Assembly (NCBI GenBank): GCA_934045075.1
Contig: OW203726.1
Span: 8,330,860-8,394,859, forward strand
Direction of reading: 5' to 3'
Source of the DNA: Yponomeuta sedellus
Lineage: Eukaryota; Arthropoda; Insecta; Lepidoptera; Yponomeutidae
Length of the DNA: 64,000 nt
The translations under genes and the position numbers were made by a program. The notes beneath the pieces are model-generated. The model was given only the letters and a program-made list of their open reading frames with translations. It did no database searches and had not been told where the DNA came from. Below are positions 1-64,000 of this stretch, piece by piece (position 1 is the first letter of the stretch; each line of letters starts with the position of its first letter).

Positions 1-1236
1 TGTCAATCTTTTTTTGCCGGGGACGAAGCGCGTCTGCATTTTCAGCGTGTTAAGTAAGAATATCAATCAAGCCGACCTTTTTTCAATAACGCTACCACAG
101 GGATCTTTTCCGAAGCAATTCTTTGAATAATTTCTCCCTATGGATCCGGTGTCCATTGGCTTTTGCTGACATCGAGTATATTTCCGTTCATCTGAAAGGT
201 TTAACAGGAGCGCGGGCAGTTTACAAAGGATTCAATAATACCACTCAATATTACTGACAGAATATTTTTGATATTCCCAATTGTATTGGTATTTACGTTG
301 AAATTGAGAAAATACTATCGTAAGTCCTTTCGTTAAAACCAGTCTTACTATAATTCGCTATAATAGTGATCTTTTACTGTTGATAATATTTTAATAATTT
401 CATACGTGACTTGTCCAGGTTGATAAAGTTTTACGAGACATTGATTAAAACGATACAGAAGCAAACTGTAACTAGGTAACTGTAACTAGTGTGTAACTAG
501 GACTTAGTTCAAGACGATGAAGAATCAGCAGGAGGAATTTTCAACATTTCGCGACTTTGACAATGTTTGCATGATGTAAAACCAAAAAAATGTTTTAATA
601 AATTCGATTCGAGTCGAAAACGTTTAGAATTCAATGGAGAAATGAAATCTAATATCTTTTCTAACTATTTTATTGTTAGAGTGATTAGTTTTTCGCAATG
701 ATATAAATATTTTTATGCTTTTTTTAGCACCCCGAGAAAGCCGAAATAAATCGTATGTATATGTATATATATACATAACATTGGCTTTCCTATATCTGTG
801 ATATCGAAACAACGACTCAATCTAAGTAAGACGCAAGTCCCCTATTGTCATTCTGCGCCGTGACGTAGATTGTAAAGAGCGGTTTAGCTTAAAATATACA
901 CGGTGCCATAATGAATATGCAATGGCTAAGTATAGAGCGGGTGCAATCTTAGTGCTTCCCGGCCGCGTCGCAACTGCACCGACGGCCATTTCTCATCTTA
1001 AATGGCAAGAGCAAGCAAAGCGCTCCGTCCGCCTTTTGCAAACTTTTTTATAATTTTCTTGAATAACGCCCGGGCATACTGATATGGTAAGGAATAAAGT
1101 CGCCATTATTTTTCTCCGCGACCCCAAGTTTATGAAGCGTTACACGGCGAACAAAAAGTTCGGGTGAACTTTGTAATAGAACAAGGACGTTATGCTGCAA
1201 AGTTGTGTGTAAAAACAAGACTACAGCGTGTAAGTG
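1..1236. other. Unassigned AT-rich DNA
   Basis: No gene, RNA gene or recognisable repeat was found. Short open frames here have no familiar motif and look like chance. Confidence 0.5.
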
Positions 1237-1250
1237 CTAGGAGAAACTAT

Positions 1251-1612
1251 TCAACTCAATATCAACCTTTGCATGTCTCCACTGCGGGGGCACGGGTCTT
1301 TTCCTGCATCGCAGGAAGGTTAGGCCACACTCTACCACGGGGGCCAAGTCCGGCTTGGTAGAGGATTGTAACACAGTGGCAAGCCTTACTGCCAGAAGTT
1401 ATCAAGCCGCCCTTATGCCTCTAACATGGCTTAACGACTGCTATTACATTACAGCCGGCACCAACGGCTTAACGTGCCTTGCAAAGCACGGAAACGCTCG
1501 GAAAAATGCCATTGCATTGCAGTCACGGGACGGTCACCCATCATGTATCTGACCGCTCCTGGTGACCTGTTGTGGCTTAACTCAAGTGATTCATTTCAAT
1601 CACTCGATTCGA
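1251..1612 (-). mobile_element. 5S-rRNA-like SINE (SINE3 type), near full length
   Basis: Read on the minus strand, the 5' part (upper coordinates) carries a 5S rRNA-like head: GAGTTAAGC, then ATGGGTGACCG. A body follows (GCACGTTAAGCCGTTGGTGCCGG) and a 3' part ending GGGGACATRCAAGGTTGATATYGA. The copy lies between exact 14-bp direct repeats, CTAGGAGAAACTAT, at 1237-1250 and 1613-1626. These are its target-site duplication, so this is a real retroposed copy. Relatives in this window start near 20304, 22957 and 28896, and truncated ones near 9405, 10730, 15309 and 46913. The small open frames inside it are shadows. Confidence 0.8.
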
Positions 1613-1805
1613 CTAGGAGAAACTATATCGGTGAGAACAATGTTCCGTTAACGCAATTTGTATAATCACATTTTACAAAAATGTGGTTTTAAATAAGTTC
1701 TAAAACAGTCGAGCTTAGATCCAGTGCAAAATAACCAGACCACGTAAGATTTTTTTATTATTTTTGATTCGCACTTTTTTTATAACTATAGCCGCACTTG
1801 GAAAC

Positions 1806-2560
1806 CTATTTGTAAAAACATAACATAACCTCACTCCTGTATCCCAGAGGGGTAGGCAGAGACCGCCGCTTGCCACGATCCTGACAGATCACCTTCGCTT
1901 CATCAACGTTCATAAGTCGTTGCATGCACGCATGCCGGTTCCGGTTACTTTTTATCTTCCCCTTTGCTAATACATCCCCTATTTTGTCGATGTATGGCCG
2001 CTTGGGACGTCCCTTACCAACCCTTCCACTCACATTCGCAATATATATTTGTTTCGTCAATCTTTCTTCCTTCATCCTCTCCACATGTCCAAACCAACGC
2101 AACATTCCTGTCTCAATTCTAGTCACTATATCCTCTTTCAGTCCACAACGTTCTCTAATCATACTATTGCGGATCCTGTTTTCAAAGTAACACTACACAA
2201 CTTCTCAAGGACCCTCATTTCTACTGCATTAATTCTACTTTCTTGCTTCTGTTGCCACACCGAAGTCTCGCTACCATACATAAGTGTTAGGCCCAGCACA
2301 CTATTATGAATAGCCAATCTAGCTCTTTTGGAGATGTTTCGGCTGCACAAAATGGAGTGCAAGGCACCGTTTACACAGTTTCCCGCTTTTACTCTTCTTT
2401 CTATATTACATTCACACTTTCCATCCATCGTAAACAGGCTCCCCAAATAGACAAATTCTTTTACTTGTTCCACTCTTTCGCCTCTAATTGTTATCTTGCT
2501 CTCAGTCATTTCATCATCACCTATTCGTTTTGTCCAATAAGCTATTTGACAGGTTACTGA
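1806..2560 (-). pseudogene. Non-LTR retrotransposon reverse transcriptase, C-terminal remnant
   Basis: Two minus-strand frames, 2509-2159 (extending upstream in frame to about 2555) and 2162-1806, together form the end of a LINE reverse transcriptase. Recognisable blocks in order are VYLGSLFT, ERRVKAGNCVNGAL, ARLAIHNSVL, LMYGSET, INAVEMRVLE, ERCGLKEDIVTR, MLRWFGHVERM, LTKQIY, GKGRPKRPY and VDEA. These are typical of RTE/CR1-like lepidopteran elements. The frames meet at an overlapping ATGA at 2159-2162, which marks a frameshift. A second shift lies near 1875, where the usual VSAYPSG ending is read in another frame. The copy is 5'-truncated: palm and endonuclease domains are missing. It is a dead fragment; the exact clade is uncertain. 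Confidence 0.85.
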
Positions 2561-2574
2561 AAATCAGCTAAGAA

Positions 2575-2695
2575 TTTTCGCTTTTGTTCGCAGTTTGTCA
2601 CATGAAAGGTGTTACAAACTGGGATTCTATTCTTTTAAAAATCCCATTATGTAACAGTATCACAGCTGTGTGACAAACTGGGAACAAAGAATTTT
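2575..2695. repeat. Fold-back repeat
   Basis: The sequence at 2581-2602 is an imperfect inverted copy of 2668-2688 (core AGTTTGTCACA / TGTGACAAACT). A second hairpin is nested inside it (TGTTACA...GGGATT against AATCCC...TGTAACA). It looks like a small MITE remnant. AT-rich sequence without recognisable content follows to about 2995. Confidence 0.55.
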
Positions 2696-2999
2696 TCGTT
2701 ATAAAAAGTGCTCAAAAAGTGATAATTTTTAAATCTTTCCTGTATTTTTTGTAAAAAAAAAGCAAATAAATGTATTTTTAAAATAAGTTAACTCTCTAGA
2801 GCATTATGGCGTTTTTTAGTTAAAATGCCTTAAAACGGTTTTGAACTCATAATTGATACAAGTATAAATATAATTACAACTATTTTTTTTACACTGAAAT
2901 AGCCTACTATTTAACAATTAGAAATGGCAATTACTTGTTGCTCACTTTCGTTAGTAGCATCACAGAGGGTAGTATCAAGATTTTCACCAAAAGCAGTAT

Positions 3000-3262
3000 T
3001 TTGAAGCGGTAGTAGCGCCGCGGCAGAATGCCGTCCTTACGTTCGCTAGGCCGTGGGTTCGAATCCCCGTATGAACATTATTTGTTAAGTAACGTACATA
3101 GTGCAATAGCAAGCTAACTGTGAAGGAGACATTGTGAGCATCTAAGTGTCAGAGGTTTCATACCCAAACGCTTTAGATTGACAATCCACGTCGGGCACAC
3201 CTGGTGATTAAGCCCACACTCTGTGAGAAAGGCCTGTGCCCTGCGGTGTGACGCATATAGGC
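3000..3262 (+). mobile_element. tRNA-derived SINE (family A), near full length
   Basis: The tRNA-like head contains a B box (GGGTTCGAATCCCC near 3055-3068) preceded by A-box-like sequence. Next comes a body with GTGAAGGAGACATTGTGAG, the family's 'gtgaaggaaaacat' block. The 3' end, GAGAAAGGCCTGTGCCCTGC near 3222-3243, is the tail shared with lepidopteran non-LTR elements. Minus-strand relatives lie at 8945, 13617 and 31145, and a plus-strand one at 19255. Confidence 0.7.
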
Positions 3263-3800
3263 TACTATATAAAAGAAAATCGTTTATACGTCATTATCGC
3301 CACTTCCAACAGTTATACGGTAGCGTATTTTTAACACGATTGTTTGGACGCCTCATAATAGGTGGGTGCGGTGCGACAGTAATAGCTCATCAATACAATA
3401 CAAACACGCGTGTACAGGAATCACTAACAACGAAACCACATTGCGTGATGAGGGTGAGCCATGCCGATCGACAAAGAGGGTTTAACCCACGTATAAAAAG
3501 TAATTGTTCAACGGATTTCATAAACCGTTCTCCGCTTTTCGTTTTTCTATTCATGCCGCATTTAAAGACAAAAGGTACTTAAAGTGAAAAAGATAATACT
3601 AGAGTAAAATCAACTCACCTCAGTAATGAAGCACACACCACGCACAGTGGACGACAGAGTAACCGTAACAGTTCCAATATTTAAGTAAGTTAATATCTAT
3701 TATTAAACATCGAACACTAATTACGTATTGAGAAAGCCTTACGGACTAAAGTTACAATAGAGATAAAAACACGATAAAAATCTACGAATAACAAAGAGGA
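3263..3800. other. Unassigned DNA
   Basis: A 119-codon open frame at 3223-3582 starts inside the SINE tail and shows no domain. At 3619-3622 the minus strand carries a donor-like GAG|GTGAGT, but no coding exon could be attached to it. Confidence 0.4.
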
Positions 3801-3813
3801 AGCAACACTATTA

Positions 3814-4150
3814 TTGTCACAAATTTCGTACGCGATGTCGTGGGCGAGCGCGACGGCGACGCGACCGGCCCGCGCTACGTCGAGTTCTACACTGACTGCT
3901 ACGGGCTACGCCGTAGCTCGAAGGGTGACTGAGTGCTACGCCACCCGCCCGCTACGAAGGCTACGCGCTACGAAGGCGGAAAATTCACTCGCTAAGGAAA
4001 AATTAGGCTTCCTCAGACCGCGACAGTCCATCCATTGTCGTTCGCATCGCGATACAGCGCACGATCCGATCCGATTAATACTAAGCACGGCAATAAATAT
4101 TGATGCTGGCTTTCTTGTCTTCACGGACGACTTCGCTCAGTTTTACTGAT
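3814..4150. repeat. CpG-rich tract with CTACG motifs
   Basis: About 150 bp (roughly 3860-3985) is unusually rich in CpG and in irregular copies of GCTACG/CTACGAAGG in an otherwise AT-rich setting. Both strands are open here (111 codons on plus, 62 on minus), which the base composition alone can explain. No protein motif was recognised. It could be a decayed minisatellite or part of an unrecognised transposon. Confidence 0.4.
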
Positions 4151-4317
4151 GATACACTTATTTATACGTGACATTGCTTTGATATAGAAGACGCTGATTT
4201 TATAGGCTACTTTATTTTGGCCGGTGAGGAATCACTCTTTGTTAAGTGTTTCTGTAGGGTTTATGTGCGTGGGTATTGACTTCAGGAACTTCCAGTTCAC
4301 TATCAGAAGCAAACATT

Positions 4318-4425
4318 TCATCATCATCATCTTAATCAGCCGGTGTTAGTCCACTGTTGGACATAGGCTTCTCCCAAGACACTGAGCCCGATCTTCGGCT
4401 CTCCTCTTCCATGCCCAGCAAACAC
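4318..4425 (-). mobile_element. Non-LTR retrotransposon 3' end, RTE-like
   Basis: The plus strand reads CATCATCATCATCTTAATCAG...GTCCACTGTTGGACATAGGC. On the minus strand this is the familiar RTE-type 3' end (a 'CCTATGTCCAACAGTGGAC'-like string) followed by an ATG/ATGATG microsatellite tail. Only about 100 bp remain. Confidence 0.7.
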
Positions 4426-4810
4426 TAATTACGTTTAGTTTTTTTTTATATAATGTAGTTTCTGGTAACAAAGAGAATTCAGCATTAAACAAAGAAGCCA
4501 GATGGAACAATCTACCTATTATTCTGAAAAGACACTAACGCAAACGATCTGTTAAACTGTTGGCGCGTTCGCAAATAGGATCTGTCGGAGATGGATAGTG
4601 AAAGTCGGTGCGGCAGGAAATAACCGCCAACGTCCTTACAAATGTGTAAAGGACGATAATCTCGCCCTAATTAATGTATGGAGGGAAGGTCGACCCATTA
4701 TATTGTTACAATCGCCTTACGACGGTCTTCATTTAATAACAGTTGAATAACCAATCATAAATCAGGTATTAATTTCAACGTAAATAATTAAAATTTTATA
4801 GTATTTTGAT

Positions 4811-4960
4811 TCGCGATACGCATACGTAGTTATATATTAAACGAGTCAAATCGCGATTATTTATTAGGTAAAACGTAATTACCTTACTTCCCGACGTTTC
4901 AGCAGCGTTACAGTTGCCATGGTCTAGGGTAGACTGAAGTGGCGAGTACAGTCAATTATT
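4811..4960. repeat. Dispersed repeat with CCCGACGTTTC motif (family H)
   Basis: The sequence at 4811-4905 closely matches 49501-49592 (shared TCGCGATTATTTATTAGGT and CCCGACGTTTCAGCA). The CCCGACGTTTC string is common in dispersed lepidopteran repeats. A link to Penelope-like elements is possible but not shown here. Confidence 0.6.
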
Positions 4961-5088
4961 GTGGGTAGTCACCATTAATTTTTTGCAGCTCAGTATTAGG
5001 TAAATACTCCATGAAGACTGTAGGTATATGTTCCGTACTCCAAGGTATCTAGCCAGCTAAGGACGCCTAAGAATGTGCACCGAATGTA

Positions 5089-5114
5089 CATTCGAACGGT
5101 GCACCGTTCGAATG
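5089..5114. repeat. Perfect 26-bp palindrome
   Basis: A perfect palindrome with no spacer, centred on GGTGCACC at 5101/5102, with arms reading CATTCGAACGGTG. It lies in otherwise featureless DNA. Confidence 0.8.
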
Positions 5115-7190
5115 ATCTTTGGCGAACTTGCTTGATTTAGTTCTAGTCAGTTATAAAATTTATGGTAGCAGTTATTAATACACAATAACGGCGTTCGGGC
5201 ACTCTTGCTAAAACTTATCTTAGAGAAAAGTTATAAGATTAATTTTTAAAATAACTATAACACTTTTTATTTTATGTACTAGTTATACTTTGACCGTGTT
5301 TAGCCCGTCTAGAGATAGGGGCAAAGTGGATTGTACTATTTATTACGTTCTGTTCACTAGTATAAGGCCTACGTGAAATAAATGCATTTTTTTTTGTTTT
5401 GCCAACAGGAAAATCGCCAAAGAGTTCACAACAAGAAACAAAACAATAATGTAAAGCTCTATGATGGAGACAGAGCGAGTTAGACTACTTTGTTAAATAA
5501 AAGAGGCTAAAGTAGCATTTGACCGAAATTCTTCATCCAAAAGTTAATTTAAATTACTGTTTAAGTGATGTTTAAGAAGTTAGTGGTGCAAGTGTAGTTT
5601 ATTGTAAAAAATCTCTTAGAACTAACTATAATAAGTATTGACGAAGAACTAATGTTATTGATTATTATTAATTACCCCTAGATGTACCCAAAATACACAT
5701 AAAGCTAATAACTGGACTTTACACAAAACGTGCATGAGTTCTCGGTTTTAGTGTAAGAATTTTAATTCTGTTAATTAAGAAGTGCGGTGTTTTGTTTCTG
5801 TAAAAGTCTCCCTGGACCTATGGATGAAATCTTGCTTAAAATGGACATATTTTACGTATGTTTACTTTTAAGCGTAGAAAGTGAGACTGGAAAAAAAAAA
5901 TTTTTTCCCTATTTAACCCATTAACTTCTGTCTACAAAAAAGAAGGGCTAGGCGCACGATTACTTTTAACGAGTCATACTTAGATAGGGCAGATCGCTTC
6001 ACCTGAACCACGCACAAAGTAGGCGCGCGACTCAAAGGGACGACCTGTACCCAACAAAAATACGGTCGCCCTTTTAGGGCATAGCCAAGCGTTACCAAGG
6101 CCCAATAATTTCCTTACTCAATAAATTGAGGCACGATTAGACAACGATCATGATGTTGATTTTATAAGTGACATGAAGAAACAACCATATCGCGATGTAG
6201 AATTATATAAGCGCCATCTAGTGTCGAGATTAAAATATACCTTCTTCTTCTTTAGCATTTGTTTGTCCTGATTAAAATATATAAATTATTTAACTTTTGC
6301 CCTCAGTTCGTATATTACGTGCGCAGAATATTGAAACAAAGTAGTATGGAATTTGAGAGACCATTGGAATCGCTCAAGATTTAGTGCGCACATTTAGGCC
6401 ACTGAGGAGCCTTGATAATAAGTTTCTTCCATGCCACTCTAATATACATATTATATTACCTAATCTCAAAAGCAAAACTATGCACACAATTCATCATAAT
6501 AAAAATAATAAAAACCTTATTGGAAGTAATAATGCTTAGAAAGAATATCATTTCTACATTTAGTAACTATATGTAATTAATTTTTCGAAACCGCCATCAA
6601 CATTAAGATGAACTTATCGTAAAATATACAGATATTGTACTAAAACAGTTGAGCACATCGCTCGTAGCAGCGTGCGAAACATTTTACTTGTGATTTATAT
6701 CAGTTTGTTTAGGGGCAAGCAAGCAAAGCGCACGAGCCTACATCTGCACCTTATATTTACGCAGGCTACAGTCGAAAACCACTTCAATCACTTGGAAATA
6801 AGAATCACAATGTCGGAGTGAAGCTGAGCAGATAAGTGAGCTCTGTAAACACGCGATGTTACCGTAAATAAGAACTCTCGCTCTCGAGGAGTTAAGTCGG
6901 CAAAAAACACGCGTGTTAATTTATTATTAGATATTCCAATGCGCTTTATTAATATGCTGACTTCTGCTTGCACGAAAAAATAGCTACAATTTATTTCAGA
7001 GAGATAAGAACTCGGTTTCTCTGGAAGGAGAAACATTTAACGGGATATTAAAATAATTAACAATTTTAACGTTACACTTCGTAACGGTCCCAGGTGGCGC
7101 TTACGAAGATAAATTAGTCTCGATTCGCGTTTCAGGTTAAAGATGTGAAGATTAATGATAAAGTTAAGAAGCTCTTAACATGTTCAAGCT
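5115..7190. other. Unassigned AT-rich DNA
   Basis: No gene was found. The string ATTGGAATCGCTCAAGA near 6364-6380 resembles part of the tandem hairpin unit at 16223-16640 and may be a stray copy. The 82-codon minus frame at 6788-7036 has no known motif. Confidence 0.45.
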
Positions 7191-7204
7191 CTTAAGAATA
7201 CGCA

Positions 7205-7470
7205 CACAATATTAATGAAATATAAATAAATATAAATATTCATGGACATATTACACAGATCTCGTTAGCCCTATACTAAGTACAACTAAATGACTTGTGT
7301 TATAGGTGCTAACTCGACGATAGATTTAATACAATAAATACATAGATAGTATCCAAGACCCGAGACAAACTAGAAAAGTTATTTTCCTAGTTTGACCCGG
7401 CCGGGGATCGAACCCGAGACCTTCGGTTTTACAGTCAGCGTGCCAAACCGCTGCGCCACCGAGGCCGTCA
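7205..7470 (-). mobile_element. tRNA-derived SINE (family D)
   Basis: On the minus strand this starts with GCCTCGGTGGCGCAGCGG, an A-box-like D-arm, followed by a T-arm with GGGTTCGATCCCC. The body contains CGGGTCTTGGATACTATCTA, CACCTATAACACAAG and a GATCTGTGTAATATGTCC block, ending in a TATTTAT-rich tail. This order is typical of a very common lepidopteran SINE. It resembles a tRNA gene, but the acceptor stem does not pair properly and SINE sequence continues past it. Confidence 0.8.
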
Positions 7471-8944
7471 AAATGTGCGACACACAGACAAATTCACGCT
7501 TCATTTAAGTTAACACTCGCGGATAACGTCAAGGCGCGACGGTTGCCGAACGAACAATACTTCCTCCATAGAAAATGCACTTGCGAGTTTCATTCGGCTC
7601 AGCAAATATTGTTCCAGTGAAATCACAGTTTTCCGGGTCTACCGTCTAGTAAAACTTCGCTTTTTAAGAAGCCACTGCTAAAGGTAGAGGTTCATTTATG
7701 AAAAGCCTTCGCTAAAGAAGGCCACTGGGATGTTTTATTCAGAACGTCCTTACAGGTCCTCCGTAAGGCGCATACATAAATCAGGTATTGAATAGGGATA
7801 TTTTCTATTCATGCGGCTTGGTAATGCGCATGGAGCAAAATGCACTGTAACGTAATTTTAATAATGCATACGCTCGCATACTTGAGCGGGACTTCAGTTG
7901 CTTCTTTCGAGTTTCGAGTCCGTAATGGGTTAGAAACACACCGGGCTGCGAAAAACGCAACTACCCGAATACAACGAAGGACGATTATCACTTTCGCTTA
8001 TTTTGTAGATATCTACAGATATCTATAAGCTAAGTAATGTTACTTAGAATTAAGAAATCATACATGTAATTCTTTTTTTCTGGTTGTGCCATAAATTATT
8101 CTCTATATATATCTATCTTAACTGGTTAATTAACAAATAATTAAGAATATAGTTTTACGACTTTTATTGTGTTACTGTTAGTAAGAAGGCCGTGAATTGG
8201 AGGTATTCTAATATTATTTTTATAGTGTAATCTTCTCCTAGTACACAATAAATAATTGTCTATTCTACGACAAATCCTTTGTAGTAGAGATAGACGTTAA
8301 CAAAACAGAGGACACAACCGTCTATCCTAAAATTACCTAGTTAGCAAGAAAACTAATTACCATCAACATTATTATGCGGACATTCCTCGCATTCCTCTAG
8401 CTACACCACTTACAACTGAGTTTGAACATTGTATTTACGTACATTTGTTTCTTCCTGCCCCACACATAAACAAAATTAATAATGGGAAACTGCAGCGAAA
8501 CATGATCATTCCAGTTGCGAAAGCAGTCCGAGTAAAGATTACACGGTTACGCCTACCTGCCTACATTGACTCCTAGCATGTTACTATCTAGAATGGTAAT
8601 CGATCGTCTAGTTTAGAAAGGTATACAACTGCGCTACACGATAAAGCTAATGGTGGAAGAGCACGACCACTTGCCAGTCAAAGCCAACGAGGGTATAAAC
8701 GCGCCATGGGAATTTCACCACATTGCCTTAGTGAAATAGTTGGATTTAAATAAAAAAACATGTTGGAACCATATACAGGTCCTTCGTTACGGTTTGCTCA
8801 AAAAGCATGATTTGTTGTTTGCTTAAATAAAGCATGGCTGTGTGACAATTTTTCCTTACTAGAATTACTGTCACAAGGCTTCTTTAACGCCTTAAGAGTG
8901 TTTGTGAGATCGACATTTTTGTAAATAAAACTATATTTGTTTTA
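7471..8944. other. Unassigned DNA
   Basis: No gene or clear repeat recognised. Confidence 0.45.
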
Positions 8945-9392
8945 AACATTTTTTTATGAAGCCTATATACGTCCCACCACTGCAGGGCACAGGCCGTCTT
9001 TCACTTAGAGAGTATGGACTTAATAACCACGCGTGCCCACAGCGGATTGGCAATTTCTAGCGCCGAGGGTTTTAACACTTCAAATACTCAGGTTTACTCA
9101 CGATGTTTCCCTTCACCGTAAGCTAGTGGTATTGTTACTGTAATTTAGTAACATATTGTTACTTTAACAGATGTACATAAGTTAAAAAACAAAATTAATT
9201 AATTAATTAATTTATTTATTTATTTATTTATTTATCCACTTACATCTATCATTACAGGCTGCGCCTAATACGACAGAGTAGTATCTACCTACATACATTT
9301 CTGCAAACTAATTTTAAAACTAATTAAGGTCACAAAGAATACCTAATCATTGGTACATGCTAGAATTCGAACCTACGACCTACCTACATAAT
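8945..9392 (-). mobile_element. tRNA-derived SINE (family A), interrupted
   Basis: The 3' tail (TGAAGCCTATATACGTCCCA...CAGGGCACAGGC) sits at 8957-8992 and the body runs to about 9195. The minus-strand T-arm remnant, near 9352-9375 (GGTACATGCTAGAATTCGAACC), lies beyond about 150 bp of extra sequence. That insert holds an AATT/TTTA microsatellite at 9196-9234. Confidence 0.6.
9196..9234. repeat. (TTAA)n/(TTTA)n microsatellite
   Basis: Consecutive AATT units pass directly into TTTA units. Confidence 0.85.
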
Positions 9393-9404
9393 ATTTAATA
9401 ATGA

Positions 9405-9507
9405 ATCGATATCAACACTTGTATGTCCCCACTGCTGGGTCATGGATCTCTGCACCACAGGAAAGTTAGTCCATACTCCACCACGGGGGCCAAGACCGGG
9501 TTGGTCT
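9405..9507 (-). mobile_element. 5S-like SINE, 3' fragment
   Basis: Matches the 3' part of the 5S-like SINE: ATCAACACTTGTATGTCCCC, CCACGGGGGCCAAGACCGG. The 5S-like head is missing. Confidence 0.7.
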
Positions 9508-9900
9508 AATATGAATAAATATTTAAATCTAAACATGTTGCCAACATCCTAGTCGCCAACACTTAGAGGGTTACATCGTATATAATGCAAGTCGCCTGTG
9601 CAAATAGATAGGGCCTTGCCACAGGCAGAAGTGCATTAAGCCACAAGGCGCATCTCGTGAGAGGTCAATAAGCCGCTCAGCGGCCCCGTGGCCAGATCTG
9701 CGGCAAATCTTGGCTCCAGCAGCGGTTTGTTCGGGAAATCCGCGCAGAATTGCTTCTGTTGTGGCTCTCATATATAACTTGCTGTACGTCGGAACACCTT
9801 CACGTTCTTTATTATGCCTATAATTTCGGGTGATAACTTAGTAGCGATTTGGCATTAGCTATAAGTTACACATGTAAATAAATAAAACAACAATAATAAT
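9508..9900. other. Unassigned DNA
   Basis: Nothing recognised. A somewhat CpG-richer stretch (about 9590-9770) is open for 66 codons on the minus strand without any motif. Confidence 0.4.
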
Positions 9901-9955
9901 ACTCTCTCTCTCTGAGAGAAGGCCCTCTGTTCCCTGCGTGGGACGTTTATAGGCT
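9901..9955 (+). mobile_element. Family A-type SINE tail fragment
   Basis: CTCTCTGAGAGAAGGCCCTC...GGGACGTTTATAGGCT matches the tail seen at 3222-3255 and, inverted, at 8957-9010. Confidence 0.6.
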
Positions 9956-10394
9956 AGATAAAAAATAAATCAACGATCAGCCAAAAATATGGTTTTAGTC
10001 AGTAAATATTGAATAAAATATTGCCGGTAAACTGCTTTAACAGTTTGGCAAATTATGTAAATGTTTTTCCGTGATTTCTTTTGTACAAATAAACAATAAT
10101 AATATTTAAAAGTTGGTGACCAAATCCGTATTTTAGGCTGATCGCTTACATGATGTAAAAGTTAGCCTCAGCTTTTGAGCAGCATCTAGAGGTCGGTAGA
10201 TTAATCAAAATAAGCAGTAAATTCCAAATTTTTCAGTAGGTAATTCCGGATCCATAAGCAGAAAATTCCAATTTCAGCTGTTTGAAGTATAGGATGATAT
10301 TACTTGCCAAATTTCTTACCTACAGGTCAACGGGAAGTTCCCTGTGAATTTTCATTCCTCGATACCTTCACGCTTTTTGGAGATAAAGTTACTT

Positions 10395-10480
10395 GATAGA
10401 CCGGCCGACGGGCGGGCAACAGAGTGATCCCATAAGGGTTCCGTTTTTTCTTTTTGACCTGCGGAACCCTAAAAAGAATG
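10395..10480. repeat. 'agggttccgt' dispersed repeat, fragment (family B)
   Basis: GTGATCCCATAAGGGTTCCG...GCGGAACCCTAAAAA is the end of a very common lepidopteran repeat. Its terminal strings agggttccg and cggaaccct face each other. Related pieces lie at 39286, 40598, 55925 and 62400. Confidence 0.65.
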
Positions 10481-10729
10481 ACTTTATATACAATCATACA
10501 ATCAAACACACAAACAAACCTATAGAGTTCTTCCCGTTAACGTCTTACAGCACAAATAAAGGAAGAGATCCAAAAACTGTCGTACAATTGACAGATAAAT
10601 TTTTAACATGAAAAATTCACTACAAGCTCATCTTTTAGGTTGGTATATATGGCATTTGAAAGGGCCCTAACGGAGCTTGTACTACTCGCACAGGCCCGTT
10701 TTTATTTTGTCATATCTATGTCCCACTTC

Positions 10730-10974
10730 ATGTTATAGCAGTCACTAAGTCATGTCAGAGGCCTTATGGGCGGCTTGACAACTTCTGACAGTACGATTTC
10801 AGTTGCCATTAATTTAAAAAAAAACTTTTGATAGTAAAAGTGGCACCCGCCACTGTTTTACAATCCTCCACCAAACCGGACTTGGCCCCCGTGGTGAAGT
10901 ATGGCCTAACCTTCTTGCGATGCAGGAAGATATCCATGCCCCAGCACTGGGGACATACAAGGGTTGATATCGAT
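10730..10974 (+). mobile_element. 5S-like SINE, 5'-truncated
   Basis: Contains the body (GTCAGAGGCCTTATGGGCGG) and the 3' part (ACTGTTTTACAATCCTCCAC, CCCCGTGGTGAAGTATGGCC, GGGGACATACAAGGGTTGAT). It lacks the 5S-like head. About 40 bp of foreign or diverged sequence sits at 10795-10838. Confidence 0.7.
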
Positions 10975-13616
10975 CGATGTCGATGTCCCACTTTGACCCG
11001 CTGGGCAATGGCGTCCTGTATTATGTAAGGAAGTCATTACGTGACTTCGCCTGAATAAGCATAAAAATATCTAAGCTTACACAAGCAGAGCCGGTAGAAC
11101 TAGTATAATTTTAAAATTAGTTTCCTAATTCCTAAAGTTAAGGCGTAGGTACCTAATATGGCATGTTTCATTCAAAGGTGAAAGTTCCGCTATAATTTGA
11201 ATTGAACAAGAATTCCGTCTTTTCAGCTCGCTCGCCGGATTGGAGCTGAACACTGGTAAGAAAGTTTTTTAAAGTGCAACCGGTCTCGTCGCTGAAGAAA
11301 GGCGGCAACTGAACATTTGCCGGAGGTTACTTGCTGGAACTGGTTGCTCTAGTTACTTTGAGTAAAAAAAACAAAATATTTTATATATCGATGAATCAAT
11401 TGTAGATTCATCAAATAAAAGTGAAGGTTAATGAATTTATATTACACAATAGGTACAAAAGTATTATACAAAGGTTATGAACATTTAGATGGTGGTCCAA
11501 CTTCATTAAGGAATTTGGACCACTATGTAAAGGTTAATTATACTGTCAACTGTAAATATAATTTCCGACAAGTAACTTGAATAAATTAACTTCGCATTAG
11601 GTCTCATTGGCGGAGATCGCGGGATGTGACTTTGAATACTTATTGGGACTTCAGTGTAATTAACAATTGATATTTTTTGCGCATCTATTACAAACTCATC
11701 CCTACTGCGCGGTTTTTTTGCATTGCAGTTTTGTTTACGATGTCTATCGGTTATTGTACCTACTAACTGAAAAGGTATATATGATCAAAATTATTTTTTT
11801 ACGTTTCTTCATAATATTTTTTTATTACTAAAAGTATTGAGGCATAGATGAGCTTTATTCATAAGACTGTAGGTAAACATTAAAACTCATAAATCACCAA
11901 GGCACGAAGTTGAGTTATGTACTTAGATCGGAGACACAAGCGATATGCGCGCCAAGACTTTACGAGTGTGTAGAACCGAGGAGAAACTTTTTTCATAAAT
12001 GTGCAAAAGCCGAAAGGCAGCGCAGCTGACGACTGGCTCGGGGCATTCGACTGCTTCAGACCTTTGTAGGCCCCCAGCGATGTGTTAAAAGTAGGAAAAC
12101 CGGGGAAATCTTACCCCTTTTGTGTCCTTGTCTACTTAGCCTCAGGCGTGAAGTTGAAATGTTGGACATTAAATCGCATTGCAGTGTATAAGGGAATAGA
12201 CAGAAGTCTGTTTGCGAAGTACTTTAGCAAGTAAATATGAATCCTAACTGTGTATGGCGAACGCCTAGTTTATAATGAGAACGCTCCACAAGAAGACAGT
12301 ACATAGCGGGTTACACATGTACCCGACAGGAAGTTGGAAGAACACAAATCCCACACATCAAACAAGAGAAGTTGCCGCCGCAAGGCGAACGTGGAGCCGT
12401 CATGAGGAGCGGTATAATTGGATTCATTATAACATAGTACAAACGGATTGTCGTGTCTAAACTAAATCAAACTTTATTTCCGCCGGGAGTCGCCGGAGTT
12501 GGTGTCATTACGGAGGACACTGGGAGCGGTATACCCCACTTCGCGGCATTATCGTGTCCGCTCCAACAATGAGTAAGCCGCAAAAGGATCTACAAATAGT
12601 GCAATGGGGATTAAAATGTTATTACTTTACAGCTTTCCAGCGTTTACGCTATTAAATTTGTTATTGTTTCAATGCTGTATTAATCGTGCACCGCTCGGTA
12701 TATAGAAATAGTCGTGTTTACAAAACGGAGATAAATATTCGGTTAAAAGTTGGCTATAAAGGTGCATTTGTAGGTCATAAATTTTATTACTTCTATTATG
12801 GTATACTTGTATCCTATTATTATGCATGTTTAGCCTTTAGGAGGGACGATGGAATGTGATGAATGCAATATGAACGTCCATAATAAGCTACAAGATAAGG
12901 CATAAAAACTCGCAATTTTAATGGTCTTGAAAGCGAGTGGCAGTTGTAAACACAATTAGGTGCATCAGTAATTTACTGCACATCGATCGTTAATAGTTCA
13001 TTATACCGCTATTATTTTGAACGATGCACGTAACGTTATGCACTGGAGCGTGTACTTTTAGAGAGAGTGAATGAAGTTCTTTACGACGAATTAGAAGTAC
13101 AAACGGAAACGCAAACCGATTTAGTAGGTTTAAATGCTAATAAAACACAAAAAGCCATAATTACCTTTTTGTTTTTTAAACCTGAGAATTTCGTATTTAA
13201 TTCACAGGTTTAAAATGTTTTAAATTATGCACAAAAGTAATCAAATAACAATTGAGTCAACGAATTCCTCGTTTAACTCAGAAGTTAAGTTTATCGACAG
13301 CAGAATCAAAATTTCTGCAACTATGTGATCCTTATGTAATTCGTTTGTCCAAATCGCACTATGCCGCTGAGGTAGGTCTTACAAAAGCTTTACTGGGCTA
13401 AGAGGTCTGGAAGATCTCTTATGGTAGTGTCATAAATTATTTCTAGAGTATTTGTATCGTATTACAAAGAATACGACAACTGATGTACATTTTTGGGTTT
13501 ACATTAAGTTCACATTGCCGAGGCCTTTCCTTGGACACATCAATTATCGAAATTGGGCAAAATATTTGGCTTTTGCTCGATACACTATTACACACATAAT
13601 GATACACTATTACTTA
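10975..13616. other. Unassigned AT-rich DNA
   Basis: No gene was found. One small hairpin (GTGGTCCAA at 11492-11500 against TTGGACCAC at 11514-11522) is the only structure noticed. Confidence 0.45.
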
Positions 13617-13775
13617 TATATATTTTTTTATGAAGCCTATAAACGTCCCAATGCAGGGCACAAGCCTTCTGTCAGACAGAGAGTATGGGCTTAATTACTA
13701 CGCGTGCCCACCTCACGACGTTTTCCTTCACAGTTGCCGAGTGGTATTGCTACTATAACTTCACAAATGTAAGTA

Positions 13776-14435
13776 TACAGGGTGTCTCATTCAAATCGGT
13801 CAGTATGGGAAAGTCTGAATCTATAAGACATACGAAGATCTGTTCTGAGGAACCATGTCATCGATTTTAATAACAAGAAAAACTGCATTCATACATTTTA
13901 AAAACATCTGTACTCCGTTCGGGAATCGAACCCGGTTGTTGTGAAAAAAAAAACTTCTATTAATCAAACACTAACAATCAATTGAAAAGCCCACTTAAAG
14001 AAGAAGACCTAAAAGTGGCCATAGAGACCATTTTTACGCAAATTCACTACATGAAGATACAAAATGCAATCGTAAGATCGTTACCTAAACATGTTGAATA
14101 TTGTATTGAAAAAGGCGGCGGTCACTTCGAGCACCTACTAAAATTAATTAAAGTATGTGAAAACAATGCATTTTATTAATTTTAGATATCATGTTTCATA
14201 CAGACATTTACTGCTTAAGACCTACAGAATCGATATCTAAATAGAAATAGTGTAGGTTTTTTTTTTCAAAACAACTGGGTTCGATTCCCGAACGGAGTAC
14301 AGATGTTTTTTAAAATGTATGAATGCAGTTTTTCTTGTTATTAAAATCGATGACATGGTTCCTCAGAACAGATCTTCGTATGTCTTATAGATTCAGACTT
14401 TCCCATACTGACCGATTTGAATGAGACACTCTGTA
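13776..14435. mobile_element. Tc1/mariner-type element with long TIRs, copy 1
   Basis: The ends are TACAGGGTGTCTCATTC and its complement (GAGACACTCTGTA), flanked by TA on both sides as expected for TA-targeting transposons. The inverted arms are about 165-180 bp (13776-13945 against 14265-14435). A 656-bp relative sits at 49686-50341. Each arm contains a T-arm/B-box-like string, GGTTCGATTCC at 14278-14288 and its complement at 13922-13932. Confidence 0.8.
13982..14179 (+). pseudogene. Transposase C-terminal fragment
   Basis: A 65-codon open frame inside the mariner-type element. Its core (IQNAIVRSLPKHVEYC, GGGHFEHLL) resembles the C-terminal end of insect DDE transposases of the mariner-related group, where a '..R..YC....GGHFEHLL' pattern follows the catalytic domain. 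No DDE triad is present, so it cannot be an active transposase. The same fragment occurs on the minus strand of copy 2 near 49960-50070 (KVGGHFEHLL). Confidence 0.6.
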
Positions 14436-15040
14436 TACCTAACTTAGAAAACAGAGTCATTGGTACATGCCCGCACTTGGAGTCGAACCTGGGGCTTTCG
14501 CTTCCGAGTCCATTGTTCTACCAACTAGGTTAACGCCGCCGCCCGACCTATCTATTATTATTTAAATTTTCACATTCTGTAAACACGTATCTTGTGACCT
14601 TATTTTTTAATTTTATTCTTTTATTTGTAGGTCACATGTTAAAATATCAACCGGTTACGTAAAAAGTATAAAAAACAATAGAGAAGATCAACTAAACGTG
14701 ACGATACTTAACAGTCTTTTGACAATGCTATAGAAGAAACAGTTAAATAGTATAATAGACACAAATCGCGAGCAGCAGTGGTCGCCTCTTACAGTAAGCT
14801 GGCACAATTTCAAACTCCCGCCAATTCCAACCTGAATGCGAAGAATTCAGTTCATCAAAACCAGATGTTCAGCGCGGTCCTATGTAAACACGAACGTTTG
14901 CGTAAATATAACGACTCGAATTATACTAACGGCTTTTTTACAGGAAGCCGCTTATAGGAGTAATGTAGCGTTGAGAGCAGAGGAGGGTTTACGAAGCATT
15001 TTAATTGAAATCAAAATAAATTAACCACTTATTAGACTCT

Positions 15041-15114
15041 GAATAAGTCAGCAAGACATTAATAACTCAGCAATGTCTTGCTGACTGAATAAGTCAGCAA
15101 GACATTGCCGAGTT
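15041..15114. repeat. Hairpin with embedded direct repeat
   Basis: The sequence 15064-15086 pairs with 15092-15114 (23-bp arms, one mismatch, 5-nt loop). The 20-mer at 15041-15060 is repeated exactly at 15087-15106. Confidence 0.8.
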
Positions 15115-15308
15115 AACACACCCGTCTATCGCCTTCGAGAGGCTTATAAGATTCAGCTGGAACGACTAAAACGATCGATCGCTCATAAGCGATGAACTTG
15201 CTCCGAAAAGAGCCAAACATTAAACAAAGAGAATACCCCTCGTAGTCCTTAGCAGTTAGAACGATCGTTAATGACAATAATTACACATTATTTATTGCAA
15301 ACCACGGC

Positions 15309-15493
15309 ATCAACCCTTTGTATGTCCCCACTGCTGGAGCACGGGTCTCTTTCTGCAGCGCAGGAAGGTTAGACCACACTCCGCCACGGGGGCCAAGTCC
15401 GGTCCGGCAGTAAGGCCTGCCACTGTCTTACAATCCTCCACCAGGCCGGACTTGGCCCCCATGGTAGATATACGGCCAAAGCTTCCTTGCAAA
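15309..15493. mobile_element. Two 5S-like SINE 3' fragments in inverted orientation
   Basis: 15309-15403 is a minus-orientation 3' fragment (ATCAACCCTTTGTATGTCCC...GGGGGCCAAGTCCGG). It is joined directly to a plus-orientation fragment at 15404-15493 (AGTAAGGCCTGCCACTGTCT...GACTTGGCCCCC), making an imperfect palindrome. Confidence 0.7.
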
Positions 15494-15899
15494 CCGTAAA
15501 GTCAAAGAATCATAACATAAAATTTGTTCCAATACTAAACTTATCTATAAGAGAGATCTCTTCCAGCGAACCTTAGCATAAGATGACTTATGTATTTATA
15601 CATAAATAAGTAATAATAAGAAAATAAAATGTATTTGGATATACATATATGCACTTTTACGTACATAAACCTATTAACTTTGACAAGTTAGAATTATATT
15701 ACCCTTTTAATATCTTCGTTCTTTTCTCTTCATGATTGAACCTAAAAACACGAGAGATCTCGTCCGACGCTAGTTCATAAAGAGAAGCTTACGAAGCTGC
15801 TTTTACGCATAATGTGGGCACCTGTGAGATAATAGACGTACTCTCTGTGAAAACTCACATCAGCAGTGTAGGAAAGAGGTTAGGCGACATTAAACGTTT

Positions 15900-16020
15900 T
15901 AATGTTATAAACAAACACCGCCGTTGGCCGTGCTCCAACCGGGGCGGGCGCCGGCGCTCCCGCGCCTCCGGCCACTTTGAAATGCAGCTATTGCTTTATC
16001 TAAACCGCCAGTAACCGATT
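15900..16020. other. Short CpG-rich patch
   Basis: GGGGCGGGCGCCGGCGCTCC and its surroundings are far more GC-rich than the flanks. No exon, tRNA or known repeat was recognised. Confidence 0.35.
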
Positions 16021-16222
16021 TAGACGGCCAGAAGAATGCGGGGTGTGTGGCCGAGAAAGAAAAGAAAATTGGGGAGAGCCGAAAAAGAACAATTTTTTTA
16101 CTGTAACATTACATTAGCCTCAGTCTGTGCGTTTTTCTATGTGTATGATGTCCTTAAATAGTTATCATAGCACACAGTATCCTAGCTTAAGTCAAGCGCG
16201 TATATTAAACGCAACAATTCCT

Positions 16223-16640
16223 GAACGATTCCGATGGTCTAACTGTCAAATTAGTATGTGATTTGACAATTAGACTATTGGAATTGCTCAGGGCTTGTGT
16301 GAGAGAACAAGTGATTATAGAACGATTCCAATCGTAAAAACCTATTTAGAGGCTAAAAATTCCACCCATGCCGGGATTCGAACCCGCGACCTCTGGCTAT
16401 CCGTGCCAGCGCTCTTTCCAACTGAGCTAATGGGCGACTCACCGGCATCAGTGAAATTTCCAATCGTCTGTCAAATTAGTATGCGATTTGACAATTAGAC
16501 AATTGGAATCGCTCAGGACTTGGGTGAGAGAACAAGTGATTATAGAACGATTCCAACCGTCTGTCAAATGCGTATGCTATTTGACAATTAGACGATGGTC
16601 ATCGCTCAGGACTTGGGTGCAAGAACAAGTGATTGTGTAG
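16223..16640. repeat. Tandem hairpin repeat, three units of about 93-97 bp
   Basis: Units start with GAACGATTCC at 16223, 16320 and 16545. Each contains inverted segments (GATTCCAAT with ATTGGAATC, TCAAAT with ATTTGA), so each unit can fold. Unit 2 is interrupted by a tRNA-like SINE at 16336-16457. Confidence 0.8.
16336..16457 (-). mobile_element. tRNA-derived SINE (family C) with 10-bp TSD
   Basis: On the minus strand it reads GAAATTTCACTGATGCCGGT, then a tRNA-like cloverleaf (CCCATTAGCTCAGTTGG, GCGGGTTCGAATCCCGGC), then GGAATTTTTAGCCTCTAAAT and GGTTTTT. Exact direct repeats TTCCAATCGT at 16326-16335 and 16458-16467 flank it. The D- and T-arms are intact, but the anticodon loop lacks the usual T33 and the same tail follows in every copy, so this is a SINE rather than a tRNA gene. 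Confidence 0.85.
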
Positions 16641-16654
16641 TGTGGAAGTTATTA

Positions 16655-16705
16655 TTATTATTAATACTTTATTGCACAATAAAATCGTACAATGCGGCGA
16701 AGTTA
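16655..16705 (-). mobile_element. Short non-LTR/SINE tail fragment
   Basis: ATACTTTATTGCACAATAAA...CGTACAATGCGGCGAA matches, inverted, the lepidopteran tail 'aaggccgcc...tac...gcaataaag' also present at 27441 and 31815. Confidence 0.5.
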
Positions 16706-19250
16706 TAACTGTTTTTATTATTAATCAACGTCTCACTTATACCATCGAAACAGAATAGTGACATAGTTTGATTCTTATAAACACAATCGATGGTCTAAAA
16801 TGAAGAGTTTTATGGGGATGAGGTTTTATACGGGTCAATACGAAAGAAAGATGTTGTATTGTTGCCTTGCTATTGGGTGATGCTAACAGTAGAAGCCAAA
16901 TAAAGAGAAGAGATTTTTCCGAAGAGCAAAAATGCTCGCTTACATTTTACTTTTTTTAACCACTTACTAATATTATTACGGAAGCTTCAGCCGAGTACGG
17001 CTCTGGATCCCTGTAGTTACACCCACGCTCATTGATTTCTGTAACTTCGCTGAATGATGGCTTCCAGTTACATTACGCAGTAACAAAGTTGCTCATGCTA
17101 TCAGAAGAGCTTCTTAGATCGAAAACTAGAATTTTAGCTAAGTGTTCTTCGGCACTTTGTACTTTAATGAATCTTAGAGCAGTCTATAAGGACTATGAAA
17201 GTTCGTCTATCCCAGAACATGCAAGCCAAATCAAAGTTTGATAAATGGGAAGCCCACCTAATAACCAAAATCTAACACTTCGCACACTTCAAGATCAGTC
17301 ATTAAGAAAGGAGTGGTTTTACTTCCAATGTGGAGACAATCGAGGCACTGCTGTTAATTTAAGGCTCAAACTCAAACTCATCAAGTCGTTTACATAACAT
17401 AAACTCGTCTAGTTTATTCTCGGGTTTAATTAAATCCTATAAGTGGCTTAGGTGGCAGGCTGCGCAGTTATATAGGACCTATTATCCGAGTGAAATTTGT
17501 CTCGCAAACCGCACCCCTAGGGTTGGCATGGCCGGGGCCAACTTGAAAGCTTCAATTACGTCGAGTGACTTGTTCACGCAGGTGACTCCTTAATTACAGC
17601 CCTCGAAACTGAGATACCAGCTCAGCCGGCGCCTTTAAACGTATTCGCTGCTCATAGACAATTACATTTATGACTTGTTTAAATTCTGAACTACTTATGT
17701 GTGCCATTCGCACTTCGCTCGGAATGTGCAGCTAGAAACGCTTAAGCAGTATTCTTCGTCTCGTAAATCGTACGGGATTCAAAGTTATCCTATTTTCTAC
17801 ATCAGGTGATGAACAAATGGAACGGAAACTTTTTATGCTCCCCCGAGCAAAAACTCCACCCGTGCTCAGCTTATCGGTGGAATATTATTCTAATTCCGAT
17901 ACAGAAACCCGCATACGAGAGCCAGATATAATTTCTCGAATAGGCCCTCTCTTTGCACATTTGCTATTCCGCCTTCGTAGCGCTGTTTGAACAGACAATT
18001 GACTCTGCGATAACGTTCCGCTTTACACGAGTCACTTCTATTTCTGTGATATAAAACGCGGCCTGGATTCATTCGCTCAATACTCGGTACTGTTGGGATA
18101 CGGGCTGTGTTGTTACTGGTACTCACTGATCGTCGAACGAGCCGAACCGATAAGCCAAATATGTTGTTAGGTAACGATCAGCCGTACCTGAAACAAACAA
18201 TATGTTTACGGTGTAGTTCATTCGCATTCAGAGCTTGCGGATTCCTGGATGACGGTATGTCTACAAGTGATATACTATATGGAAGTCATAGGGACATGAG
18301 ATCAAAGCAATAAAATGTAGGAACACATTTTGTCTTAATACTCCTCCTTTGTAGACATATCGTTTCATTATCGATATTATTGATAGAATAAGCATCCGAA
18401 CCTTTTGATTGGTCAAGAACAGGCACTAGATTGGCATTGGTTCAGATAGCTAAGTATTTGCCGGATCCATTTATCAATAAAGAACCTGTTGAATATATAT
18501 TTAGTAGCCAATAAACATCAAACAACATAACAGCACAGATTTCATTTCACTGACAATAAAAACATATTTGCAGTCGTAACCTTTTCTGCGACAAGTTATT
18601 AAAATCGGTCGTTCAAACACTAAAACCAACTCGGTTTAACACGAACAAACAAGGGTTCGTCATTCGTCGGGAATAAGCACCGTATTATATTCAAAATTTT
18701 ACTCGCAAATTAATAAAAAGGTTGCAGTGCCCGGGTATTATTATTTTGTCCAGTTCGTTGGGACCGGTGAATCCAATTTCGACCCCCGTCTCTGCCTAAT
18801 GGGATTTCGGCCTCGCTTTAAAAAGGTTATTAACGCGTTGTGCAACGGTCTTCCGATCCAATATTAGCCGATCATTGAAGCCTTTCAGATTATTTCAGTT
18901 TCCGTAACTATAGGTACGTGACAGGCGTTCTCATGTACCTCCATGAAGTTTCATTCTTACTGTTTCGAAAAGCAGTGTTTAAATACCACAGAGCTATCTA
19001 CTCTATGTTATGTTTAAAAAAACATTCCCGCACTGTAGGTATAAAGAAAGAACAATTTAATACTAACTTTGTTTAAACAGGAAAAATATAATGTTTCGCT
19101 AAAAAGGCCTTTGTTAAAAGATGTACTCGGCTTAGCTGTTTGAGAGAGATATTTAATAAAAACTCGATGGGTGTATTTATGTTCGTAAATTAACAGTCAT
19201 TATCCAAATAGGAAAAATAACACAAAAGTGTTTACGCTGATTTTCACGAG
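16706..19250. other. Unassigned DNA
   Basis: No gene was found. Short frames (for example 69 codons at 17032 and 78 codons minus at 17890) show no known domain. A TATAAAA at 18050 has no plausible transcript attached. Confidence 0.45.
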
Positions 19251-19254
19251 GCAG

Positions 19255-19450
19255 CATGAAGAGCAGTAGTAGCGGAACGGTAGAACGCTGACTTCTAAAA
19301 CAGGAGGTCGTGGGTTCGAATCCCAGCATGTACCATTGACAATGTTTTCTAAATGATGTACATTTGTAAAGTTTTAGTAGCTCTATAATACCACTCACTA
19401 ACGGTGAAGGAAAACATGAGGAAACTGTGGTGTTTGAAGTATTAACATAC
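19255..19450 (+). mobile_element. tRNA-derived SINE (family A), 5' half
   Basis: The tRNA-like head (AGCGGAACGGTAGAACGCTG, CGTGGGTTCGAATCCCAGC) is followed by CATGTACCATTGACAATG and the body block ACGGTGAAGGAAAACATGAG. The tail is lost. Confidence 0.7.
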
Positions 19451-19569
19451 TTCAGCGCTTGCTATGTACAATGGGCTATCTATGAGGCTATATAAGTGCG
19501 GAAATCTCAGGTCTAACTAACTATGAGGCATGCATCATGGCATTTACCAAGAAACCACCTCGTCGAATC

Positions 19570-19582
19570 TCTTACGTAAAAT

Positions 19583-19626
<44 letters not shown>
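19570..19626. repeat. (TA)n microsatellite
   Basis: An uninterrupted TA run of about 50 bp. Confidence 0.9.
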
Positions 19627-19628
<2 letters not shown>

Positions 19629-19694
19629 TCACGCCTGTATCCTCAACATCCATCAATCTTTTCTTTCTAAGACTATTTTTATATGTAACGTATT

Positions 19695-19735
19695 ATACTA
19701 TTTTTATTTTTATTGCACTAACCCATGCTAAGGAC
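19695..19735 (-). mobile_element. Family C SINE tail fragment
   Basis: TATACTATTTTTATTTTTAT then GCACTAACCCATGCTAAGGA matches the 3' end seen at 24524-24565 and 25950-25975. A similar isolated tail lies at 55732-55751. Confidence 0.6.
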
Positions 19736-20303
19736 ACTAAGGAGGATGTAACGTTTTTTTTTTCGGCCTTAAAGAACTGCAATATTGTCACTATCTCCTA
19801 AGACGTCAACTTTTTGCCTAGTTCAGAAGACACAAGGCCACAAAATAAAAATCTATCCTAGACTATTTTCACAAAACTATTATCCCATAGACGTTGCCCA
19901 ATCCAAATTTCGAACGATAAATTTTCCGTGAATTTTCGGGCAACACGTGTACAACTGTTATTCACCTAAGAACCTAATTCATGTAAACATAAGAAGATGC
20001 CAATTCGGTCCAGTCAGTTTTCAATTACGCGCTTGCCGACGAACATTTATTTTTTGTTTAATTAAATAGAAGGGGTGACCTTTGCCAACCAGTGGGAACA
20101 CAATCGAGTCTTCATAAAAAAACTAGATTTAAAGTGAATCACGGTTTAGGTGTGGTGAGGGAAAATTCCTCAGATGATAATGATCTGAGGAAAATTCCGT
20201 TGACAAGCCACAGCGGTAAGTACGGTGCCTCTTATGTATGTCTCCTGGGACTTCTCTAGATGGTCCGTCACAAATAGAAATAAAGTAACAGTAAGTATCT
20301 ATT

Positions 20304-20562
20304 GAAGCGCTGGTGGCCTAGTGGAACAGATTGGAATCAATCACTCTGTTCCACTAGGATTAAGCAACAACAAGCGCGGTCAGGTGCTGGATGGGTCACC
20401 ATCCCGTCACTACCGCTTTTGGCATATTTTTCCGTGCGCTTTCGTGCTTCGCAAGGCACGTTAAGCCGTTAGTGCCGGCTGTCATGTAATGGCAGTCGTT
20501 ACGCCATGGCAGAAGCCTTATGGGCGGCTTCATAACTTCGCTTCGAGTGGGGACATACAAAG
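20304..20562 (+). mobile_element. 5S-like SINE with head, internal deletion of the 3' part
   Basis: Begins GAAGCGCTGGTGGCCTAGTG, followed by the 5S-like promoter region (ATTAAGCAACAACAAGCGCG, GGATGGGTCACC), then CGCAAGGCACGTTAAGCCGT. It passes to GTGGGGACATACAAAGG, missing most of the usual 3' body. Confidence 0.75.
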
Positions 20563-22956
20563 GTCATGTGGGGACATCAAGTGCCAATTTACCCCAATTG
20601 GACCCCATCTTATTTCGCATTCCAACAACTAAAGACCAATATCTCATCTCAGATGCAAATTTTACAAATAGCCGTCTTGGGTACGCTTACTTACGCCGAA
20701 CTTTATTAAGCTTCATGTAAGCTGCGAGATAGTCTCTAAATGCTCGTAAACATGGAAATGTTAACGTGCAGCCGTAAAATCATAACAAGAGGAATTTCAT
20801 GCACAATTTATGCGCTCCATTACTGTTGTTGATAAGTCGCAATAATAAAACGGAAATTGTACGTTTTCCGCCTTTTACTCATTCGACGGGGATAAGACTT
20901 ACCCTGTGGCAGCAAGCCGGCACACGGCGCGGACGCACGCTGAATTACAAAACAGTAAATCAGTTCACTGTTGAGAAGAGCTAAATATTCAGTCACCCGT
21001 GGTATTTTCTTGAATAGCATTTGCATCTTGATAAGGCTGGGAGACTAATGCGGGACCTGACTTGGACTTTATGACGAGCCTCTTAAAAGAGCCGCATTTT
21101 TTTTAAATTCACGTCCACGGGAATTAAATTTTCCGGCGCTGTATTTTCGTACGGCTATCGCGAGAACTGAAATCTCATTACAAAGAAGCGGCCGGTAACA
21201 CAGCCGCAAATTGGATACAACCGAGCGAGTCCAAACATTCCGTTTACGTGGACTGCGTTCGGCTTCATTTTACCTTGTTGCCTCGCCAAATGCGAATACC
21301 TCTTATAATGTTCAGAAGTTTAGTAGGTGGGCGTACGTAAGGAAATCGTTTTCAGTGCTCCATCTCGATATATCCCGCACGGACGCGGTGCCATAAAAAC
21401 TCTATGCAAATACGGCATTCGTGTCTCGGTGAAGGAAAAAAACCACAATAGAATGAGCGAACGCCGCACCTCACCCTAGACATTTGAGAAATGTATCTAA
21501 TGTAGCTCTACAAAGCTTATAGCTGTGCTTCTCTTAGTTCTAGCTACGGTTTATTTCTACCTTTTATGTTGATATCTCGTAATTAAGCGGCAGAGTAAAA
21601 TACCGGGAAATGTTTTGTTTTAATGTGGCCTAAAAATAGACGGCAGTTTGGGGCATTGTCTAGCTATAGTAACAAAATATTTTTCTCGGAAAAAAAGTTT
21701 AATGGAGGAGTGGTAGTAGCTAGATTGATAGATATACCTGTATGCATAACAAAAGTTGAGATTTTAGCGACCGAGCTGTTGGATGGCGGTATAACCAAAC
21801 AAACTGCCTACTCGATATTTCCCTCACTCTGTTTCGATCAGCAATGGGTGGTTCAAAGGGTTATTTTTAAAACCCAAAATTGCTGAAAAACGTAGGTGAG
21901 AGTTTGTCATTTGCTTTTGTCCTACGACTGTTGATTTTTTGTTGTTTAATTTTCCATTATCTTTTATATTTTACGTTTTTCGCAGTTTTCTGCTTTGAAG
22001 TAACCGTATCAATAGATACCTATATTAAGTTCAAACCCGAATTTATAGGATATTTTCTGCGTATGATGCACCGAAGGCTGCGACATTCGTGGAGCCCGTA
22101 AAGTGCGAAATAAAAGCTGATAATTAACGTGAAAAAATATTAATATGAAAAATAGCGAAAAAATTTATTGGAAAACAAAAGTCAAATTAGGGTGTTTCAG
22201 GAATTGCGGACATTAGAAATAACCCCATACATACGTAGGTACTCTTTATGTAGACTAAGAATAAGTAGACAAAAATTCTCTTAAGCCTAAACCAATACAA
22301 AAAAGTAACGAGTGTCTCAACGGGTTTGTCTTGTGAGGCAAGAGGCGCAGAGGTCCCCGTGCATTAGCAGGTTAGGCCCGTGTTTACTCAGCGTGTCTCC
22401 ACGGTTTACGGAGACGCTTTGTCGGCCTCGTCACACCTTGGCCCGTTTGACTGTTTACATTTCTTTGTTACGAACATTCTATAGCCTCAAGGTACTCCGT
22501 CGGTTGAATACGTTAAGGAGGGCCTTAACGCATTCAATTTCCAACACGTCGTTTGTTATTGATCCAAAGCATCCTTAACCCAAACATCAAAACTTGTAAA
22601 TGCCAATTAATAGTTGGTGAATGTATAGTTTCAACAATATCTGACCGTTCTCAAATGTTCGGGACAGGGTAGGTAAATCAATTGTCTGGTTGCTCTCTGA
22701 GTTTCGGCGGAAGCATTCTGCTACCAAACGTATGTGATGTCTTGCCGACGCCTATTCAGCCCTATACCTATTTAGACACAATTGACAATACTTCCTCGCC
22801 GCGCAGCGCAGTGAGTCGTTATACCTATTCATTACAACGTTCTATAAGGAAATGAAGGAAATGTTGATCTAGACTTTTTTATAGAACGTCGATGCCCATT
22901 GCCAGTCTCGATCTCGCTGAAAATGCTGCAAATGCGCGTACTTACCAAAGTCGGCT
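20563..22956. other. Unassigned DNA
   Basis: No convincing gene was found. The 87-codon frame at 21623-21886 and the 88-codon frame at 22312-22578 show no domain, and neither has a plausible splice or start context. Confidence 0.4.
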
Positions 22957-23321
22957 GCGCTGGGGGCCTAGTCGAACTGAGTGATTGGAATAAGTCACTT
23001 GAGTTAAGCAACAACAGGGGCGGTCAGGCGCAGGATGAGTGACCGTCCCGCGACTACCGCTAGTGGCATTTTACCGAGCTCTTCCGTGCTTCGCAAGTTA
23101 ACCCGTTGGTGCCGGCTGTCATGTCATGTCAGTCGTTAAACCATGTCAGAGGCCTGATGGACGGCTTGATAATTTCTGATAGTAAGGCCCGCCGCTGTCT
23201 TACAAATCTCCACCAACCCGGACTTGTCCTCCGAGGTGGAGTATGGCCCAACCTTCCTGCGATGCGATGCAGGAAGAGACCCATGCCCCAGCAGTGGGGA
23301 CATACAAGGGTTGATATCGAA
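22957..23321 (+). mobile_element. 5S-like SINE, near full length
   Basis: The head carries GAGTTAAGCAAC (23001-23012, matching the 5S A box) and GGATGAGTGACCG (23033-23045, matching the C box), with 20 nt between them as in 5S rRNA. The body and the 3' part (AGCAGTGGGGACATACAAGG) are present. Flanks ACCAAAGTCGGC and ACCAAAATCAGC look like a diverged TSD. Confidence 0.85.
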
Positions 23322-24209
23322 TAACCAAAATCAGCAGAGGTCTTTGTCCGGCTGTCGATAGCGGGACGCGGGATAGTGGTGCTCACACTCTTGAATCTAA
23401 CACTTCCTCATAGGGTCCAGCCTGAACTCACTCCAAAAAGCATGTTTTCTGACAGATCGTGAAACGTGCTCACCCCCGAAACCTTAATAACGTTTACGTT
23501 ACCCACAAAAATGGAATAAAGTGACACGTGAGTGTTCCCACTTCGGAAATGGTGGCTGTAGTAGAGCCTTCAACGCGTCGGGTTGGCCCGTAACGCCGAG
23601 CCCTATATCCGCCGCGAAATGGAACGTGATTCCTTTTCCAATATGGCAGACAGGACCCCCCCTATTTGGTCTATTTTCATCTCACCGCGCCGCAGTCTTA
23701 TAGCAGCGGTAATTTATACCAGTATCGACAGCATTTTGTCTTATTTTCTTACGCGTTAGGTCTCAAACGTAATTCAATTTTGATGGAAGGGTGCTAAAAG
23801 GCAGCGAATGTGGTCGCACATTCTCTGCCAAATATGGCTGTATCACTCGCCTGAGAGGACATGAACGTCACTGTCGGGATCTGACTATATCCCATTCGCT
23901 GTGGCCGAATACTTTCTGCATCGATAAGATTAACACGTAATCTATAAATATTTCTAGGAGAAGTAATATTTGCGTCTTCCGTTTTCCTTTAAACATGAAG
24001 CTGGTTTAATTTATCAACACTGAAGAAACTAGGGCTTGTGTAATTGCAATAACACGTTTGTTTACAATATGCTACATTACTCATCGACTGTCTCAACTAG
24101 CAATTCATAAATCACGCTATTTTTCGATACAGCTTATTTGATTGCAGAGCTCTTAGTGTAAGTTTATGATTTATGTATAGAATCAAATGATATTTTTTGG
24201 TGTCTGTGT
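23322..24209. other. Unassigned DNA
   Basis: Nothing recognised. Confidence 0.45.
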
Positions 24210-24220
24210 TATGTCACTCT

Positions 24221-24767
24221 TTATACTATTGTTATTTTTAACCCGTGCTAAGTACATTTTTTAAAACCTATTTAGAGGCTAAAAATTCCACCCATGCCGG
24301 GATTCGAACCCGCGACCTCTGGCTATCCGTGCCAGCGCTCTTTCCAACTGAGCTAATGGGCGACTCACCGGCATCAGTGAAATTTCGAACCTCTTTACAC
24401 TATTCTCTGTATTACGTACAGGCAGCGACATCTGGCTGAAGTAAATTGCATCACTTACAGCCCCGAGTACCTACTTCGCAATTAGGTTTTTACATCGGAA
24501 TGATATCGCTGTACCCACATGATTATACTATTTTTATTTTTAATGCACTAACCCGTGCTAAGGACAATTTTAAAAACCTATTTAGAGGCTAAAAATTCCA
24601 ACCATATCCCGGCATGGGTGGAATTTTTAAGCGATATCATTCCGATGTAAAAACCTAACTGCAAAGTCGCCCATTAGCTCAGTTGGAAAAAGCCCTGGCA
24701 CGGATCGCCAGAGGTCGCGGGTTCGAATCCCGGCATGGTTGGAATTTTTAGCCTCTAAATAGGTTTT
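24221..24767. mobile_element. Composite of inverted family C SINE copies
   Basis: A minus-oriented copy (24222-24411, tRNA part about 24295-24365), a minus-oriented tail fragment (24524-24598) and a plus-oriented copy (tRNA part 24666-24740) lie together. Inverted leader segments at 24472-24506 and 24631-24662 pair with each other. The whole block is bounded by TATGTCACTCT at 24210-24220 and 24768-24778, which suggests one insertion event or nested events within one TSD. Confidence 0.7.
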
Positions 24768-24779
24768 TATGTCACTCTA

Positions 24780-25660
24780 TTAAAGTACAGTTTTGCGAGA
24801 GCAAACATTTTCGGTATGGGAACGTAGCTGAATAATTTTGAAAAGTATGTTTCGCATCTTTTACCGTCGCATGTCGATAAAATAGGACACACACAAAGTT
24901 ATTTACGTTAACAATGCATGAGAAAATTTGCAGCTGTCCAACGCTTTTGTTGGGAATGGAACTTTAATAAACTGTTTATGTTTTTAAACTGTCTTCATAG
25001 CCGCCAAAACTCATTGCCTCAAGATTCAAGACTGTACGAAGAATTAATTTACTCTAAAATAGAGATTTCCAACTATAACTTATCATTTTGAAAATAGTTA
25101 AATAAATAAACGGTTCTTGTACTTGTTAGGTTCATTTTATAGTTTAAGGGTAATGACTAACATGTCCTTAACATTGGTACTTTTAAGTTAAACATGTATT
25201 CTATTAACTTTAACATTAGTAGTAGGGTACCGAACACGGATCCTCTGTAGGGTCTGAAAACAATCAGGACGCTATCAAGCCTTGAAATTTTTGAGAAATT
25301 ATGAAACATCTTTTAGGATACTCTTCTGTTGATTTTGTTATACAGTTACAAAGCGCGGTTAGAAATTCACACTTTTGCAGTGTAATAATTTATGAAAAAT
25401 TTTTTTAAACATTTCTAAACGGAGATAAAGCCGCTTTATTAACTGAATTCCTATTATAAACCGGGTTTATCTCGCTTAAGAATGCTTTAGTGAGTTCGAT
25501 TTTCTGTAAAGAGCTTTAAGCTTTTTTCTCAGTGGAAACTATCTATTTTAAAACTGTTTATTATTTTTTACCGAAAAAATAATTATAGAGTCGGATGCAT
25601 GTATCAATAATAATAACTAAACAGTTTACCCAATTAGCAATTTCTATCACTGAGGTATGT
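24780..25660. other. Unassigned AT-rich DNA
   Basis: No gene or clear repeat seen. Confidence 0.45.
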
Positions 25661-25669
25661 AAACACATT

Positions 25670-25775
25670 CGACACCCAAGTTTCCTCACGATGTCTTCCT
25701 TCACAGTTGGCAAGTCGTATTGCTACTGTAACTTATGTAACAAACGTATGTAACTTAGGAAATAATCTGTCATAG
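25670..25775 (-). mobile_element. Family A SINE body fragment
   Basis: GTTTCCTCACGATGTCTTCC and GTATTGCTACTGTAACTTAT match the body of family A as at 9103-9150 and 13715-13765. Confidence 0.6.
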
Positions 25776-25852
25776 CCGAAAGAAATTACATATTTTTAAA
25801 GTTAGAGTCACCCAACTTTTAAGAAATAAGAGTTTTGATACAATAAACGAGT

Positions 25853-25991
25853 TTTAAAAACCTATTCCGAGGCACGGATAGCCAGAGGTCGCGGGTTCGA
25901 ATCCCGGCATGGGTGGAATTTTTAGCCTCTAAATAGGTTTTTAAAATTGTCCTTAGCACGGGTTAGTGCATTAAAATTCAAAATAATATAA
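25853..25991 (+). mobile_element. Family C SINE, 5'-truncated, with 13-bp TSD
   Basis: Exact direct repeats ACAATAAACGAGT at 25840-25852 and 25992-26004 flank it. It contains the anticodon- and T-arm half (CACGGATAGCCAGAGGTCGC, GGGTTCGAATCCC) and the complete tail ending GTCCTTAGCACGGGTTAGTG. The first 14 nt (TTTAAAAACCTATT) are an inverted copy of part of its own tail at 25932-25945. Confidence 0.85.
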
Positions 25992-26559
25992 ACAATAAAC
26001 GAGTATTTTAATGATAATATAAGTTAAATTAATTTATGAAATACGAATAAATAATGTATGTTATTATAAATGATAATTTATAAAATTTCAACTGTAAATT
26101 AATAACATTGAGATTATAAGTTTTTTTATAGTCGCATGATAATTATAAGTACCTATGTAGGTACCTAAGAAATGTTGTAGTGGTGTACAGGGTTTTATGT
26201 AGAACATGAATTATTTATTACTATTATTACCACCTGTAGGTACATATGTGATAGGTAAAGAAGGAAACGATTATTTTTATAATTATCCACATATAAGTAC
26301 AAGAGTTAACTTATCTGATATGATTGATCAGTAATTAATCAAAATAGGTTGGTATTGTCTTTTCACAAAATAATTTACAATATGACAGGACATTGCTGTA
26401 ACAGTTCAAATCTACAGTACTTACGTACATTCTACCATTTGGGCCGTAGCAGTGTGTGATTATGACACAAAAACTATCGATTTATATTTTAACATTGGGT
26501 TTGATTCATGACAATCGAATAACAATTGAATAATCAACAGTGCGTTTACCCGGCCGCAA

Positions 26560-26720
26560 TTTGAGCTCAGCGTTTGATTCGCGTGCGCTTCGTGTGTTTT
26601 CCTTGCGTTCCATTTGCGCAAACTTATATAAGCGAAAGCAGCGCCGTTGTGCTCGTTTGCGCAAAATCGAACATGATTGCGCTGTGATGCACGTGTCGTG
26701 GTGAGAATATTCTATACCGA
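26560..26720 (+). promoter_or_regulatory. Possible core promoter-like patch
   Basis: A GC-richer island in AT-rich DNA with two perfect TTTGCGCAAA palindromes (near 26612-26621 and 26659-26668) flanking a TATA-like TTATATAAG (26623-26631). A donor-like G|GTGAGAA follows near 26700. No initiator consensus and no downstream coding sequence was found. This is suggestive only. Confidence 0.25.
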
Positions 26721-26864
26721 TAATGTTCAGGCAGGACGAGAACTTAACATTGAAAACATGTGATTTATATAAATTTAAATAATTTACTTAAGCTCCTAAA
26801 GTTAAAAAGTAAACGGAATTAAATGAACGAAAACATACTTTTATTTTAATTATAAGATCTCATT

Positions 26865-27240
26865 ATGCGGCTGCGCGCAAGGGATCTGCGTATGCGCACG
26901 TTCGATAGCGTGCTTGTTTGCACACCACATGTTCAATTATATGGGTGTGTTTGCGCAGTTAGCGAAGTTCACAATTGCACTCTATTGTTATCCAAATTAT
27001 TAGTTGTTCAAATCTATGAATTGTTAATCGACGAGCATGCACATTTTAATCGAGTCAGTCGACAATTTTTTTTCGAACAATTGCCCATCGCTAGGCCGTG
27101 TCACACATAGGTACGAGTACCTACATGATACATGGTGTCAAGCGCGGCCACAGTCCGGGTGTCCACAATTCATGTCGCGACCGCACCCGGGCCTGCGAAT
27201 GTCGGAGCCCGACATAATAGTTTGTATGACACGCGCATAA
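26865..27240. other. GC-richer unassigned stretch
   Basis: Open frames of 81 and 67 codons overlap here without any recognisable domain; they are probably chance in GC-richer sequence. Confidence 0.3.
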
Positions 27241-27440
27241 ATTACTGCTCTGTTTAAACACACAAACCAAATACTAAACGCCGCATTAACATGTGAGTTA
27301 TTAATGAGGAATGACTGCTGTCTGCTCCCTATGTCATTGTTAGTGAGTTTATTTAGTCCCATCTGAAATTTGGTAGTTTTTCACAAAGATATACGTTACA
27401 GAAAAACCTTTTAGACTCTAGTCAAAAACTATAGATATTA

Positions 27441-27516
27441 AAATTCTTTATTGCATAAAAATTTTGCACATAGGCGAGCTTTATGCTACTTAGCATTATC
27501 TACTAGCTAACCTAAG
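27441..27516 (-). mobile_element. Non-LTR 3' tail fragment
   Basis: TTCTTTATTGCATAAAAATT, ATAGGCGAGCTTTATGC and ATTATCTACTAGCTAACC are, inverted, the 'agctagtagataatgc..ggc..aataaag' tail of lepidopteran non-LTR elements. Confidence 0.55.
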
Positions 27517-27849
27517 TTTTGCAGACAAGATTAGCAACAATGAGTATTATTTCATCAAATATAATGCACAACAGAGCAAAGACTCGCCATCATCAACCTT
27601 CTGGTCTGATGACTGATGATATCAGAGTGTCTTTTTTAATAAAAATAATGAAAGAAGCCTTCGCGAACTACATACTCACTGAGCCTGTACGTCTGGCGCA
27701 CCCCGGTCAACAATCAGCAAGTCTTTTACGCTGATTGGCAAATCCTTTCAACACGCTAAGAAGAAGAATACAACTAATATGGACAAGATATTCATTGCAC
27801 AGGCACAGTCACGAAAACGCGAATTAACTCAACAAAACAACATACATAG

Positions 27850-27965
27850 ACTAATTCACACATGAGGCAATGGCAAGAGACCAGGGTTTGCCACATGCCA
27901 CGATTCTAACAAACCACTTTCGCTTTGTAACCATTCATAAAACACTACACACTCGACGCTAACAC
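27850..27965 (-). pseudogene. Non-LTR retrotransposon 3' coding end, fragment
   Basis: AAGAGACCAGGGTTTGCCAC, ATGCCACGATTCTAACA and CACTTTCGCTTTGTAACCAT correspond, inverted, to the end of the same RT family as at 1806-2560 (the region encoding VDEA..DRG.W). Heavily decayed. Confidence 0.6.
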
Positions 27966-28643
27966 ATCATAATATTCGTCCTTACCACCATATCCAACCA
28001 CCTCCGCTCGTCATTGAACGTCGGTTCGAACGTTCGCTCGTCACTCTAAACATAAGATGTTATCAGATTACCATTAAGCTTTACATAGAGTGAGCAGTGC
28101 GCAACGTATAATTTGTCAGGAAATCACGTTCGATTCGAGCTAGCAATTGGTATCTTCCCCGAATAACGAATATGCGGTCGGTATCCGTGTCACATTGGTC
28201 CCGATAACCGCTGTAATTCAAAGCAGCCACGGATGCCATTCCATTTCCACATTCCACGAATGCCGTGAAATTGTTATTCCGTTAAGAATGATCACAGATT
28301 AATTTCAGTAGATTACGTAGGTACCTACTTACGTACAGTCGAAAGCAACACGACCATACATTCTCGTCGCACGGTCAACAGTGGCATATCTGAGTATCGT
28401 GACCCCATTATCAGATCAGTTTGACGATATAATTATATATTTGATAATAAAAAAATAATTATTTGCATTTCTAATCCATTCGAAAGTTACATGTGAATTC
28501 AACCTGAATTCCTCATAGTTTTTGCATATTAACGACAGATACTTCCTTTTTTTTTATATACCATTCATAACAAATTCTGCAAAATTTTTATCTCATTACA
28601 TACCCATTATGGTGTCAGAACCCTTTAAAGGTAAGGCATAGAG

Positions 28644-28720
28644 CATACCCAAAAGATCGCAACGGGGACCTATTATTAAGTAGTCCAGTAATAGGTTCCC
28701 GTTGGAATCTTGTGGGTATG
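28644..28720. repeat. Fold-back, about 32-bp arms
   Basis: 28644-28675 is an imperfect inverted copy of 28689-28720 (CATACCC...CCTATTA against TAATAGG...GGGTATG), followed by GGAACCCTAAA. Probably a derivative of the 'agggttccg' repeat family. Confidence 0.6.
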
Positions 28721-28809
28721 GAACCCTAAATATCCTGTGGTGGGACTGATTTCAACAATCGGTGGATGTAAAATCAACCGAATGCTTGCCTGTTGGATCA
28801 AGTGGGAAA

Positions 28810-28885
28810 AGCAAATGGCAACATCATCATTATCAACATCATCCAACTGCTGTCCACTACTGGGTACAGTTCTTTCCCCAAATTC
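28810..28885 (-). mobile_element. RTE-like 3' tail fragment
   Basis: CATCATCATTATCAACATCA followed by CTGCTGTCCACTACTGGGTA resembles the minus-strand RTE tail at 4318. Confidence 0.5.
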
Positions 28886-28895
28886 TATGTCTCAC

Positions 28896-29203
28896 TGAAG
28901 CGCTCGTGGCCTAGGCGTACCGAGTGATTGGAATCAATCACTTGAGTTAAGCAACAACAGGCGCGGTAAGGTAAGATGGGTGACCGACCGACCGGCGACC
29001 GCCATTTTTCCGAGCGCTTCCGTTTTTCGCAAGGCACGTTAACGTTAAGCCCTTACTCTCTTCTCACAGTAAGGCCCGCCACTGTCTTACAATCCTCCAC
29101 CAACCCGGACTTGGCCTCCGTGGTGGAGTATGGCCTAAACTTCCTGCGATGCAGGAAGAGACCCGTGCCCCAGCAGTAGGGACATAAAAGGGTTGATAAC
29201 GAA
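28896..29203 (+). mobile_element. 5S-like SINE, near full length, with TSD
   Basis: Begins TGAAGCGCTCGTGGCCTAGG. The 5S-like region holds GAGTTAAGCAAC (28944-28955) and AGATGGGTGACCG (28974-28986). Part of the central body is deleted. The 3' part ends CAGCAGTAGGGACATAAAAG. Flanking direct repeats CTATGTYTCAC lie at 28885-28895 and 29204-29214, with one mismatch. Confidence 0.85.
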
Positions 29204-29214
29204 CTATGTTTCAC

Positions 29215-29850
29215 GGTCCCTTGCCAATAGCTTACACCGACTCAACTATATCGCCCGCCAATCGTGCTGCTGGTCTGCCCACTGACCTCGTCCTGTTCTC
29301 GGTTAAGTGGCCCCGAGTAGGCGTATTTCCGACAGAATAAAATCCCTTTACTACCGTAAAATGTGGCGAAACGACGCGAGTCGACGGGGCATAGCATGTC
29401 ACAGGCCGTCACTCCTAGCGAGAAGCAACACCCGAATTAAATTCCAGCTCCCGTCGCCAATGCGCCCACGTGCCAGCCTCCAGCGCGACTTTACGCGAAT
29501 TTAAGCCAGACGCCTGGAAGGATTTGCCGAAATTAGGTACATTATTTAAGACGGCGAGCATTAACTTACGGAGCGTTAAGTAAAACGTCGTACGGCTGAA
29601 ACAATTGCGGAGTGGAAAAGCGAGTTATGTCCGCAGTAAAGGGAGTGGACAGGCGAGTGCATTAAGATAAAGCGTGTTGGGCAGCAGCCAGCGTCTGGAG
29701 TGTTCAGCTAGTGCCAATGCCACGGCGTCTTGCCGCCCCGCCCCGCTGCCCGTCGAGCCTGTGAGCGGCTGTCCAAGTGTCCACTCTAACCCCCCGCGAC
29801 GACGCTGTTATCGCTATTATCGCTCTGAATTTCAGACTTTCTCTTCAATT
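29215..29850. other. Unassigned, locally GC-rich DNA
   Basis: The stretch 29680-29800 is CpG-rich (for example CTTGCCGCCCCGCCCCGCTG). Overlapping open frames end in low-complexity His-Thr translated from the CA repeat, so they are not credible genes. Confidence 0.4.
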
Positions 29851-29855
29851 TCTCT

Positions 29856-29905
29856 CACACACACACACACACATACACCCTCACACACACACACAGACAC
29901 ACCCT
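29856..29905. repeat. (CA)n microsatellite
   Basis: Two CA runs with short interruptions. Confidence 0.9.
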
Positions 29906-30129
29906 GACTCGCTAACATACACACACTGGCGCCCAAATATTTGCATGAATCATGTTAATTTTGCTTTTGATTACCTTGTTTTTAAATACCTAAGACCAGG
30001 TAACCGTTGCGTGCTCTGTGCTTCGTAAATAACATTAGTTTAAAAATATATTAGTCCGTAATTGGCCTATGTTTGGCCTACATTAATTTACTTCTTTTAT
30101 ATTGTTTTGTGCAGTGGGCTTTGATAAAT

Positions 30130-30290
30130 AAATAAAATAAAAATAAGATAGCTTCGCTATGACCGCAAAAAAGTTGCCGAAGTCCTAGTCCAGACTGTAA
30201 TCTATATTTGTGCAGAATTTCATCCAGATCCGATCAGCCGTTCTGACATGATTGCGCAATAAACGGCCATCCGAACTTTATAATAATAGG
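30130..30290. repeat. Dispersed lepidopteran repeat fragment
   Basis: GAATTTCATCCAGATCCGAT and CAGCCGTTCTGACATGATTG belong to a common moth/butterfly repeat ('ccgatc..cagccgttctgacgtgattg'). Called from recollection of such strings only. Confidence 0.45.
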
Positions 30291-30810
30291 ACGACTATAA
30301 AAGAAATCTTCCATTCATTAACTCACGCATGTATTGCGGACAAGTATGCAGATCCAAGGGATTGCCAGTTGCAACGATTTTATATACACATGTATGAGAT
30401 AAATACTAACAGTATCGATATTTGGCTGACCAATCAGCTAACACTACATAGGTCGACTCGGTAAACATAATCCACCCGCACGTACCCTTTGAGCCCAGAA
30501 AGTGATTTGTAGTACTATGAACTTTGTTATTAAGCATATCCAAACCTAAGGATTGAAATTTCTGGAAGCCAGACTGGAAGATGGACGAATGTTAATTAAA
30601 GCAGTAAGAGTAGACTGAGCTCCGTTAATTAATAAAATATCAGTTTCCACTCAGACCGGAGTCAGGTTAGTAAGTTTGCGCTTCAGACTTTGAAAATGCT
30701 TGAGTCTTGTGGAGTAGCTAGTTAATGAATAACCGAAAAATTTAATCCATTTTCATTAGGTATCTGAACAAAGTTCTATCGGCGCCGGTTTCTGCACTGA
30801 GAATTTAGAA

Positions 30811-30948
30811 TAGAATAGAAAACGTTTATTTGGTGCCATCACAATCAAAATAAGAACAATCATAGTTTAGCGTGTCCCAATTTACACGCTAAGCCATGAT
30901 TGCTTTTAATTTGATTGTGTTAATACCAAATAAACGTTTTCTATTCTA
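30811..30948. repeat. Fold-back element, about 64-bp arms
   Basis: 30811-30874 pairs with 30885-30948 around a 10-nt loop. The outer ~22 bp (TAGAATAGAAAACGTTTATT and the next bases) are perfect and inner parts have a few mismatches. It is a MITE-like hairpin. Confidence 0.8.
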
Positions 30949-31144
30949 CTTATCTTACTTACAACTTACAATAAACAGGTATTTATGGTGTCCTTTATAC
31001 TTACATAAGTATAAAGGGCACCAAAATTTCACCATAATTTAACCATTGTTTTAATGTGCTGCGTTAAATTGTGTTAATTATGCTGTAGGTACGGTTAACA
31101 CAATACAAACGAAAGAAAGATTAAGCTACAAAGTTACACTTTTT

Positions 31145-31435
31145 TTCTATAGTACCCATTAATATATGACCCATTGCAGGCTGAGAGAAGTGTATCTAAC
31201 TTCTCTCAGCGAGAAAGTATGGACTTAACTACTAAGTATGCGTAATGCTTACTTATTGGAAATTTAAAGTACCTATTAAGGTAGGTATGTGTGTCTTGAG
31301 TGTCTTGCAATCAGATTTCCTACAAAGTTAGCGAGTGGCATTGCTATTGCAATTCACAAATGTACGTAACTTACAAAACAAAATCATGCCGTAATTCGAA
31401 CCCACAAACTAATGAATGTGAGACCGGCGTTCAAA
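31145..31435 (-). mobile_element. tRNA-derived SINE (family A), diverged
   Basis: The tail is rearranged around GCTGAGAGAAGTGTATC. The body includes AGTGGCATTGCTATTGCAAT. The tRNA-like end contains ATCATGCCGTAATTCGAACC. Confidence 0.6.
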
Positions 31436-31707
31436 AATACTGACGATTAATCTAAAACTGGAATAACAGATAGAACAAATTTAGTACATATCTATTATAG
31501 ATATGAACTACTGTCACCAGATTTCGGAGTAAAGAGCGCAAAAGGTAGATGCCGAAGTATTTAGGTACTTAGTGAAGTTGTCAATTTATGCACCGGCGTT
31601 GCCGGTTCATTTCTATACTGCAAGAATTACTAGAATTATTGATAACAGAATTAGTGGCACATATTTCGATGTTCTGAAAATATCAAGGTTGGAAATATCG
31701 GCCACTT

Positions 31708-31880
31708 GCCACGATCTTAATCCCTGGTCTCTGTCTACTCCTCTGGGATAGAGGCGAGAGTTTATGTTATGTTAAACATCTCATAATTAGTGTACCTAAA
31801 TGACAAGCGATTTAATTCGTCGCTTTTAGTGATAAGGCCGCCGCCGTCGGTACTCTTGGAGCGTTATTTATGAAAACACT
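31708..31880 (+). mobile_element. Non-LTR 3' tail fragments, target of the 2.75-kb element
   Basis: CCCTGGTCTCTGTCTACTCC...GTTTATGTTATG (31711-31768) is the 3' end of the RT family at 1806. TTTTAGTGATAAGGCCGCCG (31826-31845) is another non-LTR tail, also found at 42492-42512. The 2.75-kb element inserted just beyond it. Confidence 0.6.
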
Positions 31881-32031
31881 CCATAAACCTCAGAACACAA
31901 AAATAAGGAGAAGTGCCTTGTGGGCGTGGCACTGTCGCCCAACGTTAGCCCATTTGGGCTAACCTCTGCGAAACTTTAAAATATGGCCCTCAATCGCTTC
32001 GCGCCAGCCGTCGTAGTAACATCTGAGAAAA

Positions 32032-32145
32032 ATGCCTAATTGCGCAGTGATTACTTGCAGAAATCGCTGTGATACATGCTATTCAAAAACAGGGGAGTGT
32101 CTTTTCACCGGTAAACCTATTTTACTCACTATATTTGTCTTATAA
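32032..32145 (+). pseudogene. THAP-like N-terminal fragment (tentative)
   Basis: A 37-codon frame begins MPNCAVITCRNRC. THAP zinc-finger domains usually start M-P-x-C-x(2-4)-C, and THAP domains occur at the N-terminus of P-element transposases. Here the first Cys pair (C4, C9) fits, but no downstream Cys/His pair was found. A donor-like G|GTAAAC at 32110/32111 could end a first exon; I could not join it to a second exon with THAP features. An identical frame lies at 59764-59877. Confidence 0.35.
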
Positions 32146-33164
32146 ACTACGAAAAATCATAATTATAATAATTTTATGTGCAATGTGCATCACATTACTA
32201 AGAACATAAATGGGACGTATTTATTACATTGTAGTTACTCCACTGCTGTTTCTATATAGGATTTTCGTGGAGGTTTGCTAACTAGGAAAAACCAGCCCGC
32301 AGTGAACCGTCACGCAAAACTGATCATTGTTCAATGCGATGTTTCGAGGTACGGCCGCATGTATTTGCCGCGAAATGTCAAATTCACCAGTAGGTCAGCT
32401 GGAGACATAGTGATGGGGTAGTACCTTTCTTTTCAGACTGATTAGGTATCGATATTATTGAGGCATTTATTTATAATCGTTCGTCCAAACTTCCAAAATT
32501 ACTAGAACCAATTATTGTAAGACTAGGTATCTAGTCTTATCGTCGACTATTGCCCGCGACTCTATCTGCGTAGACTTCAGCTTGCGTTGCTAAGGAAGCT
32601 TTTATTTTAGTAGAAGGATTTTGTCTTATAAAAACAGGCCTAGCTTCGATCATGTATTTCAAAAAGTTTCTAATAAAGATAAAGTAAAATACGAAACAAA
32701 AATGGATGAAAATACAGAGGGTATAACTGATTTCCTCTCAAATAAAGTACCATTTGCTCCATCTATTTTACAGAGAAGTGTTTCCAGATGCTAAAGTGGG
32801 GGAAAAAATATTTCCGTGGGCAGTTCCTACTTTGAAAATACCAGTAATAACGAGTTCCATAGGTTGAGGTACCAGTATATTTAAAATCACGATAAAATTT
32901 TACATGGTTTAGAATATTCAATTATCACTTTATTCTAATCTTCATTTCATATGGACGACGCATAACTCTCCAAAAGTAAGTGTTTCTAAAGAAACAAATC
33001 AGGTGATGTCGATGTGGTACTAAATCATAGTCTTATATATTTAATTTTTTATGAGCGTTATGTTATAAATGAAATTCGATTGTGTAATGAAAAACAAGTT
33101 AAATAAAGCATTTTCAGTATTTTAATAATTTATTTACCATTTTAAATCCGACAAGTTCTCGAAT

Positions 33165-33390
33165 GGAGACCACAATATGGTATGTCGGTACTTGCTTATA
33201 TGTCATATCGGCAAGTGCAGCGTCGGACGACAAGATGGAGAGAAGATCTCATCCTAGTCGAAGGAAAACGCTGGATGTAAGCCGCTTTCAACGATGTAAC
33301 TGGTCTTTTTGGAAATCCATGGAGGAGGCCTATGTCCAGCAGTGGATATCTTGTGGCTGAATGATGACGATAATGAAAATATTCTCTTTA
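33165..33390 (+). mobile_element. RTE-like 3' end nested in the 2.75-kb element
   Basis: The plus frame at 33163-33360 ends SFWKSMEEAYVQQWISCG and a stop, followed by ATGATGACGATAATG. The W.SMEEAYVQQW ending plus the ATGATG tail is typical of lepidopteran RTE elements. The same insert is in copy 2 (60898-61123), so it predates the spread of the larger element. Confidence 0.7.
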
Positions 33391-33889
33391 GGATTTTAGT
33401 CAGATGCTGATTTTATTTTTTAATCTATATATATGTTTCGAAAGTTTCATTGAAATTTTTTTTGACAAGCTTACAAAAGTTCTTCCTATTTACTGTATTT
33501 TTAATTAGGAAGTTACTTTATTTACAGGCCCATGATACATTTCAATCACAGCCATAAACATATTCTTTACTTAATCCTTATAATCCAAGCGTGGCTACTG
33601 ATTTCCAATATATCGCTGTTACTCAGACAAGTGGCAATTTGTTTAGAAAAATTGTAGTTTTTTGAGTTTATACATGTGTTTATTCTATTTTTATATAGCT
33701 GGGTGAATTATTTTCAGAGAATGAGAAAGTAATTGCTATCGTATAAATAGCTAACTTAAAAAGTCAGCACTTCATTCTTTCACCCAACAAAAACTGCTGT
33801 TAATTTACAGAGTCCTAACAGAGTTACCAATATTTAAAGCCAATTTGTAAATGGTAATGTAAGTGCATTTCACGTTACATTGGGATTCA

Positions 33890-34065
33890 TATACTAAATA
33901 AAATACAAAGAAATATCCAAGATCCAGGTACAAATGCGTCCCTGACCGTGGACATGCTCTTCACACAAATATTAGTTCTTTCCATTACCAGGATTTAAAC
34001 CCAGAAGACCTAGCTTTCCGGACAGAGTCACTAACAAGTATGCTTCAGTGGTGTTCTGTCCAACA
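33890..34065 (-). mobile_element. SINE remnant (family D type) nested in the 2.75-kb element
   Basis: On the minus strand: GTCTTCTGGGTTTAAATCCT (a decayed T-arm), then TTTGTGTGAAGAGCATGTCC and CTTGGATATTTCTTTGTATT. This order resembles the family D body at 7205. It is also present in copy 2 at about 61623-61798. Confidence 0.6.
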
Positions 34066-34642
34066 AATTTAACATATCGTATGAGTATACAGAACAGGGG
34101 TCATCATCATTATCAAAATAATCAAATTCTATATCAGTAGAAAGCCAAGTTTGCGTCTTTATCATATACTGAAGCCACAAATACTGTCAAAAAGACACGT
34201 ATTTAATAAATATTTACATTTCACAGGACAGTAAATTAAAATAGGATTATTTGTTTTAATAATATTGTTTTTGTAAATTTAAGATGCTCTGTTTTTTGTA
34301 TCATCCCAACACGAAGTATACTGTTAATAAATGAATAACCTCTCATCGGATAATTTTATCGATAGATGTATTATTTGATACAAGTGTTCCATTCCTAAGG
34401 AGTTCACCGACGCTGTTGTTTACGTGTACGAGTGTATTCGTACAATTGTTTTTCATAGTGTGCGAACCAATTAAAAGATTAGAACGCTAGTAAATGTCTG
34501 GACAGACGTGTGCGTGAACCTTATATTTACAATATTGTGCATGTAATGAAAACGCACACATATTCAAAAGTGGCGACAGCGGTACCGGACTTATTTCGCG
34601 GCTAGGGCATATCTCCTTCTTTCTATGATCTGAGCCATAAAC

Positions 34643-35337
34643 CCAGGATAATTAGTCTTTGGTAAAGTATTTCACCTGTAGTCTATCGTAAATCGTAAAG
34701 AATTCGAACGTGTTTTTCAAATAAGGCCGGTAGGTTAAGAAATATCTAGAAATAATAAGAAAAACTTCTTCTCTATCTAATTAATAACACGTGCCAGTAA
34801 CGAAAACAGTCCAAGATGCAGTCTCCACTTAAAATCGCTACAATTACGACCGCTTGGCTCAGCTAAATAGTTAACCGCAATATAAGTGAAGGAAGTTCTC
34901 AAAGCGGAGTGCAATAAACCGAACCCTCTCGGAGACCGGCGGCACTGAGAGTGGTAAGTCAGCGGGTTCTTTGAGGCGCATCCTCGAATCGGAGACAATA
35001 ATGAATTCAGGCCCGCGCCCAAGGGCCGTGCTTCAGCCTACTCGTACGCTCCTCTTTGCACTTCCGCTCTTATAAAGCCATTAATGACGTCGCGGCAGCT
35101 TTGAACGAACAAAATAAGAAGGAAATAGAAATGCAATCACGAAAACGGCGTCTATTGTCGATCAGTGAGCCCCGCGCTGAATTAACTCGCTTTCGTGAGA
35201 ACCAAGGCGAGGGTAACTGAAGATTTATGTCACTTAAATCACTGAAAGCACGTGGATTGATAGAGTTCCACTACGCTATTGTATTACTGAGACTAATCCT
35301 GATAGGGAAAGAAAAGCTCTATGTTGCTATTCTTCAA
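34643..35337. other. Unassigned DNA
   Basis: An 81-codon minus frame at 34777-35022 has no recognisable motif. Nothing else seen. Confidence 0.4.
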
Positions 35338-35954
35338 TTTTAAACCGACTTCAGAAAGCAGCAGGCTTTCAATCCAACACGTAATTTTTCTGCTCTGTTC
35401 CCTTACAGCTCCCAAGTTTAACCATCTCGATAGTTCCAAGGTATGTATTTAAATGTAATTTAAAACAGAGGTGCCGAACTACCAGTAAACAACAAACTAA
35501 AATAAATAACTTCTACACAACACAATCACTTGTTCTGATCCCAAACTAGGACACCCTGTGCCATGGTAACACGGCAAATACATCACAAGCATAAATACAT
35601 GGCTTGCAATTTACGAGCAGTAACTATTAGATAAAATGCACTAAATGTAAATTTTATTCGGAAAAATAAATGATTATATTAAAATGATTTGGAACCGAAC
35701 CCGAAGCCACTCTTTCTTGTTATAATTTACAAAAGGCGTTTAGACATTGAAGCTTTATTTAAAGGGTTATGTGAATATTATTTAATTTAGTTTATTAATT
35801 TACAGCGACGAAAATTAAGTTTTGATTGGATGAGTTTTTATTATAGAATCTTTCTATACAAAAAAATGCTGTTAACAGTACATACATATAAAAATTACCA
35901 CTATCGAAAACCCGGGAGATAGTGCTGTAATGTTGTCAAGTCGGTTTTTATTTT
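35338..35954. repeat. Dispersed repeat bounded by 'accgactt' inverted ends (family G)
   Basis: The left end TTTTAAACCGACTTCAG and right end GTCAAGTCGGTTTTT face each other. Strings of this kind bound a widespread lepidopteran repeat. The right part contains CGAAAATTAAGTTTTGATTG. Boundaries are approximate. Confidence 0.45.
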
Positions 35955-38900
35955 TTATACAATGTTGTTTACGCTTCGATAGCATAATATATGCTTTTGG
36001 AACACTCAAGTGAACGTTAGGATTTTGCCTTTTCGCTTACGACCCATCAAGTTTACTACTCAGACATGTCAGCTCGGGAAATACATTTCCTGTCTTATAA
36101 ACATATTCCTTGGAAAAGCGCTGACGTAACACAAGCAGACGTACCAAATCATGTTTTGATGGTAGAAGTTACGTTTCAGTATATTTATATCTGCTCCATT
36201 TCGTGTACAGGTAAAAGTGGGAGGTGGATATAAACTTGATATTGGTTTTCGATCAAACCGCAGCATTTAATGCGCGTTCGGCCAAGCAGATCGTCCATAT
36301 TTTTTATTTGCGTTGTTTTTTAGAGAAGCGATTTCAATAACGCTTACGATTATGATGTTTCGGACTAACAAAGGATCGCTTCGCTAACAGACTGCGGCAT
36401 TGGATATGAAATAGTTTTGCCAACTTCAGCCAGGCAGCTGTGCCTAATGCAAAAAGCATGCGTGATTTATTAAACCTAAAACCCTTTCATATTTTAGTCA
36501 AACGTGCAGCGGAGTTGGTGCATGCTGGACTGTAATGCAGTAGGTATGAATAACAATAGATGTGAGTGTCATGCGATTAGGCGTGACTTGGCATCGAGCT
36601 AGTTTGCTAATATGCAATCAAAGCGTACAGTGCCTATAGTTGATGACGGCTAGTTAACTACGCGCGCACTATGAATTCAAATTGAGCATGTAATTGCTGC
36701 ATACATTTAGTAAACAGAACATAACAATTTATCTGCATACTCCGGCCACACCCTAGTAAAGTCCATTGTAGTCTATGCTAAAATAAAAACTATGTATAAC
36801 AGTAACTGTAGATAAATATCTCAGGGATGTAAAGGAAAGAAATACAATGCTAACTTTCACCTATCAAATTACATTATTCATACGCAATAAGGCAAGAAGA
36901 GTTTCCATTTCAGCAAAAACTCAAGTTGGATTAAGACGGAATCCTCACCCATGTTTGTTTAATGAGCAAACATAAACAACAACTTCTTCAAAGGGTTAAA
37001 CTGTCGCTGCTTAACCGCCACGACCCGGATTTCGTGCCAAATATTTATTTTAATTACGTCTCGGCTCCTTTAAAGCTACAGTTTAAATGTCTTCACCACC
37101 TCCTATTTACGCCAATACGCCTAAATTAATTCGGAGTATTAGGGCCTTAAGCAATTTCATTCAGTCCTCAACAATAACGTAATTGTTAGGAGTTCCTTTT
37201 GGACACCAACTAATATTAAAATTATTTATGTTAGATCTTATTGGTGCGAGCACAACGTTGATGTTTTACCAATTTCATTCACGCGACGATAAAAAGACAC
37301 TTCGAAATGTATAGACATTTCCCGCTACTAGATCGATGAAACGCGACTTCTGGGAAAACGGGAAGTATAAATATATTCCGGCACTAGATCGATTAAACGC
37401 GTCTTCTGGGAAATTAGTTAAGTATTTTAATCGAATTGCAAATAAAGAGGATCCGGCTAGTAGTACAGGGGGTAAGAAGTACCAGCCTATTTTCGACCCT
37501 AATAACTAGGGCTATGCCTCTACACTATTTACAAATAATCCAATTGATACTCTGAATCTTACTGGATATTGTTTTACTAAATCGTTGAAACTGCCTATGA
37601 TGACCAGGATTATAGAAGCGAGTTAAGAAAATGTGATCCGTTCTATAGTATGTAAAGACCAGTATAATTTGTAGATTTGCGTACCCAAGTACATCAATCG
37701 CTTTAATCGAAAAAAAATTAAACTTTACTCATGATGATGTTTAACAGGGTTTAGTCGACGAATAAAGGTGCACTTCCAGGTCAAGTTCCTCAAGTCAGAA
37801 CTCTGTCAAAATGTGTGAATTTTAAATTCATAGATCATACTTGGAAAACTTTTTAAAACATTGCAACATCTTCTAAAAACATGCAAAGTATGATAGTAGG
37901 AAGTTATAAAGTAATAGGAATACTGGTTTTTAATAAAGAGTTGTCTATCTTTCTGGATAAATAACTTTTCTCCTAACAATGTTACTTTTAGACCCGTTCT
38001 CCGTTTAGAGTACCTAACTACAGTGCACTATTTCATTAGGTGATAATTATTTAGTATCGATAATAAATAAGCCAAGCAAAACTCAATTAAAACTATTCCC
38101 GTGATAGTTCAATGGAATAGAACAAAGCTCACGGCATATAAGAAGACATTGGAAGCCGTCACAGCTGCCAATGACAACCGCAATTTCTATAACGAGTTTA
38201 AGTAAGCTTGACTTAATTCACTATAAATATTACAGTGAATCTTTTGAAATATAGAAATTATTTTAAAAAAAATCTTTCTTGTCAAAGTAAAACATGTTTT
38301 GTTTATAGAAATATTACTTTATCAACTAGCTTCATTAAAAATAATAACCACCTACTGTTCACCAGTTTAACAGAAATTATTCACTTGCAATCCACACATA
38401 TAAATGCGTTTATTAAAAATGCAAACAGGCCCTTAAGCTTACCTTGTTAGTCTTGTTACTTTAAATTACAACAAGAAACGACTGGAATAAATTAAAGGCG
38501 CCAGGCTTACGTAAAGGCGTTGTGATAACTTTAATGCGGATAATAAGATATTGTCGCGCAACGCTGTCTAATTGAATAAGATCGGCGTCTGCTATCTTTT
38601 CTAGGTGGTGGTAAATTTCTGAGACAACGATTGATAAATCAGATCCGGGTCGCACCTGCTGGTGGCAGCACCTTGCACTCATCTCCCAGTCCCTCGCCTG
38701 CAAGGACGCAAGCCAAGAAAATACATCTGCGCATAAATTCAGAACACGTCCACCTATATAAATTTATAACGTTCGGGCAGGTCGTAGCGGGGACAGGCGG
38801 TGTGGCTAAGAATTTATTAAACAAAATTAGCAAAGAATCAAAATTAAAGATTTGAATACAAAGAGACTGAAGCGAAAAATTTGTAATTTAAATCAGATTG

Positions 38901-39285
38901 ACAAATGTTTTAAGGAAGCAGATTAGCTACGAAACACTCTTTGAAGATGAAGGAATTTATACGAAAGGAACAAGAGTTTATTGGGGAAATGATTTCAATA
39001 GACGCGTAAAGTTTCCGTAAAACACTAGAAAGTGCAGAGCTCCCGGACTGAATGAATTTTAATGGACAACTCGCTCGAAGATAGGAGCCAACTTGGTCTC
39101 GAATCCTTTTCTTAAAATAATGCAATTTAAGATCGACTCTTAAAACTTTAAAGAGGTTCTAGGGAAATTTCAGAAAAAAACTGCATATATATTGTTCCGA
39201 TAAGTAGTTAAAGTTCCTCAAATTATACTAAAGAAATTTGTTTACAAAAAAACAAGCATGTTGTTTTCTAGCATTTTCTTTTTAG
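35955..39285. other. Unassigned AT-rich DNA
   Basis: No gene was found. At 37320-37430 a short near-duplicate occurs (CACTAGATCGATTAAACGCG at 37381-37400 against TACTAGATCGATGAAACGCG at 37327-37346), so a ~55-bp two-unit tandem is present. Confidence 0.45.
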
Positions 39286-39950
39286 GGTTCCGTGCCGGGA
39301 AGGTGCAAAGGGGATCTTATTAATATAGTATTTCTAATTACTTGTATGCTGACACATAGGAATTAAGTTAATTAGTTACCAAGTAAACAATCGCGATTAG
39401 ACCCTATGACCTGACCTAAACTGTTTACGACGTCTGTTTGTCTGACCTACAAAGGGCATAATCTTGAGCCGAAATAGGAAGGAGTGGAAATTTTCACAAA
39501 ATATGTGTTTTTATGACGGATTGCCCAACAAATAACAAAAAAATAAGGTACCCTACTTTTTTACCCTTTACAAGAAATAAAGGTTTTTAACTGTTTTTTT
39601 CTATATTTATTTTTTGTTGCACTAACCCGTGCTGAGGACAATTTTAAAAACCTATTTAGAGGCTAAAAATTCCGCCCATGCCGGGACTCGAACCCACGAC
39701 CTCTGCCTAACCGTACCAGCGCTCTCTCAACTGAGCTAATGGGTAAGTGCCGGCATCGGCGAAATTTCGAACCTCTTTACAATATTCTCTGTATTATTTA
39801 TTTGTATACCAGTAGGCACTTAGGTAGATACAAGAAATCACTTGTAATGTTTTTTTACTGGTATTGCAATAAAGTGTCTATCTATATTTATCATGGTACG
39901 GAACCTTAAATACGAAGTCCAACTCGCACTTGCCCGTTTTTCCCTTATCT
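39286..39950. repeat. 'agggttccgt' repeat (family B) with a nested SINE
   Basis: Opens with TAGGGTTCCGTGCCGGGAAG and closes with TGGTACGGAACCTTAAATAC...GTCCAACTCGCACTTGCCCG. This terminal arrangement is common in moth/butterfly genomes. A family C SINE interrupts it at about 39612-39789. Confidence 0.6.
39612..39789 (-). mobile_element. Family C SINE, fullest copy, nested
   Basis: Read on the minus strand: ACAGAGAATATTGTAAAGAG, then TTCGAAATTTCGCCGATGCC, a tRNA-like segment (CCCATTAGCTCAGTTGAGAG, GTGGGTTCGAGTCCCGGC), and the tail ending CAGCACGGGTTAGTGCAAC. TATTTATTT occurs at both flanks and may be the TSD. Confidence 0.75.
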
Positions 39951-40597
39951 CATTTTTGAATATTCATAAAAAATGTCTGTAATGCGAAAGGGGTGCGCCC
40001 GCCATTAGCAAAGCGTCAGTTGTCGTGCCAGCAAGCCATCCACTTTTCCAATAAAGTAGCCGACGTAGTGCATAACGTGCCGAGATTACTTATAGCGTCC
40101 GGAGGCAACGACCAAACAACAATATTTGTTGGCCCGGGACACTAGATTAACTTTTCCCTGGCGGGTGTTTAGCTTCGGGACTGAAGAAATGCTGGCTTGC
40201 CGATCGACCGTCTAAGCTGTTGAACGTACCATTTGTTGACTCCGAACTAAAATTGAAATGTTGGTGCCTCTCGTAATAACACCTTTACAAGAACCCGATC
40301 CTCAGCCCACGCACTAACTTAATTAATAGAAGATAATGAGTGGTTATTGCGATAAACATTTTCTTTTATCATCGCAGTTGCCTTGTAGGTAGTTCTGGAA
40401 GCGACGGATGCTGAAGTCTTGACTAAACAAATTAATTACGAACAAACCTGAATAAAACAATAATTATAATTGTTTCCGTCAGATACAAACATCCTGTGTC
40501 GGCCGGAAGTTGTATTAAACGTTTAATAAAACTGGTTGTTATGGAAACAGGATCCGGTCCCAAAAAGGTCTCATAGAAATGAGGGAGTAAGCAAGCA

Positions 40598-41198
40598 AAA
40601 AAAAGCGGCCGAGTGACTGTCGGACCACGCGCAGTGTAGGATTCCGTAGGAGATTTTTTTACCTGCTTTACAGAACTAACAACGTCATCAAAGTAAACTT
40701 CTATGGAATTTATACGAAGTTTGACTTTTATTATAAGTCCGTCGCCTATCACTCATTATCTTGTAAAGCCTACTTAGCCCATAGCCAGGAGATGGGGACG
40801 ACGACGCCCATTAAGTCTGCTCTAAAAAAAAACGCGCTTTAAAGATAAATATTTCGCAAATATTACAATATTTTAAGCTACATATATACTGTATACTACA
40901 ACTACACTATGATGTGTGGAGACACATTATAGTGTAGGCGAGCAAATATGGTTCAGGCATCCCTTAAGGTATAGCAGCGTGAAGGTTATGCCCTAAAAAA
41001 ATTTTTTTTTAGATTTTATCCTACCGTTTCAACGGTACAATTAATACATACACATAATATATGCCTTAGGATTTCAGTATTCTCGTCTCTGTGCTAAGAC
41101 GTGGACAGACAGACACACAGAGACAGACTGACCGACAAACACGGTCGGACATGGCGAAACTTTAACTATCCTCGTGGACTACGCAACCCTAAAAAACA
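40598..41198. repeat. Family B-type repeat, diverged
   Basis: Begins AAAAAGCGGCCGAGTGACTG with GGATTCCGTAGGAG and ends with AGACAGACACACAGAGACAG and CGTGGACTACGCAACCCTAA, the family's usual terminal strings. A 106-codon minus frame at 40432-40752 overlaps its left part and is not a credible gene. Confidence 0.5.
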
Positions 41199-41508
41199 GC
41201 CAAGCCTTGTATATTATACACATTTGTCTCACTTAGGAAAAATGTGTTTTAAGTCCAGGAGTATGTTGGGAATGCAACTTACACTTGACTGCTTTTAATA
41301 AAAAGCGCAAGACTTTAACACGCTTTATTAGTACCTAAATGATTTGTTGTTCAACTGGAATGTCCAACAACCAAGTTTGACACTTTTAATTATTACCGAT
41401 TTTACGATGCAGCAAAAACAAAATAATGTTAACAAAATCTTCTTTTTGTATATAAGTACATATTCATTATTTCATTTTTTGTACGGTAATCCACTATTAT
41501 TTAATTCT

Positions 41509-41772
41509 ATATATCGCACCCTCAGAACGAAAGAGGCCTAAGTCAAAAAATAGTTTAAATACTCAAAAAAATCTCAAAAATTGAGTACCTAACAATCATA
41601 GAGAGACATAAAAAGGTATGCTCTATCCGATGAATAGTAAAACAAAGGCACTTATTGTAAAAAAAAGCATAGCGAATCTTCCGTCCACGGCATACCTTTT
41701 TAAGACTATGATTGTAACTCAATTTCACTATTTTTTGACTTAGGCCTCTTTCGTTCTGAGGGTGCGATATAT
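41509..41772. mobile_element. Fold-back MITE with perfect 46-bp arms
   Basis: 41509-41554 and 41727-41772 are exact inverted copies (start ATATATCGCACCCTCAGAAC). Inner segments also pair (AATCATAG...AAAAAGGTATGC against GCATACCTTTTTAAGACTATGATT). The TATATA at each edge suggests a TA-type target. The 93- and 65-codon frames overlapping it are shadows. Confidence 0.85.
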
Positions 41773-41809
41773 ATAATCTAAATACAAGAGTTAAAAGCCC
41801 TTTGTGGAT

Positions 41810-41875
41810 CAGACGGAAGAACGGACGGACAGACAAACCGACAGATAGACGTCGCAGACATATTAATAGGGTTTG
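41810..41875. repeat. Family B fragment (PuGACAGAC string)
   Basis: AAGAACGGACGGACAGACAA and TATTAATAGGGTTTGGCG resemble the family B end. Confidence 0.45.
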
Positions 41876-42485
41876 GCGAACACGGGCCAGTCACTTAATG
41901 AATTCTGTCAAGAATTCTCGACAAAAATATCGTGTAACTTGCAAAGGTTGCAGAACAAAAGCGTATCGTCGACGCAGAACTGAAGGCACAAGCACAGAGT
42001 ACATTATATAGCTGAGAATAGAGATATCAGTCCCCCGTACGAGCTAGCGCCATCTTGTGAGTTATGATAGAACTTTTCTCTAATACAATATACCTATAGC
42101 TATAAAAGTAATTCGTGTTTAGCTAGCAGTAGGTACCCTAATACTTATATTCCAAGGTTTTCTGAAATTAATAAAGCAGATTTGTAATTAACAAATTATA
42201 AATCGTCATAGTCGGCAAAGCTGAGGTCGTGAGAATAAATGCAGAATCGTCGAAGTCCGGGGGCAAAGCTGAGGTAGATGTTTCAAAACCCACAAAAACA
42301 TCGAAATTCGAAAAGTAGATTCACGTTTGTGGGTGGAATGAGCGACACTCACTGTCAACAACAACATGACGCCGACGTTCCGTTTCTGATTTCCTTCGTT
42401 ATATAGTAAATGCGATATTATTTTTAATAGGTTCAGAATTTTAGAGATTTTTCATAAAATATATTCATAAAAGATTGTCTGGATG

Positions 42486-42600
42486 AGATCACTTTTAGTG
42501 ATAAGGCCGCCGTCTGTACTCTTAGGTTAAGAAATATCTGTATAATTTCCATTTTTATGTACAATTAAGTGTTCTCTATCTATCTATATTTTTTTACTAT
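42486..42600 (+). mobile_element. Non-LTR 3' tail fragment
   Basis: TTTTAGTGATAAGGCCGCCG at 42492-42511 equals the string at 31826-31845, followed by the usual TGTACT...TTTCC decay and TCTATCTA repeats. Confidence 0.55.
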
Positions 42601-44254
42601 CTATCTATATTTTGAACGTAATTCGCACTGGAGCAAACGTTTCAAGAAAGACGAATTCTACATTAGTTTCCAGTACAAAACAAAGCAAACCCCTATGTAA
42701 ATTTTCACGTGCTAGCGCCGTTATTATCTCACTAAGTATTATGAGAACAACAGAGCCAAGACTGGCCCGTTCTAGATAAGGTTCCGTGGCGTGTTGCGCT
42801 TACTGGAGTAACAAAAAGAAACTTGCCTTAACACAAAAGCTGCATGAGAAAAACCTTTTGTAAAGCGCTCAATTACTTTCCGTGCAAAGGTAGTGCGGAA
42901 GATAAAGGAGCCTCGCGGTGAGTCGGGTCGTCACGTATAAACACTCGCTATCTAAATAGGTGCAATACTTGTGGTCAGCGCCCTGCCCGTCCCCTGGTCG
43001 TTGCGGGCAGAGGAAATAATGTACCAACGCTGACAAAATATACAATGAACCGGGAATAATGTGCCAGGGAATATTTTAGTTTGCATAATTAACCAGCTCA
43101 GCTATATTGCTGTCTAGGTAGGTTTGGAATGAAATTCACAAAAAGGCATGTCCGTTCATGTTATACTTTTATGCACGCTTACGTCAAAAATTTAATTGAC
43201 AAAGAGTTTGTGTTTGTAACTATCATAACGTGTTTCATATACTTATTACGCGTTTTTAAGGTAGACACTATATTTATTAAAAAAAATTGGTGTGCTACTT
43301 TACTTTTACAATATATATTTCTTAAGAATACAGACGGTGTCGTCGGTGAAAAGAACCTCCTCCTTTAGTCCGTTAAAAAAACTCAGCTGTTTCAAAAATC
43401 ATAATAAAGTAGGTAATCCATAGTAATGGTTATTCATATCGATCGATAGATGTGTATTATATCTCTGTTCATTAAATCTCCATCGAAGCGTAATCCGAAA
43501 TCAGAGATCAAGTAGGTGCGCTTATATTAAGTCAGTTGATAAAGTAATAAAACGCGACACTATACGAGCCAACGCGAAACAACACTGCAATGAACGCTCG
43601 GACTTTATCCGTTGAAACAATACGCGGCACGTTTTGTTATGAACACATATGGCATGAACTCATTAACGCGCCGCGCCGCCTCCGGCGCGCTGCAGCATCG
43701 CCAGCTGCCGCAATCCAGGTCTTAACGAAAGGTAATTTAGCAGCTGGCACCATTTGCGGCCGGTAATGCCGCGACAACATCTACCGGCAATCGTATAAAT
43801 ATGAGATACGACATGCCATGAGCCCGCGAACGACCGTTTGAACTGCTTTATCGGACGCTTCGGTTTATGGAGAGAAAAACATTCGTATTTCAGCAACGGC
43901 GGCTGCTCATATTTTTGCTTTCGGAACGCGATTATGAAGTACAATTGAACGTATTCAGATGGGATATAAAGCGCTCAATTTAATACAACCGTGAAAGGTC
44001 TCAGCGGACGAATTTCAGCACGGAGCCATGACCTGGATTAGAGACACTTCATACTCTAATTCAACGCAAACGAAGTCGCGAGCACTGCCGGTAACATAAT
44101 AAAGTTTCAAAGGTAGATAATAATTACCGGTATATGTCCAGCGAATATAGGTGAAGGCAATGGTATGCGACGTCCCACGCGGTCATACGTCGACCAAATC
44201 TATTAACGAAGGGTAAGCTAAAAAGTAGCCGAAACCAGCGTGCGTGCATGCGTC
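42601..44254. other. Unassigned DNA
   Basis: A CpG-rich patch at 43665-43770 (CCGCGCCGCCTCCGGCGCGC) lies inside a 93-codon minus frame (43663-43944) with no recognisable domain. No gene call is possible. Confidence 0.4.
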
Positions 44255-44345
44255 GTCTGATGGATGTTGATGAAGTGAGAGAGGTTTTTCAGGATCGTGG
44301 CAGGTGGCAAACCCTGGTCTCTGCCTAGCCTTAGAGTTTATGTAC
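44255..44345 (+). pseudogene. Non-LTR retrotransposon 3' end, fragment
   Basis: GTCGTCTGATGGATGTTGAT, GTGGCAGGTGGCAAACCCTG and TCTCTGCCTAGCCTTAGAG match the end of the RT family at 1806 (RLMDVDE..., W...LVSA). Confidence 0.65.
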
Positions 44346-46912
44346 ATATGTTGGTACCTACTGTACTACGTTATTTTACTGCAGACGGAAGATTGGGCGC
44401 CGCCCGCCCACGCAATTATTAGTTGATTGTGATCTACAGTGATTCTCCTTTGTTCTCTTAAGCTAGACAAATTTTCATTGTCTCGCACGTCACGGCGGAC
44501 CTAATATGTTATCTAGTTACCTTTGTCACGAACACCTCCATATACCTACGACGTAGGTGTGTTATTACGAAACAGGCAACGATAGGGTACCTACTTATGT
44601 GAGCTGAATAGCAATATTATCTGCGGTGGAAATTAGCACTTCATTAGGTAAAATAATGAAACAAAGAGATCCGCTACCACAAACGGAACATAGGTACAGC
44701 TTATGTGTTTATCTCGGTACACCAGTATTTGAAATAAATTGCCGTGGAGGCTTTTGGGTGATTAATGAATATCCGTCCATTTCCAGCGTGACAACAAAAG
44801 CGCTCTACTTCAGTACTATGATAATGTGGTTAAACAAATGAACTAGAATATTTCAGGACTTGTGTAAATAGCTCTTTGTGTACTCGGATCTAAAACTATA
44901 GCGGCTAGATAATATGTCATCGGAATTCCACGTTATTTCTAAAATGAGCAATTCCTGTGAGCCAACGTTTTTATTAAAACTCTTAGGAATTTAAAAGAAA
45001 AAATACGCAGTTTTAATGCACAAAACCGTAGGTATTCGTTGAGTGGATACGCTACATATATTGTTAGAGCGCAAAAGCAGCCTGATGTTAGGAAAAAAAA
45101 ATCTGAGAAAAATCTTATAGAACAAGATTTGTTGTACAACACGTTACATACTAAAAGCATTGAATTTAATTAAATTCAATGCTAAAAGTAACCTTGTAGA
45201 GTATATGGCGCGAAAGAAAAAAGTTTCATTATTTTCTTTACAAAATAGTAAGAGGCAAAATTACTGTAATCCTGAATGCAGACATTAACTTCTATAGGCG
45301 GATTACATCCTACTGAATAATACAACATTCCTGCCAAACTGTCATTCGTCCGTAATACAGAAAAAGCAACAGGGAAAGGATGGTATTATATAAGGAACGA
45401 CACATTAATTCAGAAGGTGGAACAATTGCGGTGGGCAGCTTCGTTAGGTCGCAGCGACATGTGTAATAAGATAAAGTGTAACGCCTCCCGCGCCCTGGCC
45501 AGGAACAAAGGTCTTCCGATGTTACCGGCGCGAACAATACCCACTGCACGCTCAACGGCCCTCCCATCCCATCCTCGACCACTCCTATCCATTTCCCTAT
45601 TATACGGCCAAGTTACAGGACCCGTGTGCCTCTAGGCTCATGTTACACACGAGCGGTGTCTGACAATGGTCGTATGTAACCCGCTGCCGCTGCTAAACAA
45701 TTTTGTCACGACTTTAAATAATGCCCTTACCTAAACATTAAAAAGCTTATCCTTAGACCCTAAAATAACACTGTCGGGAAAATTAGAGAGGGACGCAGTG
45801 TGGCCCTTTTACATTAAGTCCACAGATGAAAAATAAGACGAATTTTGCAAAAGTCTAAAAGGGTGAATGAAATCCAAGCCTCGGGGAGATTTCGTGCAAA
45901 ATATTATTTAAATGACGTCTCCAACACGCCTCGTCCCTTAGGTATAGAAATAAAATATCACCAGGCAAGCCTCCATTTCAATTTTAACCTTAATCACGCT
46001 GCGAGTAATGGTTCCTTCGGCGCATTACTTCCATCCACTGTAAGCGAAGGCTAATAAATATGGATATAAATGAGAGCACTTGTGTACAGACGACACAAAT
46101 TGTGAATACTAAACAGGGGCACACCTTGCGTAAACCTTGCATAAGTCAAGTTTACCGGTGTGCGTAAGCTTGGTGCACTGGTACTGGTATACTTGGTACT
46201 CACTGTGAGTGAACGTCAAATTTACAGGCCTAATTAAACGTTGGCTCCTTGGCCTAAATAAAAAAATGATTGATATTGTATATATAGGAGCGGTGGTAGA
46301 GTATCTGCAGAGTTCTAGCCTAAATGCAGTTTATAGTTTCTTTGCTTTTAGATGCCTTGTGTTTAGCTTTACCCTATTACGTTTCTATTTTTATTAGGTT
46401 ATAAATAAATTCTCATTTGTAACAGAACACCAGACATTTTAAGAAAGGAAGATATATTTGCTGTGCATAAATGATACGAATACTTAAGCTCTTTGGCATA
46501 CATAGAACACACGATTCAGTAAAATTCAAAGCCGCAACATTCCAGTTATTTCTTATTCCGTACATAAGCAAATCGGAAACGTATTTGATTTCCAGGAATT
46601 CCTCCAATTCTCATTTTACATTTGTCTCGGCGACGTTCCAAATACCCATCATGAATCCTCTCGCTGGACACTTGACAGGGGTCTGTGTCCGAAACATTTT
46701 ACGACAACTATCTTGTACAATAGTATCTCTTCCTTCTTAAATATTTACAAGGCACATATGCTGCCAATCTTGGTAAGATTTATATTTGTGTACTTTTTAG
46801 CTTTGTTAAATGCTTTTTTAAACGAACTTCTGGTTACAATTATATACTAAAGGGTCGTGCTCTGGAAGTCGTGGGCTGAATTAACGCGAGGAAAATATAA
46901 TAAGTATGCGCA
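44346..46912. other. Unassigned DNA
   Basis: No gene was found. A GC-richer stretch at 45410-45600 is open on both strands (72, 90 and 60 codons) with no known motif. A perfect palindrome lies at 45156-45183. Confidence 0.4.
45156..45183. repeat. Perfect 28-bp palindrome
   Basis: AGCATTGAATTTAA and its exact complement, without spacer. Confidence 0.85.
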
Positions 46913-47051
46913 CGTAAGGCTCGCCGCTGTCTTACAATCCTCCACCAACCCAGACTTGGCCCCCGTGGTGGAGTATGGCCTAATCTTCCTGCGATGCAGG
47001 AAGAGACCAGCAGTGGGGACATACAAGGGGACATACAAGGGTTGATATCGA
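46913..47051 (+). mobile_element. 5S-like SINE, 3' fragment
   Basis: CTGTCTTACAATCCTCCACC, CCCCGTGGTGGAGTATGGCC and GGGGACATACAAGGGTTGAT are present, with a short tandem duplication of GGGACATACAAGG at the end. The head is missing. Confidence 0.75.
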
Positions 47052-49500
47052 TGCGTATGTAAAGACAACGTGGCGCCATGAACAATATCTAGATGCCAAT
47101 CAGTCAGAAGGAAAATATTGTAATTCCATCTCATTCTACTCCTTGGCGTGTCGATGGCAAGCCATCGTGGTGAAAGGATTTGCCAATCAACGTAAGGGAC
47201 TCGCTGATTGTGTTCCAGGGTGAGCCAGACATACTTACGGGCTCATTGAGTTCGTCGTTCGGGGAGGCTCCTTTCAAGACCCATGCAAAGTCTTATTGAA
47301 AAAAAAAAACAACACGTTGTAACTTTCAGAAATATCGAGAGTGTGTCTAGAATAGATAAGGCGTGTATCTCCAAAAGTATGTCAGAAAGACACAAATAAC
47401 ACCGCGGGCTTATCTCCCAGCGGTGTGGGATTACGAGGGCACGTGGTAGGCTTTCAACATACAAAGTTTTAAAAGGGCCCGCTAAAAATATTTCGACATA
47501 AGTTCTGAAATCATGTTTCCGCATATCAAATTGCGTACTATACTAAGATGTCAAATAGCAACTTTTTGTGATGGGTTATACTAGGGAAACAGTAGAACCC
47601 ATCGTGTTATCAGAAAATAAACATTACCTGTTAAAAATAACCGGCTGTTATTTGTCAAAGCGCTGCTCATGGTGCTCGCGCCACTAAGGAAAAAGTCTTA
47701 TCTTTTTTTATAATCTTTTTTTAATTTTTTTATCTTTTTTTGTAAAGATAGTGATTTTTCCACGCTCCCACGGATCTCGCACCTCGGCCTATTTAGTCAT
47801 AAGTCCATGGCCCTAGTTTCTCGGTTATGGGTTCTAAATATCGCTATAATATGATTGAGAGATTGTGCTGACACTTTTTTGCAAAAACGATGTGTAAAAA
47901 AAGATATGATTTTTTCCATTGGGGGCGCTTGTGTTACTGCATAGTCCCTTAACGTCTTGATGCCGATACCGAGACTAATTCCGGAAAACACTTTTTCCTA
48001 CTCTTTAATCCTACTCTTTTTCGCACTTCACTACTGGGTAAGTCCAAGAAAACGTGTAATATACGTTGAACCGGTCCATCTCTTTTTGACTCTCACTCAA
48101 GTTAGAGCGAGAAAGATTTTATGAGTACGAATGATGATGTTGACTATTTTCCTGATAAGTATTGTAGTAATAACTGATACAGTCTGTTATTATTTCAATC
48201 TAAGCATATAAAAGACCTAATAAATGATTTATTACTGGTGAGCGTCTCTTCTATAGCTGATATTTTAGTCTCAATTAAAGGCGATAGGTGAGATTCAATT
48301 TTCAACGTTATATATCGTATTTTTCCTTTCGTTTTTCCGTCTTTTCTGTATCTTCTGATGAGCACGTAGTAAGTACGGGCATATCGCTTCCCTAATGGCC
48401 TCCATGCGTGCCCGCTACAGAAAGCGGGAAGGCCCGACTTCGAAGATGCATGAAGATTTATTTAGCGGCTCGTTAACCTGAAACGAAGGCCGATATATCA
48501 CATTATTATGATGTTATCTTAGCATGATAAAAAATATGTACGTTCTTAGTTTGATGAGTCTCATCCACTCTGATACAGACTATCAGTTTTCGCCGGCGTA
48601 GCTTTGGTACACAACACTTTACCCGCGATTAAGTGCTATAGGCAGAATCTGCAAAACATTCACAAAACCTGTCAAAGAGAATTCCAGCAGTATGGGATGA
48701 GAGCAAAAAATTCCGAACTCGGATGCAGTCATCAATTACATCAGGCGTCGAACCGAACGCGTCACCGATGTCCATTACGATGCAACACGCTTGTCTAATT
48801 AATGAACAGGGCTCTGGCATATTATTAGAGAGGACGAAAACCGCGTAACCAATATTAGTAGCGATAATATTTCATCCACTTCGGGGTACACTGTTTTCAT
48901 ACGGTATTGCATTTCTGTGGCGAGAGCTAATTAATTAATTGGAAATTAGGTATCCAATTGCCCATGGTCCGGCAGAAACCCATTTTTTCTATTTATTTTT
49001 AGTTTTGTCACCTAGGTTCTCCAGAAAATATTGATATTTGGTAGTCTCAAGCCGCTTCAAATAGTTAAATCTCCTTTAGCGCGCTACAGGTATACAAAAA
49101 TTTGTCCCATCACAAAATTAGGTATGATCTGCCCTCATCTAACAATTCGTAGCAGAATAAGGAGTAGAGTAATATCTCAGAATAAGGAGCAGTAGACTAT
49201 CTCAGCCGTGTCCTTGAAGTACCTAATTACCTATGCCGTGTATGCCCCAGAGCGCCCGCCGCCGTGCCCGCTCGATGAAAAAGGGGTTGCCAAATTATAT
49301 GTCGATATTTTGAAACGTGTTTGAAAGTGCTACATCAAATTGTCATATTAGTTTCTTCGTTAATAATTTTATCAATTACGTAACTTTTCTGCTTACGATA
49401 ATTAATATTTCGATTTTCGTTGCGTTTCAGCCGTATGCAGCCGTAAGCTTTTTTTGTCGTGGTGTATAATAAAGAATTTTCTGTAGTATTTCTTAGTGAT
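47052..49500. other. Unassigned DNA
   Basis: No gene or clear repeat recognised. Short frames (93 codons minus at 47243, 64 codons at 48604) have no known domains. Confidence 0.4.
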
Positions 49501-49684
49501 TCGCGATACTTATACATAGTTATAAATTAAACGCGTCAAATCGCGATTATTTATTAGGTAAAACGTAATTACCTTGTTTCCCGACGTTTCAGCACATTAC
49601 AGCAATGTGCTCTTTGACCGCGATAGACCGCTTTGTTTGGCTAACGTTTTACCTAATAAATAATCGCGATTTGACCCGTTTAAT
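49501..49684. repeat. Family H repeat, folded back on itself
   Basis: 49527-49567 and 49644-49684 are inverted copies (AAATCGCGATTATTTATTAG and complement). The left side continues into CCCGACGTTTCAGCA as at 4890. The mariner-type copy 2 abuts its right edge. Confidence 0.7.
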
Positions 49685-49685
49685 A

Positions 49686-50341
49686 CACAGGGTGTCTCAT
49701 TCAAATCGGTCAGTATGGGAAAGTCTAAAACTATAAGACATACGAAGATCTGTTCTGAGGAACCATGTCATCGATTTTAATAACAAGAAAAACTGCATTC
49801 ATACATTTAAAAAAACATCTGTACTCTTTTCGGGATCGAACCCGGTTGTTTTGAAAAAAAAAAACCTACACTATTTCTATTTAGATATCGATTGTGTAGG
49901 TCTTAAGCAGTAAATGTCTGTATGAAACATGATGTCTAAAATAAATAAAATGCATTGTTTTCACATACTTTAATTTGTTTTAGTAGGTGCTCGAAGTGAC
50001 CGCCGACTTTTTCAATACAATATTCAACACGTTTAGGTAACGATCTTACGATTGCATTTTGTATGAAAACAATGCTTTTTTTTTCATTTTAGACATCATG
50101 TTTCATACAGACATTTACTGCTTAAGACCTACACAATCGATATCTAAATAGAAATAGTGTAGGTTTTTTTTTCAAAACAACCGGGTTCGATTCCCGAACG
50201 GAGTACAGATGTTTTTTAAAATGTATGAATGCAGTTTTTCTTGTTATTAAAATCGATGACATGGTTCCTCAGAACAGATCTTCGTATGTCTTATAGTTTC
50301 AGACTTTCCCATACTGACCGATTTGAATGAGACACCCTGTA
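49686..50341. mobile_element. Tc1/mariner-type element with long TIRs, copy 2
   Basis: The ends are CACAGGGTGTCTCATTC and GAGACACCCTGTA, flanked by TA. The inverted arms are about 250 bp, longer than in copy 1. The loop holds the transposase C-terminal fragment on the minus strand (AIVRSLPKRVEYC, GGHFEHLL). A B-box-like GGTTCGATTCC lies at 50184-50194; the left-arm counterpart near 49833-49843 has lost one base. Confidence 0.8.
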
Positions 50342-50968
50342 TATAACAAAGAATATTCTGATCTTCTTGTCTTACTCTTCCAGTGCGTTCGTAGTCTTCT
50401 CGAAAAAGTCAATAAATAATGTGACATCATGAACGTCAGGGGAAGCAATTAATGTGACCGCACGTGGCAGACGGCGCGGCACACATCGCTATCGCCCGGC
50501 GGTGGCTCAGTCGTTTTATTGCGGAACGATTCATCTTATCCACGTCGTCGTTTCGCATGTTGAATTGCTGAGCAACAGGAAACCCGGGATTATTCACATA
50601 TCTTTTAGTGTTCAACGCCAAAATCAGAGCGACAAATGGGCTGCAATTTAAGGTCTCTACGGAAATTTGTTGATAAAAGCGAATTTTGTTCGATCAACAT
50701 TAAAAATAGACGTCGGTAACCGGAACCGTAATGATGTACCTGACAGGGTGTTCGGCAGACGGATTATCATATGGTATTGTGGAGAGGCGGGGTCATTTGG
50801 AAATTATACACTACATTTGTCTATGTACACCGTTAAAAAGTCAACAGAAGTTTTGAAAGAATTATAACTCTAATTTTTAATACAGTGATCTTGATAGCAG
50901 GGATAGCGTGATTAGAATCAAGTGATTTAAAAAAAATATTTACTTTAATCTGTACTTTTTTTTACATA
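50342..50968. other. Unassigned DNA
   Basis: Nothing recognised. Confidence 0.4.
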
Positions 50969-51677
50969 AAGGAGAATGGGCAAAAGTGGTCCAAAAGCTG
51001 CCACGGATAAGAATAACACCAATCGATAGATATCTTTTTTCTCACCAAATTAAATTTAACATAATTAAAATCCGTAACAGAGATTTTTTTAAGTGTGATT
51101 CCATATTCATTGTAGTTAACTTGGTTTTTCTATAGATAGGACTTAATATTATTGTGCAATGAAATGCTGCTTTCCTGATTTTTTGCTGCTTTTTAGATCT
51201 AATATTAGACGAATATCTATAGAATGGCAGGCATAAGTTTAATATTGAGTATTTTAATAAAAATGTTTTCTTTCGTTTTATTTTTCATAATTATGATATT
51301 TACGCTTACAATCACGCTCTGGGGGCATTTTCATAAAAAAAAATATATTTACATACTGTATGGATATTTTTTAACATATATTTTTTATGAAACAGGCCCG
51401 TATTTGTATGATACAGGCCCTTGGGTAGTTAGACCGTATTGCTAGTTACAACCAAGCCGTATTTTGTACAAAACGACTTTGGAGCAGAGCAGCAGTCTTT
51501 AAACTAGTCAGTTTACATTTCATTGATAAAATAAAAAGTATTTTTCTCAAAATCACCCGGACCTATTTTGATGCCCTTTTGTCACTTTGAAATAAGCATA
51601 TGAGCCTTTACTTTGGCACATGTTTGAAACGTGGAGCTCCTTGGACCAAGCTCCATACATTTTTGCCCATTCTCTTT
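50969..51677 (+). mobile_element. MITE with AGAATGGGC ends, copy 1
   Basis: Terminal inverted repeats GGAGAATGGGCAAAA and TTTTGCCCATTCTCTTT bound about 0.7 kb. The inverted sister copy at 54205-54902 matches along its length. A hydrophobic 73-codon frame at 51224-51445 is broken by an indel in the sister copy, so it is probably not a gene. Confidence 0.75.
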
Positions 51678-54204
51678 TAAAATAAATAAAAAAGTGAACG
51701 CGACTTCGGCGCGCACACACATGTCAAATGCTATATTTACCTACTGCACCGAGCAGGCAGCCGGTTAAGATGAAATTGTTAAAAAATTATGTGCTTTGTT
51801 ATTTTTATTAAATTAATATAACGTTGTGTTTTTTAGTAATGAATTAGTTAAATAAATAGGCAATAAAAGGCTTTATAAAAATATTAAATTTAATTTAAAA
51901 AAATCGGTTATCTTATAAAACATGACCTGCTTAATAGTTTGAAATGTAGGTGACTCAACAAAAAGCAACAAAATGTGTCATTAATAAAAACTAGACGCCC
52001 GACTTGATATTATATAAATGAATAGAGCTTCCAAACTACCTCACCATTACCACGTGATAATCCATGTGTCTAACACCCTATACAATGTCATGTTACTACG
52101 CAAAATTATAGTCATTAGAATCCAATCTTCCGGCAATCGTGGCACATAAAAGGCGCCCGTAAACGATAGCGGACATCATCGTTATTACGCGAGCGAGATA
52201 GTTATGTTGGGCGAAATGATTGAAGAGGACAACTTAAGAGCGGGTGCGGGTAGGCATTGCGGGCGAGGTGACGGCCGGCACCTGGGCCCAGGCGCCTCGG
52301 CTAATGGCCTGTCGCCGCGTCCATCCGCGTCGGTGATTGATCGACACACCCCCTGACACGTTTGTACACTACACACACCATCAGCCGCCTGAACGCCCTG
52401 CTCTCTACATCCTCGCCATCGCGCGCAATCCATCAAACATTTTTTCTGCAATAGATAACAGCGCATGTATCACGTTTAAGACGTCTCTCACCCTGAAGCG
52501 CATTGAGACATGGATATTACGAACGCAGCGCTTGCGAGGTTCTTATGGTGAAGCCTGTTCATGCCATTATAAATAGCTACTTAAATGGTCCTTCTACTCC
52601 AATAGGCATCCCCTGCCGATTGTGAAAATAAATCTCGAGTTAAATGAAAAAGGTGCGACACAACACAGGGCAAGCTCCGCGAATGCCCTGTGTTGTGTCT
52701 AAACAAAGCTGACAACGCCTTCTGCAATAGCAGAGTTTTTCAAGTAGAAGTAATCAATTTTCTCGACAATTTCACAGTCATCTTGAATCTTTTGAAATTC
52801 ACAAAACATTTAGCCAATTCAGCGCGCAAGGCGGCCCGTTATAATAGGGCTTGTTGACTGAGAGGGACAGTCATCGTAAATACAAACCATTAACGTATTG
52901 TTACTTGTTAGTGTCCCTCCAAGCGAGGCTTCTTTTATTTCCAGGACACTTCGAGATTTTCTCCGTGAGGTATTGAATTTACATTTTACTTTAGATGGAA
53001 CCAATTAATAGAACAGAGAGAACATTGAAATTGAAAACAAATTTAGTCACAAATAAAGAATGAAAAACGGAAGTAGATATATTTATGTAAAATAGTAATG
53101 CCTTAAGGATGAAACACACCAACGCGGTGGCGGTCCATAAATACGTCCATGTAAATTCTAATGCAGTACGAGCAAATGACGTATGAATTGACAGCAAATG
53201 CCACCGCCATTTATGTGTTTGATCCTATAGCCGTACTTGTGAGCTCTGTTCAACAACAATTTTCAAGGAAGATTGCTGGTAGAGGCAGGTTGAGGATGGC
53301 CGAGGACAGAAAGAAGGAAGTGGCGTGCCAGTGCCGTACTCGTCCACTGCTGGACGAGAACGGGCCGATTCGTTGATTGAATTTTCCTTACACATATTTC
53401 ATGTAGGTACATATAGGTATCTACGAGTACGTCCCGTTAAGATAGATAAAAATAAATAGACATATGGGAACCAAACCCAGTGCTCGTAGAAAGTTGGACT
53501 CGGTCCAACTTTTTGGTCAATAATATCGGAATATTATTGACCGCTTTTTAAATCAATAATATTCTATCAAAGTCGAGCCGTAATTCTGCAATAAGTAGGA
53601 CTCGTTAGCGGAGACAGAAAGCACCAGGAAGGCTCTATTGTGAGATATGGCATGTAGGATCTAGAACATTATATTTATTATGAAAAGTTAAAAAAAACCA
53701 GCCACTTGCATGTCGGACTCGCGCATCGAGGGTTCTGTACAAATTTGTAAGTACTTACATAATAGATATATAGTAGTTTAGCAATCAATTCTCACAATAT
53801 TTCCGAGCTTTTCCTGAACTTCAAAGACAAATTATTTTATGATTTTATCTTATATTTTTCAGTTTTTTTCCTGTTTTTTTTGTCAAAGACCCAACTAACC
53901 TTAGTTACACGATTTCAATAATGATTCACTTACTACGTAACAAGGAATCATATTTGGTAGTTATATCTACAAATAATAACCACAACAACAGAAACTTTTA
54001 AAAACACAAACTTGAACTTAGCCATAAGTGAACTTAATAATAAATAAAAGTAAACCAATATTTGTGCCTTTCAGGTTTTCACTAATTCTACTTTATTGTA
54101 GCCTCAGACCATATTATTCATATTACACACCCGGTCTAGCTTAGATATCAGCTGTAACTTTACTTCTGAAACCTCAACTACATCACATCTCCATAAATAT
54201 TTTA
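51678..54204. other. Unassigned DNA between two MITE copies
   Basis: Contains a CpG-rich patch at 52220-52400 (93-codon minus frame without known domain) and a 15-bp-arm hairpin at 52658-52698. At 53693-53750, ACCAGCCACTTGCATGTCGG and GAGGGTTCTGTACA look like a family B end. Confidence 0.4.
52658..52698. repeat. Hairpin, 15-bp perfect arms
   Basis: ACACAACACAGGGCA and TGCCCTGTGTTGTGT with an 11-nt loop. Confidence 0.8.
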
Positions 54205-54902
54205 AAAGAGAATGGGCAAAATGTATGGAGTTTGGTCCAAGGAGTAAAGGCCCATATGCTTACTTCAAAGTGACAGAAGGGCATAAAAATGAGTCCGGGT
54301 GATTTTGAGAAAAAATACTTTTTATTTTATGATGAAATGTAAACTAAGTAACTAGGTTTAAGACTGCTGCTCTGCTATAAAGTCGTTTTGTACAAAATAT
54401 GGTTTGGTTATAACTAGCAATACCGTCTAACACCCAGGGCCCTGTTTCATAACAAATACGGGCCTGTTTCATAAAAAATATATGTAAAAAATATCCATGT
54501 ATGTAAATATATATTTTTTATGAAAATGCCCCCAGAGCTCGATTGTAAGCGTAAGTATCATAATTATGAAAAATAAAACGAAAGAAAACATTTTTATTAA
54601 AGACAGTCAATATAAAACTTATGCCTGCCATTCTATAGATATTCGTTTAATATTAGATCTAAAAATCAGAAGCATATGCACCAGAAAATCAGGAAAGCAG
54701 CACTTCATTGCACAATATTATTAAGGTAGGTCCTATCTATAGAAATTCAAGTTAAATACAATTAATATGGAATCACACTTAAAAAAATCTCTCGGACGGA
54801 TTTTAATTATGTTAAATTTTATTTGATGAGAAAAAATATATCTATCGATTGGTATTATTCCTATTCGTGGCAGCTCTTGGACCACTTTCGCCCATTCTCC
54901 TT
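54205..54902 (-). mobile_element. MITE with AGAATGGGC ends, copy 2 (inverted relative to copy 1)
   Basis: Starts AAGAGAATGGGCAAAATGTA and ends CACTTTCGCCCATTCTCC. It shares GAGTCCGGGTGATTTTGAGA-type and CCCCCAGAGC(T)CG blocks with copy 1 in reverse. Confidence 0.75.
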
Positions 54903-57900
54903 CAAGAAAAACTTTCCTTCTTCTGCCAAATAAATTTCATTTCATTTGAACTAGTGCAGTATAGTTGGTACAGCTACTGTTGGTACGTTAGAGTAATTAA
55001 TAAAAATGAGAAAAGTTAACAAGTTTTTTATGCTTGCAGAAGAAAACAGATATCCGTATTCGTAGCATAAGATTTTGGACGATTTTTTTCGTAGTTCTAG
55101 ATCAGCGGGAAGTCACTGAATTTTGATTCCCTTAAGTGTCGAAATATACGTATTTTTTTGCGGCATAAATGACCGCAGCTTGTTTTTGAATTAATTTAGA
55201 AATTAGATTTTTTCGCAATTTCAAGGGATTACAGGCATGAGTATATGGTTTTAATTTCAACTCGATACCGTCCAGGAATCTCGGATCAGGGATGGGAAAA
55301 TGCAGATTTTTTCAACTTTTTACATAGTTCACATTTCTATGTTCTAAATAAAGTTTTTTCCTTTCATTTTAAACTTATTCATAAAGACTGACATGAAGGT
55401 TTTTGGGGTTATTTCCCTCCGGGTCTTCCTCGATCAACTATGAAGTTACCACAGTTCATTATACGCCAAAGAAATGACGGAAAATCACGACGGGTATCGA
55501 GTTTCAAACTACAAATCAAGAAAGGAAATAATTTATGGAATATTTTATCCCGGCGGGACTCACTCACGTTCAGGACTTCCCAATTACAATGTTGCAAGGA
55601 AAGTGATCAGAATAGGTAGGATAAATTCAGATATATATTTATCAATATGTTTATTTTTTATTTTGTTTATTTTTGTGACCACAAATACTTTCTAGTAGGC
55701 ATATGGTAACTTTTAGTTGTTATATTCTTTTTAATGCACTAACCCGTGCTAGGGTTTTAAAAAAACTTTTATAGTTGTTTTAAGCCAGTGTTGTAATATT
55801 TGTTTAAAACCGTGTTTAAATCCCTGTTCAAAAAACTCCAATTAGAAACACGTTTTTTATGTTCTATTTTAAACAGTGTTCGAAACACCTGTTTTATAAC
55901 ACTTTGTTACTTTTAAACATGCCAACGCTGGTCTAACAGACAGACACGGATGAAAAACGAAGTGTTCCGTCGGTGTTTCAGGTTCCGTTTTTCCTCTTGA
56001 GACAAGGAACTCTAAAAAGAGTAAGTACACGTTCTCTCAATATCTATTGGCCTTTGACTGAACCTTCGCAGATATAACGAGGTTCTTGAATGGATGGAAA
56101 CGTTGAGTTCCCGACTTCGCTGTTTGTAAAATAATAGGGGGCTTTCTTTGTGAAAAGGAATAATGATACAGCCGTTTTAATGGTAATAATACGATCTAAT
56201 GCTTGATTTGGTTGGATCATTCATTTATTTATGTATTTCAGAAGAGGCCTCGCCTGTAGAATTTTATAGGTAACCATCGGACAAAAGAACCTATTCTTAA
56301 CTTTCAAGGTCAAACTCAACAGTACAACTTAACACGCAGCCCTTGTATAGACCTCATGGATGGGCGACTTTTATGACTTGATCAGCATTCAAAGATAGTT
56401 AAAATATAAACATAACGGAACGCCAGTATCCTGGAGGGCTAGACAGAGATCAGGGTTCAGAAGGAATATTGCGTTGGTTTGGATAAACAGACGAAGGGCA
56501 ACAAAAATATAAAATAGCCCTATAAATTAATTCATAATGCTTTAAACTAACCGTGAGAAAGAAAACGACAACAGGTAAGCGCTCTTTCAGGGGGGAACAA
56601 AGCACCTGATCTGAACAATGCGGCTATACACTTCAGATAACACAACATTGAGGCAGGAAATAAAGCACGAGGGAGAAAGGCACAAACAAATTAAACATTT
56701 ACATTGCGCCCCCTGCCAGCGGAGTGAGCAGAGAAGTTTGACAGTGGCGTTTTATTACTGTGATCAACACGAAACCAGACGCGTCTGCGCATCAGAGGAG
56801 GGTTATGATTTCTCCACGACTGGTAGAAAATGCTTAAGGCATTTACTCCGCCGCATTGTACAGTGCGATGCCTGTATGAAAACTCGCAGGTCTAAAATTG
56901 AGATCCTGCTCTAGCGAGGAAGTACGCCACGCGGTTCACAGTGACCTAAATAAAAATGTTCAGCGGCGCTTTCAACGGCAAACAGCTGGTTTAGATAACG
57001 CCTGGTCGGAACAAAAGCAGTCTGTCAGTCGCTCCCGAAAAAAAATGTTGGACACGTCACATCTTTCAACAAATATCGACGGCGTTCAGCGGTCTTAAAA
57101 AGCTGGGGATTTTTTAGGGAGAAATTTTTTTTGCTTATCGCTTATTTTTTGCTAAATTAATCTCACTAATTTAACCGTCCACGAACTCTACTAGCGGGTT
57201 GTGAGTGGTTGGCAGTGCGGATATCCCTGAACAGCCTACGTGCAGGCGTTGTTTGATCCAAGGAAAACCTACAAAACCTTTTTTTATTTGTACGAAAAAG
57301 TTTGATAGATGCTGATATATGATGCCGATGCAGAGCTTGAGGAACAATATCGCAACCTTAACCTATATCTACCCTGAAGCTTCACAGTGAGTCTGAAAAG
57401 ATCTAAGCATCACCTAGCACTAGCAATGCCGCGCTTCTGGCGCCAGGTCTAATGAGTACGACGGACTGACGCTTTAGATATGATATAAGATGGACTGCTC
57501 TAAGACATATGTTAATGCTCACAGTGAAATCTAGTGACAAATTTCAGAGATAAAATCTATACTTTCAATAAGCAGAAGAACGACCTTAAATTTCTAGTCC
57601 TTTCATTTATCTGAACTCTTTTTTGTACACCTAAAATGTATGTGGTATAGATGCATTACAATAAGCCTAACGTTTCTTTGGAAATTATCAATAGAATACC
57701 ACAAACTTGTTCAGTTGGTGTACCCACTAACAGATACCTCCTATTGCCTCGACATCGATCGTTCGATTAACGTTCTTGTTTGAAAAATGAGTAAACAATA
57801 ATTTGGTTTTCAGGAACCTCGACTAAGGCGAGTCATTTGAAAATTAATTGAAAACACGAAAAGTTTACACAGCAGATTGAATTTGCTAAATTAAAATATG

Positions 57901-58266
57901 TAATGGACGGAATCTTTTTAACAAACGCAAAAAATACTACCTCTCTTTTTTATTACATTTCGCATGAATTGCTTTGATCTTGGGGTCTTTAGAAGAAGAC
58001 GCCACTCAAAGTTCGCCGAATAGGTTAAAATGGATTTCTTTCTATTCAGGGATTTCGCGTTCAGATTCTTAAGGAATTTGCATTTCAATCAGTTCGTCAA
58101 AAGTCTGCTTCATGCAAACGTACAAAATTATGAAACAAAAACTATTTAGGTAATGAGATTAGATGAGAAATCATCTATGTACCTAGTACCTACCTGATTT
58201 TTTTTTAAATAATTTAACCGCAAACGGAACTATGTACGAGTATCAATAAGTCAAAATGTTTGTTGC
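54903..58266. other. Mostly unassigned DNA
   Basis: Contains a family C tail (about 55732-55751) and a family B fragment (55925-56025: ACAGACAGACACGG, CAGGTTCCGTTTTTCC). Near 56425-56460 there is a decayed non-LTR end (TATCCTGGAGGGCTAGACAG). Open frames of 98 codons (56618-56914) and 66 codons (56898-57098) lie in a less AT-rich stretch but show no known domain. Confidence 0.4.
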
Positions 58267-58279
58267 AATGAAAGAACAT

Positions 58280-58314
58280 GGGTGGATTTTTTAGCCTCTA
58301 AATAGGTTTTTAAA
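58280..58314 (+). mobile_element. Very short family C SINE insertion with 13-bp TSD
   Basis: Only GGGTGGATTTTTTAGCCTCT...GGTTTTTA, the last ~35 bp of the family C tail, is present. Exact direct repeats AATGAAAGAACAT at 58267-58279 and 58315-58327 flank it. Confidence 0.8.
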
Positions 58315-58462
58315 AATGAAAGAACATTTAGGATAGAATTAGGTAGTTTTTTGTGAACCTTGTCTGTATGAAACAAATTATCAATACTATTCATAAAAGA
58401 CATTGAAAGAGTTGTGATGGGTTAGAACTTCCGAAGAATACAGGCCTATTTTTATAAAAAGT

Positions 58463-58569
58463 CGATCCCACTAAAACGTTCTTAAGAAACGGAGTTCAAG
58501 TCGGTTTATGAAAGATTTTTTTTTTGTAAACTGTCTTAACTCCGTGTTAAGAGTATTTTAGTGGGATCG
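58463..58569. repeat. Fold-back MITE, about 33-bp arms
   Basis: 58463-58496 (CGATCCCACTAAAACGTTCT...) pairs imperfectly with 58538-58569 (...TATTTTAGTGGGATCG). Confidence 0.75.
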
Positions 58570-59470
58570 CCTTATAACAATAAGACAGATTTTTATACTA
58601 AAAGGACACTTCAGGACTAGAACTCCTCTATTTCACAATGAGACTCCACTGCAGTAATTTCTTCGTACCAGTCCATCCTACCGCCCATACCCATCCTGGA
58701 TCTGAGTGATACGGTGAGGACCTATGACTGCCGCAACTTTCCGGCGATGCATGTGCTATGGCTGCGTCGTCGCTTGTGTGTCAGATACGTTTATAAAACA
58801 TTCTTCAAAACTATTGCAGCGCTCATGTTACAAAGAAATTGTTCAAATAAGAAACTAATGGCTATTTTGAGGTAGGCAAGGATTGATCCCAGTAGTATTT
58901 TATAAATATAAGTACTTTGTTGATGAGGAAAGAAACAAACAGGGTAAACCAAAGAAAAAAGCTAAACCTCTCGGTTTGGGAGCCAGAGCTTCGAAAAATT
59001 AGTTACTTCATCACCGGAGGTTGCCTGTTGGCTTCTTGTATCTAAATGAGAAATTGTAAATATCAACAATTGTCGTGTGGTATGAGATTCACTCTTTGAT
59101 GTTGCACAGGGAGGCATTTCTCTCCAGTTTGTTTGTCTGTACAGTTTATCCAGTCATTGTAATGTAAACAAGAACTAGACGTAAATATTGACCAAGTGCG
59201 TGCGTTTCAAGGCGAAGTTTTTCTTTTACAATCGTCGCGTTCAATCGTAAGTTTACTTAGCTGTGATAGGTGTTATAGGTATTTTCCTTTCAGCTTTGTT
59301 TTATGTGCTACTGCCTTGAAATTATTTACGTTTCTACGAGTACAAACAACCTTTATGCTGGAGAAAGGGAGACGCCCTTCCCTAACAAAATACCTATTGC
59401 ACTTTAATTCCAAAACGGATCGCCGAATCGAAAGATGAAAGATAGTTTCTACAAAACCACAATATTATAA

Positions 59471-59547
59471 ACGACCAATTCAACGATGTAACAACTGATT
59501 CAACCTCCTGTGTTACATCGACCAATTCAACGATCTAACACAGGAGG
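59471..59547. repeat. Overlapping direct and inverted repeats
   Basis: CGACCAATTCAACGAT occurs near 59472 and 59519. CCTCCTGTGTTACATCG (59504-59520) is an inverted copy of 59531-59547 with one mismatch. Confidence 0.7.
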
Positions 59548-59763
59548 AGGGGAGGAAACCATAAAAATAAACTTTTTAAGATTTTATTTTACAGTTTCGT
59601 TTGTGTTTTAATGTTTTACCCTCAGAACACAAAAATAAGGAGAAGTGCCTTGTGGGCGTGGCACTGTCGCCCAACGTTAGCCCATTTGGGCTAACCTCTG
59701 CGAAACTTTAAAATATGGCCCTCAATCGCTTCGCGCCAGCCGTCGTAGTAACATCTGAGAAAA

Positions 59764-59877
59764 ATGCCTAATTGCGCAGTGATTACTTGCAGAAATCGCT
59801 GTGATACATGCTATTCAAAAACAGGGGAGTGTCTTTTCACCGGTAAACCTATTTTACTCACTATATTTGTCTTATAA
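59764..59877 (+). pseudogene. THAP-like N-terminal fragment, copy 2 (tentative)
   Basis: Identical to the frame at 32032-32145; see that entry. Confidence 0.35.
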
Positions 59878-60897
59878 ACTACGAAAAATCATAATTATAA
59901 TAATTTTATGTGCAATGTGCATCACATTACTAAGAACATAAATGGGACGTATTTATTACATTGTAGTTACTCCACTGCTGTTTCTATATAGGATTTTCGT
60001 GGAGGTTTGCTAACTAGGAAAAACCAGCCCGCAGTGAACCGTCACGCAAAACTGATCATTGTTCAATGCGATGTTTCGAGGTACGGCCGCATGTATTTGC
60101 CGCGAAATGTCAAATTCACCAGTAGGTCAGCTGGAGACATAGTGATGGGGTAGTACCTTTCTTTTCAGACTGATTAGGTATCGATATTATTGAGGCATTT
60201 ATTTATAATCGTTCGTCCAAACTTCCAAAATTACTAGAACCAATTATTGTAAGACTAGGTATCTAGTCTTATCGTCGACTATTGCCCGCGACTCTATCTG
60301 CGTAGACTTCAGCTTGCGTTGCTAAGGAAGCTTTTATTTTAGTAGAAGGATTTTGTCTTATTAAAAACAGGCCTAGCTTCGATCATGTATTTCAAAAAGT
60401 TTCTAATAAAGATAAAGTAAAATACGAAACAAAAATGGATGAAAATACAGAGGGTATAACTGATTTCCTCTCAAATAAAGTACCATTTGCTCCATCTATT
60501 TTACAGAGAAGTGTTTCCAGATGCTAAAGTGGGGGAAAAAATATTTCCGTGGGCAGTTCCTACTTTGAAAATACCAGTAATAACGAGTTCCATAGGTTGA
60601 GGTACCAGTATATTTAAAATCACGATAAAATTTTACATGGTTTAGAATATTCAATTATCACTTTATTCTAATCTTCATTTCATATGGACGACGCATAACT
60701 CTCCAAAAGTAAGTGTTTCTAAAGAAACAAATCAGGTGATGTCGATGTGGTACTAAATCATAGTCTTATATATTTAATTTTTTATGAGCGTTATGTTATA
60801 AATGAAATTCGATTGTGTAATGAAAAACAAGTTAAATAAAGCATTTTCAGTATTTTAATAATTTATTTACCATTTTAAATCCGACAAGTTCTCGAAT

Positions 60898-61123
60898 GGA
60901 GACCACAATATGGTATGTCGGTACTTGCTTATATGTCATATCGGCAAGTGCAGCGTCGGACGACAAGATGGAGAGAAGATCTCATCCTAGTCGAAGGAAA
61001 ACGCTGGATGTAAGCCGCTTTCAACGATGTAACTGGTCTTTTTGGAAATCCATGGAGGAGGCCTATGTCCAGCAGTGGATATCTTGTGGCTGAATGATGA
61101 CGATAATGAAAATATTCTCTTTA
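60898..61123 (+). mobile_element. RTE-like 3' end nested in copy 2
   Basis: Identical to 33165-33390, ending SMEEAYVQQWISCG and an ATGATG tail. Confidence 0.7.
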
Positions 61124-62399
61124 GGATTTTAGTCAGATGCTGATTTTATTTTTTAATCTATATATATGTTTCGAAAGTTTCATTGAAATTTTTTTTGACA
61201 AGCTTACAAAAGTTCTTCCTATTTACTGTATTTTTAATTAGGAAGTTACTTTATTTACAGGCCCATGATACATTTCAATCACAGCCATAAACATATTCTT
61301 TACTTAATCCTTATAATCCAAGCGTGGCTACTGATTTCCAATATATCGCTGTTACTCAGACAAGTGGCAATTTGTTTAGAAAAATTGTAGTTTTTTGAGT
61401 TTATACATGTGTTTATTCTATTTTTATATAGCTGGGTGAATTATTTTCAGAGAATGAGAAAGTAATTGCTATCGTATAAATAGCTAACTTAAAAAGTCAG
61501 CACTTCATTCTTTCACCCAACAAAAACTGCTGTTAATTTACAGAGTCCTAACAGAGTTACCAATATTTAAAGCCAATTTGTAAATGGTAATGTAAGTGCA
61601 TTTCAAGTTACATTGAGATTCATATACTAAATAAAATACAAAGAAATATCCAAGATCCAGGTACAAATGCGTCCCTGACCGTGGACATGCTCTTCACACA
61701 AATATTAGTTCTTTCCATTACCAGGATTTAAACCCAGAAGACCTAGCTTTCCGGACAGAGTCACTAACAAGTATGCTTCAGTGGTGTTCTGTCCAACAAA
61801 TTTAACATATCGTATGAGTATACAGAACAGGGGTCATCATCATTATCAAAATAATCAAATTCTATATCAGTAGAAAGCCAAGTTTGCGTCTTTATCATAT
61901 ACTGAAGCCACAAATACTGTCAAAAAGACACGTATTTAATAAATATTTACATTTCACAGGACAGTAAATTAAAATAGGATTATTTGTTTTAATAATATTG
62001 TTTTTGTAAATTTAAGATGCTCTGTTTTTTGTATCATCCCAACACGAAGTATACTGTTAATAAATGAATAACCTCTCATCGGATAATTTTATCGATAGAT
62101 GTATTATTTGATACAAGTGTTCCATTCCTAAGGAGTTCACCGACGCTGTTGTTTACGTGTACGAGTGTATTCGTACAATTGTTTTTCATAGTGTGCGAAC
62201 CAATTAAAAGATTAGAACGCTAGTAAATGTCTGGACAGACGTGTGCGTGAACCTTATATTTACAATATTGTGCATGTAATGAAAACGCACACATATTCAA
62301 AAGTGGCGACAGCGGTACCGGACTTATTTCGCGGCTAGGGCATATCTCCTTCTTTCTATGATCTGAGGTTTTACCTATCGGCTTTCTATTACTAAGCGT

Positions 62400-62615
62400 C
62401 TCTGAGCTAATCTGCGGACAGACAGTCAGACAGACAGACGAACGCACATGGTCGTCCCACATTAGGAAAAGCCTGTCACATGGGAGAGAAAAATCGTTTA
62501 ATAGGTTATCAGATTATGCGGTTGTGACACGAGGAATTTGTGACATAAAAAAAGAAATAAAGGAACCCTTATAGTTTCGCCATGTTCGGTGTGGACTGCG
62601 GAACCCTAAAAATGG
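62400..62615. repeat. Family B repeat fragment
   Basis: GGACAGACAGTCAGACAGAC, AAAGGAACCCTTATAG and GTGGACTGCGGAACCCTAAA are the family's typical end. Confidence 0.6.
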
Positions 62616-63350
62616 TGCGGCCGTTTTAAAAATGTTACTTATTTTTTTGCGAGACGAAGCGTTACGCGTTGAGCGACGCGAGCGTGTGCGACAGGCGTGC
62701 AAGATAAAGCGCGTCCTCTGGACAAAGCGTAGTCTGATTTAATCAACCCGGCAATACATCTAGCTAGCGCACGGCCAGCATAGAACACAGCATATAAACG
62801 GGTGGAGGCTACACTTCGAATATTCATAAAATTTAATACAGATAGCATTGCTTCTTTCTGCTTAGAGCTATGGCGCGTTTTTTGGAATGCGATTCTTGCG
62901 AAGATGAATGCGATGCTATGAACGTAACCCCGTTTTACAATGATTGTGATGTTGAATCACAATGAATTGTTTAATCACGGTCCGTGTTCTTCTGGCTTCT
63001 ACACTCTGAGAGTTAAAAGACGTTGTGCTTGAATTACATTTGCTGAAGGTAAATAAGCCATTTTGTGCTGTGGAGAACAGGTCTAACAGGCGTATACGTC
63101 ATTTTTCATGTCACTAATTTTCTCTAACAAGGAATTATTTAGTTCAGAATAGTTTCATTTGCGAGGCCAAAACCCAAAGGATCTTTTTGTGGTAAGCTAT
63201 GTGCTGCCTAAAGAACCTATCTGCATTCCTATACCGTAACTGTCCACTGTATTGCGTTATTTTTTTACTTTTTCCAATTTGTTAATAATGTCCTCGTATG
63301 TATACGTATTTGACAGTTCGAAATCGGGTAAGTCAGACGACTTCATACAG
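62616..63350. other. Unassigned DNA
   Basis: A 31-codon frame at 62870-62965 begins MARFLECDSCEDEC and sits about 80 bp downstream of a TATAAA at 62792. There is nothing to support it as a gene beyond that. Confidence 0.3.
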
Positions 63351-63358
63351 TGGATAAG

Positions 63359-63500
63359 TTGTAGACTTTTAGTCCGGATCTACTTACGGGTGTTGTTATA
63401 TCGGAAGAGTCCGACCAGGTTTCGCTCCGATTTGCAGAGCTTAATCACGGTGAGCAGAAACGGATTGACGGACAAGTAGATCCGGACTAAAAGTCTACAA
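63359..63500. repeat. Inverted repeat, 27-bp perfect arms
   Basis: 63359-63385 and 63474-63500 are exact inverted copies (TTGTAGACTTTTAGTCCGGA...). The 88-bp loop is unassigned. Confidence 0.85.
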
Positions 63501-63596
63501 TGTGTTGTGCTTACGAAAGTTTTAGTTCAAAAAAAGTGGATAAGTTATTGGTTCTTCTACCTTGAAGTTCTTTATCAGTTTGGATGGTCTGTCAGA

Positions 63597-63908
63597 TCAC
63601 TCCAGCCAAGCAATATCTACCCAGAAAGCTAGTAGTTCTCTAATGTGACTGCTACTCAGGGTTTCCAGCTTCCCAATGATGTTGGTCAGTTGCTTTTCCA
63701 CGCTCCCACAGTGAATGGTAACGTGGGCGGAAGTTTCCTTAAGGCATACCCGGCATAACGGGCTGTGTCGGTCAGTCCCATGGGGCCTAAGTGTTTATTC
63801 AGTGAGCAGTGGCCTGTCAGAACTGCTACTGCTTTGCGCAGATTGCACCTCATCAAGCGTTGCAGGCTGCGTGTCGTCTTTCGAGATTGTTTGTAGAGCC
63901 TCCCTAGT
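63597..63908 (-). pseudogene. Jockey/R1-like retrotransposon, RNase H end remnant
   Basis: On the minus strand a frame reads LMRCNLRKAVAVLTGHCSL then NKHLGPMGLTD, the end of a LINE RNase H domain ('..LTGH..L..HL..MG..'). After a +1 frameshift near 63760 it continues CRVCLKETSAHVTIHC, a CX2CX6HX4C zinc motif typical of jockey/R1/I-type elements, and reaches a stop at 63597-63599 after VDIAWLE. The element is 5'-truncated and frame-broken. Confidence 0.75.
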
Positions 63909-63956
63909 GATAATAGCCTGATGAATGAAAATTCTTTCATTCATCAGGCTATTATC
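63909..63956. repeat. Perfect hairpin, 22-bp arms
   Basis: GATAATAGCCTGATGAATGA plus two bases, a 4-nt loop (ATTC), then the exact complement. It marks the broken 5' edge of the retrotransposon remnant. GAATGAATGAAAATTC follows. Confidence 0.85.
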
Positions 63957-64000
63957 TTATTAGAAATGAATGAATGAAAATTCAACAAAATAAATTTGTA

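Follow-up and report, generated by a model that had tools for sequence, protein, structure and literature searches.

Near-identical copies of a probable P-superfamily derivative in the moth Yponomeuta sedellus belong to a genome-wide transposon family

The closest described systems are the P element of Drosophila and the P-MITEs of Anopheles gambiae. The Drosophila P element has a complete gene, perfect terminal inverted repeats (TIRs) of ~31 bp, 8-bp target-site duplications (TSDs), and subterminal repeats of 11 bp, and its transposase binds a 10-bp site whose distance inward from the TIR is 9 bp at one end and 21 bp at the other (PMC7776569). Anopheles P-MITEs such as AgaP8MITE2450 combine P-derived 5' and 3' ends with a center unlike P, and the Anopheles P masters have TIRs of 27-31 bp, with 8 and 6 mismatches in P3 and P4, respectively (PMC1562414).

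The Yponomeuta element analyzed here resembles the Anopheles P-MITEs in being non-autonomous, in having probably P-derived ends, and in lying between perfect 8-bp TSDs, and its length of 2.75 kb compares with ~2.45 kb for AgaP8MITE2450, judging by the name of the latter (PMC1562414). It differs from them in belonging to a moth and thus to another insect order, in that masters are known in Anopheles and none was found here among nine P-transposase loci read, and in that relics of both P coding ends can still be recognized; the comparison with the P-MITEs is one of anatomy. With the Drosophila P element, it has in common a TIR of ~31 bp and an 8-bp TSD, and it has a putative inner site with a similar asymmetry, at 10 and 22 bp inside the TIRs rather than at 9 and 21 bp (PMC7776569). 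Unlike those of the Drosophila element, however, its TIRs are imperfect, and no inverted 11-mer is common to its two terminal 400-bp regions. Of the 31 TIR letters, 11 agree with the Drosophila P TIR, and the papers listed in a literature search on the terminal letters were unrelated, judged by their titles. Nor, among the papers listed, did any title concern this 2.75-kb family in a search of titles and abstract openings. We regard the family as new and place it beside the Anopheles P-MITEs as a non-autonomous P derivative; parasites of this kind are well documented.

Structure and ends of the two copies

Copy A (31889-34634, 2746 bp) and copy B (59621-62367, 2747 bp) lie on the plus strand of the window, by which we mean the whole 64,000-nucleotide stretch analyzed, with their starts 27,732 bp apart on a single contig. 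Pairwise and genome comparisons delimited both copies, which are 99.89% identical. They differ by a single T absent from A (near 32629 in A and 60361 in B) and by two substitutions, C/A at 33873/61606 and G/A at 33883/61616. The boundaries, the count of two substitutions and one indel, and the imperfect TIRs given in the earlier note were thus confirmed to the base, and its claim of unrelated flanks with distinct TSDs proved exact. Each copy is bounded by its own flush 8-bp duplication, CCATAAAC for A (31881-31888 and 34635-34642) and GTTTTACC for B (59613-59620 and 62368-62375), and when 500 bp on either side of each copy were compared, A and B had only short words in common, the best of 16 bp (E 0.09). 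Neither copy allows a duplication register of 5-7 or 9-12 bp, and the chance of one 8-bp TSD match is ~2e-5 per copy.

The element ends read CTCAGA. In copy A, the left TIR (CTCAGAACACAAAAATAAGGAGAAGTGCC, 31889-31917, plus strand) and the right TIR (CTCAGATCATAGAAAGAAGGAGATATGCC, 34606-34634, minus strand) were found as an inverted match and by motif scan, and the scan also placed the TIRs of B at 59621-59649 (plus strand) and 62339-62367 (minus strand). Depending on whether 29 or 31 bp are counted, 23/29 or 24/31 bases are inverted-identical. With up to three mismatches, the 29-bp TIR motif occurred four times in the window and in none of 100 shuffles.

Inside the TIRs lies a 10-bp inverted site, CACTGTCGCC on the left (31930-31939 in A, plus strand; element nt 42-51) and CGCTGTCGCC on the right (34572-34581, minus strand; nt 54-63 from the right end). 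The two sites are 9/10 alike, lie 10 and 22 bp inside the TIR if it is counted as 31 bp, and are present (CNCTGTCGCC) in all 38 copies examined. By analogy with Drosophila, we consider them candidate transposase (THAP) binding sites with a P-like 12-bp left/right offset. This reading is only suggestive, because the inner 8-mer match is not rare by chance (181/5000 random pairs and 89/5000 shuffles) and because, among four P elements of the same genome described below, L062 and L064 have weaker inner matches at candidate sites with a 10-bp offset, and L063 and L065 have no comparable site on inspection of their ends. Farther in, the interior of the element includes what we take by eye to be an RTE-type 3' end. 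The interior of A and B is common to the 26 other full-length single matches in the genome and is therefore older than their spread.

A genome-wide family and its recent movement

The earlier note had implied a two-copy picture and proposed counting copies and checking the length of their TSDs. Both checks were run on the genome (657.5 Mb in 57 contigs), and a family replaced the pair. With up to three mismatches, the TIR pattern gave 745 genome matches (368 + 377), compared to one (1 + 0) for a reversed-pattern control, and there were no matches in viral contigs. A nucleotide search, which scored only 40 of its 1048 initial candidates, found at least 28 full-length single matches including A and B, the others being 95-98% identical. 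Among the 100 TIR places listed, all on contigs C1-C4, 37 elements were paired among 63 loci, and 33 of these 37 spanned 2.3-2.95 kb, with four longer. A and B belong to this genome-wide family and are not a lone pair.

We fetched 38 further copies, which were the best-scoring ones against A, so their divergences are biased low. Exact 8-bp TSDs flanked 34 of the 40 copies examined (these 38 plus A and B). L017 has an eroded right end with a TSD still legible by eye, L018 a TSD with two mismatches, and L044 a 9-bp TSD; L046 is truncated at its 5' end; and L031 and L043 are a pair with one common outer TSD. The members of this pair (C10:23953499-23960933) are 88 bp apart, with ATTTGAAC as the outer TSD and no matching inner TSDs, and look as if the block had moved as one unit. 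Two miniatures were also seen on C2. One of 81 bp (L052:101-181; C2:4314207) carries the letters of the family's left end at either terminus and has the TSD GGCGATGC, and another of ~145 bp (L053; C2:10847792) has right-end sequence and the TSD GTGAATTC/GTAAATTC, with one mismatch.

Across the 34 exact TSDs, the target motif GTNNNNAC was preferred, with G at position 1 in 24, T at position 2 in 20, A at position 7 in 20, and C at position 8 in 22. On either side, the base three positions beyond the duplication was A or T in 33/34. Six copies (L011, L016, L027, L030, L034, and L040) out of 38 examined for it had an uninterrupted paralogous target elsewhere in the DNA searched, with matches only 85-90% alike for L027, and some of these targets sit in repeats of the window itself. 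A match for L024 was a self-match and was discounted.

Pairwise differences between the 38 copies that were aligned had a median of 2.3% and a maximum of 3.4%. A and B were the closest pair among the sampled copies (2 of 2746 sites) and were sisters in the tree (100/100), with L009 next (100/97), and they have 10 common substitutions absent from all other sampled copies. When changes were polarized by the other copies, A had lost one T and B had gained two substitutions, 10 bp apart; A's gap also occurs in one other copy, and B's second substitution occurs in one other. Neither A nor B in its present form can therefore be the direct source of its sister. At a moth mutation rate of 2.9e-9 per site and generation, the two substitutions correspond to ~1.3e5 generations (1.5e4-4.5e5). 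The recent movement proposed in the earlier note stands, with "recent" read on this scale and not as present activity.

Alternatively, A and B could be old insertions homogenized by gene conversion without recent transposition, and their shared contig and orientation, with 27.7 kb between them, favor that explanation. Three observations make it improbable. First, the two copies are alike right up to their termini and each has a perfect TSD, although the 16 bases of each pair of TSDs say little about age. Second, comparably close copies lie on different contigs, as exemplified by L011, L012, and L013, which are located on three contigs and show 4 differences per pair. Third, the two neighbors at L061, separated by 2.8 kb, have an identity of only 96.8%, and nearness by itself thus does not homogenize copies. 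Recent amplification by transposition is the reading we retain: several lineages amplified recently, with A/B the closest sampled.

For the places listed on C1-C4, neighbor pairs less than 30 kb apart numbered 3 compared to 1.09 expected (176/2000 simulations as high), those less than 50 kb apart 6 compared to 1.83 (13/2000), those less than 100 kb apart 8 compared to 3.59 (47/2000), and those less than 200 kb apart 10 compared to 6.79 (258/2000). A recent local hop may connect A and B, but this is only a suggestion, because the L061 neighbors are not a sister pair and because other near-identical pairs lie on different contigs.

Relics of a P gene and the search for a partner

The genome of Y. 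sedellus gave 109 scored matches to the PF21787 domain, many in open frames of 700-880 aa. Several multi-copy PF21787 groups, whose members score identically and have open frames of 798-841 aa, are candidates for recently active P elements. Four P elements (L062-L065) were read over their whole length. All four are bounded by TIRs and by 8-bp TSDs, which are exact in L062-L064 and match at 7/8 positions by eye in L065 (ATGATTTC/ATCATTTC, one mismatch), and their frames carry PF12017, PF21787, PF21788, and PF21789. Their first exons, at 125-676 nt from the left end, begin MPxCA (MVQCC in L063), have a second cysteine five residues on, and end near (T/S)(F/Y)H, followed by a GT donor. The 2.75-kb element is like these four in its 8-bp TSDs (one of theirs being imperfect), in a short THAP-type exon 1 with a donor near the left end, and in a similar C-terminus, and unlike them in that they hold a long open transposase frame and measure 4.5-5.4 kb.

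Several lines of evidence support assignment of the element to the P superfamily. First, a THAP-type exon 1 relic (MPNCAVITCRNRCDTCYSKTGECLFT) starts at element nt 144 (32032-32110 in A and 59764-59842 in B, in frame 59752-59874; both plus strand) and is followed in A by a splice donor, GTAAAC, read from the sequence at 32111. When a profile of the four L062-L065 first exons was run on 2973 frames of the window, each 15 aa or longer, copies A and B ranked first (E 0.0011), with the next frame at 0.057. Second, a profile of nine P C-termini placed the frame at 34085-34231 and its B twin (61818-61964) first (E 0.0026), with the next at 0.26, and this match (...SKRHVFNKYLHFTGQ; 34139-34234 in A and 61872-61967 in B, both plus strand and including the stop) extends to the last profile position and is directly followed by a stop, TAA at 34232-34234 in A. 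Both of these significant profiles are short and were built from P genes of the same genome; a full-length profile of nine P transposases gave the C-terminal frame only E 0.81, and the best single-protein tblastn match for the C-terminal relic was 0.065. Because the two relics are independent and agree in order and strand, we read the element as a P gene minus its middle. Third, the nearest TIR in letters is that of L065 (CTTAGATTAAAACAAAAAGGGGAAGATA), which matches the left TIR at 18/31 and the right TIR at 16/31 positions, each being the best of eight ends compared; 18/31 or more was reached by 0.05% of random 31-mers from the window, before allowing for the eight ends. Finally, the 8-bp TSD, a TIR of ~27-31 bp, and a THAP-type exon 1 (first exon only) are features of P elements that the element displays.

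When the element was scanned with Pfam in six frames, including versions in which putative first exons had been spliced, no domain was found; Pfam THAP does not reach the exon 1 relic, and searches of the PDB and protein databases with that relic returned nothing useful. As the same scan found no P transposase catalytic domain (RNase H with its GTP-binding insertion), an absence to be expected in a non-autonomous derivative, we class the element as such a derivative rather than as an autonomous P element. With its TIRs and 8-bp TSDs, it has the non-autonomous, cut-and-paste anatomy that had been proposed. Taking the evidence as a whole, A and B are best explained as copies of a P-superfamily transposon that is non-autonomous through internal deletion (probability roughly 0.9).

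The earlier note had left the choice between P- and hAT-type open, and the first of these held up. A hAT-type non-autonomous element would also make 8-bp TSDs, and the target motif of the hAT element hobo resembles GTNNNNAC, but hAT elements begin CAG or TAG, whereas the ends here read CTCAGA. In addition, no hAT domain appears in six frames, P-gene relics occur at both ends, and the TIR is close to that of a P element (L065) in the same genome, which together make a hAT origin very improbable. An assembly artefact or a segmental duplication deserves almost no weight, as flanks and TSDs differ between A and B and many other copies have TSDs of their own.

The non-autonomous P derivative should depend on a transposase source, and the full-length relative with the same termini that the earlier note had sought did not turn up among the nine P-transposase loci read. 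TIRs were found in four of these loci (L062-L065), none matching those of the element and all too different for these elements to be taken as its partner, and in L066-L070 no TIR was found within the stretch read. By eye, no P place on C1-C4 lay within 100 kb of a TIR place, among the ~100 of 745 that were listed. As only this fraction of the TIR places was listed, a master element may well exist. Long copies were also considered as masters and rejected by eye. The open frames of L047 (843 aa) and L048 (1041 aa) look retrotransposon-like and gypsy-like, respectively, L049 contains an insert, and L050/L051 form a nested mass of 15.9 kb; by eye, none of these showed a P gene.

Possible mechanism and other elements of the window

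Transposition of the family would depend on a P-type transposase made elsewhere in the genome and acting in trans. This enzyme would bind the inner sites, pair both ends, and cut the element out, and insertion at a staggered 8-bp target preferring GTNNNNAC would leave the duplicated 8 bp. Gap repair templated by the sister chromatid would increase the number of copies. An extended proposal, which we put forward tentatively and think rather unlikely in full, is that a non-autonomous P-type family is still moving in the living moth, with a P-like 12-bp asymmetric recognition of ends bearing new terminal letters and with an ability to carry neighboring DNA. If it were true, the moth would be a natural setting in which to study P transposition beyond flies. 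As it stands, the moth offers a well-resolved, recently active P-derived family in a genome with many long open P-transposase frames, and the choice of ends, the choice of targets, and the local hopping of P-type elements can be tested there, outside flies.

The window also contains other features. A U12 minor spliceosomal RNA gene lies at 5986-6134 on the minus strand (Rfam 96 bits), and a retrotransposon ORF has 16 protein relatives, the best named of which are in Cydia, Phthorimaea, and Eumeta, pointing to a probable lepidopteran host. tRNA-Ser-like sequences in repeated units at 16361-16437 and 24287-24363, both on the minus strand, are probably tRNA-derived SINEs. Two related elements of ~0.66 kb (13770-14440 and 49681-50345) have long TIRs (CAGGGTGTCTCATTCAAATCGGT) and apparently TA targets, and an inverted pair of ~650-bp sequences (50959-51612 and 54243-54911) is 88% identical.
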